64,000 bases of DNA from Oscillospiraceae bacterium (GTDB taxonomy: Bacteria; Bacillota; Clostridia; Oscillospirales; Ruminococcaceae): assembly GCA_021201135.1 (NCBI GenBank), contig JAJQGT010000006.1:1-64000 (forward strand), read 5' to 3'. Position 1 is the first letter of the stretch. Each line of letters starts with the position of its first letter. This document shows, piece by piece, positions 1-64,000 of this stretch. The notes beneath the pieces are model-generated. The model was not told where the DNA came from. It saw nothing but the letters and a program-made list of their open reading frames with translations, and searched no databases. The translations under genes and the position numbers were made by a program.

Positions 1-1276
1 AGATTTTCAGGTAATCCCGGTAGTTTATCTTCCGGATGTTGATTCCGTTGAGGAGGATTTCGCCCTCTGTCGGTTCATACATTCTGGTCAGAAGTAACGT
101 GAAAGTCGTCTTTCCTGCTCCGTTATAACCGACAACCGCTAACTTTTCCTTACTACTGAGCTTCAGATTGATATTCTTCAGAACATAAGAAGTGCTGTTT
201 GGATAGCGGAACGACACATTCTTAAACTCGATTTCAATATCATCAAGGTCGAGGTCTTCGAGCGTCAGCCCACTATCATCGTCAAACTTGCTTTCATATG
301 TAAGGAAGGATTTATACATATGGATATAGCTCAGGCTGTTATTGAAATTCAGCATATTCGTCGCCACATACGAAAATGCAGACATAAAGCTGATAAGCGA
401 CGCCACGCCCATCGTGAACTCACCGACCGAAATTGTGCCCTTCAGCGCATCTATTCCAATCAGCAGATAGGCAGAAATCTGGAATATCGTGGTGAGGAGG
501 AAAGTAGCAAGATTTACTACACCGTCTTTTTTAATCCGGCGAAGGTTAAGGCTGAGTATGTTCTTCTGAAAATGCTCAATCTTGCTGAAAACATAGCCTC
601 TGAGGTCGAACATATCAATGTCTTTCTTTGCGGGTATGTTTTTCGGAATCTGAGACACATATCCGAGCCTTCGCTGTTCTCTTGAGGAGTCATTCTGAAA
701 TTGGAGGTTGTATTTCTGCCTTACGATTTGCAAAACAGATTGCAACCCAATCAGAACCACTGCAATCAGAAACAGCCATTTGTTCAGCATCGTCATAATG
801 GCAACTATACCTATAAGTGATATGATATTCGACAGTGTATCAAATACCGTTGTGATACTGGTAAAGTAATTATTGCCCTGAGCAATCTGATTCGTGAGCT
901 GTATGCTGTCCTGAAAAGAAGTGTCGTTGAACTGCTCGTAATCCATGTTCAGGCACTTCCGGCTGATGTCATTGTTAAGCCTGTTGGTAAACTTCAAAAA
1001 GAGATATTCTTTGATTTTTCCTAAGCAGATGCTGATAGCTTCAAGGACAAATATCGACCCGAACATCAGAAGAACATAGAAGACAATCTGTGAATAAGCC
1101 TCTTTCTGAGAAATGCTGTCTATAATCAGTCCCGACAAAATGATATTCGGAAACGGTCTTAAAGCATTGATAAAGACTGTAACAAGCAGTATCAGAAACA
1201 GTCGCTTATCATACTTCCATATTTCCCGGAACGAGCTTAACATATCATCTAACTGTACTCGTCTTTTCTCTTTCAT
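1..1276 (-). CDS. ABC exporter, fused membrane and ATPase domains (3' end outside window)
   Basis: Reverse-strand reading frame open from 1276 to the window edge, about 425 codons seen. The N-terminal 300 or so residues contain several hydrophobic helices typical of a type IV ABC exporter membrane domain; the start of a nucleotide-binding domain follows, with the Walker A motif GYNGAGKTT near the visible end. The signature motif and Walker B would lie beyond position 1. The ATG at 1276 is chosen because a GGTGGAGG ribosome site precedes it, though the spacing is short; an in-frame ATG at 1243 is the alternative. It starts 13 bases after the receiver-like gene ends, so the two are probably co-transcribed. 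Family membership is clear; the exported substrate (lipid, drug or peptide) cannot be told from the sequence. Confidence 0.85.
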   Translation of the reverse strand, partial: MKEKRRVQLDDMLSSFREIWKYDKRLFLILLVTVFINALRPFPNIILSGLIIDSISQKEAYSQIVFYVLLMFGSIFVLEAISICLGKIKEYLFLKFTNRLNNDISRKCLNMDYEQFNDTSFQDSIQLTNQIAQGNNYFTSITTVFDTLSNIISLIGIVAIMTMLNKWLFLIAVVLIGLQSVLQIVRQKYNLQFQNDSSREQRRLGYVSQIPKNIPAKKDIDMFDLRGYVFSKIEHFQKNILSLNLRRIKKDGVVNLATFLLTTIFQISAYLLIGIDALKGTISVGEFTMGVASLISFMSAFSYVATNMLNFNNSLSYIHMYKSFLTYESKFDDDSGLTLEDLDLDDIEIEFKNVSFRYPNSTSYVLKNINLKLSSKEKLAVVGYNGAGKTTFTLLLTRMYEPTEGEILLNGINIRKINYRDYLKI

Positions 1277-1289
1277 ACCTCCACCTCGC

Positions 1290-1679
1290 TTATTCCATAT
1301 TAAGAGATACAAACATATCATGAATCAACGAATCAACCGAAAGCTGGGAAGTATAGCATTTGTAAACTCCCAAGCCGGTAAGCTTGTCCATCATCTCACG
1401 CTCAGAACCGAAATTGGTGAACACGAGTGCCAGAATCACAATATCAGAGTCGAGCTCTTTTATTTTCTGTACCAGTTCAAAGATGTCATAAGCTTTGCTG
1501 TTAGAGATAAAAACAATCTGCGGATGGAACTCCGCCACTTTGCCCATAATATTCTCTTTCGCATTTACATGCTCAAACTCATATGTGTCCGGCACCTCGT
1601 TCTCAATCAGGTCGCTTATGGTTATCGCTTCCTTTTTGACCTTCTTCTCCTGAATAAATAATACTTTGATTTTGGGCAT
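1290..1679 (-). CDS. Degenerate receiver-domain protein (pseudo-receiver)
   Basis: A 129-residue stand-alone protein with the size and alternating beta/alpha pattern of a response-regulator receiver, with no output domain. Key residues are missing: the acidic pair after strand 1 reads Gln-Glu (10-11), the position of the phosphorylated Asp at the end of strand 3 (PQIVFIS) is Ser59, and no convincing conserved Thr/Ser or Lys is present in strands 4 and 5. It is therefore unlikely to be phosphorylated in the usual way, if the fold assignment is right. It sits directly upstream of an ABC exporter with 13 bases between them, behind a good promoter, so it probably acts as a protein-protein interaction partner for that exporter or its regulator. 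Assignment to the receiver fold is from pattern, not from a profile search. Confidence 0.6.
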   Translation of the reverse strand: MPKIKVLFIQEKKVKKEAITISDLIENEVPDTYEFEHVNAKENIMGKVAEFHPQIVFISNSKAYDIFELVQKIKELDSDIVILALVFTNFGSEREMMDKLTGLGVYKCYTSQLSVDSLIHDMFVSLNME

Positions 1680-1751
1680 GTTTTTACTTCTCCTTTCATA
1701 CGATTCGCTACACTATTATAGACACCAAAACCAGCGAAAAGGATTCAATTA

Positions 1752-1780
1752 ATATTATACCCCACGAAAAGTTTTGTCAA
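1752..1780 (-). promoter_or_regulatory. Sigma-A promoter for the pseudo-receiver/exporter pair
   Basis: On the minus strand, TTGACA (1775-1780) is followed after 17 bases by TAATAT (1752-1757); an overlapping TATAAT at 1754-1759 gives 15-base spacing. Transcription would begin near 1745, giving a leader of about 65 bases before the gene starting at 1679. Confidence 0.7.
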
Positions 1781-1822
1781 GTTTTTTGTACGAATACCGG
1801 ATATTTTGGCGCAAACGGAAAA

Positions 1823-2938
1823 TCACTCAACGTCCAGATTACTAATCGTATTATCCTCAAGATTAATCTCACAGAACCCACCATTGTCATAGGTGTCAAA
1901 CATCAAAGTCTCGTCATCAATACAGTTGATATAACCGACAGTAGGGGAGAGGTCGCCCAAATCAAGTCTTGATTCGTCGCCGGTTTCAAGGTCGACAATC
2001 CAGATGCCCGGGGTCAGGGACATTTCGCCGTCCTCGGCGTACTTATTCGACCAATAGGCAAGCTCGGTGCAGCTTTCGTTGACCGTCGGGACATCATACC
2101 ACACGACCACGTCCCACTTGCCGGTGAGAGCTTCGTAGTATTCGTCATAGGTGAAGCCGTAGACTTCGTCCGGCACGAACAGCTCGGTAAACATTAAGAC
2201 GATATTCTCAGGGGAAATATAGTAGACGTAATCCTCGAGCGTATTGACCGTTTCGCCTGTATTGGGAGCTATCATCATGCCGCCGTCCGAGGTTGGCATA
2301 ATGGTGGATATAAACGTATTCTCATATGGCATGGGGAAGTCGACCGCAACGATTTCTCCGGTTGCGACCCTGATGACATACATCCTCATTTCGCCGGAAG
2401 AGAGCTGAGAATAGCCCTCCGCAAAGAAGATGAAGTGATCTGTGACAACATAGCCGACCGAAAGCCCGGAGCCTTTGGCAATCACCGAGATTTCAGTGTC
2501 GGTCGCCTCGCAGACATATGCCGTCTTGTCATTTCCTTCCCTGAAAGCGATATAGTTCCCGACACGCTCGACATCGTAAATCGTATCCGGGTCGACAATC
2601 TGATCGAGCCAGGAAACATCCGACAGGTCGACATCTTCTTCATAGTCCTTCTCCGTGAGGCTATCTTCCGCACGTTCCTCAAACCATAGCGAAATGTAAG
2701 CGTCCACAACTTTGACATCCTTCGGCAGTATCAACGACTGACTCTTGATGTTCTCGTAGTACCAATCAACGACTTCAAGCTCGTCCGAATCGTCCTCCGT
2801 AGGCGAGGTGGTCGCCCTCGTGACCTTTTCACTTGAAGAGCTCACAGTCGTGACACTGGAATTATCATCCACCCGTTCAGTTACCCCGCAAGACACTAAA
2901 AGCATAAGCGCCAAAGCCATCGCAATAATCTTTTTCAT
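1823..2938 (-). CDS. Putative lipoprotein of unknown function
   Basis: A 371-residue protein with a lipoprotein signal: basic start MKK, hydrophobic core, then LLVSC, so Cys18 would be lipidated. A Ser/Thr/Asp-rich linker of about 50 residues follows, then an acidic globular domain with repeated Tyr-rich strand segments (for example around TAYVCEATDTEISVI and LETGDESRLDLGD) that resemble beta-propeller blades. I do not recognise the family. The start at 2938 is preferred over an upstream ATG in the same frame because GGAAGGAG lies just before it and because the predicted signal peptide begins there; the longer reading would run through the promoter. It stands alone, with a promoter and a 21-bp direct-repeat operator that is also found before the lipoprotein gene at 19594. 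Confidence 0.7.
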   Translation of the reverse strand: MKKIIAMALALMLLVSCGVTERVDDNSSVTTVSSSSEKVTRATTSPTEDDSDELEVVDWYYENIKSQSLILPKDVKVVDAYISLWFEERAEDSLTEKDYEEDVDLSDVSWLDQIVDPDTIYDVERVGNYIAFREGNDKTAYVCEATDTEISVIAKGSGLSVGYVVTDHFIFFAEGYSQLSSGEMRMYVIRVATGEIVAVDFPMPYENTFISTIMPTSDGGMMIAPNTGETVNTLEDYVYYISPENIVLMFTELFVPDEVYGFTYDEYYEALTGKWDVVVWYDVPTVNESCTELAYWSNKYAEDGEMSLTPGIWIVDLETGDESRLDLGDLSPTVGYINCIDDETLMFDTYDNGGFCEINLEDNTISNLDVE

Positions 2939-2969
2939 AATAATTTCTCCTTCCGGACTGTTTGGATAA

Positions 2970-2998
2970 AGTATACCATATTGAAACATTAAGAGCAA
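2970..2998 (-). promoter_or_regulatory. Promoter of the 1823-2938 lipoprotein gene
   Basis: Minus strand: TTGCTC (2993-2998), 17 bases, TATACT (2970-2975), with a TG dinucleotide next to the -10. The -35 box is weak (three of six consensus positions), which fits a promoter needing an activator; a direct-repeat element lies 10 bases upstream of it. Confidence 0.6.
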
Positions 2999-3029
2999 TA
3001 TCTCAAAGATTAAGATTTGATTAAGATTT
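2988..3029. promoter_or_regulatory. Direct-repeat operator, ATTAAG half sites
   Basis: Read on the plus strand, ATTAAG occurs at 2988-2993, 3009-3014 and 3020-3025, spaced 21 and 11 bp, i.e. on one face of the helix. The 21-bp segment 3009-3029 is identical to 19501-19521. The spacing ATTAAG-N5-ATTAAG matches the style of OmpR/PhoB-family sites and resembles the published CiaR consensus of streptococci (TTTAAG-N5-TTTAAG). The paired half sites lie just upstream of the -35 box of the lipoprotein gene. Which regulator binds here is inference. Confidence 0.5.
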
Positions 3030-3058
3030 AAGCCGACGCTCATCACGTCGGCTTTTCT

Positions 3059-3469
3059 TTAATCTTCATTCCTCATCAGATCCTGAATCGTAAACCCATC
3101 CAGATAATCCGAAATCATCTTGTCAAGCCCTTGCCACATGGGATATGACCGGCACTCGTAGCGGCGCTCGCACTGCTCGACGGACTTGTCAACGCAGGAG
3201 ACCGGGGCAAGTTCGCCTTCGGTGAGCCTCAAGATTTCGCCGACGGTGCATTTGTCGGGGGAGCGGCTCAGCTTGTAGCCGCCGCCTTTGCCACGTTGAC
3301 CTTCGAGAACTCCTCCCGAAACAAGGCTCTTGACGATGGCTTCGAGGTATTTCTCCGAGAGATGCTGACCGTCGGCAATCTCCTGAAGCGGGATATATTC
3401 TGAAGTCTGCCTCTCGGCTATATCAACAACAACTCTCAGGGCGTATCTGCCCTTTGATGAGATAAACAT
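3059..3469 (-). CDS. Rrf2-family transcriptional regulator (IscR-like)
   Basis: A 136-residue winged-helix regulator of the Rrf2 family, recognised from the MFISSKGRYALRVVVDIA start and the wing region GQRGKGGGYKLSRSP. It carries three cysteines, Cys92, Cys100 and Cys106, nearly the spacing of the [2Fe-2S]-ligating cysteines of IscR, so it probably senses Fe-S status. The ATG at 3469 is chosen over an in-frame GTG at 3478 because GGAG lies eight bases before it. It is divergent from sufCBDSU, with both promoters in the roughly 200-bp gap, the usual arrangement for a local regulator of that operon; direct control of suf is inferred from this. Confidence 0.88.
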   Translation of the reverse strand: MFISSKGRYALRVVVDIAERQTSEYIPLQEIADGQHLSEKYLEAIVKSLVSGGVLEGQRGKGGGYKLSRSPDKCTVGEILRLTEGELAPVSCVDKSVEQCERRYECRSYPMWQGLDKMISDYLDGFTIQDLMRNED

Positions 3470-3492
3470 TGCATTCACTCCAATCTGACTTA

Positions 3493-3521
3493 AGTATACA
3501 CCATTGCGGATTTAATTTCAA
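3493..3521 (-). promoter_or_regulatory. Promoter of the Rrf2 regulator gene
   Basis: Minus strand TTGAAA (3516-3521), 17 bases, TATACT (3493-3498). Transcription would begin about 15-20 bases before the start codon at 3469. Confidence 0.7.
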
Positions 3522-3570
3522 GACCCGACAAAAATCTTGATTTGAGAAGCCCGAAATGGGGCATATTCCC

Positions 3571-3599
3571 TTGACAAGAGGCTCTTAATGTGATACTAT
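3571..3599 (+). promoter_or_regulatory. Promoter of sufCBDSU
   Basis: TTGACA (3571-3576), 17 bases, TACTAT (3594-3599): near-consensus sigma-A promoter. A short dyad CTTGACAAG (3570-3578) covers the -35 box and could be part of an operator for the divergent Rrf2 regulator; that last point is inference. Confidence 0.75.
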
Positions 3600-3605
3600 A
3601 TCTTT

Positions 3606-3626
3606 AACCTACCTTTGCGGTTGGTT
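3606..3626 (+). other. Hairpin at the 5' end of the suf transcript
   Basis: AACCTACC (3606-3613) can pair with GGTTGGTT (3619-3626) with one mismatch and a 5-base loop, followed by T residues. It would form the first 20 bases of the suf mRNA if transcription starts near 3606, where it is more likely to stabilise the 5' end than to terminate. Confidence 0.3.
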
Positions 3627-3678
3627 TTTAAATGTGTAAACTGCCGTTATGGCGATAAATAAAACTACGGAGAGTGAA

Positions 3679-4437
3679 ATGCAAGTGTCTACACTTTTGG
3701 AAGTCAGCAATTTAAACGTCTCGATTGACGATAAACACATCCTGCATGATGTCGATATGCGAATTAATGAGGGCGAAGCCCATGTTTTGATGGGACCGAA
3801 CGGCGCCGGCAAGTCGACCCTCGGCTATGCCCTGATGGGCAACCCCCAGTATACTGTAAACTCAGGCAAAATTGTCTTTGACGGAAACGATATAACTTCC
3901 GAATCGCCGGATAAGCGTGCAAAAGCGGGAATGTTCCTCTCGTTCCAGACGCCATTGGAGGTTCCGGGACTTACCGTCGAGAGCTTTTTAAGGAGTGCTC
4001 TCGAGCAGAGAACCGGCAAGAGAATCAAGCTCTTTGACTTCAAGAAGAAGCTTGCCGCCGCAATGGAGCTCTTGCAGTTAGATCCGTCCTATACCAAGAG
4101 AGACCTGAACGTCGGATTCTCGGGCGGCGAGAAAAAGAAGACTGAAATTTTGCAGCTTCTCATGTTCCGTCCGAAGCTCGCAATCCTTGATGAGACCGAC
4201 TCCGGTCTCGACGTCGACGCCGTAAGGCTCGTCTCGCAGGGAATCAAGACCTACCTTGAAGAGGAGAACGGTGCGCTCCTCGTCATCACCCACTCGACAA
4301 GAATCCTTGATGCCTTCGATATCGACAAGACCCATGTAATAGTCGACGGTCACATCGTCGCAGACGGTGACGCTTCGATGGTCGATGAAATCAATCAGAA
4401 CGGCTACGAGAAGTATATTGAGCTGGCGGGAAAGTGA
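3679..4437 (+). CDS. sufC: SufC, Fe-S assembly ATPase
   Basis: ABC-type ATPase of the SufBCD scaffold, 252 residues, the normal family length. Walker A GPNGAGKST is at 39-47, the SufC-type signature FSGGEKKKTE around 147-156 and Walker B LAILDETDSGLD at 168-179. It powers cluster assembly on SufB/SufD in the cytoplasm. The start at 3679 is preferred to an ATG 30 bases upstream because GGAG lies six bases before it and the shorter form matches SufC homologues at the N terminus. First gene of the operon; its stop lies four bases before the sufB start. Confidence 0.97.
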   Translation: MQVSTLLEVSNLNVSIDDKHILHDVDMRINEGEAHVLMGPNGAGKSTLGYALMGNPQYTVNSGKIVFDGNDITSESPDKRAKAGMFLSFQTPLEVPGLTVESFLRSALEQRTGKRIKLFDFKKKLAAAMELLQLDPSYTKRDLNVGFSGGEKKKTEILQLLMFRPKLAILDETDSGLDVDAVRLVSQGIKTYLEEENGALLVITHSTRILDAFDIDKTHVIVDGHIVADGDASMVDEINQNGYEKYIELAGK

Positions 4438-4441
4438 GCGC

Positions 4442-5851
4442 ATGATGAAAGAAAAAAGTCAGGTCGAAAGCATCGACCGCAACATGTATGATTTCCGGAA
4501 TGAGGACACCGATAACTACAAGCTCAATGCCGGTCTTACCGAGGAAATCGTCGATAAGATATCAAAAGAGAAGAACGACCCTGCGTGGATGAACCTGTTC
4601 CGCCTCCAGTCGCTCCAGATATATAATTCTATGTCTGTCCCCGACTGGGGACCGCCGATTGACGGGCTCGACATGGACAATATTGTCACCTATGTAAGAC
4701 CCAATACCAAGATGAGTGCCAAGTGGAGCGACGTCCCCGACGAAATCAAGGACACTTTCGAACGTCTCGGAATCCCGCAGGCGGAGAGGAAGTCCCTTGC
4801 CGGAGTGGGCGCACAATATGACTCCGAGCTCGTTTATCACAATGTCCGCGAGGAAGTCGCCGCAATGGGCGTGGTATACACAGACCTCGAAAGCGCAATG
4901 CACGGCGAATATGCCGACATGATAAGAAGTCACTTCATGAAGCTCGTCAAGCCCACTGACCATAAGTTTGCCGCTCTTCACGGCGCAGTCTGGTCGGGCG
5001 GTTCGTTCGTCTATGTCCCGCCGCACGTCAAGGTCGAGATTCCGCTACAGTCCTATTTCAGACTGAATGCCCCCGGCGCCGGACAGTTCGAGCACACTTT
5101 AATCATAGTCGACGAGGGCGCAGACCTCCACTTCATTGAGGGTTGCTCTGCACCGAAGTATAACGTCGCAAACCTCCATGCCGGATGTGTCGAGCTATTT
5201 GTAGGCAAGAACGCCCGCTTGAGATATTCTACCATTGAAAACTGGTCGAAGAACATGTATAACCTCAATACCAAGCGTGCAACCGTCGAAGAGGGCGGCA
5301 CGATGGAGTGGGTTTCCGGCTCGTTCGGGTCGCATGTCTCTTACCTCTACCCGATGACAATCTTGAAAGGAAAGAATTCCCGTATGGAATTCACAGGAAT
5401 CACCTTTGCCGGCAAGGGTCAGAACCTCGACACCGGTGCAAAGGTCGTCCACATTGGGGAGAATACGTCTTCATATATCAACACAAAATCCATCTCCAAA
5501 GACGGCGGAATCAGCACGTTCAGAAGCTCCGTAATCGTCGGAAAGAACGCCCACAAGAGCAAGGCGGCGGTTTCCTGCCAGTCTCTGATGCTCGACGACA
5601 TTTCCCGCTCCGACACAATTCCTGCAATGGATATCCGTACCGGCGATGCAGACGTCGGACACGAGGCGAGAATCGGCAGAATCAGCGACGATGCGGTCTT
5701 CTATCTCATGTCAAGAGGCATTTCCGAGGAGGATGCAAGAGCGATGATTGTCGGAGGCTTCGCCGATAACGTCTCAAAGGAGCTCCCGCTCGAGTACGCC
5801 GTCGAGATGAATAACCTCATCCGTCTTGAGATGAAGGGCGCAATAGGCTAA
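4442..5851 (+). CDS. sufB: SufB, Fe-S cluster scaffold
   Basis: 469-residue SufB, the family's usual size. It has the characteristic middle segments (IEGCSAPKYNVANLHAGCVE, FTGITFAGKGQNLDTGAKV) and the C-terminal GHEARIGRISDDAVFYLMSRG region of the right-handed beta-helix that contacts SufC and SufD. The cysteine in the SCQSLMLDDISRSDT segment is at the conserved position implicated in cluster building. The start is the first of two adjacent ATGs at 4442; a longer frame beginning at 4367 lies inside sufC and is not supported. Confidence 0.96.
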   Translation: MMKEKSQVESIDRNMYDFRNEDTDNYKLNAGLTEEIVDKISKEKNDPAWMNLFRLQSLQIYNSMSVPDWGPPIDGLDMDNIVTYVRPNTKMSAKWSDVPDEIKDTFERLGIPQAERKSLAGVGAQYDSELVYHNVREEVAAMGVVYTDLESAMHGEYADMIRSHFMKLVKPTDHKFAALHGAVWSGGSFVYVPPHVKVEIPLQSYFRLNAPGAGQFEHTLIIVDEGADLHFIEGCSAPKYNVANLHAGCVELFVGKNARLRYSTIENWSKNMYNLNTKRATVEEGGTMEWVSGSFGSHVSYLYPMTILKGKNSRMEFTGITFAGKGQNLDTGAKVVHIGENTSSYINTKSISKDGGISTFRSSVIVGKNAHKSKAAVSCQSLMLDDISRSDTIPAMDIRTGDADVGHEARIGRISDDAVFYLMSRGISEEDARAMIVGGFADNVSKELPLEYAVEMNNLIRLEMKGAIG

Positions 5852-5863
5852 GGAGGGGACAAG

Positions 5864-6904
5864 ATGACAACCGAAAACATTATTTTAAATCCGCTCCCAG
5901 TCAGGACATGGAACAGCCTCAAGATGAACGAGGTAAAGTACACAGGAGATGTCCCAACTGATTCCTGCACCCCCGAGATAACCAAGCTCCCCGAGGCACT
6001 CAAGCTCATTCAGAATGAGACTTTAGATAACGTAAAATCCGTAGCAGGGGACAAGCTGGGTGACCTTCTCCAAGGCGAAAGCCTTCTGATCGAATCCGGA
6101 AGCGAAGCATCGCCGGCAGTTATTAACTACGATTTCACCGGCGGCAAGCAGGCAAGGCTCTTCCTCCATGCAAAGGAAAACGCCGTCCTCCCGGTGTCTG
6201 TCATGATGACAGGCGAGGGGACAGCAGTGCTCGAAATCAAGATTCAGGCTGACTCAGGTTCAACTGTCGATTTATCCGTAATTGAGTCTGTCGGAACCGA
6301 TTCCGATGTCATAACCGATATCGGTTGCACCTGCGATGCAAATGCAAGCTTTAATCTTACAAAATTAGAGCTCGGCGGCAGGAACGAATATGTTGCGGTT
6401 TCCGTGGATTTAGCAGGCGAGCACAGTGCATTTTCGGCAAATTCGGGCTACAGAGTAAAGACGAATCAGAGCCTCGACATGAATTACGTTGTCCGCCACA
6501 CCGGCAGGAAAACCGAATCGAATATCTTCGCTTCGGGAATACTCGAGAACGACTCGACCAAGATTTTCCGTGGCACAATTGACCTCATCAAGGGCTGTGC
6601 CGGAGCAAAGGGCACCGAAAACGAGGACATCCTTCTTCTTGGCGACAATCAGGTCAACCAGACAATTCCGCTCATTCTATGTGACGAAGAGGACGTTGAG
6701 GGCAACCACGGCGCATCTATCGGCAGGCTTGATGACAATATCATCTTCTATCTCGGCTCGCGTGGAATTTCTTCTGAGGCGGCTGAGGACATAATCGCCC
6801 ATGCCAAGCTTGATGCGATAATTTCGCACATTCCCGACGAGGATATAAAGACCTTGGCTCACAGCCTCATATCTCCCGAGGCAGACGGAGGCGAAGATGC
6901 GTAA
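5864..6904 (+). CDS. sufD: SufD-like Fe-S scaffold subunit
   Basis: 346 residues, paralogous to SufB and shorter, with the C-terminal block GNHGASIGRLDDNIIFYLGSRG shared by the SufBD core family. It should pair with SufB and bind SufC. AGGAGGGG lies just before its ATG. The gene follows sufB by 12 bases and overlaps the sufS start by 8 bases, so the two are likely translationally coupled. The N-terminal half is divergent, as is common in clostridial SufD. Confidence 0.92.
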   Translation: MTTENIILNPLPVRTWNSLKMNEVKYTGDVPTDSCTPEITKLPEALKLIQNETLDNVKSVAGDKLGDLLQGESLLIESGSEASPAVINYDFTGGKQARLFLHAKENAVLPVSVMMTGEGTAVLEIKIQADSGSTVDLSVIESVGTDSDVITDIGCTCDANASFNLTKLELGGRNEYVAVSVDLAGEHSAFSANSGYRVKTNQSLDMNYVVRHTGRKTESNIFASGILENDSTKIFRGTIDLIKGCAGAKGTENEDILLLGDNQVNQTIPLILCDEEDVEGNHGASIGRLDDNIIFYLGSRGISSEAAEDIIAHAKLDAIISHIPDEDIKTLAHSLISPEADGGEDA

Positions 6905-8108
6905 CTATAAAGACGATTTTCCTCTTTTGAAGAGTACGGATATAGCCTATCTTGACAATGCCGCCACTGAGCAAAGACCGGCGGTTGTCCTTGAAGCTGT
7001 CAGAGACTTCTATGAGCACTCGAACGCCAATCCGCTGAGAGGCTTATATTCGCTTGCCTATGACGCCACCGAGCATTACGAGAATGCCCGTGAAAAAGTG
7101 GCGCAGTTCATAAAAGCTAAAAAATCCAGCGAGATAGTTTTCACCCGGAACACCACCGAGAGCATAAATCTTGTTGCCTACAGCTACGGCTTGAATTTCC
7201 TGCACGAAGGCGACGAGATATTAATTACAATCTCAGAGCACCATAGTAACATCCTTCCGTGGCAGATGGTCGCCAAGGAAACCGGAGCGACGCTAAAGTA
7301 TCTCGAATGTGAGCCGGACGGTTCTTATCCGTTGGACAAGTTAAGGGAAGCTGTAACAGAGAAAACCAAGCTCGCCGCAATGGCGCAGGTTTCAAATGTC
7401 CTGGGAAGTGAGAATCCCGTCAGAGAACTGATTTCGCTCGTCCATAGTAACGGCGGCGTAGTGCTTATAGATGCAGCCCAGAGCGCACCGCACATGGCTA
7501 TTGATGTAACAGAACTTGATTGCGATTTTCTCGCATTCTCCGGTCACAAAATGATGGCACCGATGGGAATCGGCGTTCTCTACGGCAAGGAAGAGCTCCT
7601 TGAGAAAATGCCGCCATTCTTATCGGGCGGCGAGATGATAGAATATGTCACGAGGGACAGTGCAACCTATGCCGAGCTCCCGCACAAGTTCGAGGCTGGA
7701 ACCGTCAGCGCAGGCGATGCTGTTGGTCTTTCGGCGGCTATCGACTATATCGAGAGTATCGGCATGGACGCCATCCATTCAAGGGAGACTGAGCTTACAA
7801 AGCTTCTTTTTGAGGAGATGCAGAAGATTCCACACGTCAACATAATCGGTAGCTCCGATTACAGAAATCATTCGGGAATCGTCAGCTTCACCGTCGACGG
7901 CGTTCACCCTCACGATATTTCGGCAATTCTCGACGAGGACAAAGTGGCAATCCGTGCCGGTCATCACTGCGCCCAACCGCTTCACACATTCCTTGGAATC
8001 CGTTCTTCGGCTCGGGCGAGCCTGGCATTTTATAACGACGAAGCCGACATCGAACGATTCATACAGTCGCTGAAAACATTAAGGAGGCGAATGGGTCTTG
8101 GCGAATAA
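6897..8108 (+). CDS. sufS: SufS cysteine desulfurase
   Basis: 403-residue type II cysteine desulfurase, a PLP enzyme that removes sulfur from cysteine to give alanine and an enzyme persulfide. The PLP lysine is Lys218 in FSGHKMMAPMG, a histidine-rich ITISEHHSN motif stacks on the cofactor, and the catalytic cysteine is Cys359 in RAGHHCAQPLH. It overlaps sufD by 8 bases and sufU by 11, fitting transfer of sulfur from SufS to SufU and on to SufBCD. Confidence 0.96.
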   Translation: MRNYKDDFPLLKSTDIAYLDNAATEQRPAVVLEAVRDFYEHSNANPLRGLYSLAYDATEHYENAREKVAQFIKAKKSSEIVFTRNTTESINLVAYSYGLNFLHEGDEILITISEHHSNILPWQMVAKETGATLKYLECEPDGSYPLDKLREAVTEKTKLAAMAQVSNVLGSENPVRELISLVHSNGGVVLIDAAQSAPHMAIDVTELDCDFLAFSGHKMMAPMGIGVLYGKEELLEKMPPFLSGGEMIEYVTRDSATYAELPHKFEAGTVSAGDAVGLSAAIDYIESIGMDAIHSRETELTKLLFEEMQKIPHVNIIGSSDYRNHSGIVSFTVDGVHPHDISAILDEDKVAIRAGHHCAQPLHTFLGIRSSARASLAFYNDEADIERFIQSLKTLRRRMGLGE

Positions 8109-8526
8109 CACTTTTTATAACGAAGTCCTTACCGATCATAATCTTTACCCACAGTACAAGGGAACACTCGAGGACGCAACCTGCGCTCTTGAGGGAGTGA
8201 ACCCTTCCTGTGGTGACGACATCGTCCTGCAACTTAAAGTCGAGAACGGCGTAATCGTCGACGGTTCCTTCGAGGGCGACGGATGTGCCATCTCTCAGGC
8301 TTCTGTCGACATCATGCTCGACCTCGTAATCGGCAAGACAAAGGAAGAAGCCCAGCACCTATCGGACTTGTTCCTGAAGATGATCAAGGGTGAAGCCTCG
8401 GACGCCGAAATAGAAGAGCTCGAAGAAGCAGGAGCCCTTAAGGACGTTTCACATATGCCGTCGCGTGTCAAGTGTGCAGTCTTAGGCTGGCGAACGATGA
8501 GCGAAATGCTTGACAAAACCGAATAA
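8098..8526 (+). CDS. sufU: SufU sulfur-transfer protein
   Basis: 142-residue zinc-dependent sulfurtransferase that accepts persulfide sulfur from SufS. Zinc ligands of the family are visible: Cys38 and Asp40 in NPSCGDD, Cys63 in EGDGCAIS and Cys126 in RVKCAVLGW. The gap of about 20 residues before the last cysteine distinguishes SufU from IscU. It starts with TTG at 8098, ten bases after GGAGG, overlapping the end of sufS. Last gene of the operon, followed by a strong terminator. Confidence 0.95.
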   Translation: MANNTFYNEVLTDHNLYPQYKGTLEDATCALEGVNPSCGDDIVLQLKVENGVIVDGSFEGDGCAISQASVDIMLDLVIGKTKEEAQHLSDLFLKMIKGEASDAEIEELEEAGALKDVSHMPSRVKCAVLGWRTMSEMLDKTE

Positions 8527-8530
8527 GCAT

Positions 8531-8570
8531 AAAAAAACAGGAGCCGCTAAAAGCTCCTGTTCTTATTTTA
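8531..8570 (+). terminator. Bidirectional terminator between suf and the GH127 gene
   Basis: AACAGGAGC (8536-8544) pairs with GCTCCTGTT (8553-8561), with T-rich sequence on the plus side and a run of seven A on the other side, so it can end transcription of both converging genes. Confidence 0.85.
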
Positions 8571-8572
8571 AG

Positions 8573-10489
8573 TTAAATCAGGTTCATCCAGACCCTCATC
8601 TGGTTCTCACCGCGGTTGCACCAGGCATAGTAGGGAATCGCTTTTGCAAAGCCTTCCTCATATGTCGGCTTGCTCATCGTGTAAAGCCCACTCGCTTCAC
8701 AGCTTTTGACGGCAGGAACCTTGAGAGCTACTATTTCGTCGGGAAGACCGTCAGCTTTTTCCCGGGAAATATCACTGCTTCCCGTCAACGACAGCGAGAG
8801 AACGTTGCCGTCGCACCACTCGTTGTCCTTGCCCTCGAAGCAGTAGACAAGCGGACCTCTGCAAAGAGCTACAGAGCCTGTAAGCTCCGGAATCTTGTTC
8901 GACGGATAAACGTAGCAGGGAAGTGAATCTAGCTTCAAAACAATCTCGTCGCCTTTTTTGACGTCAAGATAAGCATAACCGTTCTTAATCTTGTAATCGG
9001 CTTTTTCACCGTTCACTGTCAAGCTATATTCCTTGCTCCACGCCGGAATCCTGACTGCAAGCTCGCTCTCGCCGTCGAGAACAGTGAAACTAACATCAAA
9101 CCCATACGGATACTTCGTCTTGCATGACAGCTTGAGCCCATTATCAAAATCAACTTCGCCAGATGCAAACATGTGGCAAAAGGCGGTCTTTTCGTTTTCG
9201 CCGTAGGCATGCTTTCCGAACGAGCAGACGCATCTCGCCAGATTCGGGGGACAACAGGCGCAAGCGTACCACTTCGGTCTATAGGTCAGGTCGTGCCAAT
9301 GGGTAGAAGCACAGCCGGAGATACCGGGCACACACTCGAGCGGATTTACATAGAAGAAGCTCTTGCCGTCAAGCTGAATTCCGGCGAGGACTGTGTTGTA
9401 AAAAGCCTGTTCCATAACATCGCCGTATTTTCCGTTTGCGTCGCTTTCAAGCATCCTCGACGCGAAGAACATCAGCCCTATTGAAGCGCAGGTCTCGCAA
9501 TATGCCGTGTCGTTCGGCAGGTCGTAATCAACTGTGAAGGCTTCTCCATTGCAGGATGAGCCTATACCGCCGGTTATGTACATCCTCTTCCCGGTGATGC
9601 TCTCCCAGAGTCTGTTGCAAGCCTCCAGAAGCTCTTTATCGTCGGCTTCACTCGCCAAGTCAGCCATCGCAGTGTAGAGATAAACGGCTCTTACCGAGTG
9701 CCCGACGGCGTCCGACTGCTCCCTTACGGGTTTCGAGCACTGCATATAGTCGTGGTCTTTGCCGTCTCCGCCCCAGACAACCCAGTCGCGGGATTTTCGC
9801 TCTTTTTCAAAATATTCAGGGTCAACACCACGGATGTCGATGAAATGCTTTGCAAGCTCGAGGCACTTGTGGTTGCCGGTGAGGTGATACATCTTCATGA
9901 GAGCAAGCTCGACCTCCGGGTGCCCGGGATAGCCCTTGTGCCCGCCGGTGATAAAAACATCATAGATATGCTCGGCATTCTTCTCCATGACCCGAAGAAG
10001 CTTGTCTTTGCCGGTAGCCTCGTAATAGGCGCAAGCCGCCTCCATCATGTGACCGGCGCAGTAGAGCTCATGACCCTCCAAAAGATTCTGCCAACGGTGG
10101 TCTCTGTCCTTGATGGTGAACGCTGTGTCGAGGTATCCGTCTTCATCCTGAGCCGAAGCTATAATGTCGATTACTTCATCGGCGGTTGCTTCGAGCTGAG
10201 AGTCAGGGTGAATCGCCAATGAATATGCGACCGTCTCGAGCCACTTTGCGGCGTCGCTGTCCTGAAATACCATCCCATAAAATCCGTCGCCGACGTCCTC
10301 GCCACGGAGTGCCTTTGCGGCATTGATAAAGTTCGCAATAACATGACTCTTCTCAGTGTCAGGTGCCTCGTCCTTGAGAACCGAATACTGATAGGGAATA
10401 ACCGTCTCGCGGATGAGCTTCTGCTTCCTGCCGATAAAACCGTCGTCCGGTTTATATGCTGTTTGCTTAATTTGATGCTGATTCTTCAT
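8573..10489 (-). CDS. GH127 glycosidase (beta-L-arabinofuranosidase-like)
   Basis: 638-residue protein of the GH127 / DUF1680 family. Glu332 and Cys334 (YCETC) with Cys412-Cys413 (YACACCPPNLAR) match the Glu/three-Cys zinc site of the bifidobacterial beta-L-arabinofuranosidase HypBA1. An (alpha/alpha)6-barrel N-terminal part is followed by beta-rich domains ending near KAIPYYAWCNRGENQMRVW. There is no signal peptide, so it acts in the cytoplasm on imported arabino-oligosaccharides or related sugars; exact specificity is not readable. ATG at 10489, preceded by GAAAGGA, is preferred over an in-frame GTG 18 bases upstream. No transporter or regulator lies next to it. Confidence 0.88.
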   Translation of the reverse strand: MKNQHQIKQTAYKPDDGFIGRKQKLIRETVIPYQYSVLKDEAPDTEKSHVIANFINAAKALRGEDVGDGFYGMVFQDSDAAKWLETVAYSLAIHPDSQLEATADEVIDIIASAQDEDGYLDTAFTIKDRDHRWQNLLEGHELYCAGHMMEAACAYYEATGKDKLLRVMEKNAEHIYDVFITGGHKGYPGHPEVELALMKMYHLTGNHKCLELAKHFIDIRGVDPEYFEKERKSRDWVVWGGDGKDHDYMQCSKPVREQSDAVGHSVRAVYLYTAMADLASEADDKELLEACNRLWESITGKRMYITGGIGSSCNGEAFTVDYDLPNDTAYCETCASIGLMFFASRMLESDANGKYGDVMEQAFYNTVLAGIQLDGKSFFYVNPLECVPGISGCASTHWHDLTYRPKWYACACCPPNLARCVCSFGKHAYGENEKTAFCHMFASGEVDFDNGLKLSCKTKYPYGFDVSFTVLDGESELAVRIPAWSKEYSLTVNGEKADYKIKNGYAYLDVKKGDEIVLKLDSLPCYVYPSNKIPELTGSVALCRGPLVYCFEGKDNEWCDGNVLSLSLTGSSDISREKADGLPDEIVALKVPAVKSCEASGLYTMSKPTYEEGFAKAIPYYAWCNRGENQMRVWMNLI

Positions 10490-10552
10490 AACGCATGTTC
10501 CTTTCACCTTTATATGAAAATCGTCTTTAATCCCTGGGGTTCAACTCTGTTT

Positions 10553-10581
10553 ATTATACATGAATTTATGGGATAATGCAA
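10553..10581 (-). promoter_or_regulatory. Promoter of the GH127 gene
   Basis: Minus strand TTGCAT (10576-10581), 17 bases, TATAAT (10553-10558); leader of about 55 bases before the start codon at 10489. Confidence 0.65.
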
Positions 10582-10601
10582 TACACTTTGCTGTTCTCTT
10601 A

Positions 10602-10630
10602 TTGACTTTTGCGGTACTTTGATGTAGAAT
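10602..10630 (+). promoter_or_regulatory. Promoter of the DUF2726 gene
   Basis: TTGACT (10602-10607), 17 bases, TAGAAT (10625-10630), about 30 bases before the start codon. Confidence 0.7.
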
Positions 10631-10658
10631 TATATCATCAAATGCGGGGTGAATAGTT

Positions 10659-11282
10659 ATGCCGGAGGAGCAAAAATATTTATACGAAGTCAAGAAATCT
10701 CTTATTACCAATACGGAGAGGAAATATTTGAGAGCGATAAAAGATGCTTTGCCTGAAGGCTATATTGTCCTTCCGCAAGTTTCTTTAAGAAGCGTTTTGG
10801 TACGGACTGATAATGCCAAGTTCCAGAATGAGCTTTTTAGAATTGCGGACGGTTTGATTTGTCGAGTAGAGGATTATCATCCCGTAGCTGTTGTGGAAAT
10901 CAATGATGCATCGCATCTGCAAAGCGACCGTAAGAATCGAGATACAAAAGTCAAGAATATTTGCGAAGAAGCGGGACTGCCTATAATCACGTTGTGGACA
11001 TCATACGGCATAAACGAAGAGTACATAAAGAAAAGGGTTCAGAAGGCTATCGAAGAATCTATGAATCCGCGTCGAGTTAAACACAGTGAATCTGTTACAG
11101 ATGCTTCTCAGCAGGCTGATTTCGAAAATGAACCCATGGATGTTTTTGGCAGTAACATTTCAAGCAACAGTAATAACGGTCGGAATAATCCCAAGGCGTA
11201 TAGCAAAGCAAACACAGTTTTAAAGTATGTGCTTGTTGCGCTTATTATAATTTGCATAATTGCAATTGTAATGCGTTCGTGA
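10659..11282 (+). CDS. DUF2726 protein with C-terminal membrane anchor
   Basis: 207 residues. Residues about 10-135 match the DUF2726 type (VSLRSVL, FRIADGLICR, AVVEINDASH, RKNRDTKVKNICEEAGLP). The Asp...Glu-Ile-Asn-Asp...Arg-Asp-x-Lys layout resembles the PD-(D/E)XK nuclease fold, so a nucleic-acid-related role is possible. A polar Asn/Ser-rich linker follows, then one hydrophobic helix (VLKYVLVALIIICIIAIVM) at the very C terminus, so the domain probably sits on the cytoplasmic side of the membrane. It is a single gene with its own promoter and terminator. Function unknown. Confidence 0.75.
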   Translation: MPEEQKYLYEVKKSLITNTERKYLRAIKDALPEGYIVLPQVSLRSVLVRTDNAKFQNELFRIADGLICRVEDYHPVAVVEINDASHLQSDRKNRDTKVKNICEEAGLPIITLWTSYGINEEYIKKRVQKAIEESMNPRRVKHSESVTDASQQADFENEPMDVFGSNISSNSNNGRNNPKAYSKANTVLKYVLVALIIICIIAIVMRS

Positions 11283-11302
11283 CTTTGTATTTATATATGA
11301 AT

Positions 11303-11332
11303 AAATCCCCGAGAAATCCTCGGGGATTTTGT
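11303..11332 (+). terminator. Bidirectional terminator between DUF2726 and oadA
   Basis: AAATCCCCGAG (11303-11313) and CTCGGGGATTT (11319-11329) form an 11-bp stem with a 5-base loop, with T on the plus side and A on the left, serving both converging genes. Confidence 0.88.
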
Positions 11333-11352
11333 TCGTATTAAAACGATTACAA

Positions 11353-12789
11353 TTACTGAATCGTGCAGTCATCGACATAAAGAACTCTCGGTCCGTTGTC
11401 AGCGGGCTTCGTGACAGCGACCTTCTTTTCTTTCTCCAGTCTCGATGCAAAGAACTTTGTCGCAACCTGCGGGAAGAGAGCGTAGCTCAAGACATCTTCT
11501 TCGGAGCCGTTGAAGCCGGGAACGTTCTTGACTTCTTCACGGTACTTGTCGAGCTCAGGTTCGATATTGTCTGCGGGACGGCAGGTGATAACCTCGTCGT
11601 CGCTGATGCCGGCTTTCTTTCTGACATCCGCATTGACTTCGCCCGGGAGACGTCCGTATTCGCCCCTCAGGAGTCCCTTCGATTCCTTTGTGAGCATCTT
11701 GTAACGCTCGCCGGAGAGGACGTTCATAACCGCCTGCGTGCCGACAATCTGGCTTGTAGGAGTTACGAGCGGGGGATAGCCGAAGTCTTCTCTGACTCTC
11801 GGAACCTCAGCGAGAACCTCGTAGTACTTATCCTCAGCGTTAGCCTGCTTGAGCTGTGAAATCAGGTTAGAGAGCATTCCGCCCGGAACCTGATACATAA
11901 GCGTCTTTGTGTCGACGTTCAAAACCTTCGGGTCAAGTGAGCCCTCAGCCTTCAGTCGGTTAGCAACATCTCTGAAATGAGTTGCCGCTTCATTGAGCTT
12001 CATCTGGTCGAGCCCCGTGTCTCTGTCGGTTCCCGCAAGGGTAGCAACCAAAGACTCGGTTGCCGGCTGTGAAGTGCCGTTTGCAAGAGGCGAAAGTGCA
12101 GTGTCGACGATATCAACGCCTGCCTGTGCTGCCATGAGGTTTACCATGTCGCCGGTACCGGTGGTGTTGTGTGTATGAAGGTGAATCGGAATATGAACAT
12201 GAGCCTTCAGTTCCTTGACAAGCTCAGCCGCATCATAGGGAAGAAGCAGGTTTGCCATATCCTTGATGCAGATGGTGTCAGCACCCATTTCCTCGAGCTC
12301 CATAGCGAGCTTGACGAAGTATTCCTTGTTGTGAACGGGGCTTGTGGTGTAGCTGATAGCCGCTTCGCACATTCCGCCGTATTTCTTTGTGGCGGTGATA
12401 GCCGCCTTGAGGTTTCTTGTGTCGTTAAGTGCATCGAAAATTCTGATAACGTCGATGCCGTTCTCGATGGATTTCTTTACGAATGCATCAACGACATCGT
12501 CCGCATAGTGCTTGTACCCGAGGATATTCTGCCCACGGAAGAGCATCTGGAGCTTGGTGTTCGGCATAGCCTTTCTAAGAGCTCTTAATCTCTCCCAAGG
12601 GTCCTCGTTCAAAAATCTCATGCAGGTGTCGAACGTTGCACCGCCCCAGCACTCGAGTGACCAGTATCCGATGGAATCAAGAACCGGGCAAGCGGGGAGC
12701 ATGTCGTCAAGTCTCATTCTTGTTGCCGCCTGAGACTGATGTGCATCTCTCAAAATCGTGTCGGTTATATAAAGTTTATTGGTAGCCAT
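11353..12789 (-). CDS. oadA: Oxaloacetate decarboxylase-type alpha subunit (carboxyltransferase)
   Basis: 478-residue carboxyltransferase. The N terminus ITDTILRDAHQS is the metal-binding TIM-barrel start of the HMGL-like family, and a conserved PYC/OADA domain follows. It moves CO2 from the substrate, most likely oxaloacetate, to biotin. Unlike Klebsiella OadA it has no biotin domain; that is carried by the separate protein at 14094. The start at 12789 follows a GAAAGGAG site and the protein begins at the usual point; an open frame continuing upstream to 13209 runs inside oadB and is not real. The gene is last in the gamma-biotin-beta-alpha operon. Pyruvate carboxylase subunit B is the alternative name but the beta subunit next door favours a Na+ pump. 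Confidence 0.9.
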   Translation of the reverse strand: MATNKLYITDTILRDAHQSQAATRMRLDDMLPACPVLDSIGYWSLECWGGATFDTCMRFLNEDPWERLRALRKAMPNTKLQMLFRGQNILGYKHYADDVVDAFVKKSIENGIDVIRIFDALNDTRNLKAAITATKKYGGMCEAAISYTTSPVHNKEYFVKLAMELEEMGADTICIKDMANLLLPYDAAELVKELKAHVHIPIHLHTHNTTGTGDMVNLMAAQAGVDIVDTALSPLANGTSQPATESLVATLAGTDRDTGLDQMKLNEAATHFRDVANRLKAEGSLDPKVLNVDTKTLMYQVPGGMLSNLISQLKQANAEDKYYEVLAEVPRVREDFGYPPLVTPTSQIVGTQAVMNVLSGERYKMLTKESKGLLRGEYGRLPGEVNADVRKKAGISDDEVITCRPADNIEPELDKYREEVKNVPGFNGSEEDVLSYALFPQVATKFFASRLEKEKKVAVTKPADNGPRVLYVDDCTIQ

Positions 12790-12806
12790 TGAAATCTCCT
12801 TTCGTA

Positions 12807-14048
12807 TCAGCCCAAGAGCGAGATGAGAACACCCGCGGCAATAGCCGAGCCGATAACACCCGAAACGTTCGGACCCATGGCGTGCATGAGCAGGAAGTTC
12901 GAGGGATCTTCCTTTTGACCTTCTTTTTGAGCAACTCTCGCCGCCATAGGAACGGCGGAAACACCTGCCGCACCGATAAGCGGATTGATCTTGTTCTTTG
13001 AGAAGAGGTTCATGAACTTCGCAAGGAGTATGCCGCAAGCGGTTCCCAAGCTGAACGCAACGATACCGAGGACAAGAATTCCAAGAGTCTTGAGGTTCAG
13101 GAAGGTGTTTGCAGTAGCAGTAGCACCGACGGAAACACCGAGGAATACAACGCAGATATTCATAAGCTCGTTCTGAACGGTCTTTGAAAGTCTTTCGGTA
13201 ACTCCGCATTCTCTCAGGAGGTTACCGAGCATCAGACATCCGATAAGCGGAGCCGCAGAGGGAACCAAGAGAGCTACAAATATTGTAACAACAATCGGGA
13301 AGAGGATTCTCTCGGTCTTGGAAACGGGGCGGAGCTCCTTCATAACGATTCTGCGCTCTTGCTTGGTGGTGAGAGCTCGCATAATCGGCGGCTGGATAAC
13401 GGGCACAAGTGCCATGTACGAATAAGCCGCAATCGCAATCGGACCCAAGAGGTTTGAAGCCAGCATCTGCGTGGTGTAAATAGCCGTAGGACCGTCAGCA
13501 CCGCCTATGATGGCAATAGCTCCCGCTTCCTGTGAAGTGAAGCCCATGAGAGTGGCACCGATGTATGCAATAAAGATACCAACCTGAGCGGCGGCACCGA
13601 GAAGCAACGTCTTCGGGTTAGCAATCAAGGGACCGAAGTCAGTCTGTGCACCGACACCGATGAAGATAAGGCAGGGGTAAATACCAAGCTTAACGCCAAG
13701 GTAGAGGACATCCAAGAGTCCTACAGAAATCGTTTCTCCGGCGGTAAGCGTACTCGCCACAACCGTGTTTTCAATACTGTCGATAAACTCCTGCGTTATC
13801 GCCGCGCCTCCGAACAAATCCCAATGAATATGTCCGTCTACGAAGAGAACCTCGTGGAACATTTCAGAGCCCGGAATGTTTGTGAGTAACATTCCGAAGG
13901 CAATCGGCAGTAAGAGTAGCGGTTCCATTTTTCTAACTATCGCAAGGTACATAAGTAAACATGAGATAGCAAGCATGATGATAACCTTCCAGTTATCCGC
14001 AATCATAGCGAAGCCGGTGGTTTTCAAAAAATCTAAAATCGCATCCAT
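12807..14048 (-). CDS. oadB: Na+-translocating decarboxylase beta subunit
   Basis: 413-residue polytopic membrane protein of the OadB/GcdB/MmdB family, with about nine to eleven hydrophobic helices. The conserved segments [13 protein letters not shown] and [23 protein letters not shown], containing the Asp that takes part in Na+ transport in this family, are present. It decarboxylates carboxybiotin and pumps Na+ outward. It lies 17 bases upstream of the alpha subunit and downstream of the biotin carrier. Confidence 0.93.
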
Positions 14049-14093
14049 TTAAGCTTTTTGTCTCCTTTCCGTAAATACGGTTACAAACCGCTG

Positions 14094-14456
14094 TTATTCG
14101 ATTGCGCAAAGAACGTCGCCGGTCTTGACCGATGCGCCCTTTGATACGTTTACGGAGACAATCTTGCCGGACTTCGGAGCCATGATTTCGTTTTCCATCT
14201 TCATAGCCTCGAGAATCATGAGCACGTCGCCCTTGTTGACAGACTGACCCTGAGAAGCCTTGACATCAAGAATAGTTCCGGGCATCGGGGCGGAAACAGT
14301 CTCTGCACCTGTGGGAACAGAAGCCGGAGCTGATGCTACGGCAGGAGCCGCAGTAGCCTGAGCAGAAGCCTGATGAGCCTTAGCTTCTTCAGCGGATATT
14401 TCCTCAATTTCGATTTCGTAATCGGTTCCGTTTACATTAACGTGATAGTGTTTCAT
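14094..14456 (-). CDS. Biotin carboxyl carrier protein of the decarboxylase
   Basis: 120 residues. An acidic N-terminal segment, an Ala/Pro-rich flexible linker at about 28-50 and a biotinyl domain at 52-120 with the biotinylation motif EAMKMEN (Lys86). It shuttles carboxybiotin between the alpha and beta subunits, like GcdC or MmdC. ATG at 14456 follows GGAGGAAGG by seven bases; an earlier in-frame ATG would waste that site. Ends 45 bases before the oadB start. Confidence 0.92.
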
Positions 14457-14498
14457 AATGTGACCTTCCTCCATTGTCGTAAAAATGCTGTATAAGTG

Positions 14499-14807
14499 TT
14501 ACAGCTTCTTGATAGATTTAATCCTGATTGCTTCTACGTCTTGCCCGAGCTCTTCCGCAATAACGGCGGAAACAGCCGCGATAAGCTCCTGCCTGTTGAC
14601 GATAGGCTCAGCAGTGGGTGCGCTTACAGCGGGAGAAGTAGCAACAGAAGCAGGCTCTTTATCAGCCGTGCTCTTGTTTACTTTCTTCATGATGAAGCCG
14701 AGCAGATAGCAGATTGCGATAAGACAAATCAGTCCGAAGAAAACCGTGCCAACGCCGAGACCGACTACGGTTGCGGTTGACGGGGTTTGCGCTTCTAAAA
14801 GTATCAT
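14499..14807 (-). CDS. Decarboxylase gamma subunit (OadG-like)
   Basis: 102 residues with one N-terminal membrane helix (VVGLGVGTVFFGLICLIAIC), a Lys/Ala/Pro-rich linker and the C-terminal ending ELGQDVEAIRIKSIKKL typical of sodium-pump decarboxylase gamma/delta chains. It anchors the alpha-biotin complex to the membrane subunit. First gene of the operon; ATG at 14807 is preceded by GGAG at seven bases, so the longer frame starting 30 bases upstream is rejected. Confidence 0.85.
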   Translation of the reverse strand: MILLEAQTPSTATVVGLGVGTVFFGLICLIAICYLLGFIMKKVNKSTADKEPASVATSPAVSAPTAEPIVNRQELIAAVSAVIAEELGQDVEAIRIKSIKKL

Positions 14808-14841
14808 AGCAGTTCTCCTTTCAAATTGCCGAATCAAGATT

Positions 14842-14870
14842 ATTGTAGCACAACACCGCTATTTTTTCAA
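14842..14870 (-). promoter_or_regulatory. Promoter of the decarboxylase operon
   Basis: Minus strand TTGAAA (14865-14870), 17 bases, TACAAT (14842-14847), about 35 bases before the first start codon. Confidence 0.72.
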
Positions 14871-14941
14871 GCCCTAATGAGTATGATTTCGGATATAATT
14901 TTCACAGATTCGACATTCGCTCAAAAATGTATAAAAAACAG

Positions 14942-14970
14942 TGGAAATTTTTCTTGCAAAGTGATATACT
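14942..14970 (+). promoter_or_regulatory. Promoter of the alpha/beta hydrolase gene
   Basis: TGGAAA (14942-14947), 17 bases, TATACT (14965-14970), about 38 bases before the start codon at 15009. Confidence 0.55.
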
Positions 14971-15008
14971 ATATCATGACAGATTATGTGAACATTAAGG
15001 AGCATAGT

Positions 15009-15779
15009 ATGACTATAGCTGTAAATGGCATAAAAATAAACTATAAAATGACAGGTACCGGCGATGTGGTCCTCTTCCTTCACGGTTGGGGAGCGAATAT
15101 GGAACTTTTCGATAAGCTCATGGTCGCCGTTTCCGAAAAACATACTGCACTGGCACTTGACCTCCCCGGCTTTGGCGGGAGCGAAGAGCCGCCCGAACCG
15201 TGGAGCGTCGACGATTATGTGAAATTCGTAAATGCTTTTCTGGATGAGCTGGGCGTTAAGCCGGTCTGTCTCATTGGTCACAGCTTCGGCGGGAGAATCA
15301 TGATAAAAGAGCTTTCGGGAAATCTTCTTCCGAGCGTCAACAAGGCAGTTTTTATAGATGCCGCCGGCATCAAGCCAAAGAAAACCCTCAAGCAAAACTT
15401 AAGTCTTGCCGCTTACAAAGCAGGTAAAGCCGTTCTTAGCTTCAAGCCAATCAAAGCGCTATTCCCGAATGCACTCGACAATCTTCGTAACAAGCGAGGT
15501 TCATCAGACTATAAGAATTCAACTCCCACAATGCGTGCAACTCTCGTGAAAGTCGTAAATGAGGATTTGACCGAGCTTTTGCCAAAAATCAATGTCCCGT
15601 CGTTATTAATCTGGGGAACAGCCGACACTGCAACGCCAATCTCGGATGGTGAGACTTTCGAAAAGCTTATCCCCGATGCGGGTTTAGTAAGGGTAAACGG
15701 TGCCGGGCACTATTCCTTTTTGCAAGCCCCTGAGCTTTGCGGACGTGCAATCCGTTCGTTCTTAGGAATTCCACTATAA
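15009..15779 (+). CDS. Alpha/beta-hydrolase
   Basis: 256-residue alpha/beta-hydrolase. The oxyanion loop HGWGAN, nucleophile elbow GHSFGG, acid in IWGTADTATP and histidine in GAGHYSF form a complete catalytic set. No signal peptide, so a cytoplasmic esterase or lipase-like enzyme of unknown substrate. ATG at 15009 with AAGGAG before it is preferred over an open frame reaching back to 14826 that would cross the promoter. It lies 20 bases upstream of murF and is probably co-transcribed with it. Confidence 0.85.
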   Translation: MTIAVNGIKINYKMTGTGDVVLFLHGWGANMELFDKLMVAVSEKHTALALDLPGFGGSEEPPEPWSVDDYVKFVNAFLDELGVKPVCLIGHSFGGRIMIKELSGNLLPSVNKAVFIDAAGIKPKKTLKQNLSLAAYKAGKAVLSFKPIKALFPNALDNLRNKRGSSDYKNSTPTMRATLVKVVNEDLTELLPKINVPSLLIWGTADTATPISDGETFEKLIPDAGLVRVNGAGHYSFLQAPELCGRAIRSFLGIPL

Positions 15780-15799
15780 CAAACCGGAGGTTATAACCT

Positions 15800-17362
15800 A
15801 TGATTTACCTATTCAAGGCACTGAGCATTTTAGTATACTTACTCGCCGCTTGCCTTTCAGCACGCCATTTTATCCACATGTTTCAGCTCAATTCCTATAA
15901 GCCACATGTTCAGGCAAAGTGGCTTCTCTCGCATGCGTCGACATATATGGTGGTACATCTTATAGTGCTTGTGATTGCAATCGCACTGAGCACAATTTGC
16001 ACAAATGCTTTGATTCCGCTTATACTCTCCGCGATACTGATTTTATTGACAGCTCTCCCGGACATTCCAAAGGGCAAGGACAAAGTCCCGCTAAAATATA
16101 CCGCCCGTGTCAAGAGACTGATAGTGACTTTAGCTATTCTCTATGTAATCCCGATAATTCTTTTATGGGCTATTCCCGTGAAAATCTCCGTGCCTCTTAT
16201 GGCTCTATGGATATTCATTGTTCCGTGGATGGTTCTTCTTGCAAACCTCATCAACCGTCCGATGGAGCTCGCCATCAATCAGCACTATATAAACGATGCG
16301 AAAAGAATCTTAGCCGACTGCCCGAACCTGACAGTAATCGGCATCACCGGCAGCTTCGGCAAGACCAGTGTCAAATACTTCCTCGATTCACTTCTGAGTG
16401 TAAAGTATAACGTCCTGAAAACTCCCGGCAATTTTAACACGCCTCTGGGAGTGGTCAAGACCATCCGGGGCTCACTAAGAGCCACTCACGATATCTTCCT
16501 CTGCGAAATGGGTGCCAAAAACGTCGGCGATATCAAGGAAATCTGCGACATAGTCCATCCGACTCACGGAATTATAACCTCGGTAGGCGAGATGCACCTC
16601 GAAAGCTTCGGCTCGATTGAGAACGTCAAAAAGACCAAATTCGAGCTTGCCGACGCCGTCAAAGGCAAGGGTATGCTCTTCCTGAACATGGATAATGAGA
16701 ATATCCAATCGGTTGCGCCGAATTATGACCACATTTCCTATGGTATTGATAATCGCTTCGGATACTATGTAACCGATCTCACTATCTCCGAAAAGGGCTC
16801 CCAGTTCACTGTTCACGCCCCAAGTGGCAAGAGCTGTGAATATCATACTCCGCTAATTGGCAGACATAATGTTGTGAATATCTGCGGAGCAATCGCTGTT
16901 GCAAATTCTCTCGGAATCACCCTCGAGGAGCTCAAAGCGCCTGTCCGTAAGCTCGAAAGTGTGCCCCACAGACTACAGCTCATCAACAAGGGCGACTATA
17001 CCGTTATAGATGACGCTTATAACTCGAATCCCTCCGGTGCAAGGGCGGCTCTCGAAGCTCTTTCAATGACGGACGGCATGAAGATTCTTGTCACTCCCGG
17101 AATGATAGAGCTCGGCACCAAGCAATATGAGCTGAATAAAGAATTCGGCAACGAAGCCGCCGCAGTCTGTGATTTCGTCGCACTTGTCGGCTCAGCCCAG
17201 ACGAAGCCTATCCACGACGGTTTGACAGAAGCCGACTACCCGGAAGATAAAATCTACGTTTCGGAATCGTTAAATGAGGCTATGCAGAAAGTTTACTCCT
17301 TGACAACCGACGGAAAACGTAAGATAATACTACTTGAAAACGACTTACCCGATAATTATTGA
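15800..17362 (+). CDS. murF: MurF-like ligase with an N-terminal membrane domain
   Basis: 520 residues. The first 155 hold four or five hydrophobic helices; a Mur ligase follows, with ATP loop TGSFGKTS at 183-190, GNFNTPLG, and the central and C-terminal domains (GRHNVVNICGAIAVA, HRLQ, DDAYNSNPSGARAAL). The last block is MurF-type, so it should join D-Ala-D-Ala to the UDP-MurNAc-tripeptide. The Ddl gene that follows 22 bases downstream makes that dipeptide. Standard MurF is soluble and about 450 residues, so the membrane domain is an addition that would hold the enzyme at the membrane near MraY. Some clostridial genomes have such forms. Confidence 0.85.
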   Translation: MIYLFKALSILVYLLAACLSARHFIHMFQLNSYKPHVQAKWLLSHASTYMVVHLIVLVIAIALSTICTNALIPLILSAILILLTALPDIPKGKDKVPLKYTARVKRLIVTLAILYVIPIILLWAIPVKISVPLMALWIFIVPWMVLLANLINRPMELAINQHYINDAKRILADCPNLTVIGITGSFGKTSVKYFLDSLLSVKYNVLKTPGNFNTPLGVVKTIRGSLRATHDIFLCEMGAKNVGDIKEICDIVHPTHGIITSVGEMHLESFGSIENVKKTKFELADAVKGKGMLFLNMDNENIQSVAPNYDHISYGIDNRFGYYVTDLTISEKGSQFTVHAPSGKSCEYHTPLIGRHNVVNICGAIAVANSLGITLEELKAPVRKLESVPHRLQLINKGDYTVIDDAYNSNPSGARAALEALSMTDGMKILVTPGMIELGTKQYELNKEFGNEAAAVCDFVALVGSAQTKPIHDGLTEADYPEDKIYVSESLNEAMQKVYSLTTDGKRKIILLENDLPDNY

Positions 17363-17384
17363 TATAAGGAAGGAAGACCAATAT

Positions 17385-18572
17385 ATGAAAATAAAACTCG
17401 CACTACTCTTCGGAGGCAGAAGCACCGAGCATGAGATTTCGATAATCTCGGCTCTTCAGGCTTACTCCTACTTGGATAAAGATAAGTACGACATCATTCC
17501 CATCTACATATCCAAAACCGGCGAAATGTACACCGGCGAGCATGAAGCGGATATCGAAGCTTATAAGGACATAAAGAAGCTTCTCTCAGAGAGCTACCGT
17601 GTCACTTTCGCCAGAGTCGGCGACAGGGTAGAGCTCCACAGAGTGGAAACCAAGCTTTTCCAGAAGCCTTTTGTAGACTACGTCGACATCGCTTTCCCAA
17701 TAGTTCACGGCACCAACGTCGAGGATGGAACCCTTGCCGGGTACCTCAATATGCTCGGTCTGCCGTATGTCGGCTGTGACGTTCTTTCATCCGCTCTTGG
17801 CATGGATAAATACGCCATGAAGTGTGTCTTCAAGGACAACGGAATCCCGGTTCTTGACTGCATGCTCTGCTATTCCGACGAATTCGACGAGAACCCGAAC
17901 CTCGTCATGCTCGGCATCGAGAAGAAGTTCGACTATCCCGTCATTGTCAAGCCTGTCAATCTCGGCTCCAGTATCGGTATATCAAAGGCGGATTCAAGAG
18001 AAAAGCTTGAGACTGCTCTTTCGGACGCTTTCAGGTACTCAAAGAAGATTCTCGTCGAGCGGGCTATAACGAACCTTACCGAGGTCAACTGCTCGGTTTT
18101 AGGTGACGACAGGGAAGCCGAAGCCTCAGTCTGCGAAAGACCAGTCAGTGCCGATGAAATCTTAAGCTTCAACGACAAGTACATGAGCGGCTCAAAGTCC
18201 TCAAAGGGCATGGCGAGCACCAAGCGCATTATTCCTGCGGATATCTCTCAGAAGAACACCACCGCTATTCAGGAATACGCAGTAAAGGCTTTCAAGGCTC
18301 TCGGTTGCAACGGCGTCGCCCGAATCGACTTCATGATTGATAACGACTCAGGCGAGGTCTACCTCAACGAAATCAACACCATCCCCGGCTCGCTTTCCTT
18401 CTATCTCTGGGAGCCCAAGGGTGTTAAGTACGCAGTACTCCTCGAGAGAATGATCTCCCTATCCCTCAAGCGCTACCGCGAACAGCAAAGCATTACCTAT
18501 ACCTTCGACACGAACGTCTTAAGCGGCGTCCACCTTGGCGGCACCAAGGGTGTCAAGGGCGGGAAGGTATAA
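17385..18572 (+). CDS. ddl: D-alanine--D-alanine ligase
   Basis: 395-residue ATP-grasp enzyme with the N-terminal GGRSTEHEISIISA motif, the substrate-binding VKPVNLGSSIGISK segment and the metal site EINTIPGSLSFYLW. It makes D-Ala-D-Ala for MurF next door. It carries a C-terminal tail of about 30 residues (VLSGVHLGGTKGVKGGKV) beyond the usual end. ATG at 17385 follows AAGGAAG; an in-frame upstream start lies inside murF. The ligation specificity (D-Ala versus D-lactate or D-Ser) is assumed from absence of any van genes nearby. Confidence 0.93.
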   Translation: MKIKLALLFGGRSTEHEISIISALQAYSYLDKDKYDIIPIYISKTGEMYTGEHEADIEAYKDIKKLLSESYRVTFARVGDRVELHRVETKLFQKPFVDYVDIAFPIVHGTNVEDGTLAGYLNMLGLPYVGCDVLSSALGMDKYAMKCVFKDNGIPVLDCMLCYSDEFDENPNLVMLGIEKKFDYPVIVKPVNLGSSIGISKADSREKLETALSDAFRYSKKILVERAITNLTEVNCSVLGDDREAEASVCERPVSADEILSFNDKYMSGSKSSKGMASTKRIIPADISQKNTTAIQEYAVKAFKALGCNGVARIDFMIDNDSGEVYLNEINTIPGSLSFYLWEPKGVKYAVLLERMISLSLKRYREQQSITYTFDTNVLSGVHLGGTKGVKGGKV

Positions 18573-18592
18573 TCAGCAAGGAGGAATCCGAT

Positions 18593-19420
18593 TTGGATTG
18601 GAAAACCGTCAGGAAAATCGATGCTCATGTTCATCTTGCCCCCGAGGAAACCCTCAGTTGGATTGATGGGGTGTGGAAGCACGCTGAACGTGAAGAATAC
18701 ATCCGCCTCATGGACGAATACAACGTCGAAAAAACCGTCTTGGTTCCGATAAACGAAGGGGCAACCTACTATCCCGATTGCAGTAAGACAAACCGGTGGC
18801 TTGCGGACATGATGAATTCATCCGATGGCAGATTCATCTCGTTTGCGGATGTTCTCCCAGCGGGAGGATATTTCTACGACACGGCACCATATTTTTTGGA
18901 ACAGGCTGTAAACGAATATGGCTTGAAGGGTCTGAAGCTTCACCCGTCAAACCTCGGAATCCCGGTTGATTCGCTTGAAATGGTTCCGGTGATAAGAACG
19001 GCGTGCGACCTGAAAATTCCGGTAATGATACATTCCTATCCTTTCGGCGGAACCGACTTCGACCTGTGCTCTCCTTCGAGAATCCACAACATCTCAAGAA
19101 TTTTCCCGGACGGAACCTTCATAATCTCCCATATGGGCGGCTCCCGTTGGCAGGATGCCCTCGAAGGCAAGGAGTACGTCGACATTTCTACTTACCTGCC
19201 GGAGCTCGTCCGAATCTACGGAATTGAAACCTCCAACCGCATTCTCCGCGAATTCGGCGCAGACCGCCTGATTTTCGCCACCGATTATCCTCAGGTTTAT
19301 CGAGTGGAGCCGGGAAATATCTATGAAACCTACTGCGAAATCCTCAATCAGATGGACTTCACCGACTCTGAAATCGAAAAGATAGCCTATGGCAACATCT
19401 CCGATATCTTAGGACTATAA
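18593..19420 (+). CDS. Amidohydrolase-superfamily (Amidohydro_2) protein
   Basis: 275-residue TIM-barrel metal hydrolase. It has the N-terminal DAHVHL metal motif, GLKLHPSN with a lysine and histidine, MIHSYP, ISHMGGS and the C-terminal FATDYPQV Asp, the pattern of the Amidohydro_2 (uracil decarboxylase/ACMSD-like) group. Cytoplasmic; reaction unknown. TTG start at 18593, eight bases after AAGGAGG; no ATG fits better. Co-directional with ddl with 20 bases between, and followed by a terminator. Confidence 0.82.
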   Translation: MDWKTVRKIDAHVHLAPEETLSWIDGVWKHAEREEYIRLMDEYNVEKTVLVPINEGATYYPDCSKTNRWLADMMNSSDGRFISFADVLPAGGYFYDTAPYFLEQAVNEYGLKGLKLHPSNLGIPVDSLEMVPVIRTACDLKIPVMIHSYPFGGTDFDLCSPSRIHNISRIFPDGTFIISHMGGSRWQDALEGKEYVDISTYLPELVRIYGIETSNRILREFGADRLIFATDYPQVYRVEPGNIYETYCEILNQMDFTDSEIEKIAYGNISDILGL

Positions 19421-19429
19421 GAAAAATCC

Positions 19430-19480
19430 CGTTACAAGCGAATTGTAACGACCCACCGCATTCATGCGGTGGGTCTTTTT
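19430..19480 (+). terminator. Tandem-hairpin terminator after the amidohydrolase gene
   Basis: A first hairpin CGTTACAA/TTGTAACG (19430-19450) is followed directly by ACCCACCGCA/TGCGGTGGGT (19451-19474) and CTTTTT. The second is a textbook intrinsic terminator. Confidence 0.88.
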
Positions 19481-19490
19481 ATGCCCAATT

Positions 19491-19527
19491 ATTAAGAACT
19501 ATTAAGATTTGATTAAGATTTCTTAAT
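19491..19527. promoter_or_regulatory. Direct-repeat operator, three ATTAAG half sites
   Basis: ATTAAG at 19491-19496, 19501-19506 and 19512-19517 (10- and 11-bp period), with an inverted CTTAAT at 19522-19527. Positions 19501-19521 are identical to 3009-3029. The element ends just before the -35 box of the lipoprotein/ABC operon, the normal place for an OmpR/PhoB-type activator. Resembles the CiaR site architecture; the regulator itself is not in this window. Confidence 0.55.
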
Positions 19528-19532
19528 ATTTA

Positions 19533-19560
19533 TTGACTTGCAGGAAATGCGAGGTGTAAA
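19533..19560 (+). promoter_or_regulatory. Promoter of the lipoprotein-ABC operon
   Basis: TTGACT (19533-19538), 16 bases, TGTAAA (19555-19560). The -10 is poor, consistent with dependence on the activator-like repeats immediately upstream. Confidence 0.45.
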
Positions 19561-19593
19561 CTTGACGTATCAAACCCGAAAGGAAACATGATT

Positions 19594-20217
19594 ATGAAAA
19601 GAATTTTTGCAATTATTCTCTCGCTCGTCCTTACAATTTCCCTCGTCGGTTGCGGCTCGGAGGATATGATGTACTCAGAAAGCAATGCAAGCTCCGATAG
19701 TTCGTACTCTATCCCATATTATGTGGCAGAAACCGACAGCGCCATCTATGTCGACTGCAATGTGAATTCCGTAAACGTTGAAGAGGGGAAGATAACCTCC
19801 GTCTCGGAGCTCGGCAAAATCAACGACTGGTATTCAGCACTTTCTGATGACGGAACAATTGCCGATGGCTATGTTTTTGTAACTGTTGGGGTCACGCTCA
19901 ATAGCCCCGAAACCATCGACTCCCTCAGCCTGTCCTGTTTCTGGCTCTGCTACGGAAAATCGAGCAAGAACTACGATTTCAAGGAGCCGAGCTACATCAG
20001 TGACTCAGCTGCTCCCGATGATGTGCACAACGCTATGACTGTAAACGTCACTGCAAACGAGGACAAAACCGTTACGATAGGCTATCTCATGGCGAAATCG
20101 GGGCTCGAAGACTCGAAATATATCGCTTTGGGTGCGGCATTCACCGACTTCGGCGATGATGGCAACTACACGAATCCGCTTATCAAGCTTGCCGACAGCC
20201 TGGAGGAGCTTTCATGA
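19594..20217 (+). CDS. Putative lipoprotein, first gene of an ABC operon
   Basis: 207 residues with a lipoprotein signal (MKRIFAIILS..., lipobox LVGC, Cys20), a Ser-rich linker and a beta-rich domain of about 150 residues in the style of DUF4352/telokin-like extracellular domains (TVGVTLNSPETIDSLSLSCFWL, MTVNVTANEDKTVTIGYL). Function unknown. The ATG at 19594 is nine bases after AAAGGA; an ATG two codons earlier is too close to that site. Its stop overlaps the next gene (ATGA), so it is coupled to the ABC-2 permeases and probably works with them at the cell surface. Confidence 0.72.
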   Translation: MKRIFAIILSLVLTISLVGCGSEDMMYSESNASSDSSYSIPYYVAETDSAIYVDCNVNSVNVEEGKITSVSELGKINDWYSALSDDGTIADGYVFVTVGVTLNSPETIDSLSLSCFWLCYGKSSKNYDFKEPSYISDSAAPDDVHNAMTVNVTANEDKTVTIGYLMAKSGLEDSKYIALGAAFTDFGDDGNYTNPLIKLADSLEELS

Positions 20218-21056
20218 AAGCGGCACTGAAATTAGAGCTTCGTAGGCTATTTTCATCAAAAGAGCTGTACATAGCTCTCGCCATAGGGCTTGCATTGGTC
20301 GTCTGGCTGTTTGTGCATGAGGTTTTGGAATCGGTGCGCTTTGCGGAAGAATATGCCCTCTATGGCGACAAGATTTCCGGCTATCTCCATTACCCGAAAA
20401 CGGTATTTAATTCCTCGATTGAGCTCGAATATGATGCCCTCCCGCCGATACTTCTTTATCTTCTATTCCCGATAATAGCGGCGTTTCCTTATGCGTCGAC
20501 CTATTGCAAGGACAAGAAAAGCGGCTATCTCAAGAACCTTTTAGTCAGAATTGACCGCAAAGATTGCTTCATGGCGAAGTACATAGTGTCATTCTTAAGT
20601 GGATTCTTCGTGAGTGGAGTGATTTTGCTGGCAAGTTTAGGACTTACCATGCTCGTCTTCCCGATGCTCATTCCCGAAGCAGTCACGCAGAACTATTATG
20701 TCCGGTCCGGCAATATGTGGGGAGAGCTCTTCTACACAATGCCGATGCTATACACTCTTCTATATATCATGATTGACATGCTCTGGTGCGGGTGTATGGC
20801 GAGCTTCGCATTGCTTTTAAGCACCTTCACCCGCTCGGCATTCTTAGCCGTCACCGGAAGCTTCATCGTTTTCGAAGTCTTGGATTATGTCCTCTCGCTC
20901 TTCTCGCTATCGCAGTTCAGTCCTATCACTTTTTTAAGACCGATTCAGACCTGCGATGGCATAAATTTATGGATTATCCTGACCGAATTCGTAGTCATCA
21001 TGGCGGCAAGCTTCATCGGATTTTACTTTTTGGAGCGCAAGAAAGATGTATTTTAA
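20214..21056 (+). CDS. ABC-2 type permease subunit 1
   Basis: 280-residue membrane protein with six predicted hydrophobic helices and a large first extracellular segment (about residues 40-85), the layout of ABC-2 family permeases used in bacteriocin self-protection or peptide/lipid export. No catalytic motifs. It overlaps the lipoprotein gene by 4 bases and the next permease gene by 11, so the three are made together. Confidence 0.8.
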   Translation: MKAALKLELRRLFSSKELYIALAIGLALVVWLFVHEVLESVRFAEEYALYGDKISGYLHYPKTVFNSSIELEYDALPPILLYLLFPIIAAFPYASTYCKDKKSGYLKNLLVRIDRKDCFMAKYIVSFLSGFFVSGVILLASLGLTMLVFPMLIPEAVTQNYYVRSGNMWGELFYTMPMLYTLLYIMIDMLWCGCMASFALLLSTFTRSAFLAVTGSFIVFEVLDYVLSLFSLSQFSPITFLRPIQTCDGINLWIILTEFVVIMAASFIGFYFLERKKDVF

Positions 21057-21831
21057 ATATGACCTGAAAGTCGGCTTCCTCAGAGATTTACCGAAGCTAC
21101 TTATACTCGTTGGCATAGTTTTGGTCGCAAATATCTCGCTGTTCAGATATGCCGAACTGTTTTCTCTTAATCTGGGAAGTCTCGATTATATCCTGTATCT
21201 CACAAAGTCCATAGCACCATTCCCGCAAAGCGGCGAGGAGTTCAGATTTCCCGTAGTTTGGTATCTCATACAGCTATATCCCATGTGGATGGTCGGCAGA
21301 TACCCGTTTTCTTCCGTCTACGACAACCACGGTGCAGGCGTCCTGATATACGGCGGCTCGAGGTCAAGATGGTATCTCTCAAAAGTAGTGTGGATAGCAT
21401 TGACGGTGCTTGCATATTATCTCACAATGATTATAACTTCGCTTGCATTCTGTTTGTTAGCAGGCGTCCCGATTTCGTGGGAGATTAATCTTCTTGAACT
21501 TACAGAAGAGTTTTCGAGCGTGGCGCTATTTCTCCCGATAGTAACATCATTCGTAACGGAAGTATTTCAGCTATTCCTGATGACACTTACCACACCCATA
21601 ATCAGCTTCTTCTTGGTAGCCGCCATCTCCGCGGCATCAACCTATGTAACAAGCCCGATTCTCTTTACAAACTGTTCCCAGCTTTTAAAGCTTTCGGCAT
21701 TTTCGGAGGACGGAATTGGAACCGGTGAAGGCTATTTAACCCTACTGATAGTATTTGCACTCAGCCTTGCGGCGGGACTTATAATTTTTAACCGGCGGGA
21801 CATTTTGAAAAGCCAGAGAGATGAGGAATAA
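21046..21831 (+). CDS. ABC-2 type permease subunit 2
   Basis: 261-residue membrane protein with about six hydrophobic helices, similar in plan to the preceding permease but of different sequence, so the transporter is likely a heterodimeric membrane part with one ATPase. It overlaps the upstream gene by 11 bases and ends two bases before the ATPase gene. Confidence 0.78.
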   Translation: MYFKYDLKVGFLRDLPKLLILVGIVLVANISLFRYAELFSLNLGSLDYILYLTKSIAPFPQSGEEFRFPVVWYLIQLYPMWMVGRYPFSSVYDNHGAGVLIYGGSRSRWYLSKVVWIALTVLAYYLTMIITSLAFCLLAGVPISWEINLLELTEEFSSVALFLPIVTSFVTEVFQLFLMTLTTPIISFFLVAAISAASTYVTSPILFTNCSQLLKLSAFSEDGIGTGEGYLTLLIVFALSLAAGLIIFNRRDILKSQRDEE

Positions 21832-21833
21832 AT

Positions 21834-22463
21834 ATGATTTTAGAACTACAAAACGTAACGAAAACAATAAAAGGCGTGACGGTCTTAGATAACATCAGCC
21901 TCACCATGCAGGGCGGCAAAGTCTACGGCTTCCAGGGCAAGAACGGAAGCGGCAAAACGATGCTCATGCGCCTTATCTGCGGACTCATCAAACCTACGAG
22001 CGGGCAGGTCATCATAAATGGCGAAACCTTGGGCAAAGACATCTCATTCCCAAGAAGTGTCGGAGTGTTGATTGAGAATCCGTCGTTTCTCCCAGAATGC
22101 ACAGCACTCAGAAATCTCAGGCTTTTAAGCGACCTGCGAGACCATCTTTCCGACAACGAGCTCAAAGCCGTTCTTTTCGACGTAGGTCTCGACCCGGAAG
22201 ATAAGCGTAAATACCGCAGTTTTTCACTTGGCATGAAGCAAAAGCTCGGCATAGCCGCCGCAGTCATGGGAATCCCCGAGCTCGTCATCTTAGATGAACC
22301 AATCAACGCCGTCGATGATGCCGGGGTAGGGAATATCCGCAAAATTCTCATGAGGCTCAAAGAGAGCGGTTCCCTTATCATCGTCGCCTGCCACGACAGG
22401 GAAGAGTTAGAACTCATCTCCGACGAAATCCTCAAAATCGACGCAGGGAGGATTGTCCCATGA
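21834..22463 (+). CDS. ABC transporter ATPase subunit
   Basis: 209-residue ABC ATPase, on the short side. Walker A GKNGSGKT is at 35-42, the signature is SLGMKQKLGIA (SLGMK in place of SGGQ, as in many ABC-2 ATPases of the drug/bacteriocin-resistance type), and Walker B LVILDEPINAVDD follows, with the switch histidine in VACHDRE. It drives the two permeases upstream. It ends with a 4-base overlap with the next gene; the usual C-terminal regulatory tail of these ATPases is absent. Confidence 0.9.
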   Translation: MILELQNVTKTIKGVTVLDNISLTMQGGKVYGFQGKNGSGKTMLMRLICGLIKPTSGQVIINGETLGKDISFPRSVGVLIENPSFLPECTALRNLRLLSDLRDHLSDNELKAVLFDVGLDPEDKRKYRSFSLGMKQKLGIAAAVMGIPELVILDEPINAVDDAGVGNIRKILMRLKESGSLIIVACHDREELELISDEILKIDAGRIVP

Positions 22464-22981
22464 AGCGAATTATAGCCATAATTGCCACACTTGCCATAGC
22501 CTTCACCATAAGGGTCGTCTATGTAAACGCCTTTGAATACCGCTTCACCGAGAAAGTCGTTTACTCCACCGGCGAGACCTTCACTCTTCACGACTTGGAG
22601 CTCACCTGCACCAACGACGGCATCTATTCTTCCGAAGAGCTCGCAAGGATTTACGGCGAAGAAGTCCTAAACTACTCCGACGAATCCGACCTGATTCTGA
22701 CCCTCGAAATCACCAACCTGACGGATGAGCCTCAGACCCTCGACCTCACCTCCTTCCGCATGCAGTATGCCTTCACCTCCGGCGGAGGCATTAACCCTTA
22801 TCTCTTCGGCTATCTGAATGATGGCATCGGCGGCTCTAAATGCACGATAGAATCCGGCAAAACGGTCACCGTCCTCCTCCCATACCCCTACGACTGGGAC
22901 ACCCTCGGCTCCGAGAAGCCCTACGACCTCGTCCTGTCCCTCTATCCCGAGAATGTGAGGGTGAGGGTAGTAGAGAAGTGA
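22460..22981 (+). CDS. Secreted or membrane-anchored protein of unknown family
   Basis: 173 residues. One N-terminal hydrophobic helix (IIAIIATLAIAFTIRVVYV), without a lipobox, is followed by an extracellular beta-rich domain (LTLEITNLTDEPQTLDLTSF..., GKTVTVLLPYPYD) that again resembles DUF4352-like Ig-fold domains, as does the lipoprotein opening this operon. It starts within the stop of the ATPase gene. The operon therefore has an extracytoplasmic beta-domain protein at each end of a three-gene transporter. Function unknown. Confidence 0.65.
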   Translation: MKRIIAIIATLAIAFTIRVVYVNAFEYRFTEKVVYSTGETFTLHDLELTCTNDGIYSSEELARIYGEEVLNYSDESDLILTLEITNLTDEPQTLDLTSFRMQYAFTSGGGINPYLFGYLNDGIGGSKCTIESGKTVTVLLPYPYDWDTLGSEKPYDLVLSLYPENVRVRVVEK

Positions 22982-23067
22982 TCAGTATCAATAAAATCCC
23001 TCCCGCTCAGTATTATTTCCCCAATCCCGGCAAAAATAATGGAAGTATTGCTTGAGGAGATGGTTTT

Positions 23068-23541
23068 ATGTGGGGAAGAAGTGCGGCGGTTTCAGTGGTC
23101 AAGCGGATGGTGATATTTGTTACCGGTGGACTCACTTATGGGTTACTAGAGATTATCTGGCGGGGATATACGCATATTTCGATGTTTCTGGTCGGCGGGC
23201 TGTGCCTTGTGATTATCGGGAGCATGGACGAGGGCGGGGAAGCTCCTTGTCTTCTGTTGCAGGCTTGCCTCGGGAGTATGACTATAACGGTGATGGAGTT
23301 CACTTCCGGGGTGATAGTGAATCTTGTAATGGGGCTTGAAGTCTGGGACTACTCGTCACTGCCGTTTAATATAATGGGGCAGATATGCCTGCCGTATTCT
23401 GTGCTGTGGCTTATGCTGTCGATTCCGGCTATATATTATGAAGATATTTTAAGGCATTTTCTTTTCGGAGAGAGCATCCCGCATCAGAGATGGCTTCCCG
23501 AATTGCTGATATCTGAAAATTCGCCGAAAAAGGCGAAATAA
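23068..23541 (+). CDS. CmpB-like multi-pass membrane protein (putative ABC transporter permease family)
   Basis: 157 residues with four hydrophobic helices. The segments LTYGLLEIIWRGYTHISM and a hydrophilic C terminus resemble the PF06541-type family labelled ABC_trans_CmpB, whose role is not established. GAGGAG precedes the ATG by eight bases. It lies 86 bases after the previous operon with no clear terminator between, so it may be co-transcribed. Family assignment is from memory of its pattern. Confidence 0.6.
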   Translation: MWGRSAAVSVVKRMVIFVTGGLTYGLLEIIWRGYTHISMFLVGGLCLVIIGSMDEGGEAPCLLLQACLGSMTITVMEFTSGVIVNLVMGLEVWDYSSLPFNIMGQICLPYSVLWLMLSIPAIYYEDILRHFLFGESIPHQRWLPELLISENSPKKAK

Positions 23542-23553
23542 CGGGCAAAATCA

Positions 23554-23582
23554 TTGACTTTTCAGCCTCGTTGTGCTATTCT
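23554..23582 (+). promoter_or_regulatory. Promoter of the aminopeptidase gene
   Basis: TTGACT (23554-23559), 17 bases, TATTCT (23577-23582) with an extended TGC before the -10. A small hairpin GCGGA/TCCGC (23593-23607) would lie at the start of the mRNA. Confidence 0.72.
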
Positions 23583-23628
23583 TTTTATTTGAGCGGATAT
23601 GTTCCGCAATGTATAACGCCGAAAGGAA

Positions 23629-24876
23629 ATGGTACTTACGAAAAAATCAACTATAAAAAAGTACGCCAAGCTCATAGTAAGAGTTGGCGCAAATGTCCAG
23701 AAGGGTCAGACCGTTCAGGTTTATGCCGATGTAGATCAGGCTGAGTTTGCGGCTCTCGTTGTCGACGAGGCCTACAAGGCAGGCGCAAAGAAGGTCAATG
23801 TCGAGTGGGGCTGTGATGCTGTAACCAAGCTCAACTACAGACACGCTTCCGTAAAGACCCTTTCAACTATTCTTCCTTGGCAGGAAGAGAAGATGAAGTG
23901 GCAGAGCGAGGAGCTTCCCGCAAGAATCATGATTGAGTCGAGCGACCCCGATGGTCTCAAGGGCATCAACATGGAGAAGATGCAGAAGGCTTCCCGTGCA
24001 AGATACAAGGTTTCAAAGCCCTATTCCGAGAAGATGGAGAACCGCCATCAGTGGACTATCGCCGCTGTTCCGGGTGAGGCTTGGGCAAAGAAGGTATTCC
24101 CTGGACTCCGCAAGAATCAGGCTGTCGAAAAGCTCTGGCAGGCAATTCTTGAGACCGTTTATGTCACCGACGATAACGACCCGATTGAAGTATGGAATCA
24201 GGTAAACGAGGACTTCAAGACCAAGTGCGCTAAGCTCAACGATTATCACTTCGAGAGGCTTGAATATAAGTCCTCAAACGGCACCGACTTCAAGGTCTGG
24301 CTGATGCCCAAGGGCAGATGGTGCGGTGGCGGAGAGACCGACCTTAACGGCAGATACTTCAACCCGAACATGCCCACTATCGAGGTATTCACCACCCCCG
24401 AAAAGGGCAAGGCGGAGGGAAAAGTTGTCTCCACAAAGCCCCTTTCCTATCAGGGTCAGCTCATCGAGAACTTCTGGTTTGAGTTCAAGGACGGCAAGGT
24501 TGTCGATTACGGTGCAGAGAAGGGCAAGGAGCTTCTTGAGAAGATGGTCACCATGGACGAAGGCGCTTCCATGATTGGCGAGGTCGCACTCGTCCCCTGT
24601 GAGTCTCCTATCAACAAGCAGAACATCCTCTATTATAACACCCTCTTTGATGAGAACGCAAGCTGTCATATCGCTCTCGGCAGAGGCTTCAACGACTGCG
24701 TTGAGGGCTTTGAGGACCTTAAGAAGGAAGACTTCGACGCCATGGGCGTAAACGACTCGATGATTCATGTCGACTTCATGGTCGGAGCACCCGATATGTC
24801 GATTGTCGGCTACACCCACGACGGTCAGGCTGTCCAGATTTTCGAAAACGGCAACTTCACCGCAGAATTCAACTGA
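23629..24876 (+). CDS. M29-family metallo-aminopeptidase
   Basis: 415-residue cytoplasmic aminopeptidase of the thermophilic-type M29 family. The metal ligands and catalytic residues sit in recognisable blocks: Glu in MPTIEVFTTP, Glu in MIGEVALVP, His in ASCHIALGRGF, and His and Asp in MIHVDFMVG. It removes N-terminal residues from peptides using two metal ions. The only start in this frame is ATG at 23629, but the GAAAGG site is just two bases before it, an unusually short spacing. Single gene between its own promoter and terminator. Confidence 0.93.
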   Translation: MVLTKKSTIKKYAKLIVRVGANVQKGQTVQVYADVDQAEFAALVVDEAYKAGAKKVNVEWGCDAVTKLNYRHASVKTLSTILPWQEEKMKWQSEELPARIMIESSDPDGLKGINMEKMQKASRARYKVSKPYSEKMENRHQWTIAAVPGEAWAKKVFPGLRKNQAVEKLWQAILETVYVTDDNDPIEVWNQVNEDFKTKCAKLNDYHFERLEYKSSNGTDFKVWLMPKGRWCGGGETDLNGRYFNPNMPTIEVFTTPEKGKAEGKVVSTKPLSYQGQLIENFWFEFKDGKVVDYGAEKGKELLEKMVTMDEGASMIGEVALVPCESPINKQNILYYNTLFDENASCHIALGRGFNDCVEGFEDLKKEDFDAMGVNDSMIHVDFMVGAPDMSIVGYTHDGQAVQIFENGNFTAEFN

Positions 24877-24894
24877 TTTTATTCGTAGTAATTC

Positions 24895-24930
24895 AAAAGC
24901 CCGCAGATTCAAAACCTGCGGGCTTTTATG
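24895..24930 (+). terminator. Bidirectional terminator after the aminopeptidase gene
   Basis: AAAAGCCCGCAG (24895-24906) pairs with CTGCGGGCTTTT (24916-24927). The A and T runs at both ends let it serve the converging regulator gene at 24938 too. Confidence 0.88.
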
Positions 24931-24937
24931 CTATGAT

Positions 24938-25810
24938 TTATCGCTTTCTTTTAAACTTCTTTAGGAAGAATATCCCCGAGATAACGCCGGGAATTCCAAT
25001 CCACAATATTATAGTTACTGTTGCAATAACGGCAGGATAGTCTATCGTCAGATATGAGGCGATGAATAATATCGTAAGCGGTAATGATATTATCCCGATA
25101 ACTTTGTGAGCCAAATTCCATGTGTCCTCATCTGCCATTGTCCACGGTAGCCTTAACCCAGTATGATTGGTGAATGGAAGACGATGGCTTATAATCCCTC
25201 CTACAAACATAACTGTAGCCATTAACAGCATCGCAAATATTTCTTCTATCTTCTCAGAATCAGAGATTACATCGGATTTTATAATAATTGCGAACATAAG
25301 ACACAGTGCCAGTAGGCATATATCGAAGATAGTTGTAAATCGAACAGCATTCTTTTTAGAATAGTCTTCGGACTCGGTCAGCAAATCTATATTCTTGTAG
25401 AGTATTATGCAAGCCAAAAGTAAAAGCACTATTGACACGACCATTGAGACGATTTCATTGCCTATACTTAGCATCGTTATCAACGAAACGAAGGAAATGA
25501 ATATTATCCAACCTCGAACTTTTGCTATATCCTGCATACGGGATTTTTTCATGTTCTCGGTTTTGAGTTCTTTCCTTAGCTCGGAAATTTCCAATGACAA
25601 GTCTTCATTATGAATGTCCGACACTCCGAGAAGTCGGTTGACAGGAACATCGAGAAGTTCCGCCATTCTGATAAGGATGTCGGCGTCCGGCACTGATAAA
25701 TTATTTTCCCACTTAGATACGGTTTGTCTCACTACTCCAAGCTTTTCAGCCAGTTCTTCCTGACTCATCCCCGATTCAATCCGGCATAGTTTAATGTTTT
25801 CGCTTATCAT
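24938..25810 (-). CDS. HTH (Xre-type) regulator fused to an SdpI-like membrane domain
   Basis: 290 residues. Residues 1-62 form a Cro/CI-type helix-turn-helix (SQEELAEKLGVVRQTVSKWE). A charged linker follows, then about six hydrophobic helices from residue 98 on. Residues 218-236 (GLRLPWTMADEDTWNLAHK) match the conserved block of SdpI, the immunity/signalling protein of the Bacillus sporulation-delay toxin. It is a membrane-tethered DNA-binding protein that could join toxin sensing or immunity to transcription in one chain. No toxin gene is visible nearby. Its promoter overlaps TTACTA/TAGTAA repeats that could be its own operator. Confidence 0.82.
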   Translation of the reverse strand: MISENIKLCRIESGMSQEELAEKLGVVRQTVSKWENNLSVPDADILIRMAELLDVPVNRLLGVSDIHNEDLSLEISELRKELKTENMKKSRMQDIAKVRGWIIFISFVSLITMLSIGNEIVSMVVSIVLLLLACIILYKNIDLLTESEDYSKKNAVRFTTIFDICLLALCLMFAIIIKSDVISDSEKIEEIFAMLLMATVMFVGGIISHRLPFTNHTGLRLPWTMADEDTWNLAHKVIGIISLPLTILFIASYLTIDYPAVIATVTIILWIGIPGVISGIFFLKKFKRKR

Positions 25811-25843
25811 ATCCTCACCTCAACTGTAATTTTTACTATAATG

Positions 25844-25872
25844 ATTATACACGGTAGTAACGTCAAAGGCAA
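25844..25872 (-). promoter_or_regulatory. Promoter of the HTH-SdpI gene, with possible operator
   Basis: Minus strand TTGCCT (25867-25872), 17 bases, TATAAT (25844-25849). The inverted pair TTACTA/TAGTAA (plus coordinates about 25833-25860, 16 bases between arms) surrounds the -10, a plausible autoregulatory site for a Cro-type protein. Confidence 0.6.
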
Positions 25873-25913
25873 GCAACTAAAATTAACATCTGCATTTAAA
25901 ATCGATAGATGCC

Positions 25914-25948
25914 AAAAAGCGGCAGAACCAACTTTTTGATTCTGCCGC
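25914..25948 (-). terminator. Terminator of the phosphohexomutase operon
   Basis: GCGGCAGAA (25919-25927) pairs with TTCTGCCGC (25940-25948); on the minus strand the stem is followed by TTTTT. Confidence 0.85.
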
Positions 25949-25971
25949 AATTTCATGTTATTTCTGGTTAA

Positions 25972-27711
25972 TCAGAACCCCAGTGAAGCCTTAAACTCCT
26001 TCGCAATCTTCTGCCCAAGCTCAACCGCATCTTCCCTTACAGCCGCAATGGTGGTGTAGTAAGCCTTGATCTTCGGCTCGGTGCCGGAGGGACGGATGAT
26101 GACGGTTGCCTTGTTCTCGAGGGTGAACTTGAGGACGTCAGACTTCGGGAGGTCGATGCCCTTTGATTCGCCTGTAACAAGGTCGGTGTCGGTCTTTTTG
26201 AGGTAATCGGCGAGTGCAACAACTTTGAAACCTGCGATTTCCTTCGGAGGATTCTCGTGGAGGTTGCCCATAATTTTCGCCATCTCAGCCATGCCGGCGG
26301 CGCCTTCGCAAACGAAGCTCTCAACGGTGTGGACATAGTTGCCGTACTTCTTATACATAGCCTCTCTTGCATCAAGGAGGGAAACGCCGATTGAACGGTA
26401 GTAAGCCGCCATCTCGCAAATCATCATCGAGCCGACGACAGCATCCTTGTCTCTTACATAGGAGCCGGCGAGGTAGCCATAGCTCTCTTCGAAGCCGAAT
26501 ATGTATCTGTCGGCTTCACCGGCGGCTTCGAGGTAACCAATCTGCTCGCCGATGAACTTGAATCCGGTCAAAACGTTTCTCATCTCAACGCCGTAGTCGG
26601 CGGCAATAGCATCCGCAATGGCGGTGGAAACAATGGACTTGACAGCAACAGGCTTCTCGGGCATAGTGCCGAGCTTAATTCTCTCCTTGCAGATGTACTC
26701 AAGGAGCATAGCTCCGACTTCGTTGCCGCTGAAGAGGACATAGTTTCCGTCCTTGTCGGGAACGGCGATTCCGACTCTGTCGCAGTCAGGGTCTGTGGCA
26801 AGGAGCAAATCGGGCTTTACGGTCTTGCAGAGTTCAAGACCCAAGTGCAAAGCTTCCTTGATTTCGGGATTCGGGAACGGGCAGGTGGGGAAGTGACCGT
26901 CCGGATTCTCCTGCTCGGGAACAACAGTGACGTCGTTGACGCCGATTCTCTTGAGGATAGCTCTTACAGGCTTGTTACCGGTACCGTTAAGGGGAGTGTA
27001 AACAACCTTCAAGCCGCTTGCGGCGCATATCTCCGGGTGAATCTGCTGTTTCTGAACCTCGTCGAGATAAGCGGTGATAACATCCTGAGAGATGTATTCA
27101 ATCATTCCGCTTGCAAGACCCTCTTCGAATCCGACGAGCTTAGCTCCGCCGAACATCGGAGTAGCGTTAATCTTGCCTAAGACCGTGTCAGCAGCTTCGA
27201 TTGTCATTTGGCAACCGTCCGAGCCGTAAGCCTTGTAGCCGTTGTACTTAGAAGGATTGTGTGAAGCGGTGCAGACGATGCCTGCCTTGCAGTGAAGTGT
27301 TCTTACAGCCCACGAAAGCATAGGAGTCGGCATAAGCTCGCTGTAGATGTAAGCCTTGATTCCGTTTCCTGCCAAAACTCTTGCCGCCTCTTTCGAGAAG
27401 AGGTCCGATTTGATTCTTGAGTCGTATGCGATAGCAACTGCATTGTCCTGTCCGGGATAAGCCTCATTTACATAATCGGCAAGTCCCTGAGTAGCTCTTC
27501 TGATGGTATAAATGTTGAGCCTGTAGGTTCCCGCACCGGTGACGCCACGAAGTCCTCCGGTTCCGAATTCGAGGTCACGATAGAAGCGGTCTTTAATCGC
27601 TTCATCGTCGCCTTCAACCGACTTGAGCTCTTCAATGAGGTCAGGGTCCTCGGTTGCATTCTCGAGCCAGAGCTTGTAAAGCTCAGCCTCACTAAGTCTT
27701 GTTTCGTTCAT
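25972..27711 (-). CDS. Phosphoglucomutase/phosphomannomutase family enzyme
   Basis: 579-residue alpha-D-phosphohexomutase, the size of PgcA-type phosphoglucomutases. FGTGGLRG substrate loop at 49-56, catalytic Ser150 in TASHNPSKYNGYK, metal-binding DPDCDR near 310, sugar loop FGFEESYGY and the phosphate-binding RPSGTEPKIK at the C terminus. It interconverts glucose 1- and 6-phosphate and supplies precursors for glycogen and cell-wall glycolipids. Start chosen on AAAGGGG nine bases upstream. It follows the telA gene by 38 bases and shares its transcript. Confidence 0.94.
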   Translation of the reverse strand: MNETRLSEAELYKLWLENATEDPDLIEELKSVEGDDEAIKDRFYRDLEFGTGGLRGVTGAGTYRLNIYTIRRATQGLADYVNEAYPGQDNAVAIAYDSRIKSDLFSKEAARVLAGNGIKAYIYSELMPTPMLSWAVRTLHCKAGIVCTASHNPSKYNGYKAYGSDGCQMTIEAADTVLGKINATPMFGGAKLVGFEEGLASGMIEYISQDVITAYLDEVQKQQIHPEICAASGLKVVYTPLNGTGNKPVRAILKRIGVNDVTVVPEQENPDGHFPTCPFPNPEIKEALHLGLELCKTVKPDLLLATDPDCDRVGIAVPDKDGNYVLFSGNEVGAMLLEYICKERIKLGTMPEKPVAVKSIVSTAIADAIAADYGVEMRNVLTGFKFIGEQIGYLEAAGEADRYIFGFEESYGYLAGSYVRDKDAVVGSMMICEMAAYYRSIGVSLLDAREAMYKKYGNYVHTVESFVCEGAAGMAEMAKIMGNLHENPPKEIAGFKVVALADYLKKTDTDLVTGESKGIDLPKSDVLKFTLENKATVIIRPSGTEPKIKAYYTTIAAVREDAVELGQKIAKEFKASLGF

Positions 27712-27749
27712 AATAATTAGCCCCTTTCAAAATATATTTGGATGCGGTA

Positions 27750-28910
27750 TTAAGCTTCGTCGCTGTTGCGAATCTGGAGAAGCTTCTGCTTAAGGTCGTC
27801 TTCCATCTTGACCATTTCAGCCTCTGCGGCGAGTCTTGCGGCTCTGCCGTCCGACTGAATCTTCATGACGTCGTCAAGAGTCTGGATGAGCTGTTCGTTG
27901 GTCTGCTTTAAGGTCTCGATGTCAACAATGCCGCGTTCAGCTTCCTGTGCGGTCTCGACGGAAGCGGTATGGAGCTTCTCGGCGTTCTGCTTGAGAAGAG
28001 CATTGGTGATGTCGGTAACCTGTCTCTGAGCCTGAGCCGCTTCGGTGGAGTGCTCAATTCCGAGCGCCAAGACCATCTGATTTTTCCAAAGAGGAATGGT
28101 GCTCGTAAGAGTCGTCTGAATCTTCTCGACCATGACGTTGTCGTTGTTCTGAATCATACGAATCTGCGGAGCGGTCTGGATGGAGATAGCTCTTGTGAGT
28201 TCAAGGTCGTGAATCTTCTTTTCGAATCTGTCGCACTTGTCACTGAGATCCTTTGCGGCTTGGGCGTCTTCAGCAAGTCCCGATGCCTTTGCCTTTTCCT
28301 GAAGCTCAACGAGCTTGCCGTTTCTGGTCTCTTCAAGCTTCTGCTTGCCTGCCATGACATACATGGTCAGCTCCTTGAAGTAGGCAAGATTCTGGTCATA
28401 CATCTTGTCAAGAACAGCGGAATCCTTGAGAAGTCTCACCTGATGCTCCTGAAGTGCATCGGCGATTTTCTCAACGTTGACCTCGGCTTTTGCGTACTTG
28501 GTCTTCATGGTTTCAAGCTTGTTCGATTGCTTGCGGAAGAAGCCACGGATGCCCTTTTCCTCTTCCTCATTGATGCCCTTGAGCTCGTTTACCATGCTTG
28601 AAATCAGGTCTCCGACTTCACCCAAATCCTGAGTTCTGACGTTAGCAAGAGCGGCATCCGAAAAGTCTGCCATCTTCTTCTGGGTGCTTGCGCCATACTG
28701 CAAAATCTGAGCGGTGTTCTCAATGTCAATCTTTGCGGCAAAGTCCGTAACCATCTTCTGCTCCTCGGGAGTGAGGGTTGTTGTCTCGGCAATCTGCGTG
28801 GGTTGCTGATTTCCTGCTTCGACAATTTCAGCCATGGTTTCGGTTTCAATGTCCGGCTCCAATGTCAGGTGGGGAACACTCGCAAATTCTTGCTCGTTTA
28901 CATTGTCCAT
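27750..28910 (-). CDS. TelA/YaaN-like toxic anion resistance family protein
   Basis: 386-residue soluble, largely alpha-helical and coiled-coil protein of the TelA (PF05816) family. Recognised from SNKLETMKTKYAKAEVNVEKIADAL and the segments LTSTIPLWKNQMVLALG and RAARLAAEAEMVKMEDDLK. The name comes from tellurite resistance, but the true role in most bacteria is cell-envelope stress. It follows an xpaC-like gene by 51 bases, the same pair as xpaC-yaaN in Bacillus subtilis. AGGAG precedes the ATG by seven bases. Confidence 0.9.
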   Translation of the reverse strand: MDNVNEQEFASVPHLTLEPDIETETMAEIVEAGNQQPTQIAETTTLTPEEQKMVTDFAAKIDIENTAQILQYGASTQKKMADFSDAALANVRTQDLGEVGDLISSMVNELKGINEEEEKGIRGFFRKQSNKLETMKTKYAKAEVNVEKIADALQEHQVRLLKDSAVLDKMYDQNLAYFKELTMYVMAGKQKLEETRNGKLVELQEKAKASGLAEDAQAAKDLSDKCDRFEKKIHDLELTRAISIQTAPQIRMIQNNDNVMVEKIQTTLTSTIPLWKNQMVLALGIEHSTEAAQAQRQVTDITNALLKQNAEKLHTASVETAQEAERGIVDIETLKQTNEQLIQTLDDVMKIQSDGRAARLAAEAEMVKMEDDLKQKLLQIRNSDEA

Positions 28911-28961
28911 AGTAATACTCCTGTTCTTGATAATGATTTTTATGCTAATGTTATTTTGCTC

Positions 28962-30161
28962 TTATTTGAAGTCGCTTTCCTTGAGCCCTTCCTGTGCTAA
29001 AAGGGTGTTGAGGACGGAAATATCGCTCGAAACGTCCATAGCCGTGTCCGAGAAAAGCTCATCTAAAAGCTTCTCAAACGCCTGATTGAGAGTGTCAAGT
29101 GTCTCTTCAATCTCACGCTTCGAGGCTTGGATGTTTTCGCCCTGAACCGGCTGTTTGTCCATATCAGCATAAGCATTCAGAAGCTTCACCGTCATCGGCA
29201 GATAGTAATCCATAAGCTTCTTCAAATCCGGGACAACCTCGGGATTGGTTTCGGCACGCTCGAAAATTCTTTTTACTATAAGCTCCATCCGTGAGATTTT
29301 TCCGGAAATCTCTTCGCCGGGGATTGCATCGTTGCAGGCTCTTATCTGGGCGATAAATTTGTTGCCCCTGTCAAGAACCTCCTGAACCTTTGCGTCTTTC
29401 GCTTCTTTCTCGGACTGCCTTTCTTTCGCTAAGTCTTTGACCTTCTCTTCAGCTTGCTTTATGAGACTCTTCTGATATTCTTCATACGTCGCGTCGCTCG
29501 TGATAAGCACTGTCTGCTTATCGTCAATATGACCTTCGAGGAAAAGTCCGTCGTCAATCATCTTCTTCAGCTCTTTACGGACTTTTTTCGCGCTCATTCC
29601 GACATTTTTCGCAAGCTTCTCAATCGCACAGTATGTCTTCGAGCCCAAAGTCTGCCGGTAAATCTTGAATCTGTTGGCAAAGCCCAACTGTCTGCCGCCG
29701 CTTATAGCCAACGGTAGCCCGACAGCCACGCCAATTATAGTAGGAAGGACAGTAAACAGTCCGAAATCAAGCCAGAACATCCATCCTACCAAATCGATCA
29801 GCACTGAAAGGCAAAAACCGCCGCCTGTAAGCACGATTCCGCCGATTAACTTCATAATTCCACCCGACCTGATTTTGCTCGGATTGCCATAGAGTGCGGG
29901 CATATTTCTTGAGGAAGGAACCACCTTCGGAGTCGAATTCGTTCCGTTCTGATAACTGCCGGTATCCGAATCGTCATAGTAGGCGTTGGAACTTCCACCT
30001 GTCATTCTCTTAAGAGCATCACTGCCCATATTTATAACATTTCCGACAAGATTGCGGACCGACTGATTCAGTTCGCTGTAATCCTGCGAATAGATGGCTT
30101 TATCTATCACATCGCGGATGTCGTTGCCCAAATCATCCAAATTCGAATTATTGCTCGCCAA
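28962..30161 (-). CDS. XpaC-like membrane protein
   Basis: 399 residues of the XpaC (5-bromo-4-chloroindolyl phosphate hydrolysis) family. An N-terminal polar, Ser/Asn-rich segment, two hydrophobic helices at about 105-150 (MKLIGGIVLTGGGFCLSVLI, WLDFGLFTVLPTIIGVAVG), then a long helical cytoplasmic domain with the block LLNAYADMDKQPVQGENI. Despite its name it is not known to be a hydrolase. It precedes the TelA-like gene, and the two probably form one envelope-associated complex. It begins with TTG, with only a weak GAGATGA site before it, so the exact start is uncertain. Confidence 0.85.
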   Translation of the reverse strand: MASNNSNLDDLGNDIRDVIDKAIYSQDYSELNQSVRNLVGNVINMGSDALKRMTGGSSNAYYDDSDTGSYQNGTNSTPKVVPSSRNMPALYGNPSKIRSGGIMKLIGGIVLTGGGFCLSVLIDLVGWMFWLDFGLFTVLPTIIGVAVGLPLAISGGRQLGFANRFKIYRQTLGSKTYCAIEKLAKNVGMSAKKVRKELKKMIDDGLFLEGHIDDKQTVLITSDATYEEYQKSLIKQAEEKVKDLAKERQSEKEAKDAKVQEVLDRGNKFIAQIRACNDAIPGEEISGKISRMELIVKRIFERAETNPEVVPDLKKLMDYYLPMTVKLLNAYADMDKQPVQGENIQASKREIEETLDTLNQAFEKLLDELFSDTAMDVSSDISVLNTLLAQEGLKESDFK

Positions 30162-30200
30162 AAAATCATCTCATTTCTTTTGAACATTCTCATCCATCTA

Positions 30201-30229
30201 ATTATACAGCTTTTTTTATCACTTTACAA
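30201..30229 (-). promoter_or_regulatory. Promoter of xpaC-telA-phosphohexomutase
   Basis: Minus strand TTGTAA (30224-30229), 17 bases, TATAAT (30201-30206), about 35 bases upstream of the start codon at 30161. Confidence 0.7.
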
Positions 30230-30304
30230 GTGCCAATGAACGGTTTAAAGCAATTTTCGTGCGAATTTTTCGTGATTTTTTTTGAAGAAAGCGTTCTGTG
30301 GCTC

Positions 30305-30333
30305 TTGAATTACCGTCTCAAATAATGTAAAAT
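30305..30333 (+). promoter_or_regulatory. Promoter of comM-ispDF
   Basis: TTGAAT (30305-30310), 17 bases, TAAAAT (30328-30333), about 32 bases before the comM ATG. Confidence 0.68.
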
Positions 30334-30372
30334 AATAAAAGAACCAAAAATCGGCAGGGAAGGGATGACGTT

Positions 30373-31905
30373 ATGTTTTCAGAAATAAAGAGTGTCGGGC
30401 TGTTTGGAATGAACGCCTTCGAGGTTAGCGTTGAAGTTGAAGTGAGCAAGGGAATTGATCGTTTCGACATAGTCGGGCTTGCCGATATCTCGGTCAAGGA
30501 ATCCCGTGAAAGGATTCGTTCGGCGTTTCGCTCGTCAAAGCTCCGATTTCCCGCGGTTAGCGTTATAGTCAATCTGGCGCCGGCGGATGTCAAGAAAAGC
30601 GGTTCGGCACATGATTTGGCAATCGCCGTCGCTATTCTTGGGGCATCCGGCGCTTTTCCGGCGGAACGGACCGAAAACTGCTGTTTTATCGGCGAGCTTT
30701 CCTTGAGTGGTGACCTCCGCCCGATAAACGGCGTTCTTCCAATGACAATATTTGCCCAACGTATGGGCATCAAAAAAATATACGTCCCCAAGGACAACGC
30801 ATATGAAGCTTCCGTTGTAGAGGGAATCGAGGTTTACGGCGTTGAGTCCCTGAGTGAACTGGCGCACTGCCTTAATGGTGATATAGTCATCGAGAAGGCT
30901 CCGCCTTATGTTCCCACAGAAAAGAATACGAACACGCTCCTTGACTTTGCCGACGTCAAAGGTCAGCAGTTCGCAAAGAAGGCTCTTGAAGTCGCCGCCT
31001 GTGGTGGTCATAATCTTCTGATGATAGGCTCGCCCGGATCCGGCAAGAGCATGCTTGCAAAGAGGCTTCCGTCAATTCTTCCGAAGATGACTTTTGAAGA
31101 GTCCATAGAAACCACGAATATCTATTCTATAGCCGGTCTTATAGACAAGAATGCGCCTCTCGTCACCGAGAGACCGTTCAGGGCTCCGCACCATACGGTT
31201 TCAACAGCCGGTCTCGCCGGCGGCGGAGGAATTCCTCGCCCGGGCGAAATCTCGCTTGCTCACAACGGACTTCTCTTCCTGGATGAGCTCGCCGAGTTCT
31301 CCCGTTCGACCCTTGAAATCCTGCGTCAGCCTATCGAGGACGGAAAAGTGACAATTTCAAGAGCATCCGGCACGGTTACATATCCTTCGAATATAATGCT
31401 CGTAGCGGCGATGAACCCCTGCCCCTGCGGCTACTACGGTCACCCGAAGAAAAAGTGCGTCTGCACAAAGAGGCAGGTTTCGCAGTATCTTTCGAAGATT
31501 TCCGGACCTCTCCTTGACAGATTTGACTTGCATATCGAGGTGGCACCGGTTGAGTATGAGAATATCTCGTCGACCAAGAAGGAAGAGTCAAGTGCCGCTA
31601 TCCGTGAAAGAGTTCAGAAGGCAAGAGAAATTCAGAACGAGAGATACAAGGGCACGGGAATCACCTGCAACGCCAAACTTACATCCGAGCTTCTGCATGA
31701 GGTCTGCCCACTGACCGAAGATGCCAACACGCTTTTGGGCGAAGTCTTTGACCGTCTCGGTCTATCTGCCAGAGCCTATGACCGAATCCTGAAAGTTTCG
31801 AGAACAATGGCTGACATGGACGGCGAGGAGAGAATCGACCGTAAACACGTCGCTCAGGCAGTAAGATACCGTTGCCTTGACAGAAAGTATTGGGAGAACG
31901 GATGA
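30373..31905 (+). CDS. comM: ComM/YifB-family AAA+ ATPase
   Basis: 510-residue Mg-chelatase-like AAA+ protein. An N-terminal ChlI-type domain ([21 protein letters not shown]-like block around 70-90) precedes the AAA core with Walker [11 protein letters not shown], Walker [11 protein letters not shown] and the cysteine block [15 protein letters not shown] that probably binds zinc. C-terminal helical lid [17 protein letters not shown]. In Haemophilus and Vibrio ComM is a hexameric helicase aiding branch migration in natural transformation. Its stop overlaps the ispDF start. Confidence 0.93.
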
Positions 31906-33065
31906 TGAATAAAGATATTTCAGAACTAATGCCTGCGTCAAAATCTGCCGAGCTGATTTTAGCCTGCGGTGGCAGAAGCACTCGTATGGGCGGTGAAAAC
32001 AAGCTTCTTTCCCTGATTTCGGGAAAACCTTGCATTTATCGTGCATGTGAGCCGTTCTGCGATTTTCCTGAGATAAAGCGAATTATAATCTCGTCTCCCG
32101 CAGAGCTGTTCGATACATACAAAACAGCTCTCAGCGGCATAGAAAAGCCGATTTTGTTCGTCAGCTCCGGTGAAACACGTCAGCAGTCTGTCACAAACGC
32201 CGTAAAAGCCGCAACGGAAGACATCATCATGATTCACGATGGCGCAAGACCGCTTGTCTCACATTGTGAGATCAGAGCATCCCTTGATGATGCTTTTGAG
32301 TATGGGAGCTCGATTGTCTCAACCCCGATGGCCGAGACAATAAGATTCTCGGACGGTGAGAAATCATTTTCTCCCGACCGTTCGAAATATTATCTCATCA
32401 AAACCCCGCAGAGCTTTTCGCGGAGGCTTTATCTCTACGCTTTGGAGAACTCGACGGGCGACTATACCGACGATGCACAGCTCCTTGATTCTGTTGGCAT
32501 AACGCCACACCTGACGATGGGTTCGAGGAATAATATAAAAATCACTGTTTCGGAGGATTTAAAGATGGCAGAAGGACTGCTTGGTTCCGGCAACATAAGA
32601 ATCGGTCACGGTTACGATGTTCATAAACTCGTTCCCGACAGAAAGCTGATTTTGGGCGGAGTAGAAATACCGTATGATCTGGGATTATTGGGGCATTCCG
32701 ATGCCGATGTGCTTACGCATGCTCTCATGGATTCGCTCTTGGGTGCGGCGGCACTCGGAGACATAGGAAAGCTCTTCCCTGATACAGACGACAGATACAA
32801 AGGTGCAAACAGTATAGAGCTTCTGAAGGAAGTCTGCCGTGTTCTGAAAGACAACGGGTATCAAATAGTCAACACTGACATCACCGTAATCGCCCAGAAG
32901 CCGAAGCTTGCACCCTATATTCTCACGATGCGGGAAGTTTTGGCAGACGCAATGGATATAGACATAAGCTGTGTCTCCGTAAAAGCCACAACCGAAGAAG
33001 GTTTGGGCTTCACCGGAACAGGTGAGGGGATTTCCGCACATGCCGTTTCCCTTATAAGAGGTTAA
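31905..33065 (+). CDS. ispDF: Bifunctional IspD-IspF (MEP isoprenoid pathway)
   Basis: 386 residues joining two MEP-pathway enzymes. Residues 1-225 are IspD, the cytidylyltransferase, with the nucleotide loop [15 protein letters not shown] and the blocks [11 protein letters not shown] and IKTPQSF. Residues from about 230 are IspF, the 2,4-cyclodiphosphate synthase, beginning [13 protein letters not shown] with the zinc ligands Asp and His, [11 protein letters not shown] and the [12 protein letters not shown] ending. The middle enzyme IspE is not here. Two adjacent ATGs (31902, 31905) follow GGGAG; the second has better spacing. The first overlaps the comM stop. Confidence 0.94.
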
Positions 33066-33083
33066 ATAAAACAGACATCAAAG

Positions 33084-33107
33084 GCTCTGCTTCGGCAGAG
33101 CTTTTTT
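33084..33107 (+). terminator. Terminator after ispDF
   Basis: GCTCTGC (33084-33090), TTCG loop, GCAGAGC (33095-33101), then six T. Confidence 0.87.
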
Positions 33108-33146
33108 ATTGTGTCAATACGCTGTATTTCCACATATATTATGATA

Positions 33147-33165
33147 GCCTCTTTTATTCAGAGGC
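33147..33165 (+). other. Small hairpin upstream of the DUF3343 gene
   Basis: GCCTC (33147-33151) and GAGGC (33161-33165) flank a 9-base AT-rich loop, 27 bases before the start codon. No T-run follows. I could not find a convincing promoter in 33108-33192. Confidence 0.3.
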
Positions 33166-33192
33166 AGTAATAAGTGCGAGGTGCACTTTGAA

Positions 33193-33414
33193 ATGAAATA
33201 TACTCTCTTAGCCGTTTCGTCGATAACCTACGCAATGAAGGCAAAGAAGCTCCTTAACGGTATGGGAATATTCTGCGAGGTGTCAAAAACTCCGAAGAAC
33301 TTAGCTTCCGGTTGCGGCTACTCAGTTAGAATAAGAGATAATCCCGACTATGTTGCGGGGATTCTTGAGAAAAACGGCATTGCGGTTAAAGACCGAGGGA
33401 CGGTTGAAATGTAA
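33193..33414 (+). CDS. DUF3343 protein (putative Se/S carrier)
   Basis: 73-residue protein of the DUF3343 type: a short ferredoxin-like domain with LASGCGYSVRI (Cys41) as the conserved site and another cysteine, Cys28. Members of this family are commonly found beside cysteine-desulfurase-like or selenium genes and are predicted sulfur or selenium carriers; here the next gene is such an enzyme, 30 bases downstream. ATG at 33193 has GAGGTG nine bases upstream; a GTG four codons earlier lies inside that site and is not used. Function is inferred. Confidence 0.82.
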   Translation: MKYTLLAVSSITYAMKAKKLLNGMGIFCEVSKTPKNLASGCGYSVRIRDNPDYVAGILEKNGIAVKDRGTVEM

Positions 33415-33444
33415 AATACGGTCTTTACGAAAGGATTTGTCAAT

Positions 33445-34581
33445 GTGAAAATGGTCTATTTTGATAACGCTGCCACGACCTACCCAAAGCCTCCGTCAGT
33501 CGTTAAAGCCACGGCGGAAGCGCCCGTAAAGTACGGCGGAAACCCGGGTAGGTCGGGGCACGCTTATTCATATAATTCGGCGGCAATGGTTTATGATGCA
33601 AGATGCACAGCCGCCGGGATGTTTAAATCAAGCCCCGAAAACACAGTTTTCACAGGCAACTGTACCCATTCTCTTAATCTTGCCATCAAGGGAATTGTCA
33701 GACCTCATGACAGGCTTGTCATATCTTCGATGGAGCATAATTCCGTTGCACGCCCCGCCTATGCCCTATCAAAAGGCGGGGTAACAGTCGACGTGGCGGT
33801 AGTGGGGAAAACGGACGAGGAAACCCTCAAGAATTTTCACAGGCTCATAACTCCCGGTGTCCGATGTGTCGTCTGCACAGCCGCCAATAACGTCACCGGC
33901 AGGATAATGCCGATTCGTGAGATTGCGGACATGTGCAGATGTATGGGAGTTTGTTTCATCGTCGACGGTGCGCAGGCTTGCGGAATTATCCCCTTGAGTC
34001 TTGACGACGGAATGAATTTCATCTGCACAGCCGGTCATAAAGGGCTTTACGGTGTGACGGGAACCGGACTTCTCATCTCAGACGGCAAATATGTGCCAGA
34101 AACGATAATCGAAGGTGGAACGGGTGCCACATCTGCTGAGCTCGAGCAGACCGGCTTCATGCCTGAAAGGCTTGAGAGCGGAACCCTGAATACGGTCGGA
34201 ATCGCTTCTCTGAAAGCCGGAATCGACTATGTCAATAGCTATGGCATGGACGATATATTTTACCACGAGCAGTCGCTTTGCGAGATTCTCCTGGACGGAC
34301 TCAAAGGCATCGACAACGTGACAGTCTACAGAAATGGCAATCACTTTGTCCCGATAGTGTCGTTCAATATCGAGGGCATATCGTCGTCGGCGGTTTCAGG
34401 GGCATTATCCGAAAGAGGCTTTGCCCTTCGCGGCGGGCTTCACTGTGCACCGTTGGCTCATAAAACGCTCGGGACTCTGCCTGAAGGGACAGTCAGATTT
34501 TCGCCGTCGGTCTTCAATTCCGAGACAGACGTTAAAAAGCTTCTGACAGAAGTAAAAAAAATCTCAAAAGATGGACTTTGA
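33445..34581 (+). CDS. Second cysteine-desulfurase-like class V aminotransferase
   Basis: 378-residue PLP enzyme. N terminus VYFDNAATTYPKPPSV, PLP lysine Lys199 in TAGHKGLYGV, and a cysteine at the catalytic position, Cys334 in LRGGLHCAPLAH. It belongs to the group related to SufS/Csd but is distinct from the sufS at 6897; the family includes enzymes that deliver sulfur or selenium. GTG start at 33445, ten bases after AAAGG. It follows DUF3343 and probably hands its persulfide sulfur to Cys41 of that protein, which is an inference. Confidence 0.88.
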   Translation: MKMVYFDNAATTYPKPPSVVKATAEAPVKYGGNPGRSGHAYSYNSAAMVYDARCTAAGMFKSSPENTVFTGNCTHSLNLAIKGIVRPHDRLVISSMEHNSVARPAYALSKGGVTVDVAVVGKTDEETLKNFHRLITPGVRCVVCTAANNVTGRIMPIREIADMCRCMGVCFIVDGAQACGIIPLSLDDGMNFICTAGHKGLYGVTGTGLLISDGKYVPETIIEGGTGATSAELEQTGFMPERLESGTLNTVGIASLKAGIDYVNSYGMDDIFYHEQSLCEILLDGLKGIDNVTVYRNGNHFVPIVSFNIEGISSSAVSGALSERGFALRGGLHCAPLAHKTLGTLPEGTVRFSPSVFNSETDVKKLLTEVKKISKDGL

Positions 34582-34584
34582 CTA

Positions 34585-34613
34585 TTGAAATTTCCCTCGA
34601 TTGCTGTTAAAAT
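34585..34613 (+). promoter_or_regulatory. Promoter of cdaA-cdaR
   Basis: TTGAAA (34585-34590), 17 bases, TAAAAT (34608-34613). It shows that the frame continuing upstream of 34651 is not translated. Confidence 0.68.
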
Positions 34614-34650
34614 AATAAGAGCATCAATGCCGTATCTGGCGGAAAGGGAA

Positions 34651-35574
34651 ATGGACTTGGAATTTATCAGTGATACTTGGGTAAAGTTCGTAAGTATAGT
34701 AAGTTCGATATCTATAAGAGACGTTATCGACATAATCATATTAGCGTATATCCTGTATAAGCTCATTAAAATCATCCGTGAAACGAGAGCTCGGCAGCTC
34801 CTTACGGGAATTTTAATCATACTCGGCGTGTATCTTATTGCCTCGTGGTGGCAGCTTAAAGTCATGTCCTATCTCTTGGAAACCTTCTTCCAGATAGGCA
34901 TTCTGGCGGTTATTATCGTATTCCAGCCCGAACTCAGGCGAATACTTGAGAAGATGGGTCAGACGAACGTGAAAAGCTTCGGGATTTTCGGCGGCGGTGG
35001 CTATAAAGCCGATGATGAAACGAAAAACTGGGATGACACCATCGAGGTTATCGGCGAAGCCGTAAGTCAGCTTTCCGAAACGAGAACCGGTGCACTGATA
35101 GTAATCGAGCGCACCACCCGTCTGGGCGAACAGATTGACAACGGAACAGTCATGGACTGCATACCGAGCGTTGCGACTCTCGGCAGTATATTCTTCCCGA
35201 AGACGCCTCTGCATGACGGTGCAGTAATCATAAGAAACGCCCGAATCATTGCGGCAGGTTGCTTCCTTCCGACTCCTCAGAAGGAAGAGCGAATCAACAA
35301 ACAGCTCGGCTCCCGTCACAGAGCGGCAATCGGCATGAGCGAGAACTCCGATGCCATAATCATTGTCGTTTCGGAAGAGACGGGCACCATCTCCATTGCC
35401 GAAAACGGCGAGCTCACAAGAGGATACACGAAGGACAGAATCATAAAGTATCTGAAATCCCAGATAATTGATGAAAAGCTTTCGTCTGATAAGAAACTGT
35501 TCAGCAGGCTGTTCACAAGAAAGGAGAAGACCGATGGCGGAGAAGAAAACGACCGAGAAAACACAGAAGAATAG
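34651..35574 (+). CDS. cdaA: CdaA diadenylate cyclase
   Basis: 307-residue membrane enzyme that makes c-di-AMP from two ATP. Three hydrophobic helices lie in the first 95 residues; the DAC domain follows, with the active-site DGA (189-191, PLHDGAVII) and RHR (222-224, LGSRHRAAIG). c-di-AMP controls potassium and osmolyte uptake and cell-wall balance. The ATG at 34651 (GGAAAGGGAA before it) is chosen because a promoter covers the upstream TTG. It overlaps the cdaR gene by 41 bases. glmM, the usual third gene, is not adjacent. Confidence 0.94.
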   Translation: MDLEFISDTWVKFVSIVSSISIRDVIDIIILAYILYKLIKIIRETRARQLLTGILIILGVYLIASWWQLKVMSYLLETFFQIGILAVIIVFQPELRRILEKMGQTNVKSFGIFGGGGYKADDETKNWDDTIEVIGEAVSQLSETRTGALIVIERTTRLGEQIDNGTVMDCIPSVATLGSIFFPKTPLHDGAVIIRNARIIAAGCFLPTPQKEERINKQLGSRHRAAIGMSENSDAIIIVVSEETGTISIAENGELTRGYTKDRIIKYLKSQIIDEKLSSDKKLFSRLFTRKEKTDGGEENDRENTEE

Positions 35575-36871
35575 ATTCTTCAAGAGCGGCAACTTCTACC
35601 TGATGCTCTTTTCCGTAGTTCTGGCATTCGTTATTTGGATTATTATGTCGCTTACCGTCTTTCCCGAGACAACTGTCACTCTCAAGGATGTCCCGATAGA
35701 TTTCTCTTTGGACGGTTCTTATGCGGACGTTGCCGGAATTTCGGTCATGAAAACGTCGGTTGATACCGTCAACGTCGTAATTTCCGGTGAGAGATATCTT
35801 ATCGGCGATTACACAGCGGACGATATTCATGTCGGAATAAACGTGGATGCAGTAAGAACCACCGGTTCTTATGATATTTCGCTCGTCGTAACAAGTTCGA
35901 ACGGTGATACCATTGAGGTTGAACAAATTGAGCCGGCGACCGTCAAGGTAGACTTCGACTATATGGTAACAAAGACCTTCTCGGTTGAGGATGGGACTCT
36001 CGTTGCGGATGTTTCGAACCTTTCCACTTCGGACGGCTATATTATTGACGAAGAAGAGATTACTATTTCTCCGTCAACCATTGAGCTCTACGGTCCGCAG
36101 GACTATATCAACCAGATAACGTCCGTCTCTGTTAAGATTGACAACGCCGCAATTATTCAGTCTTCAATGACATCAAACCTCAATTCCGTGGTCTTCTACA
36201 GCGGAAACGAGGTATTTGAGAATGAAGATATAACCGCTGATAATGAGAGCTTCGAGGTCACGGTTCCGGTATACCTTATAAAGACACTTCCTCTGTATGT
36301 TACGTTGACGTCATCCGTGGATTCGTTTGACACTTCGTCCGTAGCTTACAGTATAAGTCCCTCAAGCATCTCGGTTCGTTCTCAGAATGCAAGCCTCAGC
36401 AGTATGGATTCCATACTTATCGGCTACATTCCCATCAACGAGATAACCGTCGGAAGCGTGGTTACGAAAACGATTGAAAATAAGAGCTACTATGAGAATA
36501 TTTCCGGAATAGATACCGCGACGGTAACCTTCGACCTCGAGGGCTATGCCGAGAAGGTTGTGACGATAAGCAACTCTCAGATTTATTTCCTGAACAGCAC
36601 GGACGATAAAGTGGTAACCGTCGAGCAGGCTCAGATTCAGAACGTAATTCTGGTCGGACCCGAGGATGTTCTTGAGCAGATAAGCTCATCCGATGTTGTC
36701 GCCGAGATAGACATGCTCGACTATGCCAACACTAATTCGAGCTATACTATCATGGATCTTACAATCTATGTTCCGGGATACGATAACGTCTGGAGCTACG
36801 GAACCTATCGAGTATATGTAAGTATCGAAACGGTTGAGACGACGGAAGAGGAAACGGAATCCGAAGAGTAA
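35534..36871 (+). CDS. cdaR: CdaR-like YbbR-domain protein
   Basis: 445 residues: one N-terminal membrane helix (FYLMLFSVVLAFVIWIIMSL) then about four YbbR-type repeats of roughly 80-90 residues outside the cell (PIDFSLDGSYADVAG..., TVKVDFDYMVTKTF, PSTIELYGPQDYI, and EGYAEKVVTISNSQIYFL then VILVGPEDVLEQI). CdaR binds and modulates CdaA at the membrane. Acidic tail. ATG at 35534 follows AAGGAGA. Ends at a terminator. Confidence 0.92.
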   Translation: MAEKKTTEKTQKNRFFKSGNFYLMLFSVVLAFVIWIIMSLTVFPETTVTLKDVPIDFSLDGSYADVAGISVMKTSVDTVNVVISGERYLIGDYTADDIHVGINVDAVRTTGSYDISLVVTSSNGDTIEVEQIEPATVKVDFDYMVTKTFSVEDGTLVADVSNLSTSDGYIIDEEEITISPSTIELYGPQDYINQITSVSVKIDNAAIIQSSMTSNLNSVVFYSGNEVFENEDITADNESFEVTVPVYLIKTLPLYVTLTSSVDSFDTSSVAYSISPSSISVRSQNASLSSMDSILIGYIPINEITVGSVVTKTIENKSYYENISGIDTATVTFDLEGYAEKVVTISNSQIYFLNSTDDKVVTVEQAQIQNVILVGPEDVLEQISSSDVVAEIDMLDYANTNSSYTIMDLTIYVPGYDNVWSYGTYRVYVSIETVETTEEETESEE

Positions 36872-36884
36872 TTCAAAAAAGATT

Positions 36885-36918
36885 ATCGGGGCGAAAGCTG
36901 ATTTTGCCCCGATTTTTT
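36885..36918 (+). terminator. Terminator after cdaR
   Basis: ATCGGGGC (36885-36892) pairs with GCCCCGAT (36906-36913), then TTTTT. Confidence 0.87.
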
Positions 36919-36946
36919 GAGCATAAAATTAGGGAAGGTGAACGCT

Positions 36947-38533
36947 ATGCCGATTATAGTTATGAATATAAAGACACCCATTGACGTAGGCGAAGCGGAA
37001 ATAATTGCGTCTTCACTGAAGGAAATCGGCGTAGGTAAGCGCCATGTACTCTCGGCATCGATATACAAAACGTCGCTCGATGCAAGAAAGCGTGAAAGAA
37101 CCCGCGACGGAATCCGCCTTGTCAGTTCTGTGCTTCTGACTCTTGATTCCGAAAAGCTCGAGCGTGAGCTGTCAAAGAGACAGAACGTAAAGTATTTTGA
37201 AGAGCTCGAACTGTCTCCGACGATTTCGAACAGAAAAAGCGACGGTCGTGTAGTGATTGCCGGCTTCGGACCCGCCGGAATGTTTGCCGGGCTGATTCTT
37301 TCGGAATACGGCTATAAGCCGATAGTTCTCGAGCGAGGCGGTTCGGTCGATGAGCGAGTTGAGAAAATCACCGAATACTGGTCGGGCGGAGAGCTTGACG
37401 AGAGCACCAATGTCCAGTTCGGCGAAGGCGGAGCCGGAACCTTTTCAGACGGCAAGCTCACAACCCGAATCAACGACCCGCTTTGCCGATATGTCCTGCA
37501 AAAATTCGTCGATTTCGGTGCACCTGAAAGTATACTCAGAATCGCCAAGCCTCACCTCGGAACCGATAATCTTCGGGACATAGTAAAGAATATACGCAGG
37601 AGAATAATCGAAAACGGCGGCGAAGTCCGGCTTCACAGCGAGCTTACAGGAATTGAATTTGACGGTGAGCGGATAGCCAAGGTTTTGACGCCATCGGGTG
37701 ATATAGAAACAAGTGCATTGATTCTGGCAATAGGTCATTCCGCAAGAGATACTTTTGAGATGCTTTTGCAGAACGGCATCAAGCTCGAACCGAAGCCTTT
37801 TTCCGTTGGCGCAAGAATCGAACATACGCAGAAAAGCGTAGATAAAAGCCTTTATGGCGACTATGCCGGAAGCCCTCTTCTTCCAAAGGGCGAATATCAG
37901 CTCTCTCACAGAAGACCTGACGGCAGAGCTTGTTATACCTTCTGTATGTGCCCGGGCGGTATGGTCGTTGCCTCAGCGAGTGAAAAGGGGACCATAGTCA
38001 CCAACGGCATGAGCATGTACAGCCGTGATGGGGAAAATGCTAACGCCGCCGTTGTGGTCTCTGTAACTCCTGACGATTTTGGGCATGGTGCGCTTGATGG
38101 TCTGAAATTTGCTTCCGATATTGAGAAGAAAGCGTATCTTCTGAGCGGCGACAGCCGTGCCCCTGCAATGACAGTTGGGGATTTCTTGGGCATTCCCACA
38201 AGTCGTTCCGTAGTGCCGAGCTATAAGCCGGGCGTAGCGGACAGAGATTTAAACAAGCTTTTCCCGACGTTTATAACCGAGATGATGAAAGAAGGGCTTT
38301 CTAAGTTCGCTACCGAAATGGACTGCTTCGGCGATGTGGGAGCCATCCTCGCTGCTCCCGAGACGAGGACATCATCGCCGATCCGTATCCCGAGAGGTGG
38401 GAATATGCGCGCCTTGGGAACAGAAAACCTGATTCCCTGCGGCGAGGGGCCCGGTTACGCCGGAGGAATCATGTCCGCCGCAGTGGATGGAATCAAGGCG
38501 GCGCTCGAAGTGATGAAGAGCTTTGCACCGTAA
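36947..38533 (+). CDS. FAD-dependent NAD(P)-type oxidoreductase
   Basis: 528 residues of the FAD-dependent dehydrogenase group related to COG2509. About 90 residues of N-terminal ferredoxin-like fold precede the dinucleotide motif IAGFGPAGMFAG near residue 108. Further FAD-binding blocks include GGSVDERV, NVQFGEGGAGTFSDGKL and, near the end, NLIPCGEGPGYAGGIMSAAVDG. Its physiological substrate is unknown. ATG at 36947 follows GGGAAGGTG; a TTG upstream lies in the terminator of cdaR. I saw no separate promoter with confidence. Confidence 0.88.
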   Translation: MPIIVMNIKTPIDVGEAEIIASSLKEIGVGKRHVLSASIYKTSLDARKRERTRDGIRLVSSVLLTLDSEKLERELSKRQNVKYFEELELSPTISNRKSDGRVVIAGFGPAGMFAGLILSEYGYKPIVLERGGSVDERVEKITEYWSGGELDESTNVQFGEGGAGTFSDGKLTTRINDPLCRYVLQKFVDFGAPESILRIAKPHLGTDNLRDIVKNIRRRIIENGGEVRLHSELTGIEFDGERIAKVLTPSGDIETSALILAIGHSARDTFEMLLQNGIKLEPKPFSVGARIEHTQKSVDKSLYGDYAGSPLLPKGEYQLSHRRPDGRACYTFCMCPGGMVVASASEKGTIVTNGMSMYSRDGENANAAVVVSVTPDDFGHGALDGLKFASDIEKKAYLLSGDSRAPAMTVGDFLGIPTSRSVVPSYKPGVADRDLNKLFPTFITEMMKEGLSKFATEMDCFGDVGAILAAPETRTSSPIRIPRGGNMRALGTENLIPCGEGPGYAGGIMSAAVDGIKAALEVMKSFAP

Positions 38534-38536
38534 TAC

Positions 38537-38576
38537 AAAACCGCTTTCCTACAGGGCAGGGAAGCGGTTTTATTGT
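38537..38576 (+). terminator. Bidirectional terminator between the FAD oxidoreductase and the P-type ATPase
   Basis: AAAACCGCTT (38537-38546) and AAGCGGTTTT (38562-38571) form the stem; T and A runs on both ends serve both converging genes. Confidence 0.85.
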
Positions 38577-41069
38577 TTATTCGCGGTTTGTAATTAACCT
38601 AAGTAGTCCCGAGGCAATCGGCACAGCTGCCGCAAATATGAGCGACCAAGCCATTTCCGGCAGTATCAAAGGTGTCGTCTCCATCGCAACTGACAAAAAC
38701 GGTACATATATGCACAGAGCCGTAACACCGGCGGAGGCAAGCACGGATAAAATCAGAGCCGGATTCTCAAACGGATTCATCCGGAATACAGATTTTTTCT
38801 CGCTTCTGCACTCAAAAACATGTATAAGCTGGCTTGCAATCAGTGTCACCAGAGCACAGGTTCTTGCGGTTTCCAGTGTACATCCAGAATAAAGCGAATA
38901 CGCAAAGCATCCGAGAGTGCAAAGCCCGATGAGAATGCCCCTGACTGAAATCTTTCCTAAGAGTCCTCCGCTGAAAAAGCTTCCCGAAAATTCGGGCGGC
39001 TTCATCCGAAGGATTTCTTTTTCGCTCTTCTCAAGGCTCAGTGCCATCGCCGGAAGCCCGTCGGTCACGAGATTTACAAGAAGTATCTGCGTCGGAAGCA
39101 GAACCACCGGTAGCCTCAGAACTATTGACAGAAACATAACCATAACCTCACCGATGTTGCAGGAAATCAGATATCTCACAAACTTTCGGATGTTCATATA
39201 GACAGTTCTGCCTTGTCTGACTGCTTCGCAGATGGTCGAGAGGTTGTCGTCAAGGAGAATCATGTCAGCTGCCTGTTTGCAAGCCTCCGAGCCGTTCTGC
39301 CCGATTGCGATTCCGATGTCGGCTTCCTTGACGGCGGGAGCATCGTTCACTCCGTCGCCCGTCATAGCAACGATGTTGCCTTTTCTTTTGAGCGATTGCA
39401 CGATTCGAAGTTTATCACTCGGGTCGACTCTTGCAAATACGGCGGCTTTAGAGATTATCCTGTCGAGCTCCTTGTCTGTCATTCCGTCAAGCTCGTCTTT
39501 TGATATAACCAAATCCCCACGCCTGAGTATTCCGACCTCTTTCGCAACCGCTTCGGCAGTCAGCTTGTGATCGCCTGTAATCATAACCGTTCGGATTCCG
39601 GCTTTTCTGAGTTCGCTTACAGACGCTTTAGCCTCCGTTCTCGGAGCGTCGAGCATACCGGTGAGCCCCAAGAACACCTCATAGCCGGTTTTCTTATCTG
39701 TAAATGCGAACGCCATGACACGAAGTGCACTTGCGGCGTAATCGTCAACTGTCTGATATAATTCTCTTCTTTTTTCGCTTGTCAGCGACTCAACACCCGA
39801 TCCGGTATAAATCATCCGACAGGATTTGAGTATCACATCCGGTGCACCTTTTGTGTATGTTCTCATGTCGTGATTATCCGAGACAGTGACGCTCATTTTC
39901 TTTGATTCGCTGTCAAAGGGTATCTCGGAAAGCCTTGTGAAACCGTCTTTGTTTACGCCAAGCTTCTTGGCGGCGACAAGAAGAGCTATCTCCGTGGGGT
40001 CACCGATACCGTCATTTTCGCTCAGGACGGCATTGTTGCAGAGAACGGCACACTTGAGGAGCTCACTCAAAGCTTTATCTGGCTTTAAATCACCTGTAAT
40101 TGCATATTCCTTGTCAGCGGTTCTTATTTTCGTGACGCTCATTTTATTTTCGGTGATGGTTCCCGTTTTATCCGTGCATATGACATTTGCGCAACTCAGA
40201 GTTTCGACCGAGTGTAGCCTTCTCACAAGAGCATTTCTCTTCATCATCCGACGGACGGATAGGGCAAGCGCAATAGTAACCGTTGCCGGAAGCCCCTCGG
40301 GAATAGCGGCGATTGCTATTGTGATGCCTGTCATAAGCATGTCGAAAATAGGCTCGCCCCGCCATATTCCCGCTACAACCACAAGCACGCAAACTGCGGC
40401 GCACATAATGCAAAGTGTCTTTCCGAGGGAACTGAGCTTTCTTTGGAGCGGTGTTTCCTGATTTCCCGCTTCGTCTATTAGCGAAGAAACCTGTCCCATT
40501 TTTGTGTTCATGCCTGTACTTTCGCAGACGATAGCGGCGTTGCCTCTTGTAACCGAGCTTCCCATGAAGACTTGGCTTTCTGAATCGTTTTTCCTTACTG
40601 CCTCCGATTCGCCGGTGAGTATTGATTCATTGCACCAGAGCCCGTTTGAGCTGAGTATTTTCGCGTCGCATGGCACTTGGTCTCCGGCTTCTATAAGAAT
40701 AACGTCATTTGGGACTATCAGCGAAGCGTCTATGACTTTTTCTTTTCCATCCCGAATCACTCTCGCAGTCGGAGCAGTCAGCTTCTCGAGAGCCTCCATT
40801 GTTTTCTCTGTCCTGTATTCCTGAATGAATCCAAGTATCGCATTCATCAGAACAATAAGAATTATCGTCACCGCATCGTATATTTCGCCCATGGCGACAG
40901 ATATAACCGTCGCACCCAGAAGCACCATAACCATGATGTCCTTGAATTGCGACAAGAATATTCCGATGGGGTTCTTTTTACTCTTAGACTTAAGGCGGTT
41001 GTAGCCGAATTCTTTCAATCTCTTTTCGGCGTCCTGTTCACTCAGACCGCCAAAATTATTTTCCTGCAT
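38577..41069 (-). CDS. P-type Ca2+-transporting ATPase (P2A type)
   Basis: 830-residue ion pump. LTGES (151-155, actuator loop), PEGLP in helix M4 (257-261), phosphorylated Asp300 in DKTGT, and GDGVNDAPAVKEADIGIA in the hinge are all present. IPEGLPATVTIALAL is the P2A (SERCA/PMR1) calcium-binding signature. N terminus is of the cation-ATPase N type (FGGLSEQDAEKRLKEFGYN). It removes Ca2+ (or Mn2+) from the cytoplasm. It lies 69 bases downstream of the flavoprotein gene, with a strong hairpin over its ribosome binding site. Confidence 0.94.
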   Translation of the reverse strand: MQENNFGGLSEQDAEKRLKEFGYNRLKSKSKKNPIGIFLSQFKDIMVMVLLGATVISVAMGEIYDAVTIILIVLMNAILGFIQEYRTEKTMEALEKLTAPTARVIRDGKEKVIDASLIVPNDVILIEAGDQVPCDAKILSSNGLWCNESILTGESEAVRKNDSESQVFMGSSVTRGNAAIVCESTGMNTKMGQVSSLIDEAGNQETPLQRKLSSLGKTLCIMCAAVCVLVVVAGIWRGEPIFDMLMTGITIAIAAIPEGLPATVTIALALSVRRMMKRNALVRRLHSVETLSCANVICTDKTGTITENKMSVTKIRTADKEYAITGDLKPDKALSELLKCAVLCNNAVLSENDGIGDPTEIALLVAAKKLGVNKDGFTRLSEIPFDSESKKMSVTVSDNHDMRTYTKGAPDVILKSCRMIYTGSGVESLTSEKRRELYQTVDDYAASALRVMAFAFTDKKTGYEVFLGLTGMLDAPRTEAKASVSELRKAGIRTVMITGDHKLTAEAVAKEVGILRRGDLVISKDELDGMTDKELDRIISKAAVFARVDPSDKLRIVQSLKRKGNIVAMTGDGVNDAPAVKEADIGIAIGQNGSEACKQAADMILLDDNLSTICEAVRQGRTVYMNIRKFVRYLISCNIGEVMVMFLSIVLRLPVVLLPTQILLVNLVTDGLPAMALSLEKSEKEILRMKPPEFSGSFFSGGLLGKISVRGILIGLCTLGCFAYSLYSGCTLETARTCALVTLIASQLIHVFECRSEKKSVFRMNPFENPALILSVLASAGVTALCIYVPFLSVAMETTPLILPEMAWSLIFAAAVPIASGLLRLITNRE

Positions 41070-41075
41070 GATAAA

Positions 41076-41120
41076 ACTCCCTTCCGAAACTCGTCCTAAG
41101 ATGAGTTTATGAAAGGGAGT
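41076..41120 (-). promoter_or_regulatory. Nested hairpin that would mask the ribosome site of the P-type ATPase
   Basis: On the minus strand ACTCCCTT (41113-41120) can pair with AAGGGAGT (41076-41083), enclosing an inner hairpin AAACTCATC/GACGAGTTT (41087-41108) with a 4-base loop. The GGGAG ribosome site of the ATPase gene (start 41069) falls inside the outer stem. It may control translation, or act as a weak terminator followed by TTTAT. No match to a known riboswitch was recognised. Confidence 0.5.
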
Positions 41121-41138
41121 CTTGTTTTAGAATGAGTT

Positions 41139-41642
41139 TCAGTCCGCCTTGTAAGCCTTGACTATCTCGCCGATGTACATTGTGTGAAGGTCATTCTCGG
41201 GATAGTTCCGCTCAAACACTGTCTTATCGACAAACGAATCCTCTGTTAGCTTCTGTGCATAGAGCTTTCTGCAAACGAGGACAAGGTTTGCCTCCTCAAA
41301 AGTGACCGTTCCGTCTGTAAACAGGGGAGTGAGACCCGCTTCCTTCGGCTTGTCGTGGTCTCTTCCCGAAACTCTTCCGCAGAGCCCGAGAGCCTTCTTG
41401 TAGCCGTCGGGGAAGAAGGTGAGGGTGAAGCAGTCGCTGCCGTCGACAAACTGCTTTGTGTATCTCTGAGGTCTTATATAGCAGGTCGCAACCTCTTTGC
41501 CCCAGAGAATACCGACTCCGCCCCATGAGGCTGTCATAGCGTTGAAGCTGTCTTCAGTTCCCGCCGAGATGAGGCACCAGTCGTTGCCGATTCTCTCAAA
41601 CGGGTTGAAAGTGAGCTCGCCTATATTGAATTCTTTAAGCAT
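41139..41642 (-). CDS. Flavin reductase-like FMN-binding protein
   Basis: 167 residues with the flavin reductase split-barrel pattern: GNDWCLISAGTEDSFNAMTASWGGVG, then IRPQRYTKQFVDGSDCFTLTFF, YTK-type FMN contacts, and GRVSGRDHDKPKEAGL. It probably binds FMN and uses NAD(P)H; substrate unknown. AAAGGA precedes the ATG by nine bases. It is 46 bases downstream of the PRPP synthetase gene and upstream of the Ca2+ ATPase, so it may share their transcript. Confidence 0.82.
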   Translation of the reverse strand: MLKEFNIGELTFNPFERIGNDWCLISAGTEDSFNAMTASWGGVGILWGKEVATCYIRPQRYTKQFVDGSDCFTLTFFPDGYKKALGLCGRVSGRDHDKPKEAGLTPLFTDGTVTFEEANLVLVCRKLYAQKLTEDSFVDKTVFERNYPENDLHTMYIGEIVKAYKAD

Positions 41643-41688
41643 TGGGGGTCATCCTTTCTCAAATATATCCAAGATACTTTATGCCGGA

Positions 41689-42840
41689 TTATTTTGCTCT
41701 ATGCTCCTTGATAAGTGTCTGAATCTTCTCATGCGGGTCGATAATCGAGCTTACCGACATGTCGTGGTTAAGAGCTGTAATGAAGTAGGAAACATACTTC
41801 GAGCAGTCGACGACATGATACCATTCTCTCTCAAGCAGTTCCTTGGGAGCATATGTCAGGTTCGTTCCGAATACGCCGTCGATAATACCGTCCTCATAAG
41901 CCTTGTCCATTTCGTCGTAGCCCTTTGTGAAGATGCAGTAAGTGGCATAGGTGAAGATTCTCTTTGCATGTCTCTTCTTGAGATCATAGGCGACTTCAAT
42001 CATCGAATTTCCGGAGGAGATAATGTCGTCCGCAATGAAGATATCCATTCCGGTAACATCGTTTCCGAGATATTCGTGAGCCTCAATCTTGTTGACGCCG
42101 TCGATAACCTGACTTACGTCTCTTCTCTTATAGAACATTCCGAGTGTTACCTGAAGCTCTGACGAATAGTGCATATTCCGATTCATTCCGCCTTCGTCGG
42201 GTGATACAATCATGAAATGCTCTTTATCTATAATCAGGTCGGGGAACGCCTTGAAGAGGGCTTTTAAAGCCTGATAAGAAGGTACTATGTTATCGAATCC
42301 CATAAGCGGGACAGCGTTCATAACTCTCGGGTCGTGAGCATCGAATGTGAGAACATTCTCAACTCCGATGTTCTGGAGCTCCTGAAGCATGACTGCAGCA
42401 TCAAGAGATTCTCTGCCGTTACGTCTGTGCTGTCTGCCACCGTAGAGAAGGGGCATGATTACATTGACTCTGTGCGCCTTTCCTCCTGCGGCTTGAATCA
42501 ATCTTTTTAAATCCTGAAAATGGTCGTCGGGAGATTTGCGATTTTCATAGCCGAAGTACGGGTATGTACAGGAGTAGTTTCCTACATCGCATACGAAGAA
42601 AAGGTCATAGCCTCTGACTGTCTCGTAGATGAAACCTTTGGCATCTCCCGATTGGAATCTCGGGCAACTAGCGGGGATGAGGAAGGTATCAACATCCCTT
42701 CCTGCTTGTCTTGCCCACGTCACGAGATAGTCGTTAATCTTCTCACCGAGCTCTTTGGCGTTGTCCATCGCTATGATGCCGAGTGGAGCTACACTCAGCT
42801 CGGGGTTGAAGATTTGCGAGGTCTTTTTTAACATTGTCAT
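41689..42840 (-). CDS. prs: Ribose-phosphate pyrophosphokinase-like protein
   Basis: 383 residues, longer than the standard 310-320 of Prs. It has the phosphoribosyltransferase-type PRPP loop IFIADDIISSGNSM, the ATP/metal segment LTFDAHDPRVMNA in place of the usual LDLHAGQ block, and MIVSPDEGGMNRN. It should make PRPP from ribose 5-phosphate and ATP. The divergent motifs make the substrate range less certain than for a classical Prs. GGAGG lies nine bases before the ATG. It lies 78 bases downstream of potD. Confidence 0.85.
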   Translation of the reverse strand: MTMLKKTSQIFNPELSVAPLGIIAMDNAKELGEKINDYLVTWARQAGRDVDTFLIPASCPRFQSGDAKGFIYETVRGYDLFFVCDVGNYSCTYPYFGYENRKSPDDHFQDLKRLIQAAGGKAHRVNVIMPLLYGGRQHRRNGRESLDAAVMLQELQNIGVENVLTFDAHDPRVMNAVPLMGFDNIVPSYQALKALFKAFPDLIIDKEHFMIVSPDEGGMNRNMHYSSELQVTLGMFYKRRDVSQVIDGVNKIEAHEYLGNDVTGMDIFIADDIISSGNSMIEVAYDLKKRHAKRIFTYATYCIFTKGYDEMDKAYEDGIIDGVFGTNLTYAPKELLEREWYHVVDCSKYVSYFITALNHDMSVSSIIDPHEKIQTLIKEHRAK

Positions 42841-42918
42841 TGAATCATGCCTCCATATTGTATTTTGAATAATAGTGTGCCGAATATGCTATATTCTAAA
42901 TCTATAAAAGATAGATTC

Positions 42919-44154
42919 CTACAGGTGATCGGAGTGCTTTTTTCTTGCCCGCCGGACGTTCACGAATACCGTAGCCGCCAGCATGGCAATAAGGAAAATG
43001 GGAACGAGCCAAGGATTGGTTCCGTCAATCTTGAGCTGATTCCAAAGGGTCTGCATAAGTTCGTTTGTCTCGTCAGAGAGATTGACAAAGACTTCCGTAT
43101 GCTCTGTGAGATATTCATCCGATGGATATTGCAGAGGATTATTCTTTACCTCATCGTCAAGAAGCTCATACGCCGCCTGATTCGGGGTTGAATAGCCGGT
43201 ATATTCGCAGTTTGCAAGGGCAACCTCAGCTTCGCAGAGGAAGTTTATATACATCTCCGCCGCTTCTTTGTTCTGAGCGGTGGTCGGGATACAGATGGCG
43301 TCAAAAAACTGGTTTGTCCCTTCAACAGGAATACAGTATGTGAGGTCCTCATTCTCAGCTATCATAGTGACGGCATCGCCGGCATAATAGGGAGCAATTG
43401 CTGCGGAACCGCCTTCCATCTTGTCAAAAATCTCGTCCATTACATACGCCTGAACTATCGACTTCTGTTCTTTCAGAAGAAGTGCCGCTTCCTCGAGCTC
43501 AAACTCGTCCTCGGTATTCTGGGAGTAGCCTAAGTATGTCAATGCAATACCAAAGGCATCACGAGGGTTATTGAACATCAGGATATTTCCCGCGTATTTC
43601 TCATCCCAGAGCGAAGCCCACGAGGTTATCTCCTCATCGACCATAGTCGTATTGTAGATGATAACAACCATTCCCCAAAGATAGGGAACCGAGTACTCGT
43701 TCGTCGGGTCGTATTCGGGATATAAGTACATGTCCATGATGTTAGCAATATTCGGGATATTGTCGAAGTCAAGCTTCTGGATAAGTCCCTCGTCTATCAT
43801 CTTCGAAATCATGTAGTCGCTCGGAATGATGATGTCATACTCTGCACTGCCGGACTGAATCTTCGAGTAAAGCGTTTCGTTGCTTGCAAACGTCGTATAG
43901 TTCACTTCGATTCCAGTGAGAGCTTCGAAAGCTTCGTTTACGTCGAGCATGTCCGATTCGTTAAGGCACATATACTCGCCCCAGTTTGCGACATTGAGTA
44001 TAATGTCCTGTCCCATGAAACGGGTATAGTCGTAGTCGGAAAGAAGCTCCTCGTCAAGCTCGGAATATGCACCGTAGGCGTTCCCTGAAGAGCATCCGCA
44101 AAGGGAAAACACAAGGATGAGAAACGACATAAGGACAGCAATAAGTTTTCTCAT
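42919..44154 (-). CDS. potD: Spermidine/putrescine-binding protein with lipobox and C-terminal membrane helix
   Basis: 411-residue extracellular polyamine-binding protein of an ABC importer. Lipoprotein signal with lipobox LCGC (around Cys21), then the type II binding-protein fold typical of PotD (LNVANWGEYM, IIPSDYMISKMIDEGL, PYLWGMVVIIYN, YYAGDAVTMI). Unusually, the C terminus carries a second membrane segment (WLVPIFLIAMLAATVFVNV) and a basic tail. It starts within the stop of potC and is the last gene of the operon. Confidence 0.9.
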   Translation of the reverse strand: MRKLIAVLMSFLILVFSLCGCSSGNAYGAYSELDEELLSDYDYTRFMGQDIILNVANWGEYMCLNESDMLDVNEAFEALTGIEVNYTTFASNETLYSKIQSGSAEYDIIIPSDYMISKMIDEGLIQKLDFDNIPNIANIMDMYLYPEYDPTNEYSVPYLWGMVVIIYNTTMVDEEITSWASLWDEKYAGNILMFNNPRDAFGIALTYLGYSQNTEDEFELEEAALLLKEQKSIVQAYVMDEIFDKMEGGSAAIAPYYAGDAVTMIAENEDLTYCIPVEGTNQFFDAICIPTTAQNKEAAEMYINFLCEAEVALANCEYTGYSTPNQAAYELLDDEVKNNPLQYPSDEYLTEHTEVFVNLSDETNELMQTLWNQLKIDGTNPWLVPIFLIAMLAATVFVNVRRARKKHSDHL

Positions 44155-44981
44155 ATCATGCTCTCCTTCCTCTGAGCGGCGCGGAATTGCTCCTGCTCAC
44201 GCCTCAGTTTGCGGTTGTCGAGTATGTTTTTGGTTATGAGAATGACACAGATTACGAGGAAGATAATCGCCGACAGAGCGTTAATCTCGGGTGAGACCTT
44301 AAGCCTTGTCATCGACTCAATCGTGATAGAAAGCGTCTGCACGTTCGTGCCCGAAGTAAAGTAGCTTACGACGAAGTCATCAATCGAATAAGTGACACTC
44401 ATCAGGAATCCGGTGAAGATGCCGGGCATAATCTCGGGGATTACTACCTTGAAGAACGCTTGCCTCTGATTGCATCCAAGGTCCTGAGCGGCTTCAACAA
44501 GGCTCGGGTTCATTCCTCTGAGTTTCGGGAGCACGCTGTATATGACATACGGAACGTCAAAAGAAATATGCGCTAAGATAAGCGAAGCAAATCCGAATTG
44601 GAAACCGAACGAGGTTCTGAAAATCTGGAAAAGAAGCATCAGAGACACGCCCATGATTATCTCAGGACTGACAACGGGTATATATGTCAGGTTCATGAAA
44701 ACGGTCTTGGAGCGCTTTTTCATGCTGTTGATTCCGAGAGCGGCGGTAGTGCCCAGGATTGTGGCAAATATTGATGCCGCAAGAGCAACTATAACGGTGT
44801 TTCTCAGTGAAGTCATTATAGTCTCGTTGTGGAAGAGCTTGATGTACCAGTCAAGGGTAAAGCCTGTCCAGTTGGAGCGGGATTTAGACGCATTGAACGA
44901 GAATACAATCAGAACGAGAATAGGGAGATACAGAAACAGATACAGAGCGTACATGTAGAGCTTGGAGGATAGCTTTCTCAT
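44151..44981 (-). CDS. potC: Spermidine/putrescine ABC permease PotC
   Basis: 276-residue binding-protein-dependent permease with six hydrophobic helices. The EAA loop (LVEAAQDLGCNQRQAFFKVVIPEIMPGI) couples to the ATPase PotA. GVSLMLLFQIF and SVTYSIDDFVVSYFTSG are conserved in PotC. It pairs with PotB. Overlaps potB and potD by 4 bases each. Confidence 0.94.
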   Translation of the reverse strand: MRKLSSKLYMYALYLFLYLPILVLIVFSFNASKSRSNWTGFTLDWYIKLFHNETIMTSLRNTVIVALAASIFATILGTTAALGINSMKKRSKTVFMNLTYIPVVSPEIIMGVSLMLLFQIFRTSFGFQFGFASLILAHISFDVPYVIYSVLPKLRGMNPSLVEAAQDLGCNQRQAFFKVVIPEIMPGIFTGFLMSVTYSIDDFVVSYFTSGTNVQTLSITIESMTRLKVSPEINALSAIIFLVICVILITKNILDNRKLRREQEQFRAAQRKESMI

Positions 44982-45787
44982 GGCATAACCTCCTCTTCCG
45001 TGCCGAACTGATTGAACAGGCTCATCAGGAATATTACGACTATCATAAGAACCAGTGCCATAGCCGAACCGAGGTGAGGATTATATGATGTTCCCAGGAA
45101 CTGCGATTCGATTATGTCGCCGATAAGGTCGCTTGTTCCGCCACCGAGCATTCTTGAAATGACGAAGGTCGAAACGCTCGGAATGAAAACTGCTATAATG
45201 CCTGAATTTATACCGGGCATCGACAGGGGAAGAATGACTCTTCTTACGAGATTGAAGTTATTGGCTCCCAAGTCCTTTGCGGCTTCGATAACGCTTGGAT
45301 CAATCTTGACCATTACCGAATAGAGCGGCAGAATCATGAACGGCAGATAATTATATACCATACCGAGAATAACGGCGCCACCGTTATTGATAAGGTTCAG
45401 AGGACCGATTCCAAACAGCCCCAGAAATTTGTTTATAAGACCGTTTGACTCAAGAAGCGTCATCCATGCGTAGGTTCTCAGGATGAAGTTTGTCCACATA
45501 GGGACCATTATTAGAACTATTAGCGAGGATTGGTTGAATGACTTTGCACGCGAGATGATATATGCCGCGGGAAAAGCCAATATAAGACAGATAACCGTTG
45601 CGATGATGGCAAACAGTATTGAGCGGAAGAGCACCGCCATATAGTCCGACATATCGAACAGGTTTTGAAGCGTAAAGCTTCCGTCAGAATCGGTAAGAGC
45701 GAATCCGATTACAAGTCCTAAAGGAATTATCGTGAAAATCAGAACCCATACAGCGTATGGTACAGCGAAAACCTTAGATACCTTCAT
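44978..45787 (-). CDS. potB: Spermidine/putrescine ABC permease PotB
   Basis: 269-residue permease with six hydrophobic helices and the EAA loop VIEAAKDLGANNFNLVRRVILPLSMPG. The start at 45787 is chosen because GGAGG lies nine bases before it; an in-frame ATG 51 bases upstream lies inside potA. Forms the PotBC membrane pair. Confidence 0.94.
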   Translation of the reverse strand: MKVSKVFAVPYAVWVLIFTIIPLGLVIGFALTDSDGSFTLQNLFDMSDYMAVLFRSILFAIIATVICLILAFPAAYIISRAKSFNQSSLIVLIMVPMWTNFILRTYAWMTLLESNGLINKFLGLFGIGPLNLINNGGAVILGMVYNYLPFMILPLYSVMVKIDPSVIEAAKDLGANNFNLVRRVILPLSMPGINSGIIAVFIPSVSTFVISRMLGGGTSDLIGDIIESQFLGTSYNPHLGSAMALVLMIVVIFLMSLFNQFGTEEEVMP

Positions 45788-45791
45788 CGGT

Positions 45792-46835
45792 TTAAACCTC
45801 CGACTTGTGCATGATATGTATGTCCATCGGAGTAACATTCATGCCGATAATCGCTCCTGCCTCCTCGCTCTGAGTGGAGTGTATTTTCCATTTGTAGCCG
45901 AGAGCATCGACGCCGATTTCGTAGTGAACGCCTTTGAATATACAGCTTTCCACTACTCCGACAATAGCTCCCTGATACTGCGGAACAACCTTGATGTCTT
46001 CCGGTCTTATGACAACGTCAACAAGCTCGTCCGGGGCGAATCCCTGATCAACGCAGGAGAATTCTTTGCCGGCAAACTCGACCAGAAAGTCGCGTCTCAT
46101 TATTCCGTCTATGATGTTTGACTCGCCGATAAAGTCGGCAACAAAGGCATTAGCAGGCTCGTTATAAATGTCCTGCGGAGTGCCTATCTGCTGAATGGAG
46201 CCGTCTCTCATTACGACTACCGTGTCGGACATGGTCAGGGCTTCCTCCTGGTCATGTGTGACATAGATAAACGTAATCTCAAGATCACGCTGCATTCTCT
46301 TAAGCTCTATCTGCATTTCCTTTCGGAGCTTAAGATCCAATGCGCCCAGCGGTTCATCAAGCAGTAAAACCTTCGGGCGATTGACGAGAGCTCTGGCAAT
46401 GGCAATTCTTTGCTGTTGTCCGCCGGAAAGAGAATTAACCGAGCGTTTCTCAAAGCCTTGCATGTTTACAAGCTCAAGCATCTCTCCGACACGGGTTGCA
46501 ATTTCTTTCTCGGGAAGCTTCTGAATCCTGAGACCGAAAGCAATGTTGTCGTAGATATTCAAATGGGGGAAAAGCGCGTACTTCTGGAAGACAGTGTTGA
46601 CCTCACGCTTGTGGGGTGGGAGGTTGTTAATCTTCACGCCGTTAAAAAATAGCTCACCGCTTGCCATTTCGGCAAAGCCACCGATGATCCGAAGCGTAGT
46701 GGTCTTTCCACATCCCGACGGACCCAAGAGTGTTACGAACTGCTTGTCCACTATGTCGAGGTTGATGCTTTTGAGCACCTGAATCCCGTCATACTCGACA
46801 ACAGCATTTCGTATGCTGATGATAGTATTTTTCAA
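45792..46835 (-). CDS. potA: Spermidine/putrescine ABC ATPase PotA
   Basis: 347-residue importer ATPase. Walker [10 protein letters not shown] (about 37-45), Q-loop, signature [15 protein letters not shown], Walker [13 protein letters not shown], switch His in THDQEEAL, and a C-terminal TOBE domain. It powers uptake of polyamines through PotBC. It starts with TTG at 46835, with a GGAG site 13 bases upstream, which is long; no other in-frame start is available because a stop codon lies immediately before. First gene of the operon, four bases before potB. Confidence 0.92.
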
Positions 46836-46903
46836 TTACAATCTTTGTCTCCTTGTTTTAAACAATTTTTTCGGCAGCATGATACCCCATAATGCCACTT
46901 TTT

Positions 46904-46932
46904 ATTATATAGCAAATTCAGCCCTTTTACAA
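46904..46932 (-). promoter_or_regulatory. Promoter of potABCD
   Basis: Minus strand TTGTAA (46927-46932), 17 bases, TATAAT (46904-46909), giving a leader of about 60 bases before the TTG start of potA. Confidence 0.7.
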
Positions 46933-47051
46933 TAATAAAATTATAAATATTCGCGATATTTTGATAGGATTTTTTTATCCTTTTGTCGCAGTGAACTTTG
47001 ATTGCCTCCCGAAATTCAAAAAAAATCTTCCCACTCTCGCAAAATTAGGCA

Positions 47052-47080
47052 TTGAATTGCGTAGGGAAATGTTATATAAT
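47052..47080 (+). promoter_or_regulatory. Promoter of the murD-led gene cluster
   Basis: TTGAAT (47052-47057), 17 bases, TATAAT (47075-47080). The start codon of murD is about 70 bases downstream. Confidence 0.72.
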
Positions 47081-47155
47081 GTTATAGGCTGAAAATGTAT
47101 AGTGACATACTGTGTGTTCAGCCTTAGCAAACGAAAAATCGAAAGGCGTGAATAT

Positions 47156-48550
47156 ATGAACAAGACACAGAGATTTTTTGATTCTCTTAAAGATATGAAG
47201 GTTGCCTTTATCGGCACAGGCGTGAGCCACACCGAGCTCATAAGGCTGTTCCTGTCCAAAGGCATTGACGTAACCGTTCTGGACAGGAAGACAAAAGAAC
47301 AATACGACCCCGAGCTCTACAGCGAGTTCTCAGAAAAGGGTGTAAAATTTGTCCTGGGCGAGAGCTATCTCGACAGCCTCACCGACTATGATGTAGTATA
47401 CCGCACCCCGGGAATGTACTATAACAATCCGAAGCTCGTTGAAGCCCGTCAAGCAGGAGTCATAATCACAAGTGAGATGGAATCCTTCTTTGAGCTTTGC
47501 CCCTGCAAGATATATGCTGTCACCGGCTCTGATGGCAAAACCACCACAACGACGCTTATATCCGAATTTTTGAAAGCCGAAGGCTATAAGGTCTGGCTTG
47601 GAGGAAATATCGGAAAGGCACTCCTACCAAGAATCGAGAGCATATCCGAGACTGATTTTGCGGTTGTTGAGCTTTCAAGCTTCCAGCTCATCTCGATGCG
47701 CGAGTCTCCCGATGTCGCAGTCATAACGAATATATCTCCGAACCATCTCGACGTTCACGGCACGATGGAGGAGTATATCTCTGCCAAGTGCAATATTCTT
47801 GACCACCAGAGCGCATTCTCAAAGGCTGTTCTGAATCAGGACAATGCCGAGACCGTCAAGCTCGGTGAGCGAGTAAGAGGAAATTTGGTCGGCTTTTCAA
47901 GGCTTTCTCCTGTTAAGGTCGGAGCGTATTTGAATTCCGACAGAGTTCTCTGCTACTGCGACGGCAGAAAAACCGTCAAGATTATTCCTGCAGAGAGAAT
48001 CAAGCTTCCGGGCGAGCACAATATCGAGAACTATCTGGCGGCAATCAGCGCCGTCTGGGGAGATGTTTCGATAGATTCCATCTGCCGTGTTGCACGCCAT
48101 TTCGGCGGAGTCGAGCACAGAATCGAATTTGTCCGAGAGCTCGACGGCGTTAAATATTATAACGACTCGATTGCTTCCAGTCCGACGAGAGTCATAGCAG
48201 GTCTCAAGGCGTTCGGAACAAAGATAATAGTAATCGCCGGCGGTTACGACAAGAAGATTCCTTTCGAACCTCTTGCCGAACCGGTCAACAAGTATGTCAA
48301 GACCCTGATTCTCATGGGTCAGACCGCACCGAAGATTGAAAAAGCCGTAACCGACACACCGTTCTATAATCCCGATGAGCTGACGATTCTTCATGCTTCG
48401 GGGATGGAAGAAGCGGTTGAGCTTGCGAGAAAGAGCGCCGAGCCGGGCGATATTGTAACGCTTTCTCCGGCATGTGCTTCGTTCGACATGTATCCGAACT
48501 TCGAGGTCAGGGGCAGGCACTACAAGTCGATAGTGAGCGGACTCAAGTAA
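47156..48550 (+). CDS. murD: MurD, UDP-MurNAc-L-Ala--D-Glu ligase
   Basis: 464-residue Mur ligase that adds D-glutamate to UDP-MurNAc-L-Ala. N-terminal UDP-binding Rossmann domain (KVAFIGTGVSHTEL), ATP loop TGSDGKTT at 123-130, central ELSSFQL and ISPNHLDVHG, and the C-terminal FGGVEHRIEFV, YNDSIASSPTR and SPACASFDMYPNFEVRG blocks that mark MurD. ATG at 47156 follows GAAAGG; a longer open frame enters the promoter region. The stop overlaps the next gene as TAATG. Confidence 0.94.
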   Translation: MNKTQRFFDSLKDMKVAFIGTGVSHTELIRLFLSKGIDVTVLDRKTKEQYDPELYSEFSEKGVKFVLGESYLDSLTDYDVVYRTPGMYYNNPKLVEARQAGVIITSEMESFFELCPCKIYAVTGSDGKTTTTTLISEFLKAEGYKVWLGGNIGKALLPRIESISETDFAVVELSSFQLISMRESPDVAVITNISPNHLDVHGTMEEYISAKCNILDHQSAFSKAVLNQDNAETVKLGERVRGNLVGFSRLSPVKVGAYLNSDRVLCYCDGRKTVKIIPAERIKLPGEHNIENYLAAISAVWGDVSIDSICRVARHFGGVEHRIEFVRELDGVKYYNDSIASSPTRVIAGLKAFGTKIIVIAGGYDKKIPFEPLAEPVNKYVKTLILMGQTAPKIEKAVTDTPFYNPDELTILHASGMEEAVELARKSAEPGDIVTLSPACASFDMYPNFEVRGRHYKSIVSGLK

Positions 48551-49323
48551 TGATTAGACGAATAGACAGCTTTGACAACGCAAAGCTACTTCTTCGGGAT
48601 TCTCACTATTCAAGAATTATTCTCTCACATATTCTCGCCTACGGCACCGAGTTCGATTTCTGCGAGTTCTATGAGCTTTTGAAGGGCAACAAGCGTGTCG
48701 GAATCTTCGCCTCTATGAACAGCTCCTTGACAGTTGATTTACTCGATGATGCCCATAGCTCTTCCGGCTGTATAAGGGAAACCGCTGAGTTCATCCGCTT
48801 CAAGTATCCGATGTTCGTTGAAATGCCGGAAGTCCTGATTCCGAAGCGTGGATTGAGCGAATATCGCAAGGAAAAGAGATATTTCTTCTCCGTGCCAGCT
48901 TCTGAAGAAGCATTGGAAGATAAAGAGCTTTTGCGTGAACTTCCCTATGAGTCTGTTTTCGAAACGGCTTTTTCGGGACAGGACGCAAACTACGGTTTGT
49001 GGCTCACAGACACGGTAAGACGTGTGAATCGGGGAATAGTCCGCATCTATGGCTATAAATTGTCAGTTCTCACAGTCAAGTGCCAGAGCTACGGCAGGGC
49101 ATATCTGGCTGATATCGCCACTCCCGAGAAAGACAGGGGAAAGGGCTATGCCTCAACCCTTATAAAGCTTGTCTCACAGGAGCTGAAAAAAGAGGGAACA
49201 GACTGCTACCTTGCGTCGGACGAATCCATGAAAGATTTTTACCTTCGCCTTGGCTGCACAGAGCTCGGCGAGGATTATATACTGAAACTAAAGGAAAGAA
49301 AAGATTATGAAGAACTTATTTAA
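48550..49323 (+). CDS. GNAT-family acetyltransferase
   Basis: 257 residues. The C-terminal 90 residues form a GNAT domain, with the acetyl-CoA loop DRGKGYASTLIKLV and a final strand FYLRLGCTELGE. The N-terminal 150 residues are an unassigned region. Substrate unknown. It starts within the stop of murD and overlaps the YnbB-like gene by 17 bases, so the three are closely linked. Confidence 0.78.
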   Translation: MIRRIDSFDNAKLLLRDSHYSRIILSHILAYGTEFDFCEFYELLKGNKRVGIFASMNSSLTVDLLDDAHSSSGCIRETAEFIRFKYPMFVEMPEVLIPKRGLSEYRKEKRYFFSVPASEEALEDKELLRELPYESVFETAFSGQDANYGLWLTDTVRRVNRGIVRIYGYKLSVLTVKCQSYGRAYLADIATPEKDRGKGYASTLIKLVSQELKKEGTDCYLASDESMKDFYLRLGCTELGEDYILKLKERKDYEELI

Positions 49324-50578
49324 CATTGACGAAAGAATTCTGAAGCTTGCTGATGAAGCTGAGGCTCAGTGTTCGGAGGCGTTCAAACGCATCGACGAAA
49401 TCGCCGAATACAACGGTATGAAAGTGCTTTCGGCATTTATTAAAAATAACGTCAGCGAGACCTGTCTCCACGGCACAACCGGCTACGGCTACGACGATGT
49501 CGGAAGAGACACTCTCGATAAAGTCTATGCAACAGCTTTTGGCTGTGAGGACGCGCTCGTCCGTCATACTATTGTGAACGGCACTCATGCTCTTTCAACC
49601 GCACTTTTCGGAGTCTTAAGACCCGGAGACAAGCTTCTTATGCTCTGTGGAGCCCCTTATGACACGCTCGAAGAGGTCATCGGCAAGCGTGGTGAAAAGG
49701 GTAACGGCTCCCTTATGGACTATGGAATTCAGTACGAGGAAATCGAGCTCCTTGAGAACGGCATGCCGGACTTAGATGCAATTACCGAAAGAGTCAAGAC
49801 CACCACAGTCGCCTATATCCAGCGCTCAAGAGGCTATTCGACAAGACCCTCTTATACAATCGCCGATATCGAAAAGATGATTCAGGCTGTCAAAAAAGGC
49901 AATCCGAACGCCATAATCATGGTCGATAACTGCTATGGCGAGTTTGTAGACACAAAGGAACCGACCGAGGTCGGAGCCGACCTCATAATGGGATCTCTTA
50001 TCAAAAATCCCGGCGGAGGAATCGCTTCAACCGGCGGATATATTGCGGGAAGAAAAGACCTGGTCGAAAAGTGTGCCTACCGTCTGACGGTTGTCGGCAT
50101 GGGCAAAGAGGTCGGAGCAAGCCTCCACCAGAACAGAGAAATGTATCAGGGCTTCTTCCTGGCGCCAGAGGTAACTGCGGCGGCAGTCAAGACTTCCGAG
50201 TTTGCCTGTGCACTTCTGGGACTTTTAGGCTATGAGTCCCTTCCGAAACAAGGCGAGCCGAGAGCGGATATAATCGCATCAATACTGCTTAAAAACGAGA
50301 AAACACTTACATCATTCATAAAAGGCATACAGAAGGGCGCACCGGTAGACAGCTATCTCATCCCTGAGGCTATTGACACCCCTGGCTATGAAAGTCCGGT
50401 AATAATGGCGGCGGGAGCCTTCACAATGGGTGCGTCAATCGAGTTTTCGGCAGATGCCCCAATAAGAGAACCTTACGCCGCATGGCTTCAAGGCGCATTA
50501 ACATATCCAACAGGTAAGGCAGGAATACTTATTGCCGTTCAGAACATGCTTGAGGACGGCGAGATAAAATTAGACTGA
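49307..50578 (+). CDS. YnbB-like PLP enzyme (methionine gamma-lyase / aluminium resistance family)
   Basis: 423-residue PLP-dependent protein of the family called Met_gamma_lyase or aluminium resistance protein, the same as Bacillus YnbB. GYGYDDVGRDTLD at the N terminus, MVDNCYGEF for the cofactor Asp, and the lysine in GSLIKNPGGG (Lys233) that should hold PLP. The true substrate is uncertain. It overlaps the GNAT gene by 17 bases and is 24 bases before hprK. Confidence 0.88.
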   Translation: MKNLFNIDERILKLADEAEAQCSEAFKRIDEIAEYNGMKVLSAFIKNNVSETCLHGTTGYGYDDVGRDTLDKVYATAFGCEDALVRHTIVNGTHALSTALFGVLRPGDKLLMLCGAPYDTLEEVIGKRGEKGNGSLMDYGIQYEEIELLENGMPDLDAITERVKTTTVAYIQRSRGYSTRPSYTIADIEKMIQAVKKGNPNAIIMVDNCYGEFVDTKEPTEVGADLIMGSLIKNPGGGIASTGGYIAGRKDLVEKCAYRLTVVGMGKEVGASLHQNREMYQGFFLAPEVTAAAVKTSEFACALLGLLGYESLPKQGEPRADIIASILLKNEKTLTSFIKGIQKGAPVDSYLIPEAIDTPGYESPVIMAAGAFTMGASIEFSADAPIREPYAAWLQGALTYPTGKAGILIAVQNMLEDGEIKLD

Positions 50579-50602
50579 CGTTCACATGGAAAGGAGTACT
50601 CA

Positions 50603-51562
50603 ATGGCAGAAAAGTATACAGTTTCACTCGCACAGTTTGCGAAGGAAGTAAACTTAAAAACGGTCTACACACCGAAGGATTTATCCAAAATTCTCATCTC
50701 AAACAACGACATCAACCGCCCGGGATTACAGCTCACCGGCTTCTATGCCTATTTCAACAACGAGAAGATTCAGATTTGCGGAAACACCGAGTTCGCATAC
50801 CTTCAGGGACTTTCTTCCGACGAAAGAAAAAAAGTCCTTATGACGCTGTTTTCGTACAAATTCCCGGCACTCATAATTTCAAGAGGGCATGAACCCTTCC
50901 CCGAAATGATGGATGCCGCAACCGAATATGGCGTTCCGGTTCTTTCATCCGAGCTTGACACTTCGGAAGTAATTTCCCGAGGAATAGCATATCTGAATAC
51001 CCAGCTCGGTCAGAGAATCACCCGCCACGGAGTTCTGATTGAAATCTACGGCGAAGGTGTTCTTATCGTCGGTGAGAGTGGCGTCGGTAAATCCGAAACC
51101 GCAATCGAGCTTGTCAAGAGAGGACACAGACTCGTCGCTGACGACGCTGTTGAAATCAAGAAGGTTTCGGCAATCTCTTTGGTCGGCTCCTCTCCCGATA
51201 ATATCCGCCACTTCATCGAGCTCAGAGGCATCGGAATAGTCAACGCAAGAAGACTTTTCGGTATGGGTGCCGTCAAGATGACCGAGAAGATAGATTTGGT
51301 CGTCAAGCTCGAAATCTGGGACCCCGACAAGGTTTATGACAGAATGGGCGTCGATTCCGAGAGCATGGACATCTTGGGGGTTAATATCCCATGTATCACA
51401 ATTCCGGTCAAGCCCGGACGTAACCTCGCAGTAATACTCGAGGTTGCCGCAATGAACAACCGTCAGAAGAAGATGGGCTATAACGCCGCTCAGGAGCTCC
51501 TCAATAACCTCGGTCTTGAGATGGAAGGAACAGAGACTGTTTCCAAGTGGGAGGATTTCTGA
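50603..51562 (+). CDS. hprK: HPr kinase/phosphorylase
   Basis: 319 residues. It phosphorylates HPr at Ser46 in carbon catabolite control, and dephosphorylates it by phosphorolysis. P-loop GESGVGKS at 157-164, the HRLVADDAVEI block, the HprK signature around ELRGIGIVNARRLFG, and the C-terminal IPVKPGRNLAVILE are seen. AAGGAG precedes the ATG. Its stop overlaps the start of the PHP gene (TGATG). No HPr gene is in the window. Confidence 0.96.
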   Translation: MAEKYTVSLAQFAKEVNLKTVYTPKDLSKILISNNDINRPGLQLTGFYAYFNNEKIQICGNTEFAYLQGLSSDERKKVLMTLFSYKFPALIISRGHEPFPEMMDAATEYGVPVLSSELDTSEVISRGIAYLNTQLGQRITRHGVLIEIYGEGVLIVGESGVGKSETAIELVKRGHRLVADDAVEIKKVSAISLVGSSPDNIRHFIELRGIGIVNARRLFGMGAVKMTEKIDLVVKLEIWDPDKVYDRMGVDSESMDILGVNIPCITIPVKPGRNLAVILEVAAMNNRQKKMGYNAAQELLNNLGLEMEGTETVSKWEDF

Positions 51563-52290
51563 TGCTTATCCAAGCTGACCTTCACACGCACACAATAGCT
51601 TCCGACCATGCTTATTCAACCATCACCGAAAACTGCCGTGCGGCGGCTGACATCGGTTTAAAAGCCGTTGCCATGACCGACCACTATGGTGTGATGCCCG
51701 ACACCGCTCACGAATGGCACTTCACCAATATGAGAGTTCTCCCGAGAACCGTTTTCGGCGTCACCGTTCTTAAAGGTGCAGAGGTAAACATATATAACTA
51801 TAACGGTGATGTCGACATGCACGAGGACCTTCTTCAAAAGATGGAGTGGGTGGTCGCGTCATATCATAAGTACACTTTTGAAGAGCTTTCGGATGACCCT
51901 AAAGTCGTTTCCGACGGCTACATCAAGCTCTGTCAGAACCCGTATATTGACGTTATCGGGCACCCGACAACCGACTTCTTCCCGTTCGAGCACGAGAGGG
52001 TCCTGAAAGTCTTCAAGGAGTATGAAAAGCTCGTTGAGATAAACGAAAGCTCTCTCATGCGTAAGAAGGGCTCACTCAAGAACTCGGTTCCGATACTCCA
52101 GCTCTGCAAGAAGTACGAAATCCCGATAGTAGTCGATACAGACGCCCATTTCTGGGATGCGGTCGGAAAGACTTCGACAGTTGAGAAAGTTCTTGAGGAA
52201 GTCGATTTCCCCGAAAAGCTCATCTTAAACAGCGACTGGGAAAAGGTAAAAGAGTGGATTCTTAAGAAGCACCCACAGCTTGAACTATAG
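51562..52290 (+). CDS. PHP-domain metal phosphatase (YcdX-like)
   Basis: 242 residues with the PHP motifs ADLHTHT, MTDHYG, GAEVNIYN, VASYHK, DVIGHPTT and the final DTDAHF. These hold the three-metal site of PHP phosphatases and resemble YcdX. The substrate is unknown. It starts at 51562, overlapping hprK, with a GAGGA site; an upstream in-frame ATG lies within hprK. It is 27 bases before murB. Confidence 0.85.
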   Translation: MLIQADLHTHTIASDHAYSTITENCRAAADIGLKAVAMTDHYGVMPDTAHEWHFTNMRVLPRTVFGVTVLKGAEVNIYNYNGDVDMHEDLLQKMEWVVASYHKYTFEELSDDPKVVSDGYIKLCQNPYIDVIGHPTTDFFPFEHERVLKVFKEYEKLVEINESSLMRKKGSLKNSVPILQLCKKYEIPIVVDTDAHFWDAVGKTSTVEKVLEEVDFPEKLILNSDWEKVKEWILKKHPQLEL

Positions 52291-52317
52291 TAATAACATT
52301 GAAACGGTGACAAAGTA

Positions 52318-53229
52318 ATGCCAGAAAGCATAGAAGCAAGAGTTGAAACTCTGCAAGAAATATCTCTGAAATACGGCTGTAAGTTCCTGATTAACGAGCC
52401 CTTAAAAGAGCACACATCTTTCAAAATCGGCGGACCTTGCGATATAATGATTTTCCCGAACAGCATAGATTCTCTTAAAGAACTTATTTCGGTAGCGGAC
52501 AGATATATGATTCTCGGAAACGGCTCAAACGTATTATTTTCCGATAACGGCTACCGGGGAGCGATATTTGTCCTTGGTCCTGATATATCTGAGGTAACCG
52601 TAGATGGCGAATATATCACTGCTTACGCCGGAGCTTCGCTCGCGAGAGTCTGCAAGACAGCACTCGATTCTTCGCTTACGGGACTTGAATTTGCTTACGG
52701 AATTCCCGGAACGGTCGGCGGAGCGGTCTTCATGAACGCCGGAGCCTATGGCGGAGAGATGAAGGATGTCGTGGCGGAGGTTACATGTATAAATCAGTCA
52801 GGAGAAATTGTAACCTACAGTAGCGATAATCTTGATTTTGGTTACAGAAGCTCTCGTTTCACTCTTTCTAATGAAATAATCGTTTCCGCAAAATTCAGGC
52901 TTTCAACCGGCGATAAAGACGTAATCAAAGCACGGATGGATGAACTGATTGCAAGGCGCAAATCCCGCCAACCTCTAGAATACCCGAGTGCAGGTTCTAC
53001 CTTCAAGCGTCCCGAGGGCACATATGCCGGACTTGTAATCGAAGAGAGCGGATTAAAAGGCTACTCTGTCGGCGGCGCAAAGGTCTCCGACAAGCATGCA
53101 AACTTCGTCATAAACACAGGCGACGCAACAGCCGCAGATGTGATGAAACTGATTTCGCGCATTAAGAAAACGGTTTCGCAGAAAACCGGATATAAACTCG
53201 AATGCGAAGTCAAGCTTATAGAAGAATAG
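52318..53229 (+). CDS. murB: MurB, UDP-N-acetylenolpyruvoylglucosamine reductase
   Basis: 303-residue FAD enzyme that makes UDP-MurNAc using NADPH. FAD-binding ILGNGSNVLFSD, AYGIPGTVGGAVFMNAGAYGGE, the arginine and serine block YRSSRF, and the catalytic serine in PSAGSTFKRP all match. The length and lack of the tyrosine loop fit the type II MurB of Gram-positives. With murD it adds to the cell-wall precursor function of this cluster. Confidence 0.95.
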   Translation: MPESIEARVETLQEISLKYGCKFLINEPLKEHTSFKIGGPCDIMIFPNSIDSLKELISVADRYMILGNGSNVLFSDNGYRGAIFVLGPDISEVTVDGEYITAYAGASLARVCKTALDSSLTGLEFAYGIPGTVGGAVFMNAGAYGGEMKDVVAEVTCINQSGEIVTYSSDNLDFGYRSSRFTLSNEIIVSAKFRLSTGDKDVIKARMDELIARRKSRQPLEYPSAGSTFKRPEGTYAGLVIEESGLKGYSVGGAKVSDKHANFVINTGDATAADVMKLISRIKKTVSQKTGYKLECEVKLIEE

Positions 53230-53251
53230 GCTTTAATCTGGGAGGAAGAAT

Positions 53252-54112
53252 ATGAAAATCATTATCGTGACGGGGATGTCGGGAGCAGGAAAGTCGAGTG
53301 CTATCAACTATCTTGAAGACATCGGCTATTACTGCATCGACAATATGCCTCCCGAAATGCTTCTAAGCTTCGCAAGATTTATAATCGGCTCGGATAAACT
53401 GATAACCAAGGTCGCAATCTCTGTTGATATCCGCTCGGGAGAGCTTTTCTCGAAGTTCGAGGACTGTGTCAACGCCTTGAGAGCTCCCGACGTCGAGCTT
53501 TCGGTTTTGTATCTTGACTCCGATGATGATACTTTAGTAAAGAGATACAAGGAAACCCGTCGTAAGCATCCTCTTGATGATGAAGCTTTCGGAAATCTGT
53601 ATAAGGCGATTTCCCTTGAGCGTGAAGAGACTGAGAGAGCCAAGGAGATGTCCGATTTTTATATCGACACGACAGATTTCAAAATGGCGGATTTCCGTGC
53701 CAAAATGGCGGAGTTCTTCACCGACAAAGGTGCAAGAATGGCGATAAGCGTCATCTCCTTCGGCTTCAAGTACGGAATACCAAAGGACGCAGACCTCGTG
53801 TTCGATGTAAGATGCCTTCCGAACCCGTTCTATGTTCCCGAGCTTAAAAACAAGTGTGGACTGGACGATGAAGTATATAACTATGTTATGAGTTTTTCGG
53901 AATCAAATGAGGTCTTCAAGAAAATATACGACCTTGTAAGCTTTATGATTCCCATGTATGAAAAAGAGGGAAGGTCCCGACTCGTTATAGCGTTTGGCTG
54001 TACGGGCGGCAGACACCGTTCGGTCAGCTTCGCAAGAAGAATGTCAGACGCTCTGTCAGCGGACAAGCTGAGCGTCAGGGTGGAGCATCGGAGCTTAGAG
54101 CAAAAGACATGA
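53252..54112 (+). CDS. rapZ: RapZ/YvcJ nucleotide-binding protein
   Basis: 286-residue P-loop protein, the RNase adapter RapZ in enterics and YvcJ in Bacillus. Walker A GMSGAGKS at 8-15, a mid-domain FGFKYG block, and the C-terminal VRCLPNPFYVPEL and GCTGGRHRSVSFARRM. In Bacillus its role is unclear (competence, nucleotide signalling). GGGAGGAAG precedes the ATG. It overlaps whiA by 4 bases; yvcK, normally between them, is absent. Confidence 0.94.
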   Translation: MKIIIVTGMSGAGKSSAINYLEDIGYYCIDNMPPEMLLSFARFIIGSDKLITKVAISVDIRSGELFSKFEDCVNALRAPDVELSVLYLDSDDDTLVKRYKETRRKHPLDDEAFGNLYKAISLEREETERAKEMSDFYIDTTDFKMADFRAKMAEFFTDKGARMAISVISFGFKYGIPKDADLVFDVRCLPNPFYVPELKNKCGLDDEVYNYVMSFSESNEVFKKIYDLVSFMIPMYEKEGRSRLVIAFGCTGGRHRSVSFARRMSDALSADKLSVRVEHRSLEQKT

Positions 54113-55062
54113 AAATAAAATCAACAGAGTCATTTGTATATAAAGTGAAATCCGAAGCGGCTGAGTCGGTATCTGGAAGAAAAAAGTCGGATGCCTGTCT
54201 CTTGGGAATGCTTCTTATGAGTGAAAATTCCGACACAGGAATTGTCTACGGAACCGACAACGAAGTATGCAAAGATTTATTTATCAGGCTCATCCGGCAT
54301 GTAATCCCCGATAACAATAGTATCGGCGAAGAGATTGTACGTCACCGCGGCAGGCTTCCTGAATATAAAATCTCGGTTTCTGAGAAAGAAAGCACAAATG
54401 CGATTCTCACAAGACTTGATATCGCGAGTCTTGATTGCACAGAGCTTCTGTCCCGGGCGGACAAGCTTGCGGATTCAATTTTCGGTGCATTTATGACCGG
54501 AGTTTTTCTGAGCGGAGGGAGAGTGACAGACCCTCAGAGGGAATATCACCTTGAGATAGCTGTCCCGAAAAGTGCGGACGACAGGCTCTATAACGGCATA
54601 AGCGAGCTTTTGGAGAAGCATATAGGGCTTGTCGCAAAACGCCTCACCCGTGGCGAGCATAAAATCCTGTATTTCAAGGACAGCGAAAACATTGAGGACA
54701 TGCTTACCCTCATAGGAGCCACCGGCGCAAGCCTCGAAGTGATGAATACGAAGGTTTACAAAGATATCCGAAATCGTGCCAACAGAGCAACAAACTGCGA
54801 CACTGCCAATCTCGAGCGTCAGAACATTTCAGCACAGAAACAGCTCGAAGCCATAAAAGTAATCGAAAACTCTCCCAAGGGATTGTCTCAGCTTTCGGAC
54901 GAGCTCAGGGAAGCGGCAAATCTGAGGCTCAAGTATCCCGAATATGCTCTGAGTGACCTTGCGGCGGAATTTAATCCTCCGCTGTCTCGCTCGGGAGTGA
55001 ATCACAGATTCAAAAGACTTATAGAAATTGCGGATAACATAAACAAATCAAAAGAAGGGTAA
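54109..55062 (+). CDS. whiA: WhiA DNA-binding protein
   Basis: 317 residues. An N-terminal degenerate LAGLIDADG-homing-endonuclease domain (FGAFMTGVFLSGGRVTDPQREYHLEI) and a C-terminal helix-turn-helix (LSDLAAEFNPPLSRSGVNHRFKRL) are the defining features. WhiA is a sporulation factor in Streptomyces; in Firmicutes it affects cell division and chromosome segregation. It overlaps rapZ and lies two bases before dnaE. Confidence 0.95.
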   Translation: MKIKSTESFVYKVKSEAAESVSGRKKSDACLLGMLLMSENSDTGIVYGTDNEVCKDLFIRLIRHVIPDNNSIGEEIVRHRGRLPEYKISVSEKESTNAILTRLDIASLDCTELLSRADKLADSIFGAFMTGVFLSGGRVTDPQREYHLEIAVPKSADDRLYNGISELLEKHIGLVAKRLTRGEHKILYFKDSENIEDMLTLIGATGASLEVMNTKVYKDIRNRANRATNCDTANLERQNISAQKQLEAIKVIENSPKGLSQLSDELREAANLRLKYPEYALSDLAAEFNPPLSRSGVNHRFKRLIEIADNINKSKEG

Positions 55063-55064
55063 CT

Positions 55065-58000
55065 ATGGCGAATTTTGTCCATCTTCATGTTCATAGTGAA
55101 TATTCGCTTCTTGACGGTGCATGCAGGCTGAAAAGCCTTGTAAACCGTGTCAAGGAGCTTGGGATGGACTCTGTCGCTGTGACCGATCACGGGAACGTTT
55201 TTGCGACCGTTGAATTTTATAAAATAGCCAAAGCCGCAGGAATAAAGCCTATTATAGGCTGTGAAATGTACGTCGCCCCGAGGACGAGATTCGACAAGGC
55301 TGGTAAGATAGACAACCCATATCACCTGATAATACTTTGCAAGAATGAAACCGGCTACAAAAATCTCTGTAAGCTCACGTCGCTTTCCTATACCGAAGGC
55401 TTTTATCGCAAGCCGAGAATCGACTTTGAGCTTCTTGAAAGATACCATGAAGGTCTTGTTTGCTTGTCCGGTTGTATAGCGGGCGAAGTTCCGAGGCTTC
55501 TGAGCGCCGGAGATTACGAGAACGCCAGGAAAACGGTTCTCAAATATCGTGCACTTTTCGGCGACGATTATTATATTGAAGTTCAGAATCACGACTTTTC
55601 CGATGAGACGGATATTTTGCCGTATCTTTTCAAGCTCAGTGACGAAACCGGCGTCCGACTTGCCGCCACGAACGATGCCCACTATATCAACCGCTCAGAC
55701 GCACCCGCACAGAAGGTGCTGATGAGAATTGCAACAAATACTGCGCTTGACGACCCTGACGGCATGAGCTTTCCGAATGATGAGTTTTATATCAAATCAG
55801 AGGAAGAAATGCTTGCGGCATTTCCCGGTCATCCGGAAGCCGTTTATAACACTATTGAAATCGCAGATAAATGCAACGTTGAGTTTGAATTCGGAGTAAC
55901 AAAGCTCCCTGCATTCTCAATAGAGGGTGTCACCGACAACGAGGCATATCTTCGGCAGATGAGCCTTGATGGGCTTAAAAAACGCTATGGCGACAATATC
56001 ACCGATGAGATAAAAGAACGCCTTGAATATGAGCTCGGAATAATATCCGGCATGGGCTATGTCAACTATTATCTCATAGTGTGGGATTTTATCAATTACG
56101 CCAAAACACACGGAATCCCTGTAGGACCGGGCAGAGGCTCGGGTGCCGGAAGCTTGGTCGCCTATTGCATTGGAATTACCGGCATCGACCCGATAAAGTA
56201 TAATCTTCTTTTCGAAAGATTTCTGAATCCCGAGCGGGTCTCAATGCCCGACTTCGATATCGACTTCTGCATTGAGGGCAGACAGGACGTTATCGACTAT
56301 GTGAAACGCCGTTATGGCGAGGACCATGTGGCGCAGATAGTCACATTCGGAACAATGGCGGCAAAGAACGCCGTCCGTGATTGCGGCAGGGTCATGGGAA
56401 TTTCCTACAGCGTTGTTGACAAAGTCGCAAAAGCGATTCAGTTCGGAGAGACTTTAAGCGATGTAAAGGAGAACTCTCCCGAGGTCAAGGAGCTTTATAA
56501 CACCTCGCCACAGGTGAAAGAGCTCATAGACATGGCGGAACAGATTGAGGGAATGCCGCGACACTGTTCAACCCATGCGGCGGGAGTAGTAATCACTGCC
56601 GGACCTGTTTCCGACTACGTTCCCCTTATGACCAACGATGGTCAGCTTGTAACGCAGTATACGATGGGAGTCCTTGAAAGCCTCGGAATCCTGAAAATTG
56701 ACTTTTTGGGACTCCGGAACTTAACTGTTATCCGCGATGCGGTAAGAGAAATAAGGAAGAAAGAGCCCGATTTTGATATAGAGAAGATACCTCTCGATGA
56801 CAAAGAGGTTTACAAAATGCTCGCAGACGGCGATACCGTCGGAGTGTTCCAATTCGAATCTCAGGGGATGACAAGCACCATTATGCGGCTTGTCCCGGAG
56901 GACATAGAAGATCTGATAGCGGTTATCTCCCTTTATCGCCCCGGACCTATGGATTCTATTCCGACATATATCCGAAACCGCCATAATAAAGACTTGGTTA
57001 CCTATAAAACTCCTCTTCTGAAGCCGATTCTGGACGTTACCTACGGCTGTATCGTCTATCAGGAGCAGGTAATGCAGATTTTCCGCAGTCTTGCCGGTTA
57101 TTCCTACGGCAGAGCAGACATAGTCCGCAGGGCTATGGCGAAGAAAAAGCATGACGTACTTGAAAACGAAAGAAAAGCCTTTATCTATGGTGAAAAGAAC
57201 CCCGATGGTTCTGTGAACTGTTGCGGCTGCATAGCAAACGGTATCTCCGAAAAAGTGGCAAACGAGCTTTTCGATGAGATGACCAGCTTCGCTTCCTATG
57301 CTTTCAACAAGTCTCATGCTGCCGCTTATGCTACGGTTGCCTACGAAACGGCATATCTCAAACGTCACTATTTCAAAGAGTATATGTCGGCACTCCTGAC
57401 GAGCGTCCTCGACAACGTTGCAAAGATAACCGAGTATTCGGCTGAATGCGAGTCGAAGGGCGTCAGGATTCTTCCTCCTGATATAAACCAGAGTAAGGAT
57501 GATTTCGTCCCAGTTGATGAAGGCATCCGCTACGGGCTTTTGGCGGTAAAAAGTCTCGGCAAAAGCGCGATAAACGCGATTTTGCAGGAACGTGAGAAAA
57601 ACGGCAAGTATCAGTCACTTGTGGATTTTATCCAGAGAACTCATTCAAACGAGGTTACCGTCCGCTCAATAGAAAGCCTCATAAAATGTGGGGCGTTTGA
57701 CTGCTTCAGGACAAATCGCCGGCAGATGCTTTCGAGCTATGACAAGATTCTCGGTGCTGTTTCAAGTGAGTCAAGAGCCGGTATAGACGGTCAGATTGAT
57801 CTGTTTGGCAGTGCGGAGAAAGCTCCTGTGGAAATGTCGCTTCCGCATGTAGAAGAGTATTCGCTTGCGGAGCTTCTGGAAATGGAGAAGGAGACGACGG
57901 GAATATATATTTCCGGTCATCCGCTCTCGGCATATACTGGTTGGATGACAGCCTCGGGAATGACGACCGCAAAGAAGATTATTGACGGAGCTTCGGATAA

Positions 58001-58526
58001 TCCTCCGACATACAAGGACAAGCAGGAAGTCAGCATAATGGCGATTTTCCGCTCGAAGAGGGTTCACAACACCAAGAACGGAGCGATGATGGCGTTCTGC
58101 GTGGTTGAGGATGCAACCTCTGAAATCGAGGCTGTGGTATTCCCGAATATTTACGAATCGGCAAGAAATCTTTTGATGAACGGTTCACGACTTGCGATAA
58201 CCGGCAGGCTTTCCATCAAGGATGAGGAAACGCCGAAGATTCTTGCAGACAGCATCCAGAGTGTGGATGATTATGTAGGAGAGCTTAAGAAAAGACCCCT
58301 TTGCCTGAAGCTTGAATCGACCGAAAAAGACAAAATTTTGGCTCTTCGTAAGCTCTGCGAAGCAAATAGCGGAGACGACAGGCTTATAGGCTATCTCTCC
58401 GATATGAAAAAGTCTACCGACATAAAAGGCGCAAACAAAATAAACATCAGCAACGAAACCATCTCAGAGCTGATAAAAATATTCGGCGTTGATAACGTCA
58501 AGTTTACCGTCAAGAAAGGACAATGA
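55065..58526 (+). CDS. dnaE: DNA polymerase III alpha subunit DnaE
   Basis: 1153-residue C-family polymerase. PHP domain at the N terminus (VHLHVHSEYSLLDG), the palm with PGRGSGAGSLVAY and the metal aspartates in MPDFDIDFC, fingers, a tandem helix-hairpin-helix, and a C-terminal OB-fold (VSIMAIFRSKRVHNTK). The order is that of DnaE, not PolC, which should be elsewhere. It starts two bases after whiA. An AAAGGA site near its 3' end serves the GH26 gene. Confidence 0.96.
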   Translation: MANFVHLHVHSEYSLLDGACRLKSLVNRVKELGMDSVAVTDHGNVFATVEFYKIAKAAGIKPIIGCEMYVAPRTRFDKAGKIDNPYHLIILCKNETGYKNLCKLTSLSYTEGFYRKPRIDFELLERYHEGLVCLSGCIAGEVPRLLSAGDYENARKTVLKYRALFGDDYYIEVQNHDFSDETDILPYLFKLSDETGVRLAATNDAHYINRSDAPAQKVLMRIATNTALDDPDGMSFPNDEFYIKSEEEMLAAFPGHPEAVYNTIEIADKCNVEFEFGVTKLPAFSIEGVTDNEAYLRQMSLDGLKKRYGDNITDEIKERLEYELGIISGMGYVNYYLIVWDFINYAKTHGIPVGPGRGSGAGSLVAYCIGITGIDPIKYNLLFERFLNPERVSMPDFDIDFCIEGRQDVIDYVKRRYGEDHVAQIVTFGTMAAKNAVRDCGRVMGISYSVVDKVAKAIQFGETLSDVKENSPEVKELYNTSPQVKELIDMAEQIEGMPRHCSTHAAGVVITAGPVSDYVPLMTNDGQLVTQYTMGVLESLGILKIDFLGLRNLTVIRDAVREIRKKEPDFDIEKIPLDDKEVYKMLADGDTVGVFQFESQGMTSTIMRLVPEDIEDLIAVISLYRPGPMDSIPTYIRNRHNKDLVTYKTPLLKPILDVTYGCIVYQEQVMQIFRSLAGYSYGRADIVRRAMAKKKHDVLENERKAFIYGEKNPDGSVNCCGCIANGISEKVANELFDEMTSFASYAFNKSHAAAYATVAYETAYLKRHYFKEYMSALLTSVLDNVAKITEYSAECESKGVRILPPDINQSKDDFVPVDEGIRYGLLAVKSLGKSAINAILQEREKNGKYQSLVDFIQRTHSNEVTVRSIESLIKCGAFDCFRTNRRQMLSSYDKILGAVSSESRAGIDGQIDLFGSAEKAPVEMSLPHVEEYSLAELLEMEKETTGIYISGHPLSAYTGWMTASGMTTAKKIIDGASDNPPTYKDKQEVSIMAIFRSKRVHNTKNGAMMAFCVVEDATSEIEAVVFPNIYESARNLLMNGSRLAITGRLSIKDEETPKILADSIQSVDDYVGELKKRPLCLKLESTEKDKILALRKLCEANSGDDRLIGYLSDMKKSTDIKGANKINISNETISELIKIFGVDNVKFTVKKGQ

Positions 58527-58528
58527 CA

Positions 58529-60088
58529 ATGAAAAAATTACTTCAAGGCTTAGTCTGTATGCTCGCCATTGCGGCGATACTGTGCACAACCGCTTGCGGC
58601 ACAGCCGTTATGGAAAATGCAACCTTCGGCGATGTAAGAAGCGAGTATAATACCTCACTTGACTTAACCGAGAACACCTATACCGAGAACAATGCTCCGA
58701 GCGATTATTATCAGCTTCTTGAATTTGAGGATGGAACCTTGGGCGGGAGCTGTAAGGTAACTTCAAACGAGCTGTTTTCCGGCGGAGCAGGCGTTACCGG
58801 TCTCAATTCCGACAGCGATTCGATGGTAATTTCTTTTGAGATCGAAAATTCAGGCTTCTACAATCTGACCGTTTCGGCATATACAGCGAATGCCGGCAGA
58901 ACCAATTATGCCAATCTTGACGGAAGCTATATCGGCTCGGTTGAGTGCGAGGTCGGTGGGGAAGTCTGTGATGTCACACTCGAGTATATCTATCTCAGTG
59001 CAGGCACTCACGAGTTTTCGATGACCGTAAGCTGGGGCTGGGTCGACTATGATTGCCTGACAATAACCACTTCCGATATAAATATAGAAGATGTCTATAA
59101 CGTTACATGCTCACTCAGTAATGAAAATGCCGATGACAACACAGTAAGGCTTTATAATTTCCTGTGTGATATTTACGGCAAATACACCTTGACGGGTCAG
59201 TTCGCCGACTCAAGCAGAGATTCCGAAGAGTACGAGTGGATTACTTCCATCACCGGTGAAGAGTTTGCTGTTTTAGGTCTCGACATGATGAACTATACTC
59301 CAGTCGCTCAGGCTAATAATGCTTCAACCGAGACCGTCGAGAGAGCATATGACTGGTATGTCAACTGCGGAGGAATTGTCCAGATTTGCTGGCATTGGCA
59401 GTCGCCCGAGGGCTATGTATCCGATGACGGTGCATGGTACAGCTCATTCTACACCGAATATTCGACAATAGATCTCGATAAGGCTATGAACGGCGAGGAC
59501 GAAGAGCTCTACAACCTTTTGGTTGAAGATATGCACGAGATAGCTTCAAAGCTTCAGATTCTCAGAGACTATGGCGTTCCCATCCTTTGGAGACCTCTCC
59601 ACGAGGCTTCCGGTGAATGGTTCTGGTGGGGAGATTGCTCCGCCGAGAGCTACATCAAGCTCTACAGACTTATGTACGAGATATTCACCGAGGAATACGA
59701 GCTCACAAATCTCATCTGGGTCTGGAACGGTCAGGATGCCGATTGGTATCCGGGAGACGACGTTGTTGACATAATCGCTTGGGATATTTATCCCGGTGAA
59801 AACGAGTATTCGTCTCAGGCGGCAACCTTTATTGAAGCTTATAAGTGCTCCGACGAGACCAAGCTCGTAGCACTTTCCGAGAACGGTTGCATCCCAGACC
59901 CTGATAATCTTCAGCAGGACAACATCCATTGGCTCTACTGGGGCGTATGGAGCGGAGACTTCGTCTACACATGGAAAGGCTATAACGAGTCCTACACCGA
60001 AGAAAGTATGCTCATCAAGGCGTACCAGAGTGATTATACGCTTACGCTTGCGGAGCTCCCCGACCTGACAAAGTACAGGCTTGACTGA
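58529..60088 (+). CDS. GH26 beta-mannanase lipoprotein with a CBM35-like module
   Basis: 519 residues. Lipoprotein signal with lipobox TTAC (Cys23), a Thr/Asn linker, a beta-sandwich at about 60-182 like CBM35/CBM6 (YQLLEFEDGT, GFYNLTVSAYTANAG, GWVDYDCLTIT), then a GH26 barrel. The acid/base is Glu359 in WRPLHEASGEWFWWG, and the nucleophile is Glu451 in LVALSENGC. It hydrolyses beta-1,4-mannan at the cell surface. ATG at 58529 is eight bases after AAAGGA; another ATG six bases earlier overlaps dnaE. It sits directly behind dnaE. Confidence 0.92.
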   Translation: MKKLLQGLVCMLAIAAILCTTACGTAVMENATFGDVRSEYNTSLDLTENTYTENNAPSDYYQLLEFEDGTLGGSCKVTSNELFSGGAGVTGLNSDSDSMVISFEIENSGFYNLTVSAYTANAGRTNYANLDGSYIGSVECEVGGEVCDVTLEYIYLSAGTHEFSMTVSWGWVDYDCLTITTSDINIEDVYNVTCSLSNENADDNTVRLYNFLCDIYGKYTLTGQFADSSRDSEEYEWITSITGEEFAVLGLDMMNYTPVAQANNASTETVERAYDWYVNCGGIVQICWHWQSPEGYVSDDGAWYSSFYTEYSTIDLDKAMNGEDEELYNLLVEDMHEIASKLQILRDYGVPILWRPLHEASGEWFWWGDCSAESYIKLYRLMYEIFTEEYELTNLIWVWNGQDADWYPGDDVVDIIAWDIYPGENEYSSQAATFIEAYKCSDETKLVALSENGCIPDPDNLQQDNIHWLYWGVWSGDFVYTWKGYNESYTEESMLIKAYQSDYTLTLAELPDLTKYRLD

Positions 60089-60126
60089 CACTAATCCAAC
60101 ACTAAAATATATTTGGAGGAATTATA

Positions 60127-60750
60127 ATGATTAAACTACTATTCCAAGGCGACAGCATAACCGACATGGGCAGAGACCGTGAAAACATTCACGACCTCGG
60201 TTGGGGATATCCCCGCTATGCCGCACCCGCACTTAAGGAGCTTTGCCCGGATGTCGAGTTCGAGTTTGTTGACCTTGCAATCGGCGGAGACCAGACAAGT
60301 AATCTTGTTGAACGTCTCGAGAGCGACTTTGTTGAGGTTCAGCCGGACATCTGCTCGATTCTCATCGGCATCAACGATGTATGGAGCCATGCAGGTGAAA
60401 GAGACTGGATGAGCGACGAGCAATTCGAGAAGAACTACAGAACAATTCTTGACGCAATGAAGGAAAGGACCCATGCAAGAATCATGCTTATGGAACCGTT
60501 CCTGATTCCCGTTCCCGACAAGCTCTACTTCAGGGAGGACCTTTACAAGAAAACCGAGGTCATAAGAAAGCTTGCCCGTGAGTATGCGGATGTCTATGTC
60601 CCACTTGACGGACTTCTCAATTCCGCATTCATAGGCGACGACCCGGTTACGTTCGCCGAGGACGGCGTTCATCCCACCGAAAAGGGCGCAAGGCTCATCG
60701 GACAGATTTACGCCGAGTACATGAAGAAGATTGTGGACAAGATAAAGTAA
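60127..60750 (+). CDS. SGNH/GDSL-family hydrolase
   Basis: 207 residues. Block I FQGDSITDMG (Ser nucleophile), block II Gly in LAIGGDQTSNL, block III LIGINDVW, block V DGVHPTEKG (Asp/His) form the whole SGNH set. No signal peptide, so cytoplasmic. Members of this group include acetyl-xylan or acetyl-mannan esterases, and its position 38 bases after a mannanase suggests deacetylation of hemicellulose oligosaccharides. GGAGG lies before the ATG. Confidence 0.9.
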   Translation: MIKLLFQGDSITDMGRDRENIHDLGWGYPRYAAPALKELCPDVEFEFVDLAIGGDQTSNLVERLESDFVEVQPDICSILIGINDVWSHAGERDWMSDEQFEKNYRTILDAMKERTHARIMLMEPFLIPVPDKLYFREDLYKKTEVIRKLAREYADVYVPLDGLLNSAFIGDDPVTFAEDGVHPTEKGARLIGQIYAEYMKKIVDKIK

Positions 60751-60761
60751 TTTGAAGTTAA

Positions 60762-60803
60762 TGCGCTTCTCTTGGAAGAGGGAAGCGTATTTTCTTAAGA
60801 AAA
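60762..60803 (+). terminator. Terminator after the SGNH hydrolase gene
   Basis: An imperfect hairpin of CGCTTCTCTT with AGAGGGAAGCG (60764-60787) is followed by TATTTTCTT. A perfect 14-bp palindrome TTTTCTTAAGAAAA follows immediately. Confidence 0.65.
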
Positions 60804-60829
60804 ATAGGGCTTTATAGTGCATGGGGTTC

Positions 60830-60858
60830 TTGAAATATGTCGCTTGAAGTGGTATAAT
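60830..60858 (+). promoter_or_regulatory. Promoter of recJ
   Basis: TTGAAA (60830-60835), 17 bases, TATAAT (60853-60858), about 40 bases before the chosen recJ start. Confidence 0.72.
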
Positions 60859-60901
60859 ATCACCATTCGCAAATAAATCCCGGATGAAAGAAGGTTCAGG
60901 C

Positions 60902-62941
60902 ATGAAAAAGTGGGAGGTCAGAGCAATTAATACAAATGCTGTCGATGAGACCGTTAAAAATACCGACCTTTCCCGTCTCACAGCCGAGATTATGTCCGCA
61001 AGGGGATATAATAACCTTGATGATATAAAAGCCTTCTTTAACGGAACCGAACTAAGTGACCCTTATCTTCTTCCCGATATGGATAAGGCGGTTGCTACCA
61101 TAAATCAGGCAATCGAGAACGGTGAAACTATCTGCGTATATGGCGACTATGATTGTGACGGTGTCACTTCAACCGCAATTTTATATGACTACTTCATGAA
61201 TATGGGTGTTGAGACGCTTTGCTATATTCCCGAACGCAACGAGGGTTATGGTCTCAATATGCGTGCGGTTGACGAAATCCGCCAGAACGGCGCAACTCTG
61301 ATAGTAACAGTTGATAACGGCATAACCGCTGTCAGGGAAGCGGATTATATCTATGAGCTTGGCATGAAGCTTGTCATAACCGACCACCATCAGCCTGCGG
61401 AAGCCCTTCCGAGAGCCGAGGCGCTTGTCGACCCTTATCTTGAAAACTGCCAGTCAGAATTCAGGGATTTCGCGGGCGTCGGAGTCGCTTTGAAGCTTCT
61501 TTGTGCTCTTGAAGATGGCGGAGACGATTTTATTATCGAGCAGTACGCCGACATATGTGCAATAGGCACTATAGCTGACATAGTACCTCTTGTTTCGGAA
61601 AATAGAACCATAGTAAATATGGGCTTGAAACAGCTTAAATATACCGAGCGTGAAGGTCTCGTAAGTCTTATTGAGCAGAGTGGCATCAATCGCGATAATA
61701 TGAATTCGTCATCGGTTGCATACTTTCTGGCTCCCAGAATCAATGCCGCAGGGCGTTTTGGTTCGGCACTGACTGCTCTTGATATGCTCGTAACGGAAGG
61801 CGATGAAGCTGTTGGAAATGCCCGTAAATTGACAACCCTTAACGAACAAAGAAAGCAGTGCGAAGCAGAAATTGTTGCGGAAATAGGAAAGTATATTGCC
61901 GATAACCCGGATATAGTCCACGACAGAGTTATCGTTCTCAGCGGCAATGGCTGGCACCACGGCGTAATCGGAATAGTGGCGGCGCGGTTGCTTGAGAGAT
62001 ACGAAAAACCTGTTGTAATTCTTTCTGCAGATGATGACGGCTTTGCCGTAGGTTCGGCAAGAAGCATCCAAGGCTTCAATATTTTCAAGTGCTTCGATGC
62101 CTGCAAAGAAATATTAGTCAAGTACGGCGGTCACGAATGTGCCGGAGGCTTGACGGTCAAAGAATCCGATATCCCGAAGCTCAAAGAGATGATTCTTGAG
62201 TATGCAAAAGAGAATTTCCCCGTGATGCCGAGGTTCACTCTCACGGCTGACAAGCTTCTCAGAGGTGTGGATATAACAGAGCAGAATATCACTGACCTTG
62301 GGAGAATCGAGCCTTACGGTGCCGGAAATCCCGAGCCGCTGTTTGCGCTTTCCGGCGCGGCGGTTCTCAGGGTGGTTCCTCTCAAGAACGGCGAGCATAC
62401 CAAGCTTGAAGTGTCTTATGACGGTGTTCATCTCAGTTGCCTTATGTTCAGGAGGAAGACAGCTTCCGTCGGCATTAAAGCCGGCGATAAAGTAGACCTG
62501 ATGGGCACGCTTTCTATAAATGAATATAATGGCAAAAAGAGCTTTACGCTTACGGTGACGGATTACCGCCTCCACGGAATCAGACAAGAGAGCTATTTTG
62601 CGGCATACGATGCCTATGAGAGCTTCCGTCGGGGTGAGGAATTGCCTCCAGAAATCCTGAAAAAGGGCAGACCCGCCCGTGAAGAGCTTGTAGCGATATA
62701 CAAATATGCTTTCAACCTTGCGGCACCGTTCACGGTTACGAACCTGTCTGCCCGCCTCGGAATAAACTGCTTTAAGCTATCAGTGGCTGTCGATGCCTTC
62801 TGCGACACGGGGCTTTGCAGAGCCGCTGAAAACGGCTACATAGAAATGACTTCACCCAAAACAAGGGTTGACATAGAAAGCTCCGGGACGCTTCATCGTC
62901 TTGACAGCTTGATTAAAGAATATGAAATTGCACAAGAATAA
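60902..62941 (+). CDS. recJ: RecJ single-strand DNA exonuclease
   Basis: 679-residue 5'-3' ssDNA exonuclease. DHH domain: YGDYDCDGVTS (80-90), VTVDNG and TDHH (160-163) hold the metal ions. DHHA1 domain with GWHHGVIGIVAARL and GGHECAGGL, then an OB-fold. A C-terminal part of about 110 residues (after SFTLTVTDYRL) is an extension with a winged-helix-like ending. ATG at 60902 follows AAGAAGG by seven bases; a start 18 bases earlier has no site. It lies 16 bases before the relA/spoT gene. Confidence 0.93.
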   Translation: MKKWEVRAINTNAVDETVKNTDLSRLTAEIMSARGYNNLDDIKAFFNGTELSDPYLLPDMDKAVATINQAIENGETICVYGDYDCDGVTSTAILYDYFMNMGVETLCYIPERNEGYGLNMRAVDEIRQNGATLIVTVDNGITAVREADYIYELGMKLVITDHHQPAEALPRAEALVDPYLENCQSEFRDFAGVGVALKLLCALEDGGDDFIIEQYADICAIGTIADIVPLVSENRTIVNMGLKQLKYTEREGLVSLIEQSGINRDNMNSSSVAYFLAPRINAAGRFGSALTALDMLVTEGDEAVGNARKLTTLNEQRKQCEAEIVAEIGKYIADNPDIVHDRVIVLSGNGWHHGVIGIVAARLLERYEKPVVILSADDDGFAVGSARSIQGFNIFKCFDACKEILVKYGGHECAGGLTVKESDIPKLKEMILEYAKENFPVMPRFTLTADKLLRGVDITEQNITDLGRIEPYGAGNPEPLFALSGAAVLRVVPLKNGEHTKLEVSYDGVHLSCLMFRRKTASVGIKAGDKVDLMGTLSINEYNGKKSFTLTVTDYRLHGIRQESYFAAYDAYESFRRGEELPPEILKKGRPAREELVAIYKYAFNLAAPFTVTNLSARLGINCFKLSVAVDAFCDTGLCRAAENGYIEMTSPKTRVDIESSGTLHRLDSLIKEYEIAQE

Positions 62942-62957
62942 GTGAGGAGGGAACATT

Positions 62958-64000
62958 GTGACAGAAGCAGATAAAGAAAGAATCGTAAATGAAGCCTATA
63001 ATGATTTTGTCGAGTCGATGGTTGCTCTCGACAAGAACTACAACATCGAAAAGATTGAACAGGCTTATCAGCTTGCCCGTGAAAAGCATGAAGGGCAATT
63101 ACGCGAATCGGGCGAGCCATACATCATCCACCCGATAGCAGTTGCCAAGATTCTGGTTGAGCTCGGCATGGACGCCGACACCATCTGTGCGGCTCTTCTT
63201 CATGATGTTATCGAGGATACCGGAACATCCTATAACGAGCTTAAAAAGCTTTTCGGCGAGGATGTTGCAAATCTTGTTGACGGCGTTACCAAGTTGAATC
63301 AGGTTGCACTCTACTCCAAAGAAGAACAACAGGCTGAGAATATCCGCAAAATGCTTCTTTCGATGTCGAAGGACATAAGAGTTATAATTATCAAGCTCGC
63401 CGACAGGCTTCACAACATGAGGACTCTCGGTTATCGTAGTGAGGAAAAGAGAAGAAGCGTATCGCTAGAAACCATGAACATATTCGTTCCTCTTGCTAAC
63501 CGCTTGGGAATCAGACAGATGAAGGAAGAGCTCGAGGACCTGGCGTTTTCATATCTTGACCCGTTCGCTTATAACGAGATAGAACAGCTTCTGGAAAAAT
63601 CCAAGCCGGAGCGTGAAGCCTTTATCGAGCAGATAAAGAAGCGCCTCGCAAAGCGACTCGAGCAGGATTTCAACCCTCTTCCGACCATCGAAGGTCGTGT
63701 AAAGAGTGCCTACGGAATTTACAAGAAGGTCTATGAACAAGGAAAGCTCTTTGATGAGATTTATGACAAGTATGCAGTTCGTGTAATCGTCAATACCGTA
63801 ACGGAATGTTATTACGTCCTTGGCGTGGTTCACGATATGTTCTCGCCGATTCCGAACAGGTTCAAGGATTATATTTCCACTCCGAAGGCAAATATGTATC
63901 AGAGCCTTCATACAACTGTTATGGGCAGGGAAGGCATACCCTTTGAGGTTCAAATAAGAACCTATGAAATGCACCATACCGCCGAGTACGGAATCGCCGC
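62958..64000 (+). CDS. RelA/SpoT-family (p)ppGpp synthetase/hydrolase (3' end outside window)
   Basis: 347 codons seen, running off the window. Residues about 35-190 are the HD hydrolase domain (GEPYIIHPIAVA, ALLHDVIEDT, IIKLADRLHNMRTL), and the synthetase domain starts near 240 (RVKSAYGIYKKV, DKYAVRVIV, RFKDYISTPKANMYQSLHT). The presence of both suggests a bifunctional Rel. The regulatory C terminus (TGS, ACT) lies beyond 64000. GTG start at 62958, after GAGGAGGG. The gene apt, often between recJ and relA in Firmicutes, is absent here. Confidence 0.95.
   Translation, partial: MTEADKERIVNEAYNDFVESMVALDKNYNIEKIEQAYQLAREKHEGQLRESGEPYIIHPIAVAKILVELGMDADTICAALLHDVIEDTGTSYNELKKLFGEDVANLVDGVTKLNQVALYSKEEQQAENIRKMLLSMSKDIRVIIIKLADRLHNMRTLGYRSEEKRRSVSLETMNIFVPLANRLGIRQMKEELEDLAFSYLDPFAYNEIEQLLEKSKPEREAFIEQIKKRLAKRLEQDFNPLPTIEGRVKSAYGIYKKVYEQGKLFDEIYDKYAVRVIVNTVTECYYVLGVVHDMFSPIPNRFKDYISTPKANMYQSLHTTVMGREGIPFEVQIRTYEMHHTAEYGIA

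Follow-up and report, generated by a model that had tools for sequence, protein, structure and literature searches.

A direct-repeat operator of the OmpR-family type before cell-envelope genes of an Oscillospiraceae bacterium, with a VanR-like protein as candidate regulator

A 21-bp sequence present before two lipoprotein genes in a 64-kb stretch of Oscillospiraceae DNA (the whole stretch analysed, called here the window) probably serves a single two-component regulator of envelope genes as a binding site, of which the genome has at least five. Its repeats, their place at promoters and their retention in related genomes support a direct-repeat operator of the OmpR-family type that is shared by envelope genes, in other words a regulon. 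The best explanation, in which a fair degree of confidence seems justified, is that the 21-mer is an OmpR/PhoB-family operator of an envelope regulon with a VanR-like protein as its putative regulator. Among the response regulators of the genome, this VanR-like protein is the likeliest one on promoter and phylogenetic evidence. The string ATTAAGATTTGATTAAG was not found in the open-licence papers searched, and no description of the regulon was seen among the papers listed there.

Within the window, ATTAAGATTTGATTAAGATTT occurs identically at 3009-3029 and 19501-19521; it is the only 21-mer found twice in the 64 kb, and all four repeated 18-mers fall inside it. The preliminary description had reported these same 21 bases, with two ATTAAG half sites per copy at an 11-bp period, 10-11 bp upstream of a -35 box, before lipoprotein genes, and oriented oppositely with respect to the two genes. 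The letters of the window bear out all of this. The distance to the -35 box as read from the sequence is 10 bp at site 1 and 11 bp at site 2, and a lipobox is visible by eye in both first genes (LLVSC and SLVGC). The tandem hexamers with a period of about 11 bp, together with their position upstream of the promoters of a gene set and their conservation at orthologues, are what is expected of an OmpR/PhoB-family operator.

Site 1 (3009-3029, minus strand) reads AAATCTTAATCAAATCTTAAT in the direction of its gene and holds two CTTAAT half sites with the 11-bp period. A third CTTAAT at 2988-2993, also on the minus strand, overlaps the -35 box by one base, and the next half site is 21 bp off. Read on the forward strand it is a third ATTAAG, and this is the position 2988 from which the feature had originally been listed; its TTAAT is retained, by eye, in 5 of 6 aligned promoters. 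The -35 box TTGCTC (2993-2998, minus strand, assigned by eye) is separated by a 17-bp spacer from the -10 box TATACT (2970-2975, minus strand), which is identical in all six aligned promoters. Site 2 (19501-19521, plus strand) is the same operator reversed relative to its promoter, whose -35 box TTGACT (19533-19538) and -10 box TAAACT (19557-19562) lie on the plus strand with an 18-bp spacer. Two extra half sites accompany it on that strand: ATTAAG at 19491-19496, identical in 10/10 aligned promoters, and CTTAAT at 19522-19527, adjoining the -35 box and found in 10/10 with the last base changed in one (L153). A terminator-like hairpin is seen by eye closely 5' of both operators (3031-3056 and about 19449-19475). 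Near site 1, an Rrf2-family regulator gene (3059-3478) is divergent from an ABC ATPase gene at 3649 onwards, which looks SufC-like and is perhaps part of an Fe-S cluster assembly operon.

The operator is not confined to the window. In the whole genome (G000, 2.33 Mb), where the pattern read backwards served as control, the 21-mer is found with up to three mismatches at six places (0, 0, 0, 0, 1 and 3 mismatches) and the reversed pattern at none; an occurrence at random frequency across coding sequence, raised earlier as the outcome that would speak against an operator, is thus not what was found. Five of the copies carry at most one mismatch (reversed control 0), the three beyond the window being at C9:220982, C9:247264 and C9:472980. 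All five lie, by eye, 10-11 bp upstream of a -35 box, each before an envelope gene or operon. The loose motif WTTAAG-N5-WTTAAG, with one mismatch, is present three times in the window alone against 1.25 expected, and 17 of 100 shuffles reach three; that count is insignificant, and the support comes from the genome count. Similarly, CTTAAT-N5-CTTAAT with one mismatch gives 13 matches in the genome against 8 in the control, and the weaker genomic matches are therefore regarded as largely background. Among eight further weaker-match loci in G000, four (L093, L094, L095 and L098) are inside open frames, three (L091, L097 and L099) show by eye no -10-like hexamer at the canonical offsets, and the C31 site (L092) has such a hexamer at offset 36. 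This sixth, weaker site (G000:C31:120046-120066; L010, L092) stands by eye before a NifX/NifB-like gene, with small lipoprotein-like genes on its other side, and similar sites are present in apparently the same region of G251, G254 and G255.

The common theme of the genes behind these sites looks to be the cell envelope. Lipoprotein gene 1 (1823-2938, minus strand, 371 aa) belongs to no Pfam family at E 0.001, and its AlphaFold model is rich in beta strands and of low confidence (mean pLDDT 48). Lipoprotein gene 2 (19588-20217, plus strand, 209 aa) is the first gene of a putative operon, the remainder of which (20214-22981, plus strand) encodes three proteins without a Pfam family and an ABC ATPase (21834-22463) with a lantibiotic-protection ATPase as its best NCBIfam model, at 172.5 bits against a cut-off of 309.75. 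As a whole, this lipoprotein and ABC transporter operon (19588-22981) resembles lantibiotic self-protection systems. The three other copies precede a MacB/FtsX-type ABC operon, a set made up of an ABC ATPase, a secreted-looking protein and a permease of MacB type, and paired genes for C39-like peptidases, so that two of the five sites stand before lipoprotein genes, two before MacB-type ABC operons and one before a C39 peptidase gene. In other genomes of the genus, the targets include a 175-aa protein without a Pfam family, family-2 glycosyltransferases, a DUF218 protein, a DUF1287 protein, a putative esterase, a D-Ala-D-Ala carboxypeptidase (PF00768) and an L021-type regulator gene. Ten target proteins were scanned, and six have a family over its cut-off. 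The regulon may have a role under envelope stress.

The sites are conserved well beyond one strain. A 17-base core with at most two mismatches gives 110 sites in 30 of the 31 genomes of the genus, and the reversed control gives none in all 31. For the 104 sites outside G000, 100 stretches covered 102, leaving out G254:C26:116243 and G270:C39:12595 (in L079). Ten of the 102, all with two mismatches, were flagged as located inside a longer open frame (cut-offs of 150 and 120 aa); at least one of these (L127) nonetheless has canonical spacing. When the promoters of the five own sites were aligned with their counterparts (6, 10, 8, 12 and 10 sequences, selected for having the site), block identity was 0.91-1.00 against 0.40-0.72 upstream, and CTTAA-N6-CTTAA was retained in 46/46. 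Since an alignment selected by site is biased, orthologues were also taken by protein alone, and the core was then present in 6/6 promoters of full-length lipoprotein 1 orthologues and in 10/11 of lipoprotein 2; the exception, G259, has a site about 3 kb off that precedes a different open frame. The conservation upstream of orthologues that the preliminary description expected of a functional repeat is thus observed at both genes. No site was found before seven partial lipoprotein 1 homologues, the seven examined of a larger set. Outside the genus, the exact 21-mer with up to two mismatches is present in 5 of 243 family genomes (reversed control 2). Among these matches L018 led to a regulator gene, L015 and L017 look coding, and L014 and L016 stand before genes.

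The opposite orientation of the two repeats, which had been noted as needing an explanation, is a regular feature of the promoters. Orientation is constant within each promoter set, direct at sites 1, 3 and 5 and reversed at sites 2 and 4. The distance from a direct CTTAAT to the -10 is 33/34 bp, and from a reversed ATTAAG 38 bp. Of the 87 distinct sites whose TTAA cores are intact, a -10-like hexamer is found only at the direct offset in 46, only at the reversed offset in 15, at both in one and at neither in 25; a second peak, of 11 counts at offset 39, is made up in 11/11 cases of sites with a further hexamer at 33/34. The 5-bp difference between the two orientations corresponds to half a turn of the helix. 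The TTAA cores lie off-centre in the 21-bp block, and as a result the block itself holds its position to within 1 bp while the cores shift by half a turn. For Salmonella PhoP, the part of the study cited here describes direct boxes as working when they are an integral number of helical turns from the -10, and reversed boxes when that number is half-integral (PMC3335776). By analogy, a half-turn rule is a sufficient and plausible explanation of the opposite orientations.

The candidate regulator was reached from the L018 match. In that other genus, a relative of the 21-mer precedes the gene of a response regulator; G000:C9:90525-91223 is its likely orthologue in the present genome, which has eight OmpR-type DNA-binding domain matches. 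The orthologue is about 87 kb away and outside the window. The candidate adjoins a VanS-like kinase of 795 aa. Its best match is VanR, at 240.5 bits and hence far below the NCBIfam cut-off of 350, and the kinase likewise has the VanS model as its best match, also far below cut-off. Orthologues of the candidate at E 1e-60 are present in 29/31 genomes of the genus; one of the genomes with the regulator, G263, has no site.

The promoter of the candidate itself carries the repeats in many genomes. A TTAA pair at 11 bp is present in 14 of 29 genus promoters, against a mean of 1.6 when the same number of TTAA is placed randomly, and in 13 of 19 readable promoters of orthologues from other genera, against 0.6. 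The genus promoters are not independent, eleven being near-identical; these eleven, of the own species group, have AAATCTTAAT at the canonical place without the 11-bp pair, and their other TTAA cores are 20 and 22/23 bp away. As for the other genera, 60 genomes matched the candidate at E 1e-70, the best 27 were taken and eight were unreadable (L200, L211, L212, L215, L216, L217, L219 and L220); the L207 promoter fell in a neighbouring gene yet is counted among the 19. With a looser -10 rule, the offset of 33 or 34 bp from CTTAA to a -10-like hexamer that marks the targets recurs in 22/29 genus promoters and 12/19 of the other genera, and a further CTTAA at 11 bp in 23/29 and 7/19, respectively. 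The 11-bp pair was seen in 0/25 promoters of a control regulator (L022-type; 28 of 29 loci given, three unreadable). Among the matches listed from named records, relatives with 47-64% identity have the pair in 7/24 promoters and those with 36-49% in only 5/51, and the bearers include some records named Oscillospiraceae, Lachnospiraceae, Erysipelotrichaceae and Lactimicrobium. Some promoters of orthologous regulators also hold TCTTAAGAAAT, which has a partial likeness to the VanR box.

It is unlikely, although the reading deserves real weight, that the operator is bound by some other OmpR-family regulator (for example L020 or L024) and that the VanR-like gene is merely one of the targets. In G261 and G268 (96% and 97% complete), no close orthologue of the candidate was found, the best match having 36% identity, and these genomes nonetheless hold six and five sites (L274-L283); at least two of these, L274 and L280, have the canonical 10 bp to the -35 and precede a target family that is shared with other species. 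Either the regulator gene is missing from the two assemblies, or another regulator reads the same box, and orthologues of L020, L021, L022 and L024 (62-84% identity) are present in both. Regulator genes can indeed be targets, as the L021 gene is itself preceded by full sites in G259 and G044 and, in G000, by a half site at the canonical distance. Against this, the VanR-like gene retains its promoter repeats in other genera (the 13 of 19 readable promoters above), and so do some of its relatives in named records among the matches listed, which is the pattern expected of autoregulation; further, L021 was not found in site-rich genomes, and the L022-type promoters were without the pair in all 25. 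The promoters of L020 and L024 were viewed in G000 only, and these two keep some likelihood as binders. L021, called BceR-like here from its features and an adjacent permease gene, has PhoB as its best NCBIfam model, below cut-off. As the sole regulator L021 is disfavoured: at E 1e-60 it was not found in 9/31 genomes, including G251, G252 and G258 (100% complete, with 6, 3 and 5 sites), and its promoters have the 11-bp pair in just 2 of the 21 that were readable among 22 loci.

A CiaR-like regulator of an envelope regulon had been proposed originally; the envelope regulon and the OmpR-family pattern are supported, and CiaR itself is disfavoured by the spacing to the -10. Regulation of the 21-mer by a CiaR-like protein is now considered quite improbable, even though the hexamer and gap of NTTAAG-N5-TTTAAG are close to it and the recognition helix of one response regulator (L026) is by eye CiaR-like, NVVWVYISYLRKKL against VVEVYVSKVRKKL. 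The -10 lies 33/34 or 38 bp from the repeat instead of 10, and by eye a different site with CiaR spacing, TTTAAG-N5-CTTAAG-N10-TATACT, is found just downstream of the kinase gene adjacent to L026 (region of G000:C9:608615), which suggests that this CiaR-like regulator has sites of its own. An A+T-rich promoter element, either an UP element or curved DNA with no protein-specific operator, could account for an A+T-rich, helically phased block at about -46 to -66, and is very improbable given that CTTAA-N6-CTTAA is kept in 46/46 aligned (site-selected) promoters, that near-exact copies stand before few, functionally related genes and that no match was found for the reversed pattern, which has equal composition. 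There is hardly any case for a small repeat that is mobile or has lately spread. The 21 bp are identical in four copies, and about 13 more bases, with one mismatch, are common to sites 1 and 3; elsewhere, however, similarity stops near the block edges, the distance to the promoter is fixed, the orientation is constant per gene and the sites are common to 6 to 12 species.

Under the preferred explanation of a VanR-like regulator, the 21-mer would be a high-affinity operator on which monomers of the response regulator sit head to tail, one on each 11-bp repeat. The phosphorylated protein would bind its own promoter and those of its targets at about -46 to -66 and may assist RNA polymerase where the -35 box is weak or moderate. 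The transporters, lipoproteins and wall enzymes of the regulon would then be switched on under envelope stress. Both the binding and an activating rather than repressing effect are presumed here from the sequence. A broader proposal is more tentative, its chances being put somewhat below even. It holds that an undescribed VanRS-like system governs a broad envelope-defence regulon across a large, mostly uncultured group of Clostridia, through a PmrA-like box used in either orientation by a strict half-turn rule; the regulon (exporters, lipoproteins, wall peptidases, carboxypeptidase and glycosyltransferase) would vary between species while the autoregulatory site persists. For bacteria that have been little studied genetically, the analysis provides an operator, a regulon and a candidate regulator that can be put to the test; it also hints at roles of VanRS-like systems besides glycopeptide resistance, and offers a natural promoter set for studying a tandem-repeat activator in both orientations.

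The box is described here as a tandem-repeat operator of the OmpR family, with its candidate regulator named, because the rules of RR_1586 and PmrA fit it and those of CiaR and VanR fail. The streptococcal CiaR box has a similar hexamer and 5-bp gap and differs in its position relative to the -10; in the csRNA promoters covered by the cited portion of that work, the last TTTAAG is 10 bp from the -10, and only two have another base for the first T of the second repeat, A in one and C in the other (PMC3091779). Here the second repeat is ATTAAG, so the sequence departs from NTTAAG-N5-TTTAAG, and the 33/34 or 38 bp to the -10 replace the 10 bp of CiaR. The VanR/VanS pair is the best NCBIfam match of the regulator and kinase, and the sites lie upstream of the -35 as in the excerpt consulted, according to which VanR and VanRB bind their own promoters (PMC4405338). 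The candidate differs in scoring below cut-off, and the box published there, (T/C)CGTANGAAA(T/A)T, is by eye not matched by the 21-mer (PMC4405338). The Salmonella PhoP box is likewise used in both orientations under the rule of integral and half-integral turns, and differs in its hexamer and, as far as the cited section goes, in standing at several distances (PMC3335776).

The half site fits two other systems better than CiaR. In the sources as excerpted, the PmrA/BasR box is YTTAAK-N5-YTTAAK, bound head to tail, and PmrA acts on envelope genes (PMC10927774, PMC3973317); CTTAAT-N5-CTTAAT fits this box letter by letter. The candidate regulator is itself not PmrA, since it scores 126.3 bits against the PmrA model, below the cut-off of 330 (L026 scores 163.9). 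For RR_1586 of C. difficile, the cited part of the report gives the consensus DRTTAAGNWWWDRTTAAGNWWW (PMC6222199), which 3008-3029 and 19500-19521 of the window match by eye at every position. Compared by operator consensus and description, RR_1586 shares with the present system the OmpR family, the tandem 11-bp repeats, predicted ABC transporter targets and binding upstream of its own operon, and differs in a predicted regulon of ion and phosphate transport (PMC6222199).
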